Origin: an uncultured Nocardioidaceae bacterium
GTDB lineage: Bacteria > Actinomycetota > Actinomycetes > Propionibacteriales > Nocardioidaceae
Direction of reading: 5' to 3'
Length of the DNA: 43,708 nucleotides
Assembly (NCBI GenBank): GCA_902805865.1
Contig: CADCUK010000108.1
Coordinates: 1 to 43,708 of the forward strand
A model generated the notes under the pieces. It worked only from the letters and a program-made list of their open reading frames with translations, was not told where the DNA came from and did no database searches. Of the stretch, positions 1 to 43,708 are shown piece by piece (the stretch's first letter is position 1; each line of letters starts with the position of its first letter). Made by a program: the position numbers and the translations under genes.

Positions 1-623
1 AGCGCGGCGTACTGCGCACCGAGCGCGAACGGGGCGAACTCGGCGTTGGTCAACCCGTACACCTTCTGCAGCCCCTCGAGGCCCAGGTAGAGCGACTCGA
101 ACTCGTCCCGCCCGCCGAGGACGAAGCTGTCGAGCCGCCGGAGGTCCTCGATCGTCGTCAGGTCGTTCTCGGCGGCAAAGGCGCTCGTGGTCGCGAGCGC
201 ATCCTTGTTCTGGTACGGCGTCATCTCGCTGATCGCCATGTCCTGGTCTGCGTAGTACTGCTCCGCCGCGGCGTAGGTCTCGTCGGGATCGAGCCCGGAG
301 ACCTCCTCGCCGGCGACGATCGACAGCACGGTGCCGGTGTAGGCGACGTACCCGTCGATCTCCCCGTCCCGCAAGGCCTGGTCGAGGTCCTCGGCAGGGC
401 CGACGTCCTTCTTCAGGTTGACCGTGTACCCGTTCACGGCGAGCGCCTCGCGCCACAGCTCGCCCAGGATGCGCCCCTCGGGGAACTCCTGGGTGCCGAG
501 CGTGATCCGCAGCGAGGCGCCCTGCGGCTGCTGCGAGGCGTTGCTCTCCGAGCTGCTGTCCCCGCACGCCGCGGCGAGCAGTGCGAGCAGCGCGAGTCCG
601 ACCATCGCGACGGTCCTTCTCAC
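1..623 (-). CDS. Glycine betaine/osmolyte ABC substrate-binding lipoprotein (OsmF/ProX type), 3' end outside window
   Basis: Periplasmic-type binding protein of the OpuAC/OsmF class, expected to capture a quaternary-ammonium osmolyte outside the membrane and pass it to an ABC permease. 207 codons are visible. The N-terminus is a lipoprotein signal: two Arg, a hydrophobic run and LAAAC with the lipidated Cys at residue 20. The mature part opens with a beta-strand segment (LRITLGTQEFPEG) and later shows DGYVAYTGT, typical of this family. I chose the GTG at 623 because it overlaps the stop of the upstream BCCT gene by 4 nt (GTGA) and gives a complete lipoprotein signal; ATG at 605 would truncate it. 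Pairing with a BCCT carrier is unusual, since an ABC permease and ATPase would be expected and may lie beyond position 1. Family confident; ligand inferred. Confidence 0.85.
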   Translation of the reverse strand, partial: MRRTVAMVGLALLALLAAACGDSSSESNASQQPQGASLRITLGTQEFPEGRILGELWREALAVNGYTVNLKKDVGPAEDLDQALRDGEIDGYVAYTGTVLSIVAGEEVSGLDPDETYAAAEQYYADQDMAISEMTPYQNKDALATTSAFAAENDLTTIEDLRRLDSFVLGGRDEFESLYLGLEGLQKVYGLTNAEFAPFALGAQYAA

Positions 624-2191
624 GACGGCCTCCCGGCTGCGGTCGCGCCGCGCGACGGCGGCCGGGTCACCGGCGGAGCCGGCGGACCGGTCGGTTCCCG
701 GGTCTCCTCGCGGAGCGCCTTGATCCAGCACCAGGCAACCCCGACGAGGACGAACGTGAACGGCACCGACCCGAGGACGGCCGCCTGTTGGAGCGCGGTG
801 AGCCCGCCCACCAGGAGCATGGCGCAGGCGATGCCCGCCATCAGCACGCCGAGCACCACGACCACGAGCCTCGGCGGGTGGAGCGTCCCCCGCGAGGCCA
901 TGGTCGCCATCACGACCGAGGCGGCGTCGGCGCCGCTGATGAAGAACAGCGCGATGAGCACGATGCACAGCGCCGAGCTGATCACCGGGAACGGCAGCAC
1001 GTCGAGCGCGGTGAAGAGCGAGAGCTCCGGGGTGGCAAGGGCATCGACGATGTCGGCCTTGCCGCTGCGCTGCAGCTCGATGCCGGTGCCGCCCACGACC
1101 GCGAACCAGAGGAAGCCGAACCCGGTGGGGGCTGCGACGACGCCCAGCACGAACTCACGGATCGTGCGTCCGCGCGAGATGCGGGCGACGAACATGCCCA
1201 CGAAGGGTGCCCAGCTGAGCCACCAGGCCCAGTAGAAGATCGTCCAGCCAGCCATCCACTGCTCGTCGCCCACGCCGGTCTGCAGCGACATCGGCAGCAC
1301 CTGGATGATGTAGGTGCCGATCGACTCGATCCCCTGCGAGATCACCAGCACCGTCGAACCACCGACCACCAGGAAGAACGCGAAGAGCAGGATCGTCGCA
1401 AGCGATCCGAGGTTCGCGAGGTAGTTGATCCCCTTGTCGACCCCGGACGTCGCGGACAGCAGGAACAGCCCGGTGACCACGAGGATGATGACCACCGCGA
1501 CGGCGTTGGACTTCTCGACGCCGAAGAGATACTCCAGGCCGCTGTTGAGCTGCAACCCGTTGAGCCCCAGGGCGGTGGCGGTGCCGAAGAGCGTGGCGAC
1601 GATCGCCAGCGCGTCGATGAGCCGGCCCAGCGGTCGCTCCGACGCGTTCGGCCCGAGGACGGGCGTGAAGGTCGCGCTCACCAAGGTCGGCAGCCCCTTG
1701 CGGAAGCTGAAGTACGCCATCGCGCCGCCCATCACGGCGTACATCGCCCAGCCGTTGAACCCCCAGTGGAAGTAGGTGTACCGCAGCGCGACCTGCGCGG
1801 CCTCGTCCGTGCGTGGCTCGGCCAGGCCGTGCGGCGGGGCTGTCCAGTGCGACACCGGCTCCGCGATCCCGTAGAAGAGCAACCCGGCGCCGAGCCCGGC
1901 GGCGAACATCATCGACACCCAGGAGAACGTCGAGAACTCGGGCCGCGAGTCGTCGGGCCCGAGGCGGATGGATCCCCAGTGGCTGAGCACGAGGAAGATG
2001 CAGAGCGCCAGGACGGCGAAGGCGATGAGCACGAACGCCCAGCCGAAGTTGCCGATCACCCAGCCGAGCGTGGCCGCCATCACCGATCCCAGGCTGTCCG
2101 GCGCGAAGATCCCCCAGCCCACGAAGGCCGCGATGAGGACGGCCGAACCGAGGAAGATCACCGGGTCGACACCCTTGACGAAGCGGTTCAT
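620..2191 (-). CDS. BCCT family betaine/carnitine/choline transporter
   Basis: Secondary transporter of the BCCT family, moving betaine-like compounds across the cytoplasmic membrane. The 523-residue product has about 12 hydrophobic segments. Around residues 95-112 is AAGLGAGLLFYG, matching the glycine-rich TM3 motif of Na+-coupled members (BetP type) rather than the CaiT exchanger form. Around 313-330 is the tryptophan-rich family signature FYWAWWLSWAPFVG, whose aromatic residues form the ammonium-binding box. The C-terminal tail is short and Pro-rich, without the long charged osmosensing tail of BetP, so osmotic activation by that mechanism is doubtful. Start ATG at 2191 follows CAGGGGA. 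It overlaps the binding-protein gene by 4 nt, so the two are probably translationally coupled. The CGNR regulator gene lies 108 bp upstream on the same strand. Confidence 0.93.
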   Translation of the reverse strand: MNRFVKGVDPVIFLGSAVLIAAFVGWGIFAPDSLGSVMAATLGWVIGNFGWAFVLIAFAVLALCIFLVLSHWGSIRLGPDDSRPEFSTFSWVSMMFAAGLGAGLLFYGIAEPVSHWTAPPHGLAEPRTDEAAQVALRYTYFHWGFNGWAMYAVMGGAMAYFSFRKGLPTLVSATFTPVLGPNASERPLGRLIDALAIVATLFGTATALGLNGLQLNSGLEYLFGVEKSNAVAVVIILVVTGLFLLSATSGVDKGINYLANLGSLATILLFAFFLVVGGSTVLVISQGIESIGTYIIQVLPMSLQTGVGDEQWMAGWTIFYWAWWLSWAPFVGMFVARISRGRTIREFVLGVVAAPTGFGFLWFAVVGGTGIELQRSGKADIVDALATPELSLFTALDVLPFPVISSALCIVLIALFFISGADAASVVMATMASRGTLHPPRLVVVVLGVLMAGIACAMLLVGGLTALQQAAVLGSVPFTFVLVGVAWCWIKALREETREPTGPPAPPVTRPPSRGATAAGRPS

Positions 2192-2299
2192 GCGGTCCCC
2201 TGTCGGTGGAGCGGAGCCGGCACGAACCGGTCCGGAGTCACCGGCGCGGCTCCCCCCGCCCAGTCTTGACGCCCGACTGACTACCCATCTTCTGTCCGA

Positions 2300-2833
2300 C
2301 TATTCCTTCGAACGTGCGCGATAGGCCGCGACGGCGTTGCGGTTGCCGCACGTGGTCGAGCAGTAGCGCCTGGACCGGTTGCGGGACAGATCCAGCACGA
2401 GGGCTGCGCACCCGCCGTCCGCACACACCGAGAGCCGGGACGTCTCGTCGGCGCGGATGACGTCGGACATCGCCATCGCCGTCTCCACCATGATGCGGGT
2501 CGCGAAGGACGCGTCCGGCGGTGTGGCATGGAGGTGCCAGTCGGTCGATCCGTGCCGGACGAGCTGGGGCACCGCCTGGGTCTCGGCCAGCATCTCGTTG
2601 ACGATCCCGGCGGCCCGGTCGCGCTCGGCGGTGAGCAGCTCGCGCAGCCGCGGGCGCAGGGCGCGCACCTCCTCGAGCTCGACTCGCGTGCGCTCGTGGC
2701 GACCGGTGTAGTCGAACCGGTCGTAGAAGGCGTCCAGCTCGGCGACGGTGCTGAGCGTCTCGGGTGGCTCGGCGCTGTTGACGAGACCGACGGCGGCTTG
2801 CAGCGCGAGCCCGGTGTCATGACCGAAGTCCAT
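2300..2833 (-). CDS. CGNR zinc-finger transcriptional regulator (ABATE domain)
   Basis: 177-residue protein of the CGNR family: an N-terminal helical ABATE domain (about residues 10-130) and a C-terminal zinc finger with Cys pairs in VCADGGC and RRYCSTTCGNR, the latter containing the signature CGNR tetrapeptide. The finger is thought to bind DNA and the ABATE domain to sense an effector. It is transcribed away from the EamA exporter gene across a 39-bp gap holding a good promoter and a palindrome, a common arrangement for a local regulator and its target. Its own start, ATG at 2833, has no Shine-Dalgarno and a TAATGT element about 10 nt upstream, so the mRNA may be leaderless or nearly so. 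Confidence 0.88.
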   Translation of the reverse strand: MDFGHDTGLALQAAVGLVNSAEPPETLSTVAELDAFYDRFDYTGRHERTRVELEEVRALRPRLRELLTAERDRAAGIVNEMLAETQAVPQLVRHGSTDWHLHATPPDASFATRIMVETAMAMSDVIRADETSRLSVCADGGCAALVLDLSRNRSRRYCSTTCGNRNAVAAYRARSKE

Positions 2834-2834
2834 G

Positions 2835-2864
2835 TTGACACATTACACCGAGCGGCCGTACGGT
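2835..2864 (+). promoter_or_regulatory. Promoter of the EamA exporter gene, probably leaderless
   Basis: Perfect -35 TTGACA at 2835-2840, an 18-nt spacer, and -10 TACGGT at 2859-2864. The predicted transcript start is at or within a few bases of the ATG at 2873, so the mRNA would be leaderless; no ribosome-binding site is visible before that ATG. The -35 begins two bases past the start codon of the divergent regulator, so the two transcription units share the same DNA. Confidence 0.6.
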
Positions 2865-2878
2865 CATGAGCCATGACC
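2862..2878. promoter_or_regulatory. Palindrome over the EamA start codon (candidate operator)
   Basis: GGTCATG, 3-nt spacer AGC, CATGACC: a perfect 7-3-7 inverted repeat spanning the end of the -10 and the EamA ATG. Its place between a divergent regulator and transporter makes it a candidate operator for the CGNR protein. The link to that protein is inference. Confidence 0.4.
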
Positions 2879-3928
2879 ACGTTTGCTCATGACAACGCCG
2901 GGACGACGGTGCCGCCCGGGGCCGGGCGGATCGGGGCCGGGCAGATCGGTGCCGGCATCGGCCTCGGCGTGCTCTCCGCGGTGTCGTTCGGCCTCTCGGG
3001 CGCACTCGGCAGCGGTCTGCTCGAGACCGGCTGGAGCGCCGGGGCCGTCGTGGAGATCCGCGTCGCCATCGGCGCGCTGCTCCTCCTGCCCTTCGCCGTG
3101 CGCTCGCTCCGAGGGCGGTGGTCGGTGCTCCGCAGGAACGCCGGCCTCGTCGTCGTGTACGGCGTGGTCGCGGTGGCCGGAGCGCAGTTCTGCTACTTCT
3201 CGGCCGTCGCGCACATGGAGGTCGGGCCGGCCCTGCTCATCGAGTTCACCGCCCCGGCCGCCGTCGTGGGCTGGCTCTGGCTGAGGCACGGTCAACGGCC
3301 CGGGCGGCTGACCCTGCTGGGCGCCGCACTGGCGGCCGTCGGCCTGGTGCTGGTCCTCGACGTGCTCTCCGGGGCCGACCTCAGCACGGTGGGTGTGCTC
3401 TGGGCCCTGGCGGCGATGGTCGGTGCGGCGACGTACTTCGTCGTCTCCGCCGACGAGGCCAACGGGCTGCCGCCGATCGCGCTGGCGACCGGCGGGCTGC
3501 TCACCGGGGCCGTCGCGCTGGGAGCGCTCGGGCTCGTCGGGCTGCTGCCGATGCGTGCTGCCACCGCGGACGCGACCTACGCCGGCACCGAGCTCGCCTG
3601 GTGGGTCCCGCTGCTCGCTCTCGGGTCGGTCACCGCGGCGCTGCCCTACGCGGCAGGCGTCGCAGCCATCCGCCGGCTCGGCTCCCGGCTGGCGTCGTTC
3701 GTCGGGCTGCTCGAGGTCGTGAGCGGCGTCGTGTTCGCCTGGCTCCTGCTCGGCCAGCTGCCCGGCGCGGTCCAGCTGCTGGGGGGCGCGCTGATCCTGG
3801 CCGGGGTGGTCGCGGTGCGGCTCGGTGAGCGCACCGGCGCCCTCACCAGGTCCGCACCCACAGGCAGTGCTCGTCGTCCCGCAGCCGGTCGAGCGACCCG
3901 GGCGACAAGGGCTGCGTCGCATCGGTGA
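2873..3928 (+). CDS. EamA/DMT family transporter (RhtA-like exporter)
   Basis: 351-residue inner-membrane exporter of the drug/metabolite transporter superfamily, with two EamA repeats (about residues 25-155 and 165-305) and about ten hydrophobic spans. Relatives such as RhtA export amino acids or other small metabolites; the substrate cannot be read from sequence. The first repeat starts at IGLGVLSAVSFGLSG. Start ATG at 2873 fits the -10 at 2859-2864. The 3' end overlaps the convergent serA gene by 86 nt; the last 25 or so residues are Arg/Ala-rich and look like read-through tail rather than a domain. Likely controlled by the divergent CGNR protein. Confidence 0.88.
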   Translation: MTTFAHDNAGTTVPPGAGRIGAGQIGAGIGLGVLSAVSFGLSGALGSGLLETGWSAGAVVEIRVAIGALLLLPFAVRSLRGRWSVLRRNAGLVVVYGVVAVAGAQFCYFSAVAHMEVGPALLIEFTAPAAVVGWLWLRHGQRPGRLTLLGAALAAVGLVLVLDVLSGADLSTVGVLWALAAMVGAATYFVVSADEANGLPPIALATGGLLTGAVALGALGLVGLLPMRAATADATYAGTELAWWVPLLALGSVTAALPYAAGVAAIRRLGSRLASFVGLLEVVSGVVFAWLLLGQLPGAVQLLGGALILAGVVAVRLGERTGALTRSAPTGSARRPAAGRATRATRAASHR

Positions 3929-5036
3929 CGACGTAGCCGAGCCCGTCGCGGGTCGAGAGCAGCTGCCCCGTCACGTTGTCGCCCTCCTCGGCCAGGAGCG
4001 CGTTCACCTTCGCCAGCACGCCGGGGACGTTCTCGTGGAGGAAGCCGAGCCGCTGCCCCGAGGACGGGGGCGGCGCGGCCACCGTGGGCAGGTTGACCGA
4101 CAGGGCCGTGCTGCCCTCGAGGGCGAAGCCGGCGAGCTTGCCGGCCACGAACCACCCGATCTCCTCCTGCGCCTCCTGGGTGGAGCCGCCGACGTGCGGG
4201 GTGAGGATGACGTTGTCGAGGCCGCGCAGCACCGACTCGAACGGGTCTCCCTGGGCCTTTGGCTCCACGGGGAACACGTCGATCGCCGCGCCTGCGAGGT
4301 GACCGGACAGCAGGTGGTCGCGCAGGGCCACGTCGTCGACGACCATGCCGCGGGAGGCGTTGATGAACATCGCCCCCGGCTTCATCGCCTCGAACTGCTC
4401 TGCGCCGAAGAAGCCGGCGTTCCCGGGCCTGCCGTCGACGTGGAGGCTCACCACGTCGGCGACCTCGAGGAGCTCCTCGAGGGACCGCATCCGGCGGGCG
4501 TTCCCGTGCGCCGGCCGGTCGGCGGTGTCGAAGAAGACGACCCGCATGCCCATCGACTCGGCGAGGTTCGACAGCTGGGTGCCGATGTTGCCGTAGCCGA
4601 CGATGCCGAGCGTGCGGCCGCGGACCTCGTAGCTGCCGCGCGCCGACTTGTCCCAGACGCCGTCGTGCATCTTGAGGGTCTTCTCGGTCAGCCGTCGGGC
4701 CAGCGCGATGATCTCGCCGATCACGAGCTCCACGACGCTCCGGGTGTTGGAGTACGGCGCGTTGAACACGGCAACCCCACGTTCCGTCGCACCGGCCAGG
4801 TCGACCTGGTTGGTGCCTATGCAGAAGCAGCCGATCGCCTCGAGGTCGGAGGCCGCCTCCAGGGCACGCCTGGTGAGCTTGGTGTTGGAGCGGATGCCGA
4901 GCAGGTCCACGCCCGGCAGCGCCTCGACCAGCTCCGACTCCGACATCGAGGCGCTCCGGAGCTCGACCTCGAGGCCGCGGCTCTCCAGGAGCTCGACGGC
5001 GGCAGGGTGGATGTTCTCGAGCAGCAGTGCCTTCAT
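3843..5036 (-). CDS. serA: D-3-phosphoglycerate dehydrogenase (short, E. coli-like form)
   Basis: Catalyses NAD-dependent oxidation of 3-phosphoglycerate, the first step of serine synthesis, in the cytosol. The 397-residue product has the Rossmann motif GYGNIG, the catalytic Arg in NASRG, Glu in DVFPVEP, and His in TPHVGGSTQEAQ. The C-terminal 70 residues form an ACT domain (LGFLHENVPGVLAKVNALL), where serine would bind. Length and architecture match the E. coli form (about 410 residues); the usual actinobacterial SerA of about 530 residues has an extra intervening domain, so this may be a second isozyme. I chose ATG at 5036 (MKALLLEN) because homologues begin there; ATG at 5042 and GTG at 5063 are also in frame and no Shine-Dalgarno decides. 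Confidence 0.9.
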   Translation of the reverse strand: MKALLLENIHPAAVELLESRGLEVELRSASMSESELVEALPGVDLLGIRSNTKLTRRALEAASDLEAIGCFCIGTNQVDLAGATERGVAVFNAPYSNTRSVVELVIGEIIALARRLTEKTLKMHDGVWDKSARGSYEVRGRTLGIVGYGNIGTQLSNLAESMGMRVVFFDTADRPAHGNARRMRSLEELLEVADVVSLHVDGRPGNAGFFGAEQFEAMKPGAMFINASRGMVVDDVALRDHLLSGHLAGAAIDVFPVEPKAQGDPFESVLRGLDNVILTPHVGGSTQEAQEEIGWFVAGKLAGFALEGSTALSVNLPTVAAPPPSSGQRLGFLHENVPGVLAKVNALLAEEGDNVTGQLLSTRDGLGYVVTDATQPLSPGSLDRLRDDEHCLWVRTW

Positions 5037-5235
5037 CGCCATGCGCCCATCAGACCACCGCACGTGCCGCTGCGAGCACCGCGTCCAGGTCCGGGACGCC
5101 GGTCACGCGGGAGACCAATCCGGTGCTCTCCCGGCGCCGAACTGGTGATGTCGGGCGCAAGGGGCTGCTTCCGCGTGCGCTCGGCAGGGGTGGGGGTGAT
5201 CTCGGGCTGCGGCCTCGTGGCCTGTTCGGTTGGGT

Positions 5236-5283
5236 CGCAGCCCGGGCATCGCCCGACCGCCGCAGCCCGGGCATCGCCCGACC
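5236..5283. repeat. Two tandem 23-bp direct repeats
   Basis: A 23-bp unit occurs at 5236-5258 and exactly again at 5261-5283 with a 2-bp spacer (25-bp period). The core is CAGCCCGGGCATCGCCCG. It lies in the 228-bp gap between serA and the small unknown gene. In the same gap a minus-strand frame ending at 5050 carries a protein-like tail (VPDLDAVLAAARAVV) with no credible start; I saw no other gene there. Confidence 0.8.
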
Positions 5284-5291
5284 TCCGCGGC

Positions 5292-5495
5292 TCAGCCGAG
5301 CTGGGCGCCCCTGATCCGCCCCTCCTCGAACCACTCGTTGCGGGTGTCGCCGGCGGTCAGCGAGAAGCTGACCTGCCCCGACCAGACGCCCTCGACCTTG
5401 CGGTAGCACTGCAGGAGCCCGTCGACCCAGATGCCATCGTCGAGCCGCACCTGGACGTGCTGGTGATCGTCCGGCTCGAGCTCGACGTACGTCAC
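5292..5495 (-). CDS. Small protein of unknown function
   Basis: 67-residue soluble protein that I do not recognise. It is acidic and beta-rich (VTYVELEPDDHQHVQV, DDGIWVDGLL) and ends EEGRIRGAQLG. It has no membrane segment or Cys motif; one Cys follows GLLQ. I place the start at GTG 5495, because it lies 7 nt after the stop of the GHKL ATPase gene; the frame stays open upstream to 5567 but that part is low-complexity and covered by the ATPase gene. Co-transcription with the ATPase suggests a shared pathway, but nothing in the sequence shows what it is. Confidence 0.6.
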   Translation of the reverse strand: MTYVELEPDDHQHVQVRLDDGIWVDGLLQCYRKVEGVWSGQVSFSLTAGDTRNEWFEEGRIRGAQLG

Positions 5496-5502
5496 GGACA
5501 GC

Positions 5503-5892
5503 TCACTCCGCGGTGCGGAGGACGAACCACACGGTCTTCCCCCGGCCGCCGTCGTGCGTGTCGACACCCCAGCGAACGGCGAGCGCCTCGAGGATCATCA
5601 TCCCGCGCCCTCGTACGTCGTTGAGGGTGACCGTCTTGACCCGCGGTTGCTCGGCGCCGTTGTCGGCGACGTCGACCCGGAGCTCGCCAGGGGTCCGCGT
5701 CACCATCATCGTGATGTCGCCGGAGCCGTGGTGCAGAGCGTTCGTGAACAGCTCGGTGGCCAGGAGCTGGGCGGTTGCCGCCGTGTCCCGTCCCAGCCCG
5801 CGACAGGACTCGGCGATCTCGCGGCGGACGCGCTCGGTCTCTGACGGCTGCCGCTGGAGCACGATCCTCGGACGGTGGTGATCGGTGTTCAA
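5503..5892 (-). CDS. GHKL ATP-binding protein (anti-sigma-factor-like HATPase_c)
   Basis: 129-residue stand-alone HATPase_c domain like those of the RsbW/SpoIIAB serine kinases that hold alternative sigma factors. The N box is ATELFTNALHHG, the G1 box VADNGAEQP, and the G2 box GRGMMILEALA. Start is TTG at 5892, preceded by GAGGGG with 6-nt spacing; the open frame extends much further upstream only because of high GC. In actinobacteria such proteins are numerous and often act in partner-switching systems. No sigma factor or anti-anti-sigma gene is beside it, so the partner is unknown. It lies 63 bp from the divergent alkD-like remnant. Confidence 0.85.
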   Translation of the reverse strand: MNTDHHRPRIVLQRQPSETERVRREIAESCRGLGRDTAATAQLLATELFTNALHHGSGDITMMVTRTPGELRVDVADNGAEQPRVKTVTLNDVRGRGMMILEALAVRWGVDTHDGGRGKTVWFVLRTAE

Positions 5893-5955
5893 CGGCGCCC
5901 CTCGTCTTGATTCGCCTGACCCTCCGCCTCTACCCGCCGCACTCAGCCGCCAACC

Positions 5956-6480
5956 GTGATAGGCGTTGTGGGGATGGGAGTCGTCGAAGAGGTGCGTCAC
6001 CGGCTCGCCGCGGCAGCCGACGCCGACCGTGCCCCATCCATGCGGGCCTACATGAAGTCGGCGATGCCGTTCCGCGGGGTCGGCGCCGCCGACGTCCGGC
6101 GACTCTGCCGCGCAGCACTCGACGCGCATCCCTTGGAGGACGAGGGCAGCTGGGTCGCCGCGGTCCGCGAGCTGTGGGACGGTGCGGCCTACCGCGAGGA
6201 GCGGTACGCCGCGATCGCCCTCGCCGGGCACCGGGCCCATCGCGTGCACCAGCACCCAGGGACGCTCGACCTGTACCAGCACCTCGTGGTCACCGGTGCC
6301 TGGTGGGACCTCGTGGACCCGGTCGCCACCAAGCTCGTCGGCGACATCGTCCTTGCGCACCACGACGACACAAGACAAGTCGTGCTCGGCTGGGCGGAGG
6401 GCGAGGACATGTGGCTCCGTCGTACGGCGATCCTGTGCCAGCTGCACCACAAGGGACGCACCGACGTCGAGCTGCTGGTC
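5956..6480 (+). pseudogene. AlkD-like DNA alkylation repair gene, 3' part missing
   Basis: The frame encodes the first two thirds of a HEAT-repeat DNA glycosylase of the AlkD family, which excises N3- and N7-alkylated bases. Visible: MKSAMPFRGV, then GAWWDLVDPVATKLVG with the Trp and Asp of the AlkD active site, then MWLRRTAILCQL with the catalytic-region Arg. Family resemblance stops at about 6477 after GRTDVELL. The last helices, which in AlkD carry a further active-site Trp, are absent from all three frames. The frame then runs on as Arg-rich nonsense to 6873, over the next gene. This looks like a deletion that joined alkD to the epimerase upstream region. Start may be GTG 5956 or ATG 5974. 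Confidence 0.7.
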
Positions 6481-6572
6481 CCGAGCGCCTCCGGCCGCGG
6501 CAGCCCTCGTCGGACCCGACGTGACCGGACCCACAGGCGTGAGGACCCAGCGCACGTGGGTAGAGAAGGACC

Positions 6573-7562
6573 ATGGCGAAGCAGAGCAACCTCACCGTGG
6601 CCGTCACCGGCCCGACCGGCACCTTCGGGTTCGGTCTCCTCCCCCTCCTGCAGGACGAGGAGACCGTCTCCAAGATCGTCGGGATCGCCCGCCGCCCCTT
6701 CGACCCGCTCGAGCACGGCTGGTCGAAGATGGAGTACCGCCGCGGTGACGTGCGCGACCAGGACGCGCTCACCGAGGCCTTCGCCGGCGCCGACGTCGTC
6801 GTCCACCTCGCCTTCCTCATCGTCGGCGGGGCCCCAGAGACCACCCACGCGATCAACATCGAGGGCACGCTGAACGCCTTCCGCGCCGCGGCAGCCGCCG
6901 GGGCCGAGCGCTTCGTCTACGCCTCGTCGGTCGCTGCCTACGGGTTCCACGCGGACAACCCGGTCGGGATGACCGAGGAGTGGCACGTGCGGCCCGCGGA
7001 CCGGCTCTTCTACGCCCAGCAGAAGGCCGAGCTCGAGCAGCTGCTCCGCGACGAGGCCGACAAGCACCCGGAGACCGAGCTGTACCTGCTCCGCCCCCCG
7101 ATCGTGCTCGGCCCGGACGCCGCCGGCGGCAAGGTCGAGGTGCCGGCCCCGCTCGTCCCATTCGGTCGCCTGCTCCGCACGGCGGTACGCCGCCTCCCCG
7201 TCCCGGCCCTCGTCCCGGACATCGAGCTGCAGCTCATCCACCAGGACGACGTCGGACAGGCGCTGCTGCAGTGCGTCGTCGCCGCCGGACCCCCCGGGGC
7301 GTACAACATCGCCGCGGACGACGTGGTGAGCGTGGTCGACGTGGCTCGCGAGCTCGGGTTCGTGCCGGTGCCCGTGCACGGTGGAGTCGCTCGAGCGTCC
7401 GCGAGGATGATCTCCAAGATCCCGTTCCTGCCGCCGCAGCTGCAGTGGATCGAGGCCGCCAGCCATCCCGCGATCATGGACACCACACGGGCGCGGACCG
7501 AGCTCGGGTGGAAGCCCGCCTACTCGGCGATCGAGTCGCTCCGCGACACCCTGAAGGACTGA
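6573..7562 (+). CDS. NAD-dependent epimerase/dehydratase family protein
   Basis: 329-residue extended short-chain dehydrogenase acting on a nucleotide sugar or similar substrate. The Rossmann glycine motif is TGPTGTFG (residues 12-19), followed by the acidic patch GDVRD, the VYASSVAAYG strand, and the catalytic YAQQK (YxxxK). The C-terminal half has the substrate-domain look LIHQDDVGQALLQC. Start ATG at 6573 follows GAGAAGG. Its 3' end is 3 bp from the convergent acyl-CoA dehydrogenase, with the 10-bp palindrome CCGCTAGCGG (7563-7572) over the junction. The specific substrate cannot be told; NAD(P)-binding and fold are secure. Confidence 0.9.
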   Translation: MAKQSNLTVAVTGPTGTFGFGLLPLLQDEETVSKIVGIARRPFDPLEHGWSKMEYRRGDVRDQDALTEAFAGADVVVHLAFLIVGGAPETTHAINIEGTLNAFRAAAAAGAERFVYASSVAAYGFHADNPVGMTEEWHVRPADRLFYAQQKAELEQLLRDEADKHPETELYLLRPPIVLGPDAAGGKVEVPAPLVPFGRLLRTAVRRLPVPALVPDIELQLIHQDDVGQALLQCVVAAGPPGAYNIAADDVVSVVDVARELGFVPVPVHGGVARASARMISKIPFLPPQLQWIEAASHPAIMDTTRARTELGWKPAYSAIESLRDTLKD

Positions 7563-7565
7563 CCG

Positions 7566-8807
7566 CTAGCGGATCTGCATCCCGGAGATCGTCCGGGCGA
7601 TCACGAGGCGCTGGATCTCCGAGGTGCCCTCGAAGATCGTGTAGATCCTGGCGTCGCGGGCCATCCGCTCGACGGGGTACTCGCGGGTGAAGCCGTTGCC
7701 GCCGAGGATCTGCATCGCGTCACCGGTCACCTTGATCGCGGTCTCACCGGCGAAGAGCTTCGACATCGAGCCCTCGGCCGCCTCGAACTTCTTGCCCTGG
7801 CTGGCCATCCATGCGGCCCGCCACACGAGCAGGCGGGCCGCGTCGATCGAGGTCTTCATGTCGGCCAGCGTGAAGGCGATCGCCTGGTTCTCGATGATCG
7901 GCCGGCCGAACTGGACCCGGTCCTTGGCGTACTCCAGCGCGTAGTCGTAGGCGGCGCGCGCGATGCCGACGGCCTGGGCACCCACGGCCGGGCGGGTGCG
8001 CTCGAACGTCGCCATCGACGGCTGGCTGCGGGTCCCGCCCCCGGTCCCCGAGGAGGAGGCGTCTCGAAGGGCGCGGGCCTTGGCGAGCCGCTCGTCCAGC
8101 TTCTCCTTGCCGCCGAGCAGGCAGCTGCCGGGGATGCGGCAGTCGTCGAGCACGACCTCGGCGGTGTGCGAGGCGCGGATGCCGTGCTTGGCGAACTTCT
8201 GTCCCTGGCTCAGCCCGCGGGTGCCCGACGGGATGACGAAGCTGGCCTGGCCGCGGGCCTTCAGCTCGGGGTCGACGACGGCGGTGATCACATGGATGTC
8301 GGCGATCCCGCCGTTGGTGGCCCAGGTCTTGGTGCCGTTGAGGACCCACTCGTCGCTCGCCTCGTCGTACGTCGCCCGCGTCCGCATCGCCCCCACGTCG
8401 GAGCCGGCGTCCGGCTCGGAGGAGCAGAACGCCGCGATCTTGAGGTCTCCGGGGCTGCCGAACATCTGCGGGACCCACTCGCCGACCTGTGACTCGGTGC
8501 CGGTCGCGGCGACGCTCGCCGCGGCGAGCGTCGTGCCGACGATCGCCAGACCGATGCCGGCGTCGCCCCAGAAGAGCTCCTCCATCGTGATCGGGATGCC
8601 CAGCCCGGTCTCGTCGAAGCTCTGCGTCGCGAAGAAGTCGACCGAGTAGAGGCCGATCTTGGCCGCCTCCTCCAGCACCGGCCAGGGGAACTCCTCCTTC
8701 TCGTCCCACTCCGCAGCCGCGGGACGGACGACGTCCACGGCGAACTGGCGGACCCACTGCTGCAGGTCGAGGTGGTCCTGGCCGAGGTCGAACGAGGGCG
8801 TCGTCAT
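7566..8807 (-). CDS. Acyl-CoA dehydrogenase
   Basis: FAD flavoprotein oxidising an acyl-CoA to the trans-2-enoyl-CoA. 413 residues. The middle domain shows AFCSSEPDAGSDVGAMRT and KTWATNGGIADIHV; the C-terminal domain has YAKDRVQFGRPI, QILGGNGFTREYPVERMARDARI and FEGTSEIQ with the probable catalytic Glu. Oddity: a Ser/Gly/Arg-rich stretch (ASSSGTGGGTRSQPS, about positions 8025-8075) before ATFERTRP is longer than in ordinary family members. Start ATG 8807 is chosen by homology (MTTPSFDLG); no Shine-Dalgarno precedes it, and a TTG at 8828 is possible. Divergent from the SDR gene. Chain-length preference unknown. Confidence 0.92.
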   Translation of the reverse strand: MTTPSFDLGQDHLDLQQWVRQFAVDVVRPAAAEWDEKEEFPWPVLEEAAKIGLYSVDFFATQSFDETGLGIPITMEELFWGDAGIGLAIVGTTLAAASVAATGTESQVGEWVPQMFGSPGDLKIAAFCSSEPDAGSDVGAMRTRATYDEASDEWVLNGTKTWATNGGIADIHVITAVVDPELKARGQASFVIPSGTRGLSQGQKFAKHGIRASHTAEVVLDDCRIPGSCLLGGKEKLDERLAKARALRDASSSGTGGGTRSQPSMATFERTRPAVGAQAVGIARAAYDYALEYAKDRVQFGRPIIENQAIAFTLADMKTSIDAARLLVWRAAWMASQGKKFEAAEGSMSKLFAGETAIKVTGDAMQILGGNGFTREYPVERMARDARIYTIFEGTSEIQRLVIARTISGMQIR

Positions 8808-8856
8808 GATCGCGAAGGGTAGCGGCAACCCGACCCTGGAGGCTGTGCGCGGTCCC

Positions 8857-8881
8857 GTTTCCGTCGGGTGCCGGGGGGTAA
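8857..8881 (+). promoter_or_regulatory. Sigma-B/sigma-F-type stress promoter of the SDR gene
   Basis: GTTT at 8857-8860, a 15-nt spacer, and GGGTAA at 8876-8881. This matches the actinobacterial general-stress promoter pattern GTTT-N15-17-GGGTA. It lies about 40 bp upstream of the SDR start at 8921, which has its own GAGGAG. The downstream product resembles general-stress short-chain dehydrogenases, which supports the call. The sigma factor itself is not in the window. Confidence 0.6.
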
Positions 8882-8920
8882 CCCAGGGGTCATCCCACCC
8901 CGGCTTGAGGAGTCTCGGAC

Positions 8921-9829
8921 ATGGCCAGCGACGGCACGAGCAACGACCCGATCGAGAAGCACCCGCAGCCCGAGACAGAGGGGGAGCGGCTCCCCGGTCC
9001 CGGGAAGTCCGGGTCGCTGACCGACAACATGGGCGACGAGCCGGACCACGGTGAGGAGACCTACCGAGGCACCGGGAAGCTCACGGACATGGTCGCGATC
9101 GTGACCGGTGGGGACTCCGGCATCGGTCGGGCCGTGGCCCTCGCGTTCGCCCGGGAGGGCGCGGACGTGGTGCTGTCCTACCTGGAGGCTGAGGAGGACG
9201 ACGCCCGGCGCACCGGGGAGCTGGTGGAGGAGTCCGGTCGCAAGGCGCTGCGTGTCCCTGGCGACCTGACCTCGGAGGAGGTCTGCCGGCAGCTCGTGGA
9301 CCGCACGGTCTCCGAGCTCGGCCGGATCGACATCCTCGTCAACAACGCGGCCTACCAGATGGCCCAGCCCGGCGGGATCGCCGACATCACCTCCGAGCAG
9401 TTCGACCGGGTGATGAAGACCAACCTCTACGCGATGTTCTGGCTCTCCAAGATGTCCCTGCCGCACATGGGCAAGGGGTCCAGCATCATCAACACCTCGT
9501 CGGTCCAGGCTTCGTCGCCTTCCTCCGAGCTCCTCGACTACGCCACCACCAAGGCCGGCATCGTCAACTTCACCCGTGGCCTGGCCTCGATGGTGGCGGA
9601 GGACGGCATCCGGGTGAACTCGGTGGCACCGGGCCCGATCTGGACGCCCCTCATCCCGGCGACCATGCCGGAGGAGAAGGTCGAGTCGTTCGGGACCCAG
9701 ACGCCGATGGGTCGCGTCGGGCAGCCCGCCGAGCTCGCTCCGGCGTACGTCTTCCTGGCGTCCCAGGAGGCCAGCTACATCACCGGCGAGGTCATCGCGG
9801 TGACCGGTGGCCTGCCGGTCACGATCTGA
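8921..9829 (+). CDS. SDR family oxidoreductase, general stress protein 39/YghA-like
   Basis: 302-residue classical short-chain dehydrogenase with an N-terminal extension of about 55 hydrophilic residues, as in YghA and general stress protein 39. The cofactor motif is TGGDSGIGRA, then NNAAYQ (NNAG-like), the catalytic Ser region INTSSVQA, and YATTK (YxxxK). It ends ITGEVIAVTGG, the standard C-terminal strand. Start ATG at 8921 follows TTGAGGAGTC. Transcription probably starts from the stress-type promoter at 8857-8881. Likely NADP-linked reduction of an aldehyde or ketone under stress; substrate not readable. Confidence 0.92.
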   Translation: MASDGTSNDPIEKHPQPETEGERLPGPGKSGSLTDNMGDEPDHGEETYRGTGKLTDMVAIVTGGDSGIGRAVALAFAREGADVVLSYLEAEEDDARRTGELVEESGRKALRVPGDLTSEEVCRQLVDRTVSELGRIDILVNNAAYQMAQPGGIADITSEQFDRVMKTNLYAMFWLSKMSLPHMGKGSSIINTSSVQASSPSSELLDYATTKAGIVNFTRGLASMVAEDGIRVNSVAPGPIWTPLIPATMPEEKVESFGTQTPMGRVGQPAELAPAYVFLASQEASYITGEVIAVTGGLPVTI

Positions 9830-9907
9830 TCTACCGCCTTAAGGGGACTTCTCGCCGGGAATCCTGGCGCGTACGGTGCTCCTAACTTCTGGGAGAGAGA
9901 GCACACC

Positions 9908-10885
9908 ATGCGCACCAGCTCGACAACACGAATCGGAGCCGCGGCAGCCGCCATCGCGCTCAGCGCGACCGGGTTCACCGCCGCGCCCGCGGGCGCCATG
10001 CAGACGAGCGATGCAGACGCCTGCATCGAGTACCCCGGCACGATCGCGGACGCGCCCAAGGGCAGCATCCCGCGCGACGACCTGCACAAGGTCGGCAAGG
10101 ACCCGCTGCAGCAGTGGATCGCGAAGAACCCCGCCGCAGCGAAGGCAGCCGTCGCGGAGGACGGCACCGTGACGATCCCCGTGGCGTTCCACGTCATCAA
10201 CAAGGGGACGAAGAAGTCGCAGGGCAACCTGACGGACGCACAGGTGCAGAAGCAGATCGACGTCCTGAACGCTGCCTACGAAGGGACCGGCTTCCAGTTC
10301 AAGCTCCAGGCCAAGGAAGGGATCGACCGGACGACCCAGCCGCAGTGGTTCAACCTGATCCCGGCCAACGGCGCCGAGCCGCGCCTCTACCGGGGCAGCG
10401 GCAAGGAGGTGAAGATGAAGAAGGCGCTCCACGAGGGTGACTCGGAGACGCTGAACATCTACACCGCCTCCCTCGGGCAGTTCCTGCTCGGCTGGGCCTA
10501 CTTCCCGTCCGGCTTCGACGGCTCGGACGGTGCACCCCTTCCGCAGTACCTCGACGGTGTCGTCATCGACTACCGCAGCCTCCCGGACGGTGCCTTCACG
10601 AACTACGGCGAGGGCGACACGCTCACCCACGAGGTCGGCCACTGGCTCGGGCTCTACCACACGTTCCAGGGCGGGTGCACCGGCGAGGGCGACCGCGTCG
10701 ACGACACGGCACCCGAGGCGTCGCCCGCCTTCCAGTGCCCGAAGGGGCGGGACACCTGCGAGGGCGGCGGCGTGGACCCGATCCACAACTTCATGGACTA
10801 CACGTACGACAGCTGCATGTTCGAGTTCACCGCCGGCCAGGCGGAACGGATGAGGATGGTCTGGGAGGCCAACCGCGAGCAGTGA
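9908..10885 (+). CDS. Secreted zinc metalloprotease, pappalysin/M43-like
   Basis: 325-residue exported metzincin. The signal peptide runs to about residue 30 (IALSATGFTAAPAGA). The zinc site is HEVGHWLGLYHTF, matching HExxHxxGxxH, and the Met-turn is NFMDYTYDSC. Cys residues in GGCTGEGD, FQCPKGRDTCEGG and YDSCMFEF are positioned for the disulfides of the M43B family. It should cleave proteins outside the cell; the target is unknown. Start ATG at 9908 follows GGGAGAGAGAG. A perfect hairpin follows 6 nt after the stop. Confidence 0.92.
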   Translation: MRTSSTTRIGAAAAAIALSATGFTAAPAGAMQTSDADACIEYPGTIADAPKGSIPRDDLHKVGKDPLQQWIAKNPAAAKAAVAEDGTVTIPVAFHVINKGTKKSQGNLTDAQVQKQIDVLNAAYEGTGFQFKLQAKEGIDRTTQPQWFNLIPANGAEPRLYRGSGKEVKMKKALHEGDSETLNIYTASLGQFLLGWAYFPSGFDGSDGAPLPQYLDGVVIDYRSLPDGAFTNYGEGDTLTHEVGHWLGLYHTFQGGCTGEGDRVDDTAPEASPAFQCPKGRDTCEGGGVDPIHNFMDYTYDSCMFEFTAGQAERMRMVWEANREQ

Positions 10886-10891
10886 CGTGCG

Positions 10892-10920
10892 GGAGCGCCG
10901 GGTGTCCCATCCGGCGCTCC
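10892..10920 (+). terminator. Hairpin terminator after the metalloprotease gene
   Basis: GGAGCGCCGG (10892-10901), a 9-nt loop, and CCGGCGCTCC (10911-10920): a perfect 10-bp GC-rich stem. There is no T-run, as is usual in actinobacteria. It ends 4 nt before the ATG of the 952-residue fusion gene, so it may instead influence initiation of that gene. Confidence 0.65.
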
Positions 10921-10924
10921 GGCC

Positions 10925-13783
10925 ATGCGGTTTGATGGCCAGGTGGACGAACCAGACGGACCGACGGTGGAACCGGATCACTCGCTGCCGGAGGGGCTGG
11001 AACGCTACGACCGGCGGGCGTCCGCGTCGGTCACCGTGCCCACCGGGCCTGCGCGCACCCGCGCGCTGCTGGGAGACCTCTCCCGGCTGCCGGACTGGCT
11101 GACCATGCACGCCGCCTGGCGTGGGCCGGCGCCGTCGGGTGCTGCGACCGGGGTGACGTTCACCGAGCAGGTCACGCTGATGGGCATCCCCGCCGACATC
11201 TCGTGGGAGGTCGTCGAGGCGGGCGAGGAGCGACTCGCGCTCGCCGGCGCCGGGCCGATGGACCTCACCCTCGGCCTGTGGCTGACGGTCCGGGCGGCCG
11301 ACGACGGCTCCGTGGTGACGGTGGACGCCGGAGTCGGCGGCGACCCGGTCCAGGGCCCGCTGGGGGCCACGGTTCTCAAGAGCGTCCACGAGGCGCTCGC
11401 CGAGTCGCTGGCGTCCCTGCGCGAGCTGCTCACCGACGAGGCCGCAGCCGGGGTCGACACGACGACGGCTGCCTCGCCGGTCCGCCACCACGCCTCGGGA
11501 CAGCTCCTCGACAGCCGCACGCCGGTGATCGTCGGTGTCGGCCAGGTCGTGCAGCGGCAGCCGGACCTGGACCGGATGGTGCACCCAGCAGCGCTGGCGG
11601 CGAGGTCGATCCGTCGGGCCGCGGAGGACAGCGGCGCACCGGAGGCGTTGCTGGCGGCAGCCGACCAGGTCTTCGCGGTCGCGTCGGCGTCCTGGACCTA
11701 CCGCGACATGGCCGCGGCGGTCGCTGCCGAGCTGGGCATCGACCCGCAGGCCACCGTCGTGTCCGCACGGTACGGCGGTGACGCCGGCCAGGTCCTCATC
11801 AACGCCGCCGGCCAGGCCGTGGCCGATGGCGAGGCGTCCGTCGTACTCGTGTGCGGCGCCGAGGTGGGCGCCACCCTGGCCGCCGCGCAGAAGGCCGGTC
11901 TCGACCCGCAGTGGCCCGACCAGCCGGCCGACCTGGCCCCGGACCGGGTGGTGGGCAGCGAGCGGGAGGCCAACAACGACGCCGAGACCGCGGCGGGGCT
12001 CAGCGTGCCGGTCTACACCTACGCCCTGATGGAGTCAGCCCTGCGTGGCTCGCTGGGGGAGGACCCCGAGACCCATCGCCGCACGATCACCGAGCTGTGG
12101 GCCGGACTGTCGCGGGTCGCCGCGGACAACGAGCACGCCTGGCGGCCCGAAGCAGTCAGCGCGGAACGGCTGGCCACCCCCGACGAGGACAACCGCATGG
12201 TGTCCTCGCCGTACACCAAGCTGCTCTGCGCCAACCTGCAGGTGGACCTGGCGGCGGGAGTGATCGTCACGAGCGTGGCGGCCGCCGAGGCAGCAGGCGT
12301 CCCCCAGGAGCAGTGGGTGTTCCTTCACGCGGGCGCCGCCGCCTACGACGAGTGGTTCGTCTCCGAGCGCGCCGACCTGGCCGCCTCACCGGCGATCCGC
12401 ACGATCGGCGAGGCTGCGCTCCGGCACGCAGGGGTGACGGTCGAGGACATCGAGCACGTCGACCTGTACTCCTGCTTCCCTGCCGCGGTGCAGATCGCGG
12501 CACGGGAGCTCGGTCTGCCCCTCGACGACCCGGCGCGGCCGCTGTCGGTGACCGGTGGACTGACCTTCGCCGGCGGTCCCGGCAACAACTACGGCACCCA
12601 TGCGGTCGCCTCGCTGGTCGGCCGGCTCCGGGCGGAGCCGACGTCGTACGGGCTGTCCACGTCGCTCGGCTGGTTCGTCACCAAGCACGCGATCGGGATC
12701 TACTCCGCACGGCCACCGAGTCGCTCGTACGCCTCGCTGCACCCCGTCCTCGAACCGGGACCGAAGCGCCCGGTGCTCAACGACTACGCAGGGCCGGGTG
12801 TCGTCGAGGCCTGCACCGTCCAGCACGCGCGGGACGGGCAGCCCGAGGCGGCGATCGTCAGCGTCATCACCCCCGAGGGCGGACGCGTGCTCGTCCGGAC
12901 CGCCGAGAAGGACGTCCTCGACGTCGCGGTCCACGACGACCCGCTGGGGTGGGAGGTCGAGGTCGACTCCGGCTCCCTCACCTTCGCCGGCCGCTCACGT
13001 GTCGCGCTGCCGGCACCGCCGCCGATGACCGTGCTGGTGGAGCGGCGCGGCCCGGTCACGATCATCACGCTGAACCGTCCCGAACGGCGCAACGCGGTGG
13101 ACCTGGCAACGGCGGAGCTCCTGGAACGGGTCGTCGACCACTTCGAGGCAGACCCTGAAGCCAGGGTCGCGGTCATCACCGGCGCCGGCGGTTCGTTCTG
13201 CGCCGGCATGGACCTCAAGGCTGCGGCCGCCGGTGAGTTCGCGATGACCGAGCGGGGTGGGCCGCTGGGGATCACGGCTCGCCCGTTGAGCAAGCCGCTG
13301 ATCGCTGCCGTCGAGGGTCACGCGCTCGCCGGTGGCTGCGAGCTGGCGCTGGTCGCCGACCTGGTCGTCGCAGCGCGCGACTCGCAGTTCGGGCTGCCCG
13401 AGCCCAAGCGGGGACTGGTGGCGGCCGCCGGTGGGGTGCTGCGGTTGTCGCAGCGGCTGCCCCGCAACGTCGCGATGGAGCTGGCGCTGACCGGCAACCC
13501 CATGCCGGCGACGAGGATGGCCGAGCTCGGTCTCGTCAACCGGGTCGCGGAACCCGGTGCGGTGCTCGACGCCGCCCTGGCGCTCGCCGAGGAGATCATG
13601 CTGAACGCGCCGCTGTCGGTCCAGGTCAGCAAGCAGATCATCGAGCAGGCGCCCGACTGGTCGGTCGACGAAGCGTTCGCGCGGCAGAGCGACCTGTCGA
13701 TGACCGCGATCCTGTCCGAGGACGCGGCGGAGGGCGTCGCAGCTTTCGCGGAGAAGCGCAGCCCGGTCTGGAAGGGGCGGTGA
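10925..13783 (+). CDS. Trifunctional fusion: SRPBCC domain / thiolase-like domain / enoyl-CoA hydratase
   Basis: Single 952-residue frame. Residues about 28-172 form an SRPBCC (START-like) lipid-binding fold. Residues about 199-690 are an SCP2-thiolase-like acetyl-CoA acetyltransferase (TPVIVGVGQ, PVYTYALMESALRG, GGLTFAGGPGNNYG, then a C-terminal OB-like part). Residues about 700-952 are a crotonase (ITLNRPERRNAV, GSFCAGMDLKA) with both candidate catalytic Glu, E806 in GGCEL and E826 in LPEPKRG. Where a normal thiolase has its nucleophilic Cys, this has RYGGDAGQ (282-289), so ordinary thiolysis is doubtful; DLYSCF (513-518) takes the place of the later active-site motif. The thiolase-like and hydratase parts suggest successive steps on a CoA ester, perhaps hydration then retro-aldol or thiolytic cleavage; that is inference. 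Codon use and frame are continuous. ATG 10925 is used; GTG 10943 is also possible. Confidence 0.88.
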   Translation: MRFDGQVDEPDGPTVEPDHSLPEGLERYDRRASASVTVPTGPARTRALLGDLSRLPDWLTMHAAWRGPAPSGAATGVTFTEQVTLMGIPADISWEVVEAGEERLALAGAGPMDLTLGLWLTVRAADDGSVVTVDAGVGGDPVQGPLGATVLKSVHEALAESLASLRELLTDEAAAGVDTTTAASPVRHHASGQLLDSRTPVIVGVGQVVQRQPDLDRMVHPAALAARSIRRAAEDSGAPEALLAAADQVFAVASASWTYRDMAAAVAAELGIDPQATVVSARYGGDAGQVLINAAGQAVADGEASVVLVCGAEVGATLAAAQKAGLDPQWPDQPADLAPDRVVGSEREANNDAETAAGLSVPVYTYALMESALRGSLGEDPETHRRTITELWAGLSRVAADNEHAWRPEAVSAERLATPDEDNRMVSSPYTKLLCANLQVDLAAGVIVTSVAAAEAAGVPQEQWVFLHAGAAAYDEWFVSERADLAASPAIRTIGEAALRHAGVTVEDIEHVDLYSCFPAAVQIAARELGLPLDDPARPLSVTGGLTFAGGPGNNYGTHAVASLVGRLRAEPTSYGLSTSLGWFVTKHAIGIYSARPPSRSYASLHPVLEPGPKRPVLNDYAGPGVVEACTVQHARDGQPEAAIVSVITPEGGRVLVRTAEKDVLDVAVHDDPLGWEVEVDSGSLTFAGRSRVALPAPPPMTVLVERRGPVTIITLNRPERRNAVDLATAELLERVVDHFEADPEARVAVITGAGGSFCAGMDLKAAAAGEFAMTERGGPLGITARPLSKPLIAAVEGHALAGGCELALVADLVVAARDSQFGLPEPKRGLVAAAGGVLRLSQRLPRNVAMELALTGNPMPATRMAELGLVNRVAEPGAVLDAALALAEEIMLNAPLSVQVSKQIIEQAPDWSVDEAFARQSDLSMTAILSEDAAEGVAAFAEKRSPVWKGR

Positions 13784-14271
13784 CCCGCCGGGTGACGGCG
13801 CTCGAGTTCACCTCCGAGCTGCGGGCCGAGGCCGACGACGTCTGGGCAGCCGCGACCGACTTCGCGGGGATCAACGACGAGCTCTGGCCGCTCATGAGGA
13901 TGACGGCACCCAAGGACTGGCGGACGCTCTCTGCGGACCGGATCGAGCCGGGACGACGGCTCTTCCGGTCGTGGTTGCTGCTGCTCGGCTTCGTCCCGGT
14001 CGACTACGACGACCTGACGATCACCGAGCTCGGCCCCGGGCGCCGGTTCCAGGAGAGGTCGCGGATGCTGAGCGCGACCGTCTGGGAGCACGAGCGTGTC
14101 GTCGAGCCGGTCGGAGCGGGCACCTGCCGGGTCACCGACCGCGTCAGCTTCAGCCCGCGTACGGCTGTGCACGCGGCCGTGCTGAGCCGGCTCGTGCCGC
14201 GGCTGTTCGACCATCGCCACCACCGGCTGCGCCGACGGTTCGGCGGGGCTAGCCCTCCTCGGAGTCGGTGA
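13780..14271 (+). CDS. SRPBCC family protein
   Basis: 163-residue stand-alone SRPBCC/polyketide-cyclase-like protein: RVTALEFTSELRAEADDVWAAATD opens the fold in the usual way, with a central WEHERVVEP strand and a C-terminal long helix (AAVLSRLVPRLFDHRHHRLRRRF). Such folds bind hydrophobic ligands in a deep pocket. The GTG start at 13780 overlaps the stop of the fusion gene (GTGA), so it is translationally coupled to a protein that already contains an SRPBCC domain. It may deliver or shield a lipid-like substrate of that enzyme. The 3' end overlaps the convergent DUF6328 gene by 23 nt. Confidence 0.8.
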   Translation: MTRRVTALEFTSELRAEADDVWAAATDFAGINDELWPLMRMTAPKDWRTLSADRIEPGRRLFRSWLLLLGFVPVDYDDLTITELGPGRRFQERSRMLSATVWEHERVVEPVGAGTCRVTDRVSFSPRTAVHAAVLSRLVPRLFDHRHHRLRRRFGGASPPRSR

Positions 14272-14758
14272 CCTCGCCGCCGACCCACGGCACGACGAGC
14301 CAGAGCCCGACGAGGACCGCTGCGGTGATCGAGCTCGAGAGGACGGCTCCGGTGCGTCCGACCACGAGGTCGAAGACCACGAACATCACCCCGGTCATCG
14401 TCACCGCCATCATCGTCAGGCCGGCCCGGGCCGCGTAGTTCGCTGCGCTGATCAGCCACTCCTTCTCGGACTGGCCGAAGAGGACCCGGTGGAAGGCCAC
14501 CGGTGCGATGAGCAGCCCCGCTGACAGGATCGCGGAGGAGACGGTGATCAGGTACGCGTTCTTCGTGGTCTGCTCCAGGTCGCCGAAGCGTTGCGAGAAC
14601 GGCACCGTGAGGAGGAAGCCGGTCAGCACCTGCACGCCGGTCTGGGCGACGCGGAGCTCCTGCAGCATCTCGTTCCACTTGCGGGTGGTCCGCTCCTTGC
14701 GGCTCTCCTCGTCGTGGGCAGCGCCTCCCACCGCTCCGTTGCCGACCGCTGACGTCAT
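14249..14758 (-). CDS. DUF6328 family membrane protein
   Basis: 169-residue inner-membrane protein. A hydrophilic N-terminus (about 25 residues, acidic then basic) leads into KWNEMLQELRVAQTGVQVLTG, the diagnostic start of DUF6328, then four hydrophobic spans (about residues 47-65, 78-98, 118-140, 145-163) with APVAFHRVLFG between spans two and three. Function is unknown for the family. Start ATG at 14758 has a strong GGAGGGAGG upstream. It stands alone on this strand. Confidence 0.85.
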   Translation of the reverse strand: MTSAVGNGAVGGAAHDEESRKERTTRKWNEMLQELRVAQTGVQVLTGFLLTVPFSQRFGDLEQTTKNAYLITVSSAILSAGLLIAPVAFHRVLFGQSEKEWLISAANYAARAGLTMMAVTMTGVMFVVFDLVVGRTGAVLSSSITAAVLVGLWLVVPWVGGEVTDSEEG

Positions 14759-14921
14759 GGCCCTCCCTCCGGTTCCCTGAATTGTCGGTCCATCTTGTCC
14801 CGCGCAAACCCGTGAGTCCGCCGAACCGCAGAGTCGGGACCTTCGGACACCGCTGCGCCGTTCCGCTGGCTTGTCGGTGGTGGCAGGATGCCGCAATGGC
14901 CGAGCGGCAGGGAGGGCACGG

Positions 14922-15389
14922 GTGACGGACGGAGTCCCGGCTCTCGGCACCGCAAGCGCCGCTCTCGCCGAGCAGCTGGCGATCACGTGGCACTGTGCTG
15001 CGCTGCTCATCAGCCCTCCGCGCCAACGGTTGCTGTCGCAGCTGGACTCGGTCCACCGCGCGACGCACCTGCTGCCCGACGCGCTCGGCGGGCCGCTGCG
15101 AGCCACCATCGTCCACCTCGAACGCGCCCCGCTCGGGGAGCTGGAGGAGGAGTACCGCAGCACGCTGGACGGCTCCGGTCTGGACCCGGCAGAGATCACC
15201 GGGTTGAGCGAGACGTTGGAGGCGGCGGCGTCCGCCGACGCCGAGGCCGGGCGCGAGCTGGTCTGCGGTGAGCTGCCGAGGCTCGAGAAGCTCCGGTCCC
15301 GGTTGCTCGGCGCGGAGTCGGGCTGGGCCGGAGCGATCACCGCCGTGACCGCGTCACTGACCCAGCTGCCGCTCTCCGACGCACGATGA
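14922..15389 (+). CDS. Hypothetical protein coupled to the amine oxidase gene
   Basis: 155-residue soluble, mostly helical protein that I cannot assign. It contains HCAALLISPPRQRLLSQL, then two long acidic helices with many Glu/Ala/Leu. There is no signal peptide or recognised motif; its two Cys are isolated. Start is GTG at 14922 because GGGAGG lies just upstream (14910-14915); the frame is open further upstream to 14871 but lacks a Shine-Dalgarno. Its last codons overlap the ATG of the flavin oxidase gene (ATGA), so the pair is translationally coupled and the protein may be an accessory factor of that enzyme. Confidence 0.7.
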   Translation: MTDGVPALGTASAALAEQLAITWHCAALLISPPRQRLLSQLDSVHRATHLLPDALGGPLRATIVHLERAPLGELEEEYRSTLDGSGLDPAEITGLSETLEAAASADAEAGRELVCGELPRLEKLRSRLLGAESGWAGAITAVTASLTQLPLSDAR

Positions 15390-16789
15390 CCGTCGTCGTC
15401 GTCGGCGCCGGACTGGCCGGACTGGCTGCTGCTCGCTCCTTGGTCGCCCGCGGGGTCGCGGTCACGGTGCTGGAGGCCCGGGACCGGGTCGGTGGCCGCA
15501 CCGAGGGCATGACGCTCGACGACGGCACCCCGCTGGAGCTGGGGGGCCAGTGGATCGGCGAGGGGCACACGCGGATGCACGAGCTCCTCGACGAGCTCGG
15601 CCTCGAGGCGTTCCGCACGTGGAACGACGACGGCGTCCTGGTGCTCGACCTCCTGGGCAGACGATCGACCGTCGCCCCGCGCAAGGGAGCCGTCCCGAGG
15701 GTCTCGCCGTTCGTGCTGGCGGACCTGGCGCAGGGCATGCTCCGGTTCAACCGGCTCGCGGCACGCACGGACCTCGAGCGGCCCTGGCTGACTCCCGGTG
15801 CCGAGTCGCTGGACGCCCAGACGTGGGCGACCTGGATCCGGAGGAACCTCCGGACGCGGGCCGGTCGGGCCTACTTCCACGTGGCCTGCGAGGCGGTGTG
15901 GGCGGCGCAGGCCGGCGACGTCTCGCTCCTGCACGCGTTGTTCTACACGCACTCGAACGAGGACCTCGAGACGTTGCTGGCCGTCGATCGCGGAGCGCAG
16001 CAGGACCGCGTGGTCGGTGGCTCGGTCCGCGTCGCCGAAGCCATGGCGACCGCGCTGGGGGACCGCGTCCGCCTCGGCGAGCCGGTCCGCGGGATCGCCC
16101 AGCACGAGGGCGGGGTCAGGGTGACGACGCGTGCCGGTGAGACGTACGACGCCGACGTGGCCGTGGTGACGCTGCCGCCCACGCTGGCCGGCCGCCTCGA
16201 GCACCACCCGCCCCTCCCGTCGTGGCGCGACCAGCTCACCCAGCGGATGCCGGCCGGGTCGGTGATCAAGGTCTTCGCGGTCTACCCGGAGCCGTTCTGG
16301 CGCCGCAGCGGGCTCAACGGCCAGGCTGCCTCGGACGTGGGCCCGGTGAAGGTGGTGCTCGACAACTCCCCGCCGTCCGGCTCGCCCGGCGTGCTCGTCG
16401 GCTTCTTCGAGGGGAAGGAGGCGCGGACCTGGGCGCGGCGTACCGAGAGCGAACGGCGGCAGGCCGCGGTCGACTGCTTCGTCCGGTACTTCGGCCCTGA
16501 GGCCGTCGCACCTGAGCGCTACGTCGAGCGGGACTGGATGGCCGAGGAGTTCACCCGCGGCTGCTACGGCGCGCACTTCGGCCCGGGCGTGTGGACGTCG
16601 TACGGCGAGGCCTGGCGGGCGCCGGTCGGCCGGGTGCACTGGGCGGGCGCCGAGTGCGCACCGAGATGGAACGGCTACATGGAGGGCGCGGTGCGCAGCG
16701 GCGAGGCGGTGGCCGACGACGTCGTGGCGGCCCTCGCGGAGCTGTCCGGAGCTTGGCGGCCCGGAGTTGGGGGGACCGGAGTTGGGTAG
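15386..16789 (+). CDS. Flavin-containing amine oxidase (monoamine oxidase-like)
   Basis: 467-residue FAD enzyme of the monoamine oxidase/amino-acid oxidase family. The N-terminal dinucleotide motif is VVGAGLAGLAAARSL, continuing with EARDRVGGRTEG and LELGGQWIG, which hold the FAD. The C-terminal FAD motif is VHWAGAECAPRWNGYMEGAVRSG. The position of the MAO flavin-linking Cys is not conserved, so FAD is probably non-covalent. It oxidises an amine or amino acid with release of peroxide; the substrate is unknown. The start overlaps the upstream gene by 4 nt. The C-terminal tail is encoded by three 15-bp degenerate repeats. Confidence 0.9.
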   Translation: MTVVVVGAGLAGLAAARSLVARGVAVTVLEARDRVGGRTEGMTLDDGTPLELGGQWIGEGHTRMHELLDELGLEAFRTWNDDGVLVLDLLGRRSTVAPRKGAVPRVSPFVLADLAQGMLRFNRLAARTDLERPWLTPGAESLDAQTWATWIRRNLRTRAGRAYFHVACEAVWAAQAGDVSLLHALFYTHSNEDLETLLAVDRGAQQDRVVGGSVRVAEAMATALGDRVRLGEPVRGIAQHEGGVRVTTRAGETYDADVAVVTLPPTLAGRLEHHPPLPSWRDQLTQRMPAGSVIKVFAVYPEPFWRRSGLNGQAASDVGPVKVVLDNSPPSGSPGVLVGFFEGKEARTWARRTESERRQAAVDCFVRYFGPEAVAPERYVERDWMAEEFTRGCYGAHFGPGVWTSYGEAWRAPVGRVHWAGAECAPRWNGYMEGAVRSGEAVADDVVAALAELSGAWRPGVGGTGVG

Positions 16790-16790
16790 G
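16746..16790 (+). repeat. Three degenerate 15-bp tandem repeats at the end of the oxidase gene
   Basis: Units start at 16746, 16761 and 16776, each beginning CCGGAG followed by CTTGG or TTGGG. They are in frame (5 codons) and encode SGAWR, PGVGG, TGVG before the stop at 16787-16789. This looks like recent slippage that lengthened the C-terminus. Confidence 0.6.
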
Positions 16791-16798
16791 ACCCACTC

Positions 16799-17086
16799 AT
16801 GAGCGAGTCGACGCCTGACACCCAGACCCAGAACACCGAGCCGGACCGCGGCGCCCCCGGGGACGAGAACCCCAAGACCGCGCCGGCTGCGGAGGGCGAG
16901 ACCGCACCGACGCAGCAGCAGCCGGGGGCCGGCGGCGACGGGTCGGCGGCGACCGGTGAGGTCACCGACGACATGCTGCCCGAGGACCTGCAGCCCACCG
17001 ACGACAACCCGCTCGCCCAGCCACCGAGCGACGACGACGACGAGGACAGCGGGATGAGCCTGGGGCCCGACGGCCCCCAGGCGTGA
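16799..17086 (+). CDS. Small acidic, intrinsically disordered protein
   Basis: 95-residue protein rich in Asp, Glu, Pro, Thr and Gln, with no hydrophobic core. It includes a run PPSDDDDEDSG near the C-terminus. No family is recognised. Start ATG 16799 follows GGGTAGGA. It begins 9 nt after the amine oxidase stop and may be co-transcribed. The acidic composition could make it a charge or spacer protein, but nothing shows a role. Third-position GC and clean frame support real coding. Confidence 0.6.
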   Translation: MSESTPDTQTQNTEPDRGAPGDENPKTAPAAEGETAPTQQQPGAGGDGSAATGEVTDDMLPEDLQPTDDNPLAQPPSDDDDEDSGMSLGPDGPQA

Positions 17087-17097
17087 CCTCACGACCG

Positions 17098-17228
17098 ATG
17101 CGGCTCGTCGCCGCGGTCGCGCTGACGCGGGTCGTCGGGGGCTGCGCCGCGAGCTCGCCAAGGTGGAGGCGAACGACACCGAGCTGACGCGCTACATCAA
17201 GGCCCAGCTCCGGAGGGCCGACTGCTGA
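17098..17228 (+). pseudogene. Possible small frameshifted gene or gene remnant
   Basis: From ATG 17098 one frame reads like a lipoprotein signal (MRLVAAVALTRVVGGC) but stops early. In another frame, ending at TGA 17226-17228, there is a well-formed helical tail (RRELAKVEANDTELTRYIK) with no usable start codon upstream. The two fit together with a single frameshift near 17150. It could be a decayed gene, a sequencing error or chance. The rest of 17087-17332 holds only the palindromes listed separately. Confidence 0.3.
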
Positions 17229-17266
17229 GACGGTCCGCGTCCCCTCGACCGGTACGTCACCTACTT

Positions 17267-17311
17267 GGTCACTTGACCGCGTTCGTCCCGAACCGCCACA
17301 GTGACAAGTGA
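17267..17311. promoter_or_regulatory. Inverted repeats upstream of the TetR-fumarylacetoacetase operon (candidate operator)
   Basis: GGTCA-CT-TGACC at 17267-17278 is a perfect short palindrome. A second inverted copy lies nearby: TCACTTG (17269-17275) and CAAGTGA (17305-17311). They sit 22-66 bp before the TetR start, a usual place for autorepression. Binding by this TetR is inference. Confidence 0.45.
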
Positions 17312-17332
17312 GGAGCAACGAGGAGGCCGGGC

Positions 17333-17941
17333 GTGACTCGCATGTCTGCAGCCGACCGCCGCGAGAAGCTCGTGGCAGCGGCGATCAGGGTGATGACCCG
17401 TGACGGTGTCGCCAAGGCCACGACCCGCGCCATCGCGGGGGAGGCCGGCATGCCGCTCGGGGTCTTCCACTACGCGTTCCGCTCCAAGGCCGAGCTGATG
17501 GCGGTCGTCACCCAGACGATCGCCCAGCAGTCCAAGGCCGAGATCGACGCAGTCACGTTGTCGGGCACCACCGACGATCCGTTCGACCTCGTCGTCGGCG
17601 GGCTGTGCGCCTACTTCGAGCACGTCGTCGCGCACTCCGACGAGCACCTGGTGACCTACGAGCTGACCACGACCGCCCTCCGCGACACCGAGCTCGAGCA
17701 GGTCGCGAAGCGACAGTACGACTACTACCTCGAGGAGAACGAGAAGCTCCTGAGCGCGGTGGCCGAGCTCATGGGATTCGAGTTCACCGAGCCGATCCCG
17801 GTGGTGAGCCGCTACGTCTTCTCCGTCATGGACGGGCTGGCCCTCAACTGGCTGGCTCGGGGTGACGAGGAGGAGGCCCGCAAGGTGATCGAGCTGACTG
17901 CCAGGACGATCCTCGGCCTGGTGCGGCGGCCGGCCGCATGA
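17333..17941 (+). CDS. TetR family transcriptional regulator
   Basis: 202-residue repressor. The N-terminal helix-turn-helix is typical: REKLVAAAIRVMTRDGVAKATTRAIA then MPLGVFHYAFRSKAELM. The C-terminal domain (about residues 70-200) is a helical ligand pocket. GTG 17333 is chosen because GAGGAGG lies 9-10 nt upstream; ATG 17342 is also possible. Its stop overlaps the ATG of the fumarylacetoacetase gene (ATGA), so regulator and enzyme are one unit, and an aromatic-degradation intermediate is a plausible inducer. Candidate operators lie at 17267-17311. Confidence 0.92.
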   Translation: MTRMSAADRREKLVAAAIRVMTRDGVAKATTRAIAGEAGMPLGVFHYAFRSKAELMAVVTQTIAQQSKAEIDAVTLSGTTDDPFDLVVGGLCAYFEHVVAHSDEHLVTYELTTTALRDTELEQVAKRQYDYYLEENEKLLSAVAELMGFEFTEPIPVVSRYVFSVMDGLALNWLARGDEEEARKVIELTARTILGLVRRPAA

Positions 17942-19140
17942 GGACGTGGGTCGAGGACGCCGCCGGCTCCGGGTTCGACGTCGACCACCTGCCGTACGCC
18001 GTCTTCAGCCACGGCTCGGAGCCGCCCCGCGTCGGGGCTCGCATCGGCTCGTCGGTGGTCGACCTCGCCCCGCTCGCGGCCACGGCGTACGACGCGCACG
18101 CCGGCCTCTTCGCCGAGCCGACGCTCAACGCCTTCCTGGCCGCCGGACCGGAGGTCTGGTCGGCGACCCGGAGCTGGCTGCAGGACGTGCTGGTCGACGA
18201 GGCCGCCTCGTCGTTGGTGGGTCCCCACCTGGTGCCGGTCGCGGAGGTGGCGTTGTGGCTGCCCTTCGAGGTCGCCGACTACGTCGACTTCTACGCGTCG
18301 CTCGACCACGCCAGCAACGTCGGCAAGATCCTCCGCCCGCAGTCCGAGCCGCTGCTGCCGAACTGGCGGCACCTCCCGGTCGGCTACCACGGCCGGGCCG
18401 GCACCGTCGTGGTCTCGGGCACCGACGTGCGGCGGCCCCACGGGCAGCGCAAGGCGCCCGGCGACGACGCGCCGTCCTTCGGTCCCTCACGTCGGCTCGA
18501 CATCGAGGCCGAGCTCGGCTTCGTGGTGGGCGTCCCCACGGCGCTGGGGACGTCGGTGCCGACGACGGGGTTCGCCGACCACGTCTTCGGTGTGGTCGGG
18601 CTCAACGACTGGTCGGCGCGCGACATCCAGGGCTGGGAGTACGTCCCGCTCGGACCGTTCCTCGGCAAGTCGTTCGCCACCTCGATCTCGGCGTGGGTGA
18701 CGCCGCTGGCGGCGCTGTCCTCGGCGCGGTGCTCCTTGCCCGGCCAGGACCCTGCGCCGTTGGAGTACCTGCAGGTCGACGACCCGGCGGGGTTCGACAT
18801 CGACGTGGAGGTCGAGCTGAACGGCGAGGTCGTCGCACGGCCGCCGTACTCCTCGATGTACTGGGGACCGGCGCAGATGCTCGCGCACCTCACCGCCAAC
18901 GGTGCTTCGCTCAGGACCGGCGACCTCTTCGCGTCCGGGACGATCAGCGGCCCGGAGCAGGAGCAGCGGGGGTCGTTCCTCGAGCTCAGCTGGGCCGGTG
19001 CCGAGCCCTTCATCGCCGCCGGCAACCAGCGGGCGTTCCTCGAGGACGGTGACGAGGTGGTGCTTCGCTACAGCGCCCCCGGCGAGCTCGGCCGGATCAC
19101 GCTCGGTGAGGTCCGGGGCCGGGTCCTCCCGCCCCGCTGA
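17938..19140 (+). CDS. fahA: Fumarylacetoacetase
   Basis: Hydrolyses fumarylacetoacetate to fumarate and acetoacetate, the last step of tyrosine/homogentisate breakdown. 400 residues, normal length. The active site is visible: DYVDFYASLDHASNVGKILRP with the metal Asp and general-base His, DIEAELGFVVG with the metal Glu pair, and LNDWSARDIQGWEYVPLGPF with the next metal Asp and substrate-contact residues. GTISGP near the C-terminus is also typical. Coupled to the TetR gene by a 4-nt overlap. No homogentisate dioxygenase is in the window, so the rest of the pathway must be elsewhere. Confidence 0.95.
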   Translation: MRTWVEDAAGSGFDVDHLPYAVFSHGSEPPRVGARIGSSVVDLAPLAATAYDAHAGLFAEPTLNAFLAAGPEVWSATRSWLQDVLVDEAASSLVGPHLVPVAEVALWLPFEVADYVDFYASLDHASNVGKILRPQSEPLLPNWRHLPVGYHGRAGTVVVSGTDVRRPHGQRKAPGDDAPSFGPSRRLDIEAELGFVVGVPTALGTSVPTTGFADHVFGVVGLNDWSARDIQGWEYVPLGPFLGKSFATSISAWVTPLAALSSARCSLPGQDPAPLEYLQVDDPAGFDIDVEVELNGEVVARPPYSSMYWGPAQMLAHLTANGASLRTGDLFASGTISGPEQEQRGSFLELSWAGAEPFIAAGNQRAFLEDGDEVVLRYSAPGELGRITLGEVRGRVLPPR

Positions 19141-19155
19141 CAACTCGGCGGAACG

Positions 19156-20763
19156 TCAGGCGAGGATGAGCTCCGCCGCCCGCTCGCCGATCATGATCGA
19201 CGGGGCGTTGGTGTTGCCGCCGGTGATGCTCGGCATGATCGCGGCGTCGGCCACCCGCAGCCCGTCGATGCCGCGGACCTTCAGCTCCGGGTCGACCACA
19301 GCGCGCTCGTCGACGCCCATCCGGCACGACCCGACCGGGTGGTACACCGAGTGCACGTAGTTCGGCAGCTCGCGGCGCATCGCGGCCTCGCTGAAGTACT
19401 TCGGGCCGGGACCGATCTCGCCCTTGTTGTCACCGGCCTCGGCCATGATCTCGCGGACCATCGCGATGCCCTCCATGAGCACGTCCGCGTCCCGCGACGA
19501 GCGCAGGTAGGCCGGGTCGATCAACGGCGAGTCGGTCGGGTCGGCCGAGCGCAGCCGCACGGTGCCGCGGCTCTCCGGGTAGATCAGCGTCGGGAAGACG
19601 CTGCAGCCCGGCTTCTTCGACGGCGGGATGATCCGCTTCTCGGTGTCGTCCTGGTTCGGCACCGGGTAGACCCAGTACAGCTGGTGCAGCTGCAGGTCGG
19701 GGATCTCGTCGGCGTACGACGTGCGCACGAACCCGACCGCCTCGAACGACGAGCCGGCAGCCCACGTGGAGCCGCGCTTGAGGCGCTCCCGTGCGAGGTT
19801 CGACAAGAAGTAGTACGGCGTCGGCTTGCGGAGCGCGGAGGCCATGCTGAACGAGATCGGCACGAAGAGGTGGTCGTGCAGGTTGTCGCCGACGGGCAGG
19901 TCGGCCTTGACGTCGATCCCGTGGGACCGGAGGTGCGAGGCGGGCCCCACGCCCGACAGCATGAGCAGGTGCGGCGAGCCGTACACGCCGGCCGACAGGA
20001 CCACCTCGCGCGAGGCCTCGATCACCTGCGGCCCGTCCGACCCGAGCATCTCCACGCCGGTCGCCCGCGAACCCTCGATGACGACCCGGGACACGTGCGC
20101 CTCGGTGATCACCGTGAGGTTCGGCAGCCCGCCGTCGTGCAGGTAGCCCTTCGACGTGGAGTAGCGGCTGCCCGCACCGACGGTCTGCTGGAAGATCGAG
20201 ACGCCTTCCTGGCTCTCGCCGTTGTAGTCGTCGATCACCGGCACGCCGAGCTTGGTGGAGGTGGCCTCCATGAACGCGTGCGCCGCCTCGGTGAGGTTGC
20301 GTTGACGGGTCACCTTGAGGGGACCGTTGGAGCCGCGCAGCTCGCTGCCGCCGTCCTCCCAGTCCTCGAGCTTGCGGAACGCCGGCAGCACGTCCTCGTA
20401 GGCCCAGCCCTTGTTGCCCTCGGCAGCCCAGTCGTCGTAGTTCTTGCGGTTCCCGCGGACGAACAGCATGCCGTTGACCGAGCTGGAGCCGCCGAGCACC
20501 TTGCCCCGGGTCTGCGGGATCGTGCGGTTCCACGCGCTCGGCTGCGGGACGGACTTGTAGCCCCAGTCGAAGACCGGCTTCAGCTGCGGCGTCGAGTGCA
20601 TCACCGACACCGCGCCGGGGATCTCGAACAGCGCCTTCGCCAGTCCCTTGTCGTCGCGCTTGCCGGCCTCGAGGAGGGCGACGCTGGCGCCGCTCTCCGC
20701 CAGCCGCCGGGCCACCGCGCACCCCGCGCTGCCCGCACCGACGACGACGTAGTCATAAGCCAT
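19156..20763 (-). CDS. GMC family oxidoreductase (choline dehydrogenase-like)
   Basis: 535-residue FAD alcohol dehydrogenase/oxidase of the glucose-methanol-choline family. It opens with YDYVVVGAGSAGCAVA and the ADP-binding Glu in LLEAG; the first GMC signature includes GKVLGGSSSVNGMLFVRG, the second GVGPASHLRSHGI. The catalytic His lies in YHPVGSCRMG and the partner Asn in NTNAPSIMIGERAAELI. Choline dehydrogenase-like members act on varied alcohols, so the substrate is open. Start ATG 20763 is read from the FAD motif and promoter position; no Shine-Dalgarno is present and the promoter puts the transcript start at the ATG. A KstR-like palindrome overlaps the -10. Convergent with fahA (15-bp gap). 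Confidence 0.92.
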   Translation of the reverse strand: MAYDYVVVGAGSAGCAVARRLAESGASVALLEAGKRDDKGLAKALFEIPGAVSVMHSTPQLKPVFDWGYKSVPQPSAWNRTIPQTRGKVLGGSSSVNGMLFVRGNRKNYDDWAAEGNKGWAYEDVLPAFRKLEDWEDGGSELRGSNGPLKVTRQRNLTEAAHAFMEATSTKLGVPVIDDYNGESQEGVSIFQQTVGAGSRYSTSKGYLHDGGLPNLTVITEAHVSRVVIEGSRATGVEMLGSDGPQVIEASREVVLSAGVYGSPHLLMLSGVGPASHLRSHGIDVKADLPVGDNLHDHLFVPISFSMASALRKPTPYYFLSNLARERLKRGSTWAAGSSFEAVGFVRTSYADEIPDLQLHQLYWVYPVPNQDDTEKRIIPPSKKPGCSVFPTLIYPESRGTVRLRSADPTDSPLIDPAYLRSSRDADVLMEGIAMVREIMAEAGDNKGEIGPGPKYFSEAAMRRELPNYVHSVYHPVGSCRMGVDERAVVDPELKVRGIDGLRVADAAIMPSITGGNTNAPSIMIGERAAELILA

Positions 20764-20770
20764 GGCCGGA

Positions 20771-20799
20771 ACTATAACGTGTTCTATTTTGCGTGACCA
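20771..20799 (-). promoter_or_regulatory. GMC gene promoter with overlapping KstR-like operator
   Basis: On the minus strand: -35 TGGTCA (20799-20794), 17-nt spacer, -10 TATAGT (20776-20771). The transcript would start at about the ATG (20763). The 14-bp near-palindrome TATAACGTGTTCTA (20773-20786) covers the -10 and spacer. It fits the published KstR motif TNNAACNNGTTNNA at every fixed position. Repression by a KstR/TetR protein is inference. Confidence 0.6.
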
Positions 20800-20850
20800 T
20801 AGCCGCGGGAAGCGGCGGGGGACCGGGTCGCCGCCACCTATCCTGAGCCG

Positions 20851-21213
20851 GTGATCCCCGGCCTGCTCGTGCTGCTCGGGTGCCAGCTCGTCGGTGAGTT
20901 CGTGGTCCGGCTGCTCGACGTCCCCGTGCCGGGGCCGGTGGTCGGGATGGTCCTGCTGCTCGCGCTGCTCCAGCTGCACGAGCCCGCGAAGGACTCCGGG
21001 CTGGTGAAGACCTGCGAGGGGCTGCTCAAGCACCTCCAGCTGCTGTTCGTCCCTGCCGGTGTCGGCGTCGTGCAGTACCTGTCGGTCATCGGCGCGTCCG
21101 CCGTACCCCTGGTCGTGGGGTTGTTCGTCTCCTGGTTCGCAGCGCTGGCGACCACGGCCGGGGTGGCGCTGCTGCTGGTCAAGGTCGTACGCCGCAGGGC
21201 GAGCCCGGCGTGA
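20851..21213 (+). CDS. CidA/LrgA family membrane protein
   Basis: 120-residue protein with four hydrophobic spans and the LrgA core CQLVGEFVVRLLDVPVPGPVVGMVLL. Known as holin-like in staphylococci; with its LrgB partner it forms a pyruvate transporter in Bacillus. Start GTG 20851. The end overlaps the LrgB gene by 4 nt (GTGA), so the two are made together. The gene is divergent from the GMC oxidoreductase across an 87-bp gap. Confidence 0.9.
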   Translation: MIPGLLVLLGCQLVGEFVVRLLDVPVPGPVVGMVLLLALLQLHEPAKDSGLVKTCEGLLKHLQLLFVPAGVGVVQYLSVIGASAVPLVVGLFVSWFAALATTAGVALLLVKVVRRRASPA

Positions 21214-21929
21214 ACATGCACCTCGACGAGGCCTGGACCTCGGTCTCCACGTCGCCGGTGCTCGGGGTCGCGCTCACGCTCGCGGCGTACCAGCTCGCGA
21301 GGTGGCTGTGGCTCCGCGCCGGCAACCACCCCGGCGTGAACCCGGTGCTCATCGCGATCGTCGTGGTCGGGTTCGCCCTGTGGGTGCTGGGGATCGACTA
21401 CGACACCTACATGGAGGGCGGGTCGGTCATCGCGCTGCTGCTGGGCCCGGCGACGGTCGCGCTGGCGTGGCCGCTGCACCTCGAGATGGCACTGGTACGG
21501 CGCGCGGTCCTCCCGATCCTGCTCGGCGTCGCGGCCGGCTCCGCCGTTGCCATCGTCGTGGCGGTCGGGTCGACACGGCTCCTGGGAGGCAGCGAGGAGC
21601 TTGCGCTGGCGATGGCGCCGAAGTCCACGACGACCCCGGTCGCTATTGCGCTGTCCCAGACGATCGGCGGGATCCCCGCGTTGACCGCGGTGCTGACGAT
21701 CCTCACCGGCATCACGGGTGCGGTGATCGGTCCCCGGGTGCTCACGTTGATGCGGGTCAGGAACAAGGTCGTCCGAGGGCTGGCCGTCGGGGTCGCCTCG
21801 CACGGCATCGGCACCGCGCAGATGATCCAGGAGAGCCGCACCGAAGGGGCGTTCAGCGGGCTGGCGATGGCGCTCACCGCGCTCGCCACCTCGGTGTGGC
21901 TGCCCCTGCTCGTGCCGCTGCTCACATGA
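21210..21929 (+). CDS. LrgB/CidB family membrane protein
   Basis: 239-residue polytopic partner of LrgA, with about six to eight spans. Family motifs are GPATVALAWPLH, MAPKSTTTPVAIALSQTIGG (the strongly conserved segment) and ASHGIGTAQMIQES. Together with LrgA it is proposed either to modulate murein hydrolases or to move pyruvate or related acids; which applies here cannot be read. Start GTG 21210 overlaps the LrgA stop. A 130-bp gap without recognised signals separates it from the cyclic-nucleotide module. Confidence 0.92.
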   Translation: MNMHLDEAWTSVSTSPVLGVALTLAAYQLARWLWLRAGNHPGVNPVLIAIVVVGFALWVLGIDYDTYMEGGSVIALLLGPATVALAWPLHLEMALVRRAVLPILLGVAAGSAVAIVVAVGSTRLLGGSEELALAMAPKSTTTPVAIALSQTIGGIPALTAVLTILTGITGAVIGPRVLTLMRVRNKVVRGLAVGVASHGIGTAQMIQESRTEGAFSGLAMALTALATSVWLPLLVPLLT

Positions 21930-22059
21930 CAGCTGTGAGATGCAGGACGTTCACCTGCCATTTGGTGGACAGGGCCACCGGACCCCGCCAAGATCATCCG
22001 GGGAGGTCACCGAAGGCGGCGCCGTCGCGTGCGGCTGCCCTCATGAGAGGAAGTCACCC

Positions 22060-22455
22060 ATGGCCGAGCACACCGTCAGCCTTGACCACATCGACCGGTT
22101 CTCGAGTCTCAGCGACTCCCAGGTCGCCAAGATCGCCCGCGTCGGGACCTACGTGACCGTGCCCGCGGACTGGGGGCTGATGGGCGAGGGGACCTCGGCC
22201 GACAAGGCCTACCTCCTGATCAGCGGCGAGGTGTCGGTCCGCAAGGACGGCAAGGAGATCGCGACGCTCGGCCCCGGTGACATCTTCGGCGAGATGGGCA
22301 TCGTCGCCCACAAGCTGAGGAGCGCGACCGTGGTGTCGACGAGCCGCCTCGAGGCTCTGCACTTCACCCGCGCCCAGATCGAGCAGCTGGAGAACGAGAT
22401 CCCCGCGTTCAAGGAGGCCCTCGAGGCCGCCGCCAAGGAACGCTCGGGGCAGTGA
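22060..22455 (+). CDS. Cyclic nucleotide-binding domain protein
   Basis: 131-residue single-domain cNMP-binding protein. The beta-roll carries KAYLLISGEVSVRKDGKE and the phosphate-binding cassette GDIFGEMGIV..LRSATVVS, where FGE and the Arg of RSAT bind the cyclic nucleotide. It has no DNA-binding domain, so it is not a CRP regulator. Start ATG 22060 follows GAGAGGAAG. The stop overlaps the GTG of the adenylate cyclase gene, so sensor and cyclase are translated together, which suggests that this domain reads the cyclase product or gates the enzyme. Confidence 0.9.
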   Translation: MAEHTVSLDHIDRFSSLSDSQVAKIARVGTYVTVPADWGLMGEGTSADKAYLLISGEVSVRKDGKEIATLGPGDIFGEMGIVAHKLRSATVVSTSRLEALHFTRAQIEQLENEIPAFKEALEAAAKERSGQ

Positions 22456-23444
22456 GCAAGGCGGCCGACGACCTCGGGTTCGACCCGCAGCGGCTCTACG
22501 AGCAGCTCGAGAAGGCGATCCTCGGCCAGAGCCGCACGCTGAACCGGGTGCAGGTCGCCGAGCAGTCCGGCGTCTCGCTCGAGCGCGCGACGGCGCTGTG
22601 GAGGGCGCTCGGCTTCCCGGCCACCGACAGCGACGACGACGTGCTGTTCACCGAGGCCGACGTCGAAGCCCTCCAGATGGTCGACGAGCTGGTCGAGAGC
22701 GGGTTCATCGACCCCGAGGTCGAGCTCACGCTCGTGCGCAGCATGGGGCGGAGCTTCGCCCGGCTCGCGGAGTGGGAGATGTCCGAGCTGGCCTCAGCCG
22801 CCCTGTCCGGCTCGATGCTGACCGACCAGGCCCGCCTCGAGGGGCTCATCAAGGACCTGGTGCCGGCCGTGGAGAACGTCCAGAGGTACGTCTGGAGGCG
22901 GCACATCGCCAGCGCCGCAGGCCGGATGATGCTCTTCCCCGGCGGCGACGACGGCGTACCCATGGCGGTCGGGTTCGCCGACATCGTGGGCTTCACCCGG
23001 CGCAGCCGGGGGATGTCCACCGCTGAGCTCAGCCGGCTCGTCGAGGTCTTCGAGAGCACGTCGGCGTCGATCGTCACCCAGCACCGGGGACGGGTGATCA
23101 AGACGATCGGCGACGAGGTGCTGTTCGTCGCCGACAGCCCCGAGGAGGGCGCCCGCATCGCGGTCGATCTCGCCGATGCCCAGGAGACCGACCCCGACTT
23201 CCCCGAGGTCCGCGTCGGCATGGCGTACGGCGAGGTGATGAACCGGCTCGGTGACGTCTACGGCCCGGTGGTCAATGTCGCCTCACGGTTGACCTCGCTC
23301 GCCCGTCCGGGGCGGATCCTGGTGGACCGCGGGATGAACGCGGAGCTCCGGGAGCACGAAGAATTCCGGCTCAAGCGCAGCCGGACCGCGACCGTGCGGG
23401 GCTACAACCGTCTCGAGACCTATGCGCTGAAACGGCTTCGCTGA
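22452..23444 (+). CDS. Class III adenylate cyclase with N-terminal regulatory domain
   Basis: 330-residue cytosolic cyclase. Residues about 10-150 are a helical regulatory domain resembling that of the mycobacterial pH-responsive cyclase Rv1264. The catalytic domain (about 170-325) has the first metal Asp in GFADIVGFT, the second in KTIGDEVLF together with the adenine-selecting Lys (IKTIGD), the second adenine-contact Asp in GDVYGPVVN, and the transition-state Asn and Arg in NVASRL. All residues expected for ATP cyclisation are present, so it should make cAMP as a homodimer. The GTG start overlaps the upstream cNMP-binding gene (GTGA). Confidence 0.93.
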   Translation: MSKAADDLGFDPQRLYEQLEKAILGQSRTLNRVQVAEQSGVSLERATALWRALGFPATDSDDDVLFTEADVEALQMVDELVESGFIDPEVELTLVRSMGRSFARLAEWEMSELASAALSGSMLTDQARLEGLIKDLVPAVENVQRYVWRRHIASAAGRMMLFPGGDDGVPMAVGFADIVGFTRRSRGMSTAELSRLVEVFESTSASIVTQHRGRVIKTIGDEVLFVADSPEEGARIAVDLADAQETDPDFPEVRVGMAYGEVMNRLGDVYGPVVNVASRLTSLARPGRILVDRGMNAELREHEEFRLKRSRTATVRGYNRLETYALKRLR

Positions 23445-23471
23445 TCGGCGACTCGATCTAGCGTGGGGCAG

Positions 23472-24710
23472 ATGACCGGACCCCGATCCGTCGCTCTCAG
23501 CGTCGTCGCCCTCGGCCTCGCCCTCTCGGCGCTCGCGCCGGCCTCCACGGCGGCCACGACTCCAGCGGCGTCCCCCTCTGCAGCGGACGGCTCCCACGGC
23601 CCGACCGTGCACAGCTCCGACGGTGCCGCCGGTCCGCTCGCCGAGCCGATGCCGCGCGCCCGGCTGGCCGGGGTCGTGCGGTCGAACCAGAAGTCCTACA
23701 AGGTCGTCCCCGGGGTGCGCTTCCGGCAGTTCGACCAGCGCGACGCCCGCGGCACGATCCGCGCGTACCTGCTCCGCGCCAACCTGCAGAAGCCGGGGCT
23801 CTCGCTGCAGTACGCCGGCCTGCCGCAGGTCGCCGCCCGGGACGAGCTGACCGACATCCTCGCCCGCCGCCAGGCCGTCGCCGGCGTCAACGGTGACTTC
23901 TTCGACATCAGCGACACCGGGGCGCCCCTGGGGGTCGGCATCGACGGCTCACGCGTCGTGCACGGACCCTCGCAGGGCTGGCTCAAGTCGTTCGTGCTGC
24001 CGGCCAAGGGCACTGCGGCGGTCGGCGACCTCCCGGTCGAGGCGTCGGTCCGCAGGGCGCCCGACCTCGGCATCACCAACGTCAACTCACCCCGTGTCTC
24101 CATCGACGGCATCGGCGTCTACACCGAGCAGTGGGGCAGGGCCCCCGGCTACACCGTCACCGACGGTGCCAGGAATCGGGACGTCCGTCAGGTGGTCATC
24201 AAGGACGGACGCGTCGTGTCGAACACGACGTCGGTCAGTGCAGGCACCCAGATCGACGGCCGCATCCTCATCGGTCGCGGAGAGGGGGCGGTGCGGCTCA
24301 ACCGCCAGCTCCCGCTCGGCACCCGTGCCCGGGTGGTGCTGCGGGCACCTGCCGAGCCCCAGGTCGCGATCAGCGGGAGCGCCATCCTGCTGCAGGACGG
24401 GCGGATCCGCACCGACGACGACGGCGAGCTCCACCCACGCACCGCGGTGGGCGTCGACACGGACACCGGTCGGGTCCTGCTCCTCGTCGTCGACGGGAGG
24501 CAGGACCACAGCCGGGGCTACACGTTGCTGGAGCTGGCCAGGCTGATGAAGCAGCTCGGCGCCGAGGAGGCGCTGAACCTCGACGGCGGCGGCTCGTCCA
24601 CGATGGTCACCACGCGCCCGTCGGGCCGGACCAGGGTGGCGAACTCTCCCTCCGACGGCCAGGAGCGGACGGTGCCGAACGGCCTCCAGCTGGTGTACGA
24701 CGCCCCCTGA
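23472..24710 (+). CDS. Secreted phosphodiester glycosidase family protein (NAGPA domain)
   Basis: 412-residue exported protein. The signal peptide is about 30 residues (SVVALGLALSALAPASTAA), followed by a low-complexity linker to about residue 65. The NAGPA domain covers the C-terminal half, with GVNGDFFD, GVGIDGSRVV, TAVGVDTDTGRVLLLVVDGR and LNLDGGGSSTMV, the last holding conserved acidic residues. Relatives remove GlcNAc from phosphodiesters or act on cell-wall glycans; here an envelope or extracellular phosphoglycan substrate is likely but unproven. ATG 23472 is chosen; GTG 23463 is in frame. Confidence 0.88.
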   Translation: MTGPRSVALSVVALGLALSALAPASTAATTPAASPSAADGSHGPTVHSSDGAAGPLAEPMPRARLAGVVRSNQKSYKVVPGVRFRQFDQRDARGTIRAYLLRANLQKPGLSLQYAGLPQVAARDELTDILARRQAVAGVNGDFFDISDTGAPLGVGIDGSRVVHGPSQGWLKSFVLPAKGTAAVGDLPVEASVRRAPDLGITNVNSPRVSIDGIGVYTEQWGRAPGYTVTDGARNRDVRQVVIKDGRVVSNTTSVSAGTQIDGRILIGRGEGAVRLNRQLPLGTRARVVLRAPAEPQVAISGSAILLQDGRIRTDDDGELHPRTAVGVDTDTGRVLLLVVDGRQDHSRGYTLLELARLMKQLGAEEALNLDGGGSSTMVTTRPSGRTRVANSPSDGQERTVPNGLQLVYDAP

Positions 24711-24737
24711 GCCGCAGTCGCCTGGTCACGCGGCCGG

Positions 24738-25937
24738 TCAGGCCAGGGCGATCGTCAACCGGAGCAGCCAGTCCGGGTCGGACAGCCGGTCGCCGTACAG
24801 CTCGCGGAGCTGCTGCATCCGGTAGCGGACCGTCTGCGGGTGCACGAACAGCTCCGCGGCGACCTCGTCGCGCCGACCCTGGTGCAGCAGCCAGGACCGC
24901 AGCGTCTCGGTGAGCTTCTCCACCACGGCCGGCCGCAGCTCCGCCAGGGGCTCGAGGACCTGGAGCCGGAGGTCCTCCATCGCCCGGTCGTCCGCGCCGA
25001 GGATCAGCTCGGACAGGTGCTCCTCGGTGTCGACCGGCGCCGGTGAGGTGCGCTCGAGGTCGAGGCCCACCACCCGCAGCGCGCGGTCGTACGAGGACTG
25101 GACCTGCAGCCACGGACGGGAGGGACCGACCACCGCGTCGCGGCCGGCGAGGCTGCGGATCAGGGCGGTGCGGGCGGACCCGGTCGAGCCTGGCACCAGG
25201 AGCACGGTCAGGTCCGGCCGCTCCTCGAGGCCGGGCACCTGCTCGGTCGGCTGCAACGTGTCGCTGCCGAGCTGGGCGAGCACGCCCCGCGACCGGGACT
25301 CCGGCAGGATCACGACGGTCAGCAGTCGCGGCGGCTCCCAGTCGGCGCGCTCGGCGGCCGCGACCAGCGCGTCGGGAGGTCCCCCGCGCAGCAGGTGCTG
25401 CGTGAGCCGCTCGAGGTACCGCTGCCGCACCCGGCCGGTGGTCGCCAGCTCGTCGGCGTGCCCCGCGGCGCTGGCGGCGGACAGCTCGTCGATGTAGGCG
25501 AAGACGAGCTCGGCGAAGCGAGCGATCGTCAGCGCGGGCAACCCGGTCGCCACCGCCGAGCCGCTCATGTCCCGCCAGGCGATGCGGGCGCCGACGCGGT
25601 AGGCGTTGAGCAGCGCCTCCATGGTCCGGCCGCCGCGTGCCTCACCCCTGCCCAGCGCGTACGCCGCGTCGGCGACCTGGGCGAACGAAGCACTGCCCTC
25701 CGTCTGGCCCGAGGCGATGCCGAGGAAGCCGCCCAGCGCCAGCGCGACCGCGTTCTCGATGGTCCGGCCCATCTCCCCCTTGAAGGGGTCGGCGTAGCTC
25801 GGCACCTCGGCCCGGATCGCGCCGACGACCGCCTCGGCCACCTTCGGCAGCTCGGCACGCATGGCCTCCGCGGCATCGGGGGAGAGGTCCAGCTCTGCAG
25901 GCGACAGCCCACGGTCCCAGTTGCTCGAGCGGGGCAT
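24738..25937 (-). CDS. PucR family transcriptional regulator
   Basis: 399-residue regulator. The C-terminal 60 residues hold the PucR helix-turn-helix (RSWLLHQGRRDEVAAELFVHPQTVRYRMQQL). The central part has the GGDEF-like CdaR fold and the N-terminal 160 residues are helical. Start ATG 25937 follows AAAGGAG; the upstream in-frame codons lie in the operator region. Divergent from the ferredoxin reductase/desaturase operon, with a perfect 17-bp palindrome in its own leader. Probable local regulator of lipid desaturation and of itself. Confidence 0.9.
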   Translation of the reverse strand: MPRSSNWDRGLSPAELDLSPDAAEAMRAELPKVAEAVVGAIRAEVPSYADPFKGEMGRTIENAVALALGGFLGIASGQTEGSASFAQVADAAYALGRGEARGGRTMEALLNAYRVGARIAWRDMSGSAVATGLPALTIARFAELVFAYIDELSAASAAGHADELATTGRVRQRYLERLTQHLLRGGPPDALVAAAERADWEPPRLLTVVILPESRSRGVLAQLGSDTLQPTEQVPGLEERPDLTVLLVPGSTGSARTALIRSLAGRDAVVGPSRPWLQVQSSYDRALRVVGLDLERTSPAPVDTEEHLSELILGADDRAMEDLRLQVLEPLAELRPAVVEKLTETLRSWLLHQGRRDEVAAELFVHPQTVRYRMQQLRELYGDRLSDPDWLLRLTIALA

Positions 25938-25947
25938 TCCGACTCCT

Positions 25948-25964
25948 TTGTTCGCTGCGAACAA
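25948..25964. promoter_or_regulatory. Perfect 17-bp palindrome between PucR and desaturase operon (candidate operator)
   Basis: TTGTTCGC-T-GCGAACAA, perfect over 8-bp arms. It is 11 bp upstream of the PucR ATG, abutting the Shine-Dalgarno, and overlaps a possible -10 (TATTGT, minus strand 25968-25963). The divergent reductase gene starts 66 bp away. The best guess is autoregulation, with some effect on the operon. Confidence 0.6.
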
Positions 25965-26029
25965 TACCGTGGGATCGATTCACGTCGAGGACACAGGTAT
26001 TTGTATGCCCGGCCGGACAGGCTGAGTAC

Positions 26030-27145
26030 ATGACCACGACGTACCCCTCTCCCCGCCGCGCCGCCACCCTGCGCGCGCGGGCGGTCCGGTTCGCCGAGAT
26101 GGCCACGACTCCGCTGCTGCCGGCCGACTACCTCGACCTCGTCGCTCCGCTGCGCTCCGGTGCGCCGCTGCGGGGCCGGATCGAGGAGGTCGTCGCCGAG
26201 ACAGCAGACGCCGCGACGATCGTCATCCGTCCCGGTGCGGACTGGGCGGGCCACGTGCCCGGCCAGTACGTGCGCATCGGCGTCGACGTGGACGGCGTGC
26301 GCCAGTGGCGGGCCTACTCGCTCACGCACGGGCCCCGCGCCGACGGCCGGATCTCTGTCACCGTCAAGGCCGTTCCCGACGGCAAGGTGAGCAACCACCT
26401 GGTCCACCGCGCTCGTCCCGGGACGCTCGTCCACCTCGAGCAGGCCGCCGGTGACTTCGTCTTGCCGACCGAGGGCGGCAAGTTCCTCTTCGTCACCGCA
26501 GGCTCCGGCGTCACACCGGTGATCGGCATGCTCCGCAACCTCTTCCCGGTCGCCGACTCCGGCGCTGTACGGCTGGCCCGCAGCGAGCCGTACGACATCG
26601 TCGTCGTGCACGTCGCGCCGAGCGAGCCCCACTCGATCTTCCTGGCCAACCTGCGCCAGCTCGACGGGGCCGGCCTGATCCGGCTCGTCGCGAGGTACGA
26701 CGACCAGCACGGTGTGCTGGACGTCGAGGACCTGGCCGACCTGGTCCCGGACCTGTCCGAGCGGACCACGTTCGCCTGCGGGCCGGCTGGGCTGCTCGAC
26801 GCCCTTCAGCAGCACCACGACGGGCGCGGGCTGCCGCTCCTCACCGAGCAGTTCCGGCTCACCACGCTCGTCACCGGCGAGGGCGGCACGGTCACCTTCA
26901 CGGCCGCGGACACGGTCGTCGAGGCGTCCGGTGACACCCCGCTGCTGACCGCCGGCGAGGAGGCCGGCGTGCTGATGCCGTCCGGGTGCCGGATGGGCAT
27001 CTGCTTCGGCTGCGTCGTACCCCTGCGTGAAGGCACCGTGCGCGACCTGCGCAGCGGAGACATCACCACCGCCGTCGAGGGTGACGGCGTCAACATCCAG
27101 ACCTGCATCAACGCTGCGGCCGGCGACTGCCGCATCGACCTCTGA
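26030..27145 (+). CDS. Ferredoxin reductase with C-terminal 2Fe-2S domain (desaturase electron donor)
   Basis: 371-residue flavoprotein that passes electrons from NAD(P)H through FAD and a plant-type 2Fe-2S centre. FAD motif RAYSLTH; pyridine nucleotide segment FVTAGSGVTPVIGMLRN; CGPAGLLDAL; C-terminal cluster ligands SGCRMGICFGC and TCINAAAGDC. The architecture matches the mycobacterial Rv3230c partner of DesA3. The desaturase gene follows 14 bp downstream, so the two form a complete oxygen-dependent desaturation system. Start ATG 26030 has no clear Shine-Dalgarno. Divergent from the PucR gene. Confidence 0.93.
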   Translation: MTTTYPSPRRAATLRARAVRFAEMATTPLLPADYLDLVAPLRSGAPLRGRIEEVVAETADAATIVIRPGADWAGHVPGQYVRIGVDVDGVRQWRAYSLTHGPRADGRISVTVKAVPDGKVSNHLVHRARPGTLVHLEQAAGDFVLPTEGGKFLFVTAGSGVTPVIGMLRNLFPVADSGAVRLARSEPYDIVVVHVAPSEPHSIFLANLRQLDGAGLIRLVARYDDQHGVLDVEDLADLVPDLSERTTFACGPAGLLDALQQHHDGRGLPLLTEQFRLTTLVTGEGGTVTFTAADTVVEASGDTPLLTAGEEAGVLMPSGCRMGICFGCVVPLREGTVRDLRSGDITTAVEGDGVNIQTCINAAAGDCRIDL

Positions 27146-27159
27146 CCGGAAGGACCACC

Positions 27160-28347
27160 ATGACCGTCCTGCAGAAGAAGACCGAGAGCCCTGTCGCACA
27201 CCTGACCGCCGAGGACATCGAGAACCTCGGCCGCGAGCTCGACGCGATCCGCGCCGAGGTCATCGCCGACCGCGGTGAGCGCGACGCGGCGTACATCCGG
27301 CGCGTGATCGACGTGCAGCGCAAGCTCGAGCTCGGCAGCCGCGCGGTGCTGCTCGTGTCGCTGTTCCCGCCGGCGTGGATCGCCGGGACGATCGGGCTGA
27401 GCATCGCCAAGATCCTCGACAACATGGAGATCGGGCACAACATCATGCACGGCCAGTGGGACTGGATGCGTGACCCGAAGATCCACTCGACGACGTGGGA
27501 GTGGGACAACGTCTCCCCGGCGGCGCAGTGGAAGCACTCCCACAACGAGCTGCACCACACGTACACGAACGTGGTCGGCAAGGACAACGATCTCGGCTAC
27601 GGCATCATGCGCGTCGACGAGGACCAGAGGTGGCACCCGTTCTACCTCGGCCAGCCGGTGTGGAACTTCATCAACGCCTGCTTCTTCGAGTACGGCATCG
27701 CGGCGTACGACCTCGAGCTCGGCAAGAACCTGCGCAAGAGCCGTCGCAGCCGGCCGGAGTTCAAGGCGCGCTACAAGCAGGTCCTGGGCAAGATCCGCAA
27801 CCAGGTCACCAAGGACTACGTCGTGCACCCGCTGCTGTCGGGTCCGTCGTTCGCCTCCACGATGAGCGCGAACTTCACCGCGAACATCGTCCGCAACCTG
27901 TGGACGCACTCGGTGATCATGTGCGGCCACTTCCCGAACGGGGTCGAGACCTTCGAGCGCCGCTCGATCGAGGGTGAGACCCGCGGCGAGTGGTACCTGC
28001 GCCAGATGCTCGGCTCGGCCAACATCAGCGGCTCCAAGGCCATGCACCTGATGACCGGGAACCTGTCGTTCCAGATCGAGCACCACCTGTACCCGGACCT
28101 GCCGTCGAACCGGTACGCCGAGATCGCGCCGAGGATCCAGGAGATCTTCGAGCGCTACGGCCTCACCTACACCCAGGGCCCGCTGCCGAAGCAGGTCGCC
28201 TCGGCGTGGGCGAAGATCGTCCGGCTGTCCTTCCCCAACGGGTTCTTCGACCAGGTTGCCGGGGCTGGGGCGCCGGTCGTCGCGCCGGTGGTGTCGCTGG
28301 TACGCCGTACCGCGGACCGTGCCGAGCCGGCGCGTCCTGCCGCCTGA
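27160..28347 (+). CDS. Membrane fatty acid desaturase, DesA3-like
   Basis: Inserts a cis double bond into an acyl chain using O2 and a di-iron centre. 395 residues with the three His boxes: EIGHNIMHGQW, KHSHNELHHTYTN and FQIEHHLYPDLP. Hydrophobic segments lie around residues 65-90 and 220-250. Upstream is its reductase; start ATG 27160 follows GGAAGGACC. By analogy with DesA3 the product may be a delta-9 (oleic-type) acid, but position selectivity cannot be read. The last codons (AEPARPAA) are repeated as DNA beyond the stop, where a strong hairpin follows. Confidence 0.94.
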   Translation: MTVLQKKTESPVAHLTAEDIENLGRELDAIRAEVIADRGERDAAYIRRVIDVQRKLELGSRAVLLVSLFPPAWIAGTIGLSIAKILDNMEIGHNIMHGQWDWMRDPKIHSTTWEWDNVSPAAQWKHSHNELHHTYTNVVGKDNDLGYGIMRVDEDQRWHPFYLGQPVWNFINACFFEYGIAAYDLELGKNLRKSRRSRPEFKARYKQVLGKIRNQVTKDYVVHPLLSGPSFASTMSANFTANIVRNLWTHSVIMCGHFPNGVETFERRSIEGETRGEWYLRQMLGSANISGSKAMHLMTGNLSFQIEHHLYPDLPSNRYAEIAPRIQEIFERYGLTYTQGPLPKQVASAWAKIVRLSFPNGFFDQVAGAGAPVVAPVVSLVRRTADRAEPARPAA

Positions 28348-28426
28348 GGTACGCCGAGTCGGCGCGTCCTGCCGCCAGGATGCGCCGACTCGACGGCTGA
28401 GCCACGCCAGGATGCGCCGACTCGAC
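28321..28426. repeat. Cluster of copied hairpin arms around the desaturase stop codon
   Basis: Two related units. A 24-bp stretch at 28321-28344 (desaturase coding end) reappears at 28353-28376 with one change. A 21-bp stretch at 28374-28394 (GCCAGGATGCGCCGACTC core) reappears exactly at 28406-28426, ending on the pepN stop. The copies are sense and antisense versions of the same motif, as in REP-type elements. Confidence 0.7.
28355..28392. terminator. Long hairpin between convergent desaturase and pepN (bidirectional terminator or REP-like element)
   Basis: Left arm 28355-28371 begins CGAGTCGGCGCGTCCTG; right arm 28376-28392 is its complement except one position, which becomes a G-U pair in RNA. 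A 17-bp stem with a 4-nt loop. It can terminate transcription from both sides. The arms are much longer than a typical terminator needs and recur next door. Confidence 0.75.
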
Positions 28427-30864
28427 TAGAGGGCGCGGGCGGCGACGGACCTCTCGAGGAGGTCGAGGCACTCGGTGAGCCGCCGGGCCAGGCTCTTGTC
28501 GAGCCCGTCCCGCCCGATGACCTCCCTGGCCGGCTCGAGGGCCTCGTCGAACGCCGTGAACGGGAAGAACGCCTCCGCGACGTCCGGCAGCACCCATCCC
28601 TGGTACACCGACGCGATGCCCGGCACCTCGGCGAAGTACCGCTCGACGTAAGGGCTCGTCACGCTTTCTTGTCCGCGACGCCAGAATCCGTCGCCGGTCG
28701 CCTCGAGCTCGTAGTTCGGCACCGACTCCTCCCCGGTGAACCGTCGCCAGGCCCACGCCTTGGAGTCCGCGTCGGGCAGCGAGGCGCGGGCACGGGCATG
28801 GTCGACCTTCGACTCGGCCTCGGGAGCCTCGTCGAGCTGGGCCTGCAGCTCGTCGGCGTTGATGGCCCCGAGGACCGCGAGCCTCGTGAGGACCCGCCAC
28901 CGCAGGTCGCGGTCCAGCTCGAGCCCCTCGGGCAGCGAGTCCGACGCCAGCCACCCGCGCAGCTGCTCGGCGTCGTGCGCCGTGGCGAGCGCGACCTGGA
29001 ACAGTCCCAGCTGCCGTCCGCTCCCGGCCGACGCGCCGGCCAACCCCTCCAGAGCAGCCGCCTGGACACGCGCGGCGATCGCCGCCGGGTCCGCCGCCCA
29101 GGCGACGAGCCGACGGGTGGCGAAGTAGCCGAGCTGCTGCAGTCCCGTCTCGTCCTCCTCCACGGGCAGGGCGCGCTCGACCAACGACACCGCCTCGTCG
29201 ATCGGCAGCACAGCGTTGTGGACGTTCCCACGGACCGTGTTCAGCAGCGACGCCCGCATGAGGGGGTCGTCGATCCCGGCCACCAGGTCCGGCAGGGCCG
29301 CTCGCGTGGTCTCGTCCAGGTCGAAGCGTGCCCACGTCGCCTCGGCGGGGTCCGGGACGACCGCGGCGTCCCCCAGGTCGACCGGCGTCCGCTCGGACGT
29401 CAGCCGGACCGGCGTACGTCGCCAGCCCGTCCCGTCGTGGAGCGCCAGCTCGAAGGAGTGCGTCCGGTCGGCCGGGTGCTCGGCCGGCGGGGTCCGCACC
29501 AGCGATCCGCCGGCCCGGTCGATCGTGATCGTGTCGACGCCCGCGGTGCGCAGCCACCCGGTCGTCCAGTCGGAGAGGTCGCCCCCGCCGGCGCCCTCCC
29601 AGGCTGCGAACAGGTCGTGCATGGTCGCGTTGCCGAAACGGTTGCCCTCGAAGTGCTGCCGGGCCCCGGCGAAGAACACGTCGTCGCCCATCATCGCGGC
29701 GAGCTGCTTGAGCGCCGCGGACCCCTTGGCGTAGGAGATGCCGTCGAAGTCCTGCAGGGCGCTGCTCGCGTCCTGCGCGCCGTTGCCGGCGACCGGGTGC
29801 GTGACCGGCGACTGGTCGGTGAACAGCCCCCAGGTCTTGCGCACGAACGCGGTCTGCACCCAGGCATCGCCGTACTCGGTGGCGTCGGCGGTGACCCGGT
29901 TGCCCATGTACTCCGCGAACGACTCGTTGAGCCACAGGTCGTCCCACCACTCCGGCGTCACGAGGTTGCCGAACCACTGGTGGGCCATCTCGTGCGCGAT
30001 GGTCGTCGCGCGGCTGATGTGCTGGTTCCGCGTCACCCGTGAGGTGAAGATCAGCGGGTCGCGGAAGGTCACGCAGCCGGGGTTCTCCATCGCGCCTGCA
30101 TTGAACTCCGGCACGAAGGCCTGGTGGTAGTCACCGAACGCGTAGCGGATGCCGAACAGCCGGTGCAGCTCGTCGAAGCTCTGCCGGGTCAGCGTGAGCA
30201 GCTCGTCCGCCTGCTCGTCGAGCCGTGCCGCGAGAGACGCCCTCGCCTCGAGACCCAGCCGGATCCCGTCGTGCTCGTCGGTCACCTGGTGGTACGGACC
30301 GGCGACGAGCGTGACGAAGTACGTCGACAGGGGCGGCGTGGTGGCCAGCTCCCACTGTCCCTGCGAGACCTGCTCCGCGCGGCCGTTGCCGACGACGAGC
30401 CAGTCCGGCGGCGCGGTGACGTGCAGGGTGTACGGCGCCTTCAGGTCGGGCTGGTCGAAGCACGCGAAGATGCTCGGCGCCGCGTCCATGAACGACATCC
30501 CGTAGACGTAGTGCTTCCCGTCAGCGGGGTCGACCGCGCGGTGCAGCCCTTCGCCGTCGTTGCGGAACCCCATCACCGCCTCCACGACGAGCTCGTGCTC
30601 GTCCGGCGTGGTGGACAGGGCCAGCCTGCCGCGGTCCCAGGAACCGAGGTCGAGCGGCCGCCCGTCGAGAACGGCCGACCGGAGCTCCTTCGGCTTCACG
30701 TCGACGAACGTGTCGCCGCCGCGGCTGGTGAACCGGATGACGGTGCGGGACAGGAACGTCTCGTCGCTCGTAGTCAGGTCCAGGGTGACGTCGTAGGACG
30801 TGATGTCGAGGAGCGCCCGCCGGCGGACCGCCTCCTCGCGGGTGAGGCTGTGGAACTGCGACAT
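28426..30864 (-). CDS. pepN: Aminopeptidase N (M1 family)
   Basis: 812-residue cytosolic zinc aminopeptidase that removes N-terminal residues from peptides. The substrate-amino-group motif is GAMENPGCVTF and the zinc site HEMAHQWFGNLVTPEWW..LNESFAEY (HExxH-18-E). The C-terminal ERAP1-like helical domain spans about residues 520-800. Length is usual for actinobacterial PepN. Start ATG 30864 is the first in-frame Met (MSQFHSLTREEAVRRRALL), matching the family. It is 9 bp from the upstream thioesterase gene, so it probably belongs to the lpqE-like/gpmA/thioesterase operon. Confidence 0.95.
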   Translation of the reverse strand: MSQFHSLTREEAVRRRALLDITSYDVTLDLTTSDETFLSRTVIRFTSRGGDTFVDVKPKELRSAVLDGRPLDLGSWDRGRLALSTTPDEHELVVEAVMGFRNDGEGLHRAVDPADGKHYVYGMSFMDAAPSIFACFDQPDLKAPYTLHVTAPPDWLVVGNGRAEQVSQGQWELATTPPLSTYFVTLVAGPYHQVTDEHDGIRLGLEARASLAARLDEQADELLTLTRQSFDELHRLFGIRYAFGDYHQAFVPEFNAGAMENPGCVTFRDPLIFTSRVTRNQHISRATTIAHEMAHQWFGNLVTPEWWDDLWLNESFAEYMGNRVTADATEYGDAWVQTAFVRKTWGLFTDQSPVTHPVAGNGAQDASSALQDFDGISYAKGSAALKQLAAMMGDDVFFAGARQHFEGNRFGNATMHDLFAAWEGAGGGDLSDWTTGWLRTAGVDTITIDRAGGSLVRTPPAEHPADRTHSFELALHDGTGWRRTPVRLTSERTPVDLGDAAVVPDPAEATWARFDLDETTRAALPDLVAGIDDPLMRASLLNTVRGNVHNAVLPIDEAVSLVERALPVEEDETGLQQLGYFATRRLVAWAADPAAIAARVQAAALEGLAGASAGSGRQLGLFQVALATAHDAEQLRGWLASDSLPEGLELDRDLRWRVLTRLAVLGAINADELQAQLDEAPEAESKVDHARARASLPDADSKAWAWRRFTGEESVPNYELEATGDGFWRRGQESVTSPYVERYFAEVPGIASVYQGWVLPDVAEAFFPFTAFDEALEPAREVIGRDGLDKSLARRLTECLDLLERSVAARAL

Positions 30865-30873
30865 CCGCCGACC

Positions 30874-31293
30874 CTAGCCCGCGGTCGCGCCTTCCGCCGA
30901 GGGGAGGTTCTGCACCCGCAGCTGGCCGCGGGCGACCAGCCGTCCCTCGCCGTCGTGGGTCTCGATCAGCCACACCTGCTGGGACCGGCCCTGGTGCACC
31001 GGCGTGCCGACCGAGATGAGCTCGCCCTCCCGGACGGCACGGTAGAAGTCGGTGGTGTTGCTGACGCCGACGCACTTGCCCCGGTCGCCGAACCACGCCG
31101 AGGCGCCGATGCTGCCGAGGGTCTCCACGACGCTGGCGTGCACGCCGCCGTGGACGATCCCGAACGGCTGGTGGTGCTGCTCGCCGGCCGCCCAGCGGGC
31201 CTCCACGCGGTCGCCGCTCAGCGAGGTGACCTCCAGCCCGAGGTACTTCACGAACGGGCCGCTGAAGTCCCCGTTGACGACCTCGAGGTCCAT
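30874..31293 (-). CDS. Hotdog-fold thioesterase (PaaI family)
   Basis: 139-residue acyl-CoA thioesterase-like protein. The hotdog core is GIVHGGVHASVVETLGSIGAS, whose HGG motif is the PaaI/4HBT signature, followed by VGVSNTTDFYRAV. It acts in the cytosol as a tetramer in relatives and hydrolyses short or aromatic acyl-CoAs. The ATG at 31293 shares one base with the gpmA stop (TGATG), so translation is coupled. Substrate unknown. Confidence 0.9.
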   Translation of the reverse strand: MDLEVVNGDFSGPFVKYLGLEVTSLSGDRVEARWAAGEQHHQPFGIVHGGVHASVVETLGSIGASAWFGDRGKCVGVSNTTDFYRAVREGELISVGTPVHQGRSQQVWLIETHDGEGRLVARGQLRVQNLPSAEGATAG

Positions 31294-32054
31294 CAACGGC
31301 CCTGGTTGGCCACGGCCTTGATGGCGTCCGCAGCGGCGTCGGGGTCGAGGTACTGGCCGCCGCGCTCGAGGGGACGCATCTGCTCGTCGAGCTTGTAGAC
31401 GAGCGGGATCCCGGTCGGGATGTTGAGCCCGACGACGGCCTCCTCGGACATGTCGTCGAGGTGCTTCACCAGCGCCCGCAGGCTGTTGCCGTGGGCGGTG
31501 ACCAGGACGGTGCGGCCGGTGAGCAGGTCGGGCACGATCGCGTCGTACCAGTAGGGGAGCATCCGCTCGACGACGTCCTTGAGGCACTCGGTGCGCGGGA
31601 CGATCTCGTCCGGCAGCTCGGCGTACTGCGCGTCGCCGATCTGGGAGTACTCGTCGTCGTCGGCGATCCGCGGTGGCGGGGTGTCGTAGGAGCGACGCCA
31701 GAGCATGAACTGCTCCTCGCCGAACTCCTCCTTCGTCGCCTTCTTGTCCTTGCCCTGCAGGGCGCCGTAGTGACGCTCGTTGAGCCGCCAGGAGCGCCGC
31801 ACCGGGAGCCACAGCCGGTCACAGGTGTCGAGCGCGAGCTGGGCGGTGACGATCGCGCGACGCAGCAGCGAGGTGTGCAGCACCTCGGGCAGGAAGCCCG
31901 CGTCGGCCATCAGCTCGCCGCCGCGTGCCGCCTCGGCGCGACCCTTCTCGGTCAGCGCGACGTCGACCCAGCCGGTGAAGAGGTTCTTGGCGTTCCACTC
32001 GCTCTCGCCGTGGCGGAGCAGCACCAGCGTGTACGGCGCGGCAGCGGCTGTCAT
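31293..32054 (-). CDS. gpmA: 2,3-bisphosphoglycerate-dependent phosphoglycerate mutase
   Basis: Interconverts 3- and 2-phosphoglycerate in glycolysis. 253 residues. The phosphohistidine motif is LRHGESEWN, then [23 protein letters not shown], the second active-site His in [14 protein letters not shown], and [10 protein letters not shown]. All family residues are present. Start ATG 32054, 5 bp after the lipoprotein gene; its stop overlaps the thioesterase start by one base. A housekeeping gene embedded in a lpqE-like/thioesterase/pepN operon. Confidence 0.96.
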
Positions 32055-32059
32055 GCGGC

Positions 32060-32686
32060 TCAGCCCGTCAGCTCGGTGGGCTCGGTCGAGCCGGCGACCG
32101 GGGCCTCGGGGATCTCGATGTCGGCGTAGTCGACGCCCGGCGCCAGCACCGGCACGTTGACCTCGATCTCCTCGCCGCTCTCGAAGGTGAACGCCAGGCG
32201 GACGTACTTGCCGGGAGCCACGAGCTCGGGGTCGCCGCTGACCGCCACCACCGCGGAGCCCTCGTTGGCCAGCTGGAGCATCGAACCGGCGGGGATCGCG
32301 GTCTCACCCTCGACGATCGAGAACTGGACGCCCTCGAAGTCGTCGACGCCGCGCACGCCGGTGAGCTCGTCGTCCCCCTCGACCTCGGTCTGCGTGTCCT
32401 GGGAGTCCTGCGAGTCACCCGACTCGGCACCGACGGGAGCCCGCCCCGACGTGCCCGGGTTCGACAGTCCGGCGATCAGCCGGCCCTGCCCGGGCTCCTC
32501 GCTGACGATCAGTGCGTTCAGCACGTCGACGGTGCCCTCACGGGCGTTCTCGCCGTCGGCCGGGGTGTAGTACTGGTCGGTCTGCGCGTCGAAGTTCGTG
32601 GTGGCGCACGACGACAGCGTGGGCACGGCCAGGAGCATCGCGACGGCGGTCGAGCGGACAAGGCGCCGGGTCTTGGTGGCGTTCAC
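32060..32686 (-). CDS. LpqE-like lipoprotein
   Basis: 208-residue exported lipoprotein. Signal peptide of about 26 residues ending LSSC (lipobox). The mature part is acidic and beta-rich ([41 protein letters not shown]) and resembles LpqE and PCuAC/DUF461-type proteins. In mycobacteria lpqE lies next to carD; here carD is 1 kb away with only UbiA between, which supports the assignment. A Ser/Asp/Gln-rich insert ([18 protein letters not shown]) is species-specific. Start GTG 32686. Function unknown; a metal or envelope role is possible. Confidence 0.75.
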
Positions 32687-32724
32687 GCCGCAGAGTCTAG
32701 GGGACCGGCTCGGCCCGCCTGCGG

Positions 32725-33441
32725 CTACCGCTGCAGTCCCTGCGTGAAGCCGGCCAGGACGAGCCCGCCGACCACCAGCGCCAGGTAGACGCCGGTCACG
32801 AGGAGCAGCTTCGGGGCGCCGATCTTCAGCGCCACTCGGAGCGGGAGGCTGCGCACGCCGTTGCGGTTGTCGCCCACCAGGTCGGGGAGTGCGGTCGCGA
32901 AGTGGATGCCGATCCCGAGCAGGGCCGACAGCAGGGTCATCGCCACGGTCGGGGGGCCGCCGTGGAGCCCGCCGCCCCAGCCGCCGTACGACAGGAAGGT
33001 GGGGAGCAGGCCGAAGCTCACCGCCCACGGGAGCCAGGACAGCACCGTCACCTTGATGCGCGAGTTGTAGAGCCAGGCGGCAGCGACCGACAGCAGGTGG
33101 GCGATGCCGGCGGTGGTGCCGTTGGAGATCGACAGCGGCACCAGCAGGCAGGTCGCGCAGGCGATCGCGAACGTGACCGTGCTCGGATGCACCCAGCCCT
33201 GCGCGACCGGCTTGTCGAGCCGCTCCGCGGCGACGTCGCGCTGCCGGTCCGCGACGTCGTTCATCCAGCCGGCGGTGACCCGTCCGACGAGCACCGTGAC
33301 GACGACGAGGCCGACCTCGCGGCCCGTGCGACCGGACAGCGCGGCGGCAGCGCCGACCCCCACCGCGATGAGCGTCGACAGCAGCGGGTGCGCCGCCAGG
33401 ACCAGTGCGATCGCCGTGCCGGGGTTCCTCCGCAAGACCAT
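32725..33441 (-). CDS. UbiA family prenyltransferase
   Basis: 238-residue integral membrane prenyltransferase with about seven hydrophobic spans. The first Asp-rich motif is NDVADRQRD (NDxxDxxxD) and the second DLVGDNRNG, which bind the Mg2+-diphosphate of the prenyl donor. It is shorter than menaquinone-type MenA (about 290) and not the classical UbiA length, so the acceptor (quinone precursor, heme or lipid) cannot be named. Start ATG 33441. Transcribed away from carD across 211 bp; same direction as the lpqE-like gene 38 bp downstream. Confidence 0.88.
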
Positions 33442-33619
33442 CCCTGCAGTATCACCGCCCGGCGCCCGGGTGTCCCGTACCCGACCCCGATCGGCCCGGC
33501 GGAGGAGCGGTCCGTACGCCGCTGCAGCGGCCGCCCAGGCACATGGATATGGGATCTGTCAAGCCTCTGTACACCCTCTGACCTGCGGAAACGCGGAAGG
33601 AGCACCTTCGGGGCCGTGT

Positions 33620-33625
33620 TATCCT
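33620..33625 (+). promoter_or_regulatory. Possible -10 element of carD
   Basis: TATCCT at 33620-33625, about 7 nt before a likely transcript start and about 28 nt from the carD ATG, leaving room for AGGAAAGG. No convincing -35 is present at 16-18 nt, as in many CarD-dependent promoters. The rest of 33442-33652 shows no gene. Confidence 0.35.
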
Positions 33626-33652
33626 GGTCACCTAGGAAAGGGCACTGAACAT

Positions 33653-34138
33653 ATGACTTTCACCGTCGGCGAAACGGTTGTCTACCCGAACCACGGCGCT
33701 GCCGTGATCGAAAACATCGAGACTCGGCAGATCAAGGGGGAGGACAAGCTCTACCTCGTTCTCCGCATCGTCGCCCAGCAGGACCTCGTGGTCCGGGTGC
33801 CGGCATGCAACCTCGATCTCGTCGGTGTCCGCGACGTGGTCGACAAGGAGGGTCTCGAGCGTGTGTTCGAGGTCCTGCGGGCCTCGTTCACCGAGGAGCC
33901 GACCAACTGGTCGCGCCGCTACAAGGCCAACCTCGAGAAGCTGCACTCGGGTGACGTCATGAAGGTCGCCGAGGTCGTCCGCGACCTGTGGCGCCGCGAG
34001 CGCGACCGCGGCCTGTCCGCCGGTGAGAAGCGCATGCTGGCCAAGGCCCGTCAGATCCTGGTCTCCGAGCTGGCGCTCGCCGAGCACACCAACGAGGACA
34101 AGGCCGAGACGCTCCTCGACGAGGTCCTCGCTTCCTGA
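33653..34138 (+). CDS. carD: CarD family RNA polymerase-binding transcription regulator
   Basis: 161-residue essential actinobacterial regulator that stabilises open promoter complexes, especially at rRNA promoters. The N-terminal RNA polymerase-interacting domain (residues 1-60: [37 protein letters not shown]) resembles the TRCF RID. The C-terminal helical DNA-binding domain contains the conserved Trp of [15 protein letters not shown], which wedges the upstream edge of the bubble, and [23 protein letters not shown] 33653 follows AGGAAAGG; the open frame continues upstream to 33104 without meaning. A strong terminator follows. Confidence 0.97.
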
Positions 34139-34157
34139 GCTGACCGCACGAGCCACG

Positions 34158-34186
34158 ACAGCCCCCCAAGCCGCTTGGGGGGCTGT
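34158..34186 (+). terminator. Strong intrinsic terminator of carD
   Basis: ACAGCCCCCCAAG (34158-34170), 3-nt loop CCG, CTTGGGGGGCTGT (34174-34186): a perfect 13-bp stem, 20 nt after the carD stop, followed by CGCCTTTCCC. Confidence 0.9.
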
Positions 34187-34221
34187 CGCCTTTCCCGGGG
34201 CCGTTCGGCCGTGCGGTCGTG

Positions 34222-34271
34222 AGGTCGTGCAGGTGAGAGTGCGCCCCAGCGCACTGTGGGCTGCACGACCT
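34222..34271. terminator. Nested inverted repeat downstream of ispF (probable terminator)
   Basis: Outer arms AGGTCGTGCAG (34222-34232) and CTGCACGACCT (34261-34271) are perfect. Inside them AGTGCGC (34238-34244) and GCGCACT (34249-34255) form a second perfect stem, with GTGAG and GTGGG between. It could fold as one long interrupted hairpin. It lies in the 157-bp gap between the convergent carD and ispF and most likely ends ispF transcription. Confidence 0.6.
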
Positions 34272-34296
34272 GGGCCCGACGTCCTGGGCCCGACGT
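34269..34296. repeat. 14-bp tandem duplication at the ispF stop
   Basis: CCTGGGCCCGACGT occurs at 34269-34282 and directly again at 34283-34296, ending on the ispF stop codon. It contains the palindrome GGGCCC. A simple tandem duplication. Confidence 0.75.
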
Positions 34297-34796
34297 CAGT
34301 CCCTGTCAGCCACCGTCCAGACGATCGCCGTCGCGATGGCGGCGACGCCTTCTCCGCGACCGGTCAGGCCCAGCCCGTCCGTGGTGGTCGCCGAGACGCT
34401 CACCGGAGCCCCGACGGCCGAGCTGAGCGCGGCCTGCGCCTCGTCGCGGCGCGCGCCGAGCCGGGGACGGTTGCCGATCACCTGCACGGCGACGTTGCCG
34501 ATCTCGAACCCTGCCCGGCGGACCAGCCGGGCCGCCTCGGCAAGCAGCGCGACGCCGCTCGCGCCCTGCCACTGCGGCTCCGCGGTCCCGAAGTGGAGGC
34601 CGAGGTCGCCGATCCCGGCCGCCGAGAACAGGGCGTCGCAGGCGGCGTGCGCGGCGACGTCGGCATCGGAGTGGCCGGCCAGCCCGCGCGGCTCCTCGGG
34701 GAAGTGGAGCCCGGCCAGCCACATCGGGCGGGGCTCGGACTCCCCGGCGAAGGCATGCACGTCGGTGCCGATCCCCACCCGCGGTGCACTGGTCAT
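34296..34796 (-). CDS. ispF: 2-C-methyl-D-erythritol 2,4-cyclodiphosphate synthase
   Basis: Cyclises CDP-ME 2-phosphate in the MEP isoprenoid pathway. 166 residues. Zinc ligands in GIGTDVHAF (Asp, His) and the His of GHSDADV; CDP-binding and loop elements in [10 protein letters not shown] and [20 protein letters not shown] 34796 ([16 protein letters not shown]) is chosen by homology; ATG 34805 is in frame. In mycobacteria the order is carD, ispD, ispF; here ispD is missing from the position and ispF is convergent to carD, so ispD must lie elsewhere. Terminator-like inverted repeats follow the gene. Confidence 0.95.
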
Positions 34797-34846
34797 GAGC
34801 AGCATCTTTGCGCACCTCGGTTGGCCCGGTGCGCCACCATGGGAGC

Positions 34847-36376
34847 GTGACCGTCCCCTCCGTGCTGCCGCGAGGACGGCTCGCCGTCGCCGGTGCGCTG
34901 ACCGGGGCGGCTGGTCTCGCCGTCAGCCTCGCCGCGGCGGCGCTGCTGCGCGAGCGGCTCACGCCACCCGACGCGGTGGCCGAGACCGTGATCGACGCGA
35001 CCCCCGGCAAGGCGGTCAGCGTGCTCGTCGACCTCTTCGGCAGGTGGGACAAGCCGCTCCTGGTCGGTGGTGTCGTCGTCGTCCTGCTGCTGCTCTCCGC
35101 ACTCGGGGGAGTGCTCGCCGGCCGGGTGCAGCTGCGCGGCCAGCTGGTGTTCCTCGCCATGGGTGCCGCCGCGGCCGCGGCGATCCTGACCCGGCCCCAG
35201 TGGTCGATGGTCTCCCTCGTCCCGGTGATCGCGGGCACGCTGACCTGGCTGGCCGTGCTGCCGTTCCTGACGAGCGCGGAGGCAACCGGCACCCGGCCGG
35301 CGGGCGGGGACGGCGACGCCTCGCGACGCAGGTTCCTGCAGCGGGCCGGGATCGTCGCGCTCGCGACGGTGGCGGTCGGCGTCGGCAGCCGCTTCCTCGG
35401 TCGTCAGCGGCGGATCGTCGAGGACGCCCGGGAGCAGCTCGCCCTGCCCGCGACCGACGGCGACGTGCCGTCAGGGGCGCAGCTCGACCTCGCCGACCTC
35501 GAGCCGTGGCGCACGCCGAACGACGACTTCTACCGGATCGACACCGCGGTCGTCGTCCCTGCGGTGGCCGCCGCGGAGTGGCGGCTCCGCATCCACGGCA
35601 TGGTCGAGAACGAGCTGGTGCTGACCTACCAGGACCTGCTCGACCGTGGGCTCACCGAGGCGTGGGTGACGCTCTGCTGCGTCTCCAACCCGGTGGGTGG
35701 CGAGCTGATCGGCAACGCCTGGTGGAGCGGCGTCCGGGTGGCCGACCTGCTGGCCGAGGCCCGCCCGCTGGCCGACGCCGACGCGGTGCTGCAGACCTCC
35801 GAGGACGGCTGGACCTGCGGCACCCCGCTCGGGGCGCTCACCGACGACCGGGACGCGCTGCTCGCGGTCGCCATGAACGGCGAGCCGCTGCCGCTCGAGC
35901 ACGGCTTCCCCGTGCGGATGGTGGTGCCGGGGCTCTACGGCTACGTCTCGGCGACCAAGTGGCTCGTCGACCTCGAGGTCACCCGCTTCGACGACTTCGA
36001 CGCCTTCTGGACCGGCAAGGGGTGGGCCGAGGAGGGGCCGGTGCGGACCCAGTCGCGGATCGACGTACCCCGGTCGAACCATCGGGTCATGGCGGGTCCG
36101 GTGCGGGTCGGCGGAGTCGCCTGGGCGCAGCACACGGGGGTCGAGAAGGTCGAGGTCCGGCTGGACGGCGGGCCCTGGACACCGGTCGAGCTGGGGCGTG
36201 TGCCGTCCACCGACACCTGGGTGCAGTGGGCAGGCACCGTGGAGGCCGATGCCGGCGTGCACACCCTGGCGGTCCGGGCCACCGACAGGTCCGGCTACGA
36301 GCAGACCGGCGTGAAGCGGGATGTCGTCCCCGACGGCGCCACCGGCTGGCACACCGTCGAGTTCACCGCCGAGTAG
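34847..36376 (+). CDS. Membrane-anchored molybdopterin-dependent oxidoreductase (sulfite oxidase/YedY-like)
   Basis: 509-residue membrane protein with an external Mo-cofactor domain. Residues about 11-142 form four hydrophobic spans. At about 160 there is a twin-arginine motif, [10 protein letters not shown], followed by a fifth span, then the Mo-binding domain (about 225-410) with the molybdenum Cys in [11 protein letters not shown] and [13 protein letters not shown], and a C-terminal Ig-like dimerisation domain ([23 protein letters not shown]). Four spans put the Tat motif back in the cytoplasm, so the topology works. Substrate unknown; relatives reduce or oxidise S/N-oxides or sulfite. Start GTG 34847 is chosen by hydropathy; GTG 34829 is in frame. 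Confidence 0.9.
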
Positions 36377-36400
36377 TCCGTCGACGGGCTCCGGACCGTT

Positions 36401-37717
36401 TCACCAGTTGCGGTTGCCGTCGCGCTGCGGCAGCGGGTGCGCGTCGTCGTGGACGACGTACACGAGTCCGCCGGAGCCCCGCATCGACGTGCCCGACGCG
36501 TAGCGCTTGAGCCACGCGTCCTCGAACTGGCCGCGGTCGTAGACCCGGCGGACCCCCGAGCGCGACGATGCGGCGGGGTCGTTCACGACGACGTCGCCGT
36601 CGCTCTGGAAGCCGACGATCACGAGCAGGTGGCCGTTGGTGGACGAGATCGGCGCCCCCGACAGCTGGCCGGAGGAGAACGCGATCGAGGCGACCAGCGG
36701 GATGCCGGCGGCGATGAACCGCTCGGCCTCGGTCAGGCTGCGCAGCCGGGTCACGAAGGCGCCGCCGTCCCCCGACCCGACCCGTGAGCCGGCGTAGGCG
36801 GTGTTGAACGACCAGTTGCCGGTCCCGCCGAAGGCGGCGTCGTACGTCATCCGCGCGTGGTGGGCGACGACACGGTCGGGGTAGTCGCGCTTGACCCAGC
36901 GGTACCGCCGGGGAGCGGGCAGGGCGTCGTAGTAGTCGAGGACCATCGTCAGCGACGTCGGGGAACACCAGGCCTCGCCCCCGCCGTCGTACTGCGGGTA
37001 GGTGCCGCGGTGCACCATCTGGCTGTAGCTGGGCACCGAGAGCACCTTTCCGAGTGCTGCCGTGGAGCCGGCTCCGGCTCGCGACGTGCTCACCGACGAG
37101 GCGTTCGGCAGCACCGACGCCATCGCGCCGACGGCGTCGATCGACGGCCTCGCCTTGCCGCCCGTACGCCGGTGCAGGGTGACCCGGAGCTGCCAGGCGC
37201 CGGCCCCCGAGGTGAGCCACGTGTCGTAGGCGGTGCGGCCGAGGTCGTCGCCCTGGCTGTCCGAGCTGGACCGGCGGGTGTGCTCCCGGTCGTCCAGGGA
37301 CCAGTTCGCGATCGTGTCCCAGCTCGAGCGTCGGTCACCGTTGCGGCCGCGGACCTCGATCTCGACGAACGAGGCACCGGGCGTCGAGCCCTCCCAGGAC
37401 GGGACCAGCTCGGTGAAGTCGTACCCCGGTCGGACCCAGGGCGACTGCCAGGTGCCCAGCTCGTAGTCGCCGCTGGTGGCCACCGGGTCGGTCAGCTTGA
37501 GGGTGCCGTCGACGATGCGCACCCCGCGAGCCCGGCCCTCGGCCAGCTGCTCGTCGCTGTCCCACTGGGTGACCACGATGCGTCGGGCGGGGACGGCCGC
37601 CTCCGCGGTGGTGGCCAGGGACGCGGGCAGCCCGGAGGTCAGGCCGACGGTGGCGAGGGTCAGGGGCAGCAGGTGACGAGGGCGCACCGAGCCACGATAG
37701 GACGACTTGTGCCTCAT
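36401..37717 (-). CDS. Secreted C39-like cysteine peptidase
   Basis: 438-residue exported protein. The signal peptide is about residues 1-40 (LTLATVGLTSGLPASLATTAEA). Residues about 50-240 form a beta-sandwich-like region, and the C-terminal 200 residues the papain-like C39 domain: catalytic Cys in GGGEAWCSPTSLTMVLDYY, His in TNGHLLVIVGF, Asp/Asn region VVNDPAA. Unlike bacteriocin transporters, no ABC part is present; the protein probably cleaves peptides outside the cell. ATG 37717 follows AAAAGGA; an upstream ATG at 37753 is less likely. It is divergent from cysS. Confidence 0.88.
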   Translation of the reverse strand: MRHKSSYRGSVRPRHLLPLTLATVGLTSGLPASLATTAEAAVPARRIVVTQWDSDEQLAEGRARGVRIVDGTLKLTDPVATSGDYELGTWQSPWVRPGYDFTELVPSWEGSTPGASFVEIEVRGRNGDRRSSWDTIANWSLDDREHTRRSSSDSQGDDLGRTAYDTWLTSGAGAWQLRVTLHRRTGGKARPSIDAVGAMASVLPNASSVSTSRAGAGSTAALGKVLSVPSYSQMVHRGTYPQYDGGGEAWCSPTSLTMVLDYYDALPAPRRYRWVKRDYPDRVVAHHARMTYDAAFGGTGNWSFNTAYAGSRVGSGDGGAFVTRLRSLTEAERFIAAGIPLVASIAFSSGQLSGAPISSTNGHLLVIVGFQSDGDVVVNDPAASSRSGVRRVYDRGQFEDAWLKRYASGTSMRGSGGLVYVVHDDAHPLPQRDGNRNW

Positions 37718-37791
37718 TGGTCCTTTTCCGTCACATCGGTCACCGAGTCGCAACGGACGGGCGAGGGGCGCTGCGCCCGTAGGATTGCCCG

Positions 37792-39207
37792 GTGACGATC
37801 CGGCTCTACGACACCGTGACCCGCGAGGTCCGCGACTTCGTGCCCCTCCAGGAGGGGAAGGTCGGCATGTACGTCTGCGGGCTGACCGTGCAGTCCGAGC
37901 CCCATGTCGGCCACGTCCGGTCGGCGGTGAACTTCGACCTGCTGCGCCGCTGGTTCACCCATCGTGGGTACGACGTCACGTTCATCCGCAACGTCACCGA
38001 CATCGACGACAAGATCCTCGTGAAGTCGGCCGAGCAGGGCCGCCCCTGGTACAACCTGGCCTACGACATGGCGCGCGAGCTGACCCGGGCCTACGAGGCG
38101 CTCAACGTGCTGCCGCCGACGTACGAGCCACTGGCCACCGGCCACATCCCCGAGATGGTCGTGCTCATCGAGCGGCTGATCGAGCGCGGTCACGCCTACC
38201 CGGCCGCCGACGGCACGGGCGACGTCTACTTCGACGTGCAGTCGTGGCCGGCGTACGGCGAGGTGTCGGGGCAGCGGATCGACGAGATGACCCCGGCCGA
38301 GGACGCCGACCCGCGAGGCAAGCGGGACCCGCGCGACTTCGCGCTCTGGAAGGGGCGCAAGCCGTCGGAGCCGGAGAGCGCCTCGTGGCCGTCGCCGTGG
38401 GGACAGGGCCGTCCCGGCTGGCACATCGAGTGCTCGGCGATGGCGCTGAAGTACCTCGGGGACAGCTTCGACATCCACGGCGGCGGCGTCGACCTGCGCT
38501 TCCCGCACCACGAGAACGAGCAGGCCCAGTCGCGCGCCGCGGGCTGCGGCTTCGCCTCGACGTGGATGCACAACGCCTGGATCACCACCGCCGGCGAGAA
38601 GATGAGCAAGTCGCTCGGCAACAGCCTGACCATCCCGTCGGTGCTCGAGCGGACCCGCGCGATCGACCTGCGCTTCTACATCGTCGCTGCGCACTACCGC
38701 TCGCACGTGGAGTTCTCCGACCAGGCGCTCGAGGAGCACGCAGCCGGGTTCCAGCGGATCGAGAACTTCCTCGACCGTGCGGCGCAGGAGGTCGGCGAAG
38801 TCGGGATCGGTGAGATCGACCCGCGGTTCGCCGAGGCGATGGACGACGACCTCGGTGCGCCCGCGGCGGTCGCGGTGATCTACGACCTCGTCCGCGAGGG
38901 CAACAAGCTGCTGGCCGCAGGTCCCGCCGACGAGCTCCGGCGTACGGCGTCGTCGGTCCGTGCCATGCTCGACGTCATGGGGATCGACCCGTTCGACCCC
39001 CACTGGTCCGGCGGCGGGTCCGCGTCGTCCGACGAGGAGCGGCTGCGGAGCGCGGTCGACGCCCTGGTCGGCACGCTCCTCGAGCAGCGCCAGACGGCTC
39101 GTGCGAGCAAGGACTTCACCACGGCGGACGCGATCCGGGACCGCATCAAGGCCGCCGGCATCGAGGTGGAGGACACTGCCTCCGGCCCGAGCTGGTCGCT
39201 CAGCTGA
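37792..39207 (+). CDS. cysS: Cysteinyl-tRNA synthetase
   Basis: Charges tRNA-Cys. 471 residues. The HIGH-equivalent is [10 protein letters not shown] (about residues 38-47) and the KMSKS loop is EKMSKSLGN. The zinc-binding Cys/His are seen in [16 protein letters not shown] and [12 protein letters not shown] 37792 starts the protein as MTIRLYDT, the family N-terminus. The 29-bp gap to rlmB and the pairing match the conserved actinobacterial cysS-rlmB order. Confidence 0.97.
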
Positions 39208-39236
39208 CGCTCCATCCAGCACATTAAGGAACACTC

Positions 39237-40193
39237 ATGGCAGGCAACTCGTCCCGACGCGGGGCGATCAAGAAGACCGGCAAGGGCAACCCGACCGCCG
39301 GGTCGGGTGGCCGGGTGCGCCGCGGTCTCGAGGGCCGGGGACCGACCCCGAAGGCCGTGGAACGCGAGGGTCACAAGGCCTACAAGGCGAAGACGCGCAC
39401 CGACAAGGCGGCCGCCAAGAAGCCGCAGCGGCGATCGAAGGGCGACACCGAGTGGGTCGCGGGTCGCAACTCGGTCGTCGAGGCACTGCGGGCGAAGCTG
39501 CCCCTGACCACCGTCTACGTCGCCGAGGGCGCGGAGCGTGACGGCCGGCTGCGCGAGGCGTTCCGGCTGACCGCCGACCACGGGATCGCGGTCCTCGAGG
39601 TGAGCCGCAACGAGCTGGACCGGCTCACGAACAACGCGGTGCACCAAGGGCTGGCCGCCAAGATGCCGGCGTACGAGTACGCCCACCCCGACGACCTCCT
39701 CGACCGGGCCGCCGAGCTGGCCGAGAAGCCGCTGATCGTGGCGCTCGACTCGGTGACCGACCCCCGCAACCTCGGAGCGGTCGTGCGCAGCGCCGCCGGC
39801 TTCGGGGCGCACGGCGTGCTCGTCCCCGAGCGCCGGGCAGCCGGGATGACCGCGTCGGCCTGGAAGACCTCGGCCGGGGCCGCCGCCCGGGTGCCCGTCG
39901 CCCAGGCCGTGAACCTGACCCGGCAGCTCAAGGCCTACCAGGACGCCGGCTGCATGGTCGTCGGTCTCGCCGCCGACGGCGACGTCTCGCTGCCGGAGCT
40001 CGACCTCGCTGACGGCCCCCTCGTCGTCGTCGTGGGTTCGGAGGGTGACGGCCTGTCCCGGCTGGTCGCCGAGACCTGCGACCAGCTCGTCTCGATCCCG
40101 ATGGTGAACTCGCTGGAGTCCCTCAACGCGGGCGTCGCGGCCGGCGTCGCGCTGTACGCGATCGCCGAGAAGCGCGGCACGCTGACCCGGTAG
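39237..40193 (+). CDS. rlmB: 23S rRNA (guanosine-2'-O-)-methyltransferase RlmB
   Basis: 318-residue SPOUT methyltransferase that methylates 23S rRNA. A basic, disordered N-terminal extension (about 70 residues) precedes the L30e-like substrate domain ([11 protein letters not shown]). The knotted domain has [34 protein letters not shown] and [15 protein letters not shown], the three SAM/knot motifs. Start ATG 39237 follows TAAGGAAC. Downstream of cysS as in other actinobacteria. Confidence 0.95.
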
Positions 40194-40265
40194 TCGGTCG
40201 CACGCGCTGCACCCGATCCACTGGCTGCTGGTCCTTCCCGGGGCTGACACAATGGCCACCTACGT

Positions 40266-40282
40266 ACTTGTCGGTAACCAGT
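40266..40282. promoter_or_regulatory. Near-palindrome upstream of acyl-CoA dehydrogenase gene (candidate operator)
   Basis: ACTTGT..ACCAGT across 40266-40282: arms match at 5 of 6 positions, with CGGTA between. It is 11 bp upstream of the ATG at 40294. A fatty-acid TetR/FadR-type repressor is possible; not established. Confidence 0.3.
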
Positions 40283-40293
40283 GAGGTGTAAGC

Positions 40294-41439
40294 ATGCGGC
40301 GTTCGATCTACGACGAGGACCACGAGGCGTTCCGGTCGTCGGTCCGGGAGTTCCTGGACCGTCAGGTGAAGCCGCAGCTCGAGGAGCACGTCGCGAACAA
40401 GCAGATCCCGCGTGAGTTCTGGATCGAGGCCGGCAAGCAGGGGTTCCTCGGCCTCGAGGTCCCCGAGCAGTACGGCGGCTCCGAAGCCGGTGACTACCGG
40501 TTCAACTCGGTGCTGACCGAGGAGCTGGCCAAGGTCAACATGGCCCTCCCGTCGTGCGTCGGCATCCACGCCGACATCTGCGCGCCGTACCTGGTGCACC
40601 TCACCACCGACGAGCAGAAGCAGCGGTGGCTGCCGGGCTTCTGCAGCGGCGAGATCCTCACCGCGATCGGCATGACCGAGCCGTCCGGCGGTTCCGACCT
40701 CGCGGCGCTGAAGACGACCGCGGTCAAGGACGGCGACGACTACATTCTCAACGGGTCGAAGACGTTCATCACCAACGGATACTCCGCGGACCTCATCATC
40801 GTCGCCGCGCGCACCGCGCCGGAGAAGAAGGCCCGCGGCATCACGCTGTTCGGGGTCGAGGCGACGATGGAGGGCTTCTCCCGGGGTCGCAAGCTCGACA
40901 AGGCCGGCCAGGACGAGTCCGACACCGCCGAGCTGTTCTTCGAGGACATGCGGGTGCCGGCCGCGAACATCATCGGCGAGCTCGACAGCGGCTTCATCCA
41001 CATGATGACGTGGCTGCCGCAGGAGCGCCTCGGTGCCGCGGTGACGAACATCCAGCACGCCGCGCAGATCCTCGAGGAGACGATCCAGTACACGAAGGAC
41101 CGCAAGGCCTTCGGCCAGTCGATCGGCTCCTTCCAGCACAACAAGTTCCTGATGGCCGAGCTGGTGACGAAGGTCGAGGCGACGCAGACCTACGTCGACC
41201 AGGCGGTCCTCGCCCACACCGAGGGCAAGCTCGACCCGATCGGCGCCGCGAAGGTGAAGTGGTTCTCCTCCGAGGTGCAGAACGAGGTCATCGACCACTG
41301 CGTGCAGCTCTACGGCGGCTACGGCTACATGAACGAGTACCGCGTGACCCGTGCCTGGCGCGACGCCCGCGTGACGAAGATCTGGGCCGGCTCGAACGAG
41401 ATCATGAAGGAGCTCATCGGCCGCGACCTCGGCCTCTAG
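40294..41439 (+). CDS. Acyl-CoA dehydrogenase
   Basis: 381-residue FAD enzyme introducing the alpha-beta double bond in an acyl-CoA. It has AIGMTEPSGGSDLAALKTTA and KTFITNGYSADLIIV in the beta domain, TKDRKAFGQSIG, and QLYGGYGYMNEYRVTRAWRDARVTKIWAGSNEIMKE at the C-terminus. Full length and ordinary. It carries Gly-Ser in AGSNEIMKEL where many members have EGT, placing it in the long-chain/isovaleryl branches with Glu at another position. Start ATG 40294 follows GTGAGG. It is unlinked to rlmB by function. A giant nested palindrome follows the stop. Confidence 0.93.
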   Translation: MRRSIYDEDHEAFRSSVREFLDRQVKPQLEEHVANKQIPREFWIEAGKQGFLGLEVPEQYGGSEAGDYRFNSVLTEELAKVNMALPSCVGIHADICAPYLVHLTTDEQKQRWLPGFCSGEILTAIGMTEPSGGSDLAALKTTAVKDGDDYILNGSKTFITNGYSADLIIVAARTAPEKKARGITLFGVEATMEGFSRGRKLDKAGQDESDTAELFFEDMRVPAANIIGELDSGFIHMMTWLPQERLGAAVTNIQHAAQILEETIQYTKDRKAFGQSIGSFQHNKFLMAELVTKVEATQTYVDQAVLAHTEGKLDPIGAAKVKWFSSEVQNEVIDHCVQLYGGYGYMNEYRVTRAWRDARVTKIWAGSNEIMKELIGRDLGL

Positions 41440-41448
41440 GCCGGTTGC

Positions 41449-41558
41449 CGGTTTCCCAAGGTATGTCGGCCTGTTGTCACTGCCCACGGGTCACATCCCG
41501 TGGGCAGTGACAATTCATCGTGGGGAGTGCCAGTTTGCCGACATCCCTTGGGAAACCG
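41449..41558. repeat. Nested inverted repeats, 110 bp (REP-like element or structured RNA)
   Basis: Outer arms of 22 bp at 41449-41470 and 41537-41558, 21 of 22 complementary; the left arm contains GGTTTCCCAAGGTATGTCGG. Inner perfect 17-bp arms at 41474-41490 (TTGTCACTGCCCACGGG) and 41497-41513 around a 6-nt loop TCACAT. The right side has an extra 20 nt (41514-41536 region) that is a diverged copy of the inner arm. It is in the 221-bp gap between convergent genes; the rest of that gap (41561-41660) shows no gene. Confidence 0.85.
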
Positions 41559-41660
41559 CACGCGCTCTCAGCGCCTCGCCGGGCCCCCGCCAGGTAAGTC
41601 GGTACCACCAAGGCCAGTGCCCACCCGCGGCGGGATCGGTTCACGTCCGCCGGGAATTCC

Positions 41661-42404
41661 TCAGAACGTCAGCTCGGCCGCCTCGAGGAGTGACGGGCCG
41701 TACAAGGTGAGCAGCCGGCCACTGACCAGTCGCGTCGCCGTCCGCGCGAAGGCTTCGGGTCCGTCCTCGGCGGTGAACACGTATGGCTCGTCCGGCAGCA
41801 GCACGAGGTCGGCGCCGCTCGCGTCGAGCACCTCGACGGTGACCTTCGGGTAGCGGTCCGCGTGGCCGGCGTACACGTTCTCGGCGCCGAGCCGGCGCAG
41901 CAGGTCGCCGGTGAACGTCGCGCGGCCCACGACCATCCACGGGTCGCGCCAGATCGGCACCGCGACCCGGGTCCGTACGGCGGGCAGGGGCCCGTCCCAC
42001 GCAGCGACCGCCTGGTCGAGCCACGGCGGCCTTCCCCATCGCAGGCCCTCGTCGAAGAGCCGGCTCATCGACTCGAGCGCCTGGGGCACGGTCTCGATGA
42101 CTGTCACCCAGACAAGAATCCCGGCCTCGCGCATCCGGCGGACGTCGAGCTCGCGGTTCTCCTCCTGGTTGACGACGACGAGGTCCGGGCGGAGCTCGAC
42201 GATCTTCTTGACGTCGGGGTTCTTGGTGCCCCGGACCCGGGCGACGTCCAGGTCGGCCGGGTGCGTGCACCAGTCGGTGGCCCCGACGATCGCCTCCGGA
42301 CGGGTGGCGACGAGGGCCTCGGTCAGCGAGGGGACCAGCGAGACCACCCGGTGGGCCGGACCGGTCACGTCGACGGCGGCGCCGAGGTCGTCGCGCAGCA
42401 CCAC
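41661..42404 (-). CDS. Helical backbone metal receptor (BtuF-like), no signal peptide
   Basis: 247-residue member of the cobalamin/iron-siderophore binding superfamily. It has RVVSLVPSLTEAL, VGATDWCTHP, RGTKNPDVKKIVELRPDLVVVN, then the long backbone helix (ETVPQALESMSRLFDEGL) and DLLRRLGAENVY. There is no signal peptide or lipobox from the chosen start, so it would be cytosolic unless the true start differs. GTG 42404 is used because it falls 4 nt after the stop of the NHL gene with GGAG upstream; the longer open frame to 42527 overlaps that gene and is low in sense. Ligand unknown. Confidence 0.82.
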   Translation of the reverse strand: MVLRDDLGAAVDVTGPAHRVVSLVPSLTEALVATRPEAIVGATDWCTHPADLDVARVRGTKNPDVKKIVELRPDLVVVNQEENRELDVRRMREAGILVWVTVIETVPQALESMSRLFDEGLRWGRPPWLDQAVAAWDGPLPAVRTRVAVPIWRDPWMVVGRATFTGDLLRRLGAENVYAGHADRYPKVTVEVLDASGADLVLLPDEPYVFTAEDGPEAFARTATRLVSGRLLTLYGPSLLEAAELTF

Positions 42405-42408
42405 GGCC

Positions 42409-43708
42409 TCAGCTCCGTCCCGACAGGGGCAGGACCAGCCGTGCATCCCCGTCGTCGGTGACCCGCACCGGGACACCCCAGTCCTGCTGGTGCAGGTGGC
42501 AAGCGGCTCCCTCCCCGCCCTCGGCATCGCAGGACGCCGCGCGCGCAGCGACGTGGAGCACGCCGTCGCCGACCGCAGGGTCGATCGTCACGGTCCGCAC
42601 CAGCGACGTGCCGCGGCCCTCGCCCGAGGCGAGCAGTGCCTGGGGGGTCGCGGAGACGAGCAGCTGCGACGGCGGTCCGAAGCGGTCGTCGACCTTCTGC
42701 CCCGGCGGCGGAGTGAAGTCGATGACGATCTCGACCTCACCGCCACGGAGCTCGGTCGGTGGTCGCTGGGTCCGGTGCGCGAAGCCGTCGACCCGGGCGG
42801 CAGCTCCGAGCGGCACCCGAGTGAGGCGGTGGGCTGCGGACTCGACGACGAGCAGGTGGTCACCGTCGACGACCGCGCCGCTGGGCTCGGCGAGCCCGGT
42901 CGCCAGCGTCGTGACCTCACCCCCGGCCACCCGGCGCACCGCGCCGTTGTAGGTGTCGCAGACCGCGACCGACCCGTCGGGCAGCACGGTGACGCCGAGC
43001 GGGTGCTGCATCAGCGCCTGCTCGGCGGGTCCGTCGCGGAAGCCGAAGTCGAAGAGCCCGGTGCCGACGAGGGACCGGACCGCTCCGTCCGCCACCACCC
43101 GCACGCTCGAGGTCTCGCTGTCCGCCAGCCACAGCCGCTCACCGTCGGCAGCCAAGCCGGAGGTCTGCGCGAACCACGCTTCCCGCAGCGGTCCGTCGAC
43201 GATCCCCTCGTTCGTCGTCCCGGCGGTGACCTCGGCCGCTCCGGAGCTCGGGTCGAACGTCCACAGCTGGTGGATGCCGGCCATCGCCACCCAGACACGG
43301 TCCTGCCACCACGCCACGTCCCACGGACTGGAGAGCGTCCCTTCCGACCCCGGCGTGCCGGGGAAGAGCTGACGGCCGTCGCCGGCGAGCGTGCGCACCG
43401 ACCCGTCGGAGAGCCGCACCCCGCGCAGCGCGTGGTTCACGGTGTCGGCGACCACGACGTCGTAGCCGACGGTCGCCGCGACGTCAGGAGGCAGCAGGCA
43501 CAGGCCGTTGGGCTCGGCGAACCTCGCGACCCCGGCCGCCCCGTCGACCAGGCCGCGGTCGCCCGAGCCGACGCGCCGCACGACGGTCTCGGCGTCCGCA
43601 GCGAGCTCGACGAGGCTGTGGTGGCCCGCGTCGGCCACCAGGAAGCCACCGCCGGGAAGGGCCACGAGCTTGGCCGGGAAGCGGAGGTCGCCCTCCATGA
43701 CCGCCGGC
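42409..43708 (-). CDS. NHL-repeat protein (NHLRC2-like), 5' end outside window
   Basis: 432 residues visible. Repeated blades of an NHL propeller, each with a D-x-G/VADxxNH pattern (GGGFLVADAGHHSLVE, VVVADTVNHALRG, VAVCDTYNGAVRR, LLVVESAAHRLTR). The C-terminal part has a beta-sandwich region with PPPGQKVDDRFGPPSQL. Relatives fuse the propeller to an N-terminal thioredoxin-like domain, which here would lie beyond 43708; the frame is still open at the window edge, so ATG 43698 is not a credible start. It is followed directly by the metal-receptor gene (4-nt gap). Function unknown, probably redox or protein binding. Confidence 0.85.
   Translation of the reverse strand, partial: PAVMEGDLRFPAKLVALPGGGFLVADAGHHSLVELAADAETVVRRVGSGDRGLVDGAAGVARFAEPNGLCLLPPDVAATVGYDVVVADTVNHALRGVRLSDGSVRTLAGDGRQLFPGTPGSEGTLSSPWDVAWWQDRVWVAMAGIHQLWTFDPSSGAAEVTAGTTNEGIVDGPLREAWFAQTSGLAADGERLWLADSETSSVRVVADGAVRSLVGTGLFDFGFRDGPAEQALMQHPLGVTVLPDGSVAVCDTYNGAVRRVAGGEVTTLATGLAEPSGAVVDGDHLLVVESAAHRLTRVPLGAAARVDGFAHRTQRPPTELRGGEVEIVIDFTPPPGQKVDDRFGPPSQLLVSATPQALLASGEGRGTSLVRTVTIDPAVGDGVLHVAARAASCDAEGGEGAACHLHQQDWGVPVRVTDDGDARLVLPLSGRS

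Follow-up and report, generated by a model that had tools for sequence, protein, structure and literature searches.

A single-chain SRPBCC/TLP/crotonase protein of Nocardioidaceae and Nocardiaceae is a candidate enoyl-CoA hydratase/retro-aldolase

Results

The stretch of DNA analyzed here (the window), 43,708 nucleotides from an uncultured Nocardioidaceae bacterium, carries a gene encoding an SRPBCC domain, a thiolase-like (TLP) domain, and a crotonase in one protein (Table 1). As the earlier note had claimed, the reading frame is uninterrupted, and the order that it had given for the three parts was borne out by Pfam, NCBIfam, and PDB sequence matches. Among the other domain matches, residues 195–682 are recognized by the NCBIfam model PRK08257 (NF006103), named “acetyl-CoA acetyltransferase,” at 3e-135, with a score of 452 bits vs. 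an equivalog cutoff of 757, which indicates a related family rather than an equivalog, while Pfam gives a weak Thiolase_C_1 match at residues 472–532. Given that residues 195–682 comprise a thiolase-like fold of ~410 residues plus a separate C-terminal β-barrel (PF18313 score 41.7 bits, over a cutoff of 26.1), the chain therefore consists of four structural domains. The full-chain structure prediction asked for earlier was run as a monomer with AlphaFold2 and reached a mean pLDDT of 93.6 and a pTM of 0.90, suggesting a defined domain arrangement rather than beads on a loose string. The first ~18–23 residues are not conserved and residues 1–11 have a pLDDT below 50, so that the annotated ATG may be the wrong start.

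Table 1. Features of the fusion gene and its downstream neighbor in the window
Feature	Coordinates	Strand	Evidence
952-aa SRPBCC/TLP/crotonase fusion protein	10925..13783	+	ATG start, 952 codons, zero internal stops
SRPBCC (helix-grip) domain, residues 31–169	11015..11431	+	Polyketide_cyc2 1.1e-9 (Pfam); 7wa9 2.1e-14
Thiolase-like (TLP) domain, residues 195–600	11507..12724	+	NF006103 2.9e-135; 4egv 4e-69 by sequence; Foldseek 4egv 2.8e-45
Gly284-Gly285 at the site of the thiolase nucleophilic Cys	11774..11779	+	Invariant (alignment columns G92, G93); aligned to MsTLP1 Gly102 region
Y515-S-C517-F518 motif, proposed retro-aldol pair Tyr515/Cys517	12467..12478	+	Y and C invariant in 37/37 TLPs; aligned to Ltp2 6ok1 Tyr
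TLP1 additional C-terminal β-barrel, residues 609–681	12749..12967	+	PF18313 (TLP1_add_C) 1.1e-10; AlphaFold2 strands 622–659
Crotonase/enoyl-CoA hydratase domain, residues 702–952	13028..13780	+	ECH_1 709–951, 6.6e-53; PRK08252 9e-105, above cutoff; 6ldz 2.3e-80
Glu806, first crotonase catalytic Glu	13340..13342	+	Invariant
Glu826, second crotonase catalytic Glu	13400..13402	+	Invariant
Second, free-standing SRPBCC-like ORF	13780..14271	+	Polyketide_cyc2 2e-5, slightly under curated cutoff

The helix-grip fold of the SRPBCC domain is supported by the strands and the long helix (residues 147–175) of the AlphaFold2 model. It resembles the SRPBCC proteins MSMEG_5634, Rv0910, and Rv1546 (7wa9, 8h2d), of which MSMEG_5634 (7wa9) is the closest solved relative, with ~140 residues aligned at 2e-14, but these are stand-alone proteins; MSMEG_5634 binds long-chain C36–52 acyl-AcpM (PMC9014085). 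The second SRPBCC-like ORF overlaps the stop codon of the fusion by 4 nt and probably lies on the same transcript in this genome; it is not a conserved partner, as the loci of relatives show no conserved neighborhood.

The protein found matches at E ≤ 1e-100 in 38 of 298 sampled genomes from the order, ~32 of them with full-length three-part relatives that are at least 56% identical and the others with two-part fusions or TLPs standing alone. The same continuous frame is shared by 30 other sampled loci of Nocardioidaceae and Nocardiaceae (53–74% identity). Since it recurs unbroken in all of them, chance, sequencing error, and mis-assembly are excluded as its origin, and the stop codons or frameshifts between domains that would have undone the earlier note's account are absent. 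Three-part chains occur in congeners, elsewhere in the Nocardioidaceae, and in named strains of Nocardia and Nocardioides, and form one clade, in which the 30 aligned chains retain W58, H62, a GxGP motif, and the TLP and crotonase motifs. Thus the architecture, which the earlier note had described as unfamiliar in this order of parts, is regular in Nocardioidaceae and Nocardiaceae, with a patchy distribution (two congeners lack it). We found no paper describing or characterizing an SRPBCC/TLP/crotonase fusion, and a literature search on the fusion, TLP1_add_C, and Rv1867 turned up only the 2012 TLP1 paper; searches for Rfam and viral relatives gave no matches.

The C-terminal domain has the marks of a complete crotonase, as had been claimed. 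Glu806 and Glu826 are correctly placed and invariant in 31/31 three-part fusions, both are retained in every aligned fusion and adjacent gene pair, and the oxyanion-hole motifs are present as FCAGMDL and GGCEL. The domain is 56–57% identical to EchA1/Rv0222 (6ldz, 5kjp), which has both Glu residues and superposes with a TM-score of 0.97, but is a stand-alone enzyme.

The middle domain belongs with the TLPs. Its best profile match is the M. smegmatis protein TLP1 (MsTLP1, 4egv; 8e-165, the next at 1e-22), and Foldseek likewise returned 4egv with a TM-score of 0.90 across the whole target and an E-value of 2.8e-45, vs. 2e-21 for the next structure. In profile alignment it did not cluster by sequence with either of the thiolase-fold aldolases Ltp2 (6e-10) and Sal (9myr; 1.7e-4), so that any likeness to Sal discussed below would concern the way the domain works and not family membership. 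Foldseek scores Sal (9myr) and Ltp2 (6ok1) like ordinary thiolases, and the fold match was therefore dropped as a means of telling aldolase from thiolase. MsTLP1 is a stand-alone monomer with weak CoA binding (Kd 0.6 mM) and no activity as a thiolase, and where thiolases have their motifs it carries Gly102, YSCF, GGL, and NGG (PMC3406046). The same fold including the extra C-terminal β-barrel, Gly at the position of the nucleophile, YSCF, and GGL are found in the fusion, which differs from MsTLP1 (~31% identical) in carrying an SRPBCC domain and a crotonase. Of the TLP1-family fingerprints, Y-[SA]-C-F (in all three-part fusions), GGL, Gly for Cys, and the barrel are all present, while NGG is replaced by SLG in the three-part fusions and retained in the two-part fusions.

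The “acetyl-CoA acetyltransferase” name in the databases and the thiolase fold would together suggest a conventional SCP2-type thiolase, making the whole chain a β-oxidation enzyme. However, Gly-Gly stands in place of the nucleophilic Cys and YSCF in place of NEAF/HDCF with its His or Asn, and in the alignments the His of GHP and the Cys of CxG are absent, their places taken by GGL (residues 544–546, the T543-GGL motif being G544-G545-L546 in the window protein) and SLG (580–582). By every residue tested, the domain is thus predicted not to be a working thiolase, because the thiolase motifs are all replaced; moreover, MsTLP1, the solved relative, shows no thiolase activity (PMC3406046), and the chain contains no dehydrogenase. 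Contradicted by the residues at the catalytic sites, the thiolase reading was rejected and we regard it as highly improbable. The earlier note's SCP2-thiolase-like domain of ~490 residues therefore holds as to the fold, and fails as a plain SCP2-thiolase or an active thiolase.

What the TLPs conserve instead points to another chemistry. The Tyr and Cys of YSCF are invariant in 37/37 TLPs of diverse origin, fused or unfused and down to 34% identity, as are TGG, GG, Asn554, and Lys587; Nocardia farcinica keeps YSCF, as do four relatives encoded on alphaproteobacterial plasmids. In profile alignment, the Tyr coincides with the Ltp2 catalytic Tyr (6ok1, LYDHF) and the Cys with that of HDCF in the archaeal thiolase 6esq. 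A precedent for such a pair comes from CtSal, a thiolase-fold bile-acid retro-aldolase described in 2025, in which Gly replaces the nucleophilic Cys and Tyr302 and Cys304 of YDCY are essential by mutation: activity was nearly abolished in Y302F and not detectable in C304A, C304S, or C304H (PMC12329534). By analogy, we infer that TLPs are retro-aldolases, or related enzymes, that use the Tyr/Cys pair. In the literature we found no aldolase assay for any TLP, MsTLP1 having been tested for thiolase activity only (PMC3406046).

Alternatively, the TLP domain may be a pseudo-enzyme, a scaffold that binds CoA or acyl-CoA and, together with the SRPBCC domain, presents the substrate to the crotonase as sole active site. 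In favor of this, both domains could serve as binding modules, and MsTLP1, which has lost its catalytic fingerprints, binds CoA weakly and is inactive in thiolase tests (PMC3406046); the fusions, for their part, do not preserve NGG. On the other hand, the invariance of Tyr515, Cys517, TGG, GG, Asn554, and Lys587 in 37 TLPs goes beyond what a scaffold would seem to need, and stand-alone TLPs without a neighboring crotonase are common. We therefore consider the scaffold reading unlikely, while giving it real weight.

TLP and crotonase genes are also found together outside the three-part chains. They are adjacent and unfused in Nocardia-type genomes, among them Nocardia farcinica, in genome G341 next to an acyl-CoA ligase-like gene, and on plasmids of Methylobacterium, where they lie behind a gene of the acetate-CoA ligase family, and of Sinorhizobium. 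Two-part TLP-crotonase fusions without SRPBCC occur in other Actinobacteria and on plasmids of Novosphingobium and Sphingobium, two sphingomonads in which the fusion and the CoA transferase gene that follows it overlap. In trees of the TLP and crotonase domains, three-part and two-part fusions form separate, well-supported clades on different deep branches, and in the TLP tree each fusion clade lies beside unfused neighboring pairs. On the simplest reading of these trees, adjacent TLP and crotonase genes would have fused at least twice independently, and the lineage of the window would have gained the SRPBCC domain in a single event.

These neighborhoods bear on whether the enzyme might work in the synthetic direction, with the TLP domain adding an acyl-CoA enolate in an aldol-type step (the enolate perhaps arising by decarboxylation of a malonyl-CoA), the crotonase dehydrating the product, and the SRPBCC domain receiving an acyl-ACP or acyl chain. 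Indeed, the protein nearest to the SRPBCC domain binds acyl-AcpM and interacts with the FAS-II system of mycolic acid synthesis (PMC9014085), and the Trypanosoma brucei SCP2-thiolase-like protein TbSLP, which has YDCF, slowly decarboxylates malonyl-CoA (PMC12329534). In contrast, the unfused pairs and two-part fusions have acyl-CoA ligases or CoA transferases, enzymes of catabolic-type activation, as neighbors; CtSal showed no malonyl-CoA decarboxylase activity (PMC12329534); and the distribution, which takes in Nocardioides and sphingomonads, does not follow that of mycolic acids. We thus hold a synthetic role to be improbable.

Around the three-part fusion, no conserved operon context was found in the loci of relatives. 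The commonest neighbor is a TetR-type regulator, which adjoins the gene in several loci and is mostly divergent; an acyl-CoA dehydrogenase adjoins it in four loci and is also found nearby in the window. Steroid side chains had been among the substrates considered in the earlier note, and among related genomes the steroid ring hydroxylase KshA is present in 25/37 with the fusion vs. 5/34 without (Fisher P ~ 1e-5), a difference also visible within the largest genus (21/25 vs. 4/11, P = 0.008) and not shared by the control PaaA/PaaC (25/37 vs. 26/34). This correlation is only suggestive of a steroid substrate. Steroid catabolism was not accepted as a certain role: 12 of the 37 fusion-carrying genomes lack KshA, none of 30 fusion genes has a KstR or KstR2 consensus site upstream, KshA is on another contig in the window genome, and the fusion lies outside any steroid cluster.

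Discussion

Taking the domains and their conserved residues together, our best reading, to which we assign a probability of slightly under one half (~0.47), is that the fusion joins an enoyl-CoA hydratase, a retro-aldolase, and an acyl pocket (SRPBCC) in one chain, resembling Shy-Sal in function but built on a crotonase. We infer its retro-aldol chemistry, direction, substrate class, and SRPBCC role as follows. The crotonase, with both Glu residues and its oxyanion-hole motifs, would hydrate a bulky or branched enoyl-CoA at its α,β double bond, and the 3-hydroxyacyl-CoA would pass to the TLP domain without oxidation by a dehydrogenase. There, Tyr515 would act as base on the 3-hydroxyl, the Cα–Cβ bond would break, and Cys517 would protonate the acyl-CoA enolate, so that an aldehyde or ketone would be released along with acetyl- or propionyl-CoA, in the manner proposed for CtSal. 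The SRPBCC domain, whose relative binds long-chain acyl-AcpM, might keep the substrate's hydrophobic portion in place or hand it on. A hydratase acting with an aldolase is favored over one acting with a thiolase because the latter would need a dehydrogenase between the two, and none is fused there. Bulky or β-branched enoyl-CoAs in general are the expected substrates, since oxidation of their 3-hydroxy products may be difficult or even impossible. The earlier idea of a hydratase and a C–C cleaving enzyme acting on a hydrophobic CoA ester is thus kept, with a putative retro-aldolase, argued from the Tyr/Cys pair shared with CtSal, as the cleaving domain; the architecture behind it is real and conserved, the kind of chemistry appears to have been well guessed, and the reason for the guess was partly wrong.

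Several known systems resemble parts of this proposal. In CtShy-CtSal (9myr; PMC12329534, PMC11321319), a hydratase likewise precedes a thiolase-fold retro-aldolase with the Tyr/Cys pair at the same motif and Gly for Cys, but the hydratase is a MaoC hot-dog enzyme instead of a crotonase, the two are separate chains held by DUF35, and CtSal is only remotely like the TLPs in sequence. The steroid aldolase Ltp2-ChsH2(DUF35) (6ok1) also uses a thiolase fold for retro-aldol cleavage, and its catalytic Tyr aligns with Tyr515; unlike the fusion, it has YDHF with a second catalytic Tyr344 and no Cys, has a DUF35 partner, and acts on steroids with C3 side chains. TbSLP (5ab4–5ab7) shares the thiolase fold with YDCF, but is eukaryotic, unfused, and without the TLP barrel; its only reported activity is the slow decarboxylation noted above, an aldolase role having been proposed by others (PMC12329534). 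In the window protein, we found no Pfam match to DUF35 in the chain and none among the 25 commonest neighbor families, and the chain has its own barrel. CtSal and Ltp2 are both complexed with a DUF35 partner, no counterpart of which is present here unless the additional barrel fills that role.

The fusion and the independently recurring TLP-crotonase pair give the orphan TLP family a specific, testable reaction, and the fusion itself is a natural two-enzyme construct for an assay. More tentatively than for the fusion, we propose that TLPs at large, a family whose structure dates from 2012, are widespread Sal-like Tyr/Cys retro-aldolases. The Nocardioidaceae/Nocardiaceae version would combine hydration and cleavage in one compact chain that has its own lipid pocket, and would thereby replace the last steps of β-oxidation, without a dehydrogenase, for bulky or β-branched CoA esters. 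If true, the fusion would stand beside the steroid hydratase/aldolase complexes Shy-Sal and ChsH1-ChsH2-Ltp2 as a counterpart built on a crotonase, and might serve as a one-chain biocatalyst to break or make C–C bonds in large CoA esters. TLPs are common in Actinobacteria, where they are annotated “acetyl-CoA acetyltransferase,” a name that their residues contradict.

Start and N terminus of the fusion

Reading the sequence by eye, we found a perfect 9-bp inverted repeat (arms GAGCGCCGG and CCGGCGCTC, 9-nt loop) between the stop codon of the upstream gene, which encodes an M43-type metallopeptidase, and the ATG of the three-part fusion at 10925. Only 5 nt separate the repeat from this ATG, and no Shine-Dalgarno sequence precedes it; translation may actually begin downstream, at a GTG at 10943 or 10967. 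Many three-part fusions, including those at relatives' loci L018, L019, L020, L067 and L068, carry an extra segment ahead of SRPBCC in alignment A2, built around the core "(D/N/E)PxxVR(D/E)" and possibly forming an amphipathic helix. The window protein lacks this segment in the same alignment, a comparison to be read with the uncertainty of the start codons in the relatives that carry it.

Coordinates of the features described
Feature	Location	Strand	Remark
Inverted repeat	window 10893-10919
M43-type metallopeptidase gene	ends at window 10885
Acyl-CoA dehydrogenase gene	window 7566-8828	-	a few genes upstream of fusion
SRPBCC-like ORF	window 13780-14271		overlaps fusion stop by 4 nt
Fusion and paaA/paaC-type genes	G197:C1:1433077-1437586
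Fusion and paaA/paaC-type genes	G061:C6:93509-97666
Split fusion homologue	L021 4803-7832		ORFs of 658 and 336 aa
Two-part TLP-ECH fusion locus	L136 11752-15909		Novosphingobium plasmid
Two-part TLP-ECH fusion locus	L138 11743-15926		Sphingobium plasmid
Operon-like run with unfused pair	L137 9713-16619		Methylobacterium aquaticum plasmid pMaq22A_2p

Neighboring genes and homologues

An acyl-CoA dehydrogenase gene, present near the window fusion, directly adjoins the fusion in four relatives (L018, L076, L079 and L086), and phenylacetate paaA/paaC-type genes lie directly downstream on the same strand in two Nocardioides-type genomes. The free-standing second SRPBCC-like ORF, which matches slightly below the Pfam cut-off, is possibly coupled translationally to the fusion through their overlap; it is not conserved as a neighbor at the other loci. 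In Nocardia seriolae NBRC 15557 (L021), the reading frame shifts close to the barrel domain and so divides the homologue into two ORFs, reflecting either a draft error or a decayed gene.

In both sphingomonad plasmids, a CoA transferase gene overlaps the two-part fusion, the next gene is of a size typical for a regulator and in L136 bears a TetR annotation, and TonB receptors are nearby, together with a Rieske-type oxygenase and a P450 in L136. These loci look like a catabolic operon for some acid. The Methylobacterium run comprises, in order, genes for an acetate-CoA ligase family protein, TLP, ECH, SDR, thiolase and an OB-fold protein, and thus holds the unfused TLP-ECH pair plus a distinct thiolase/OB-fold pair.
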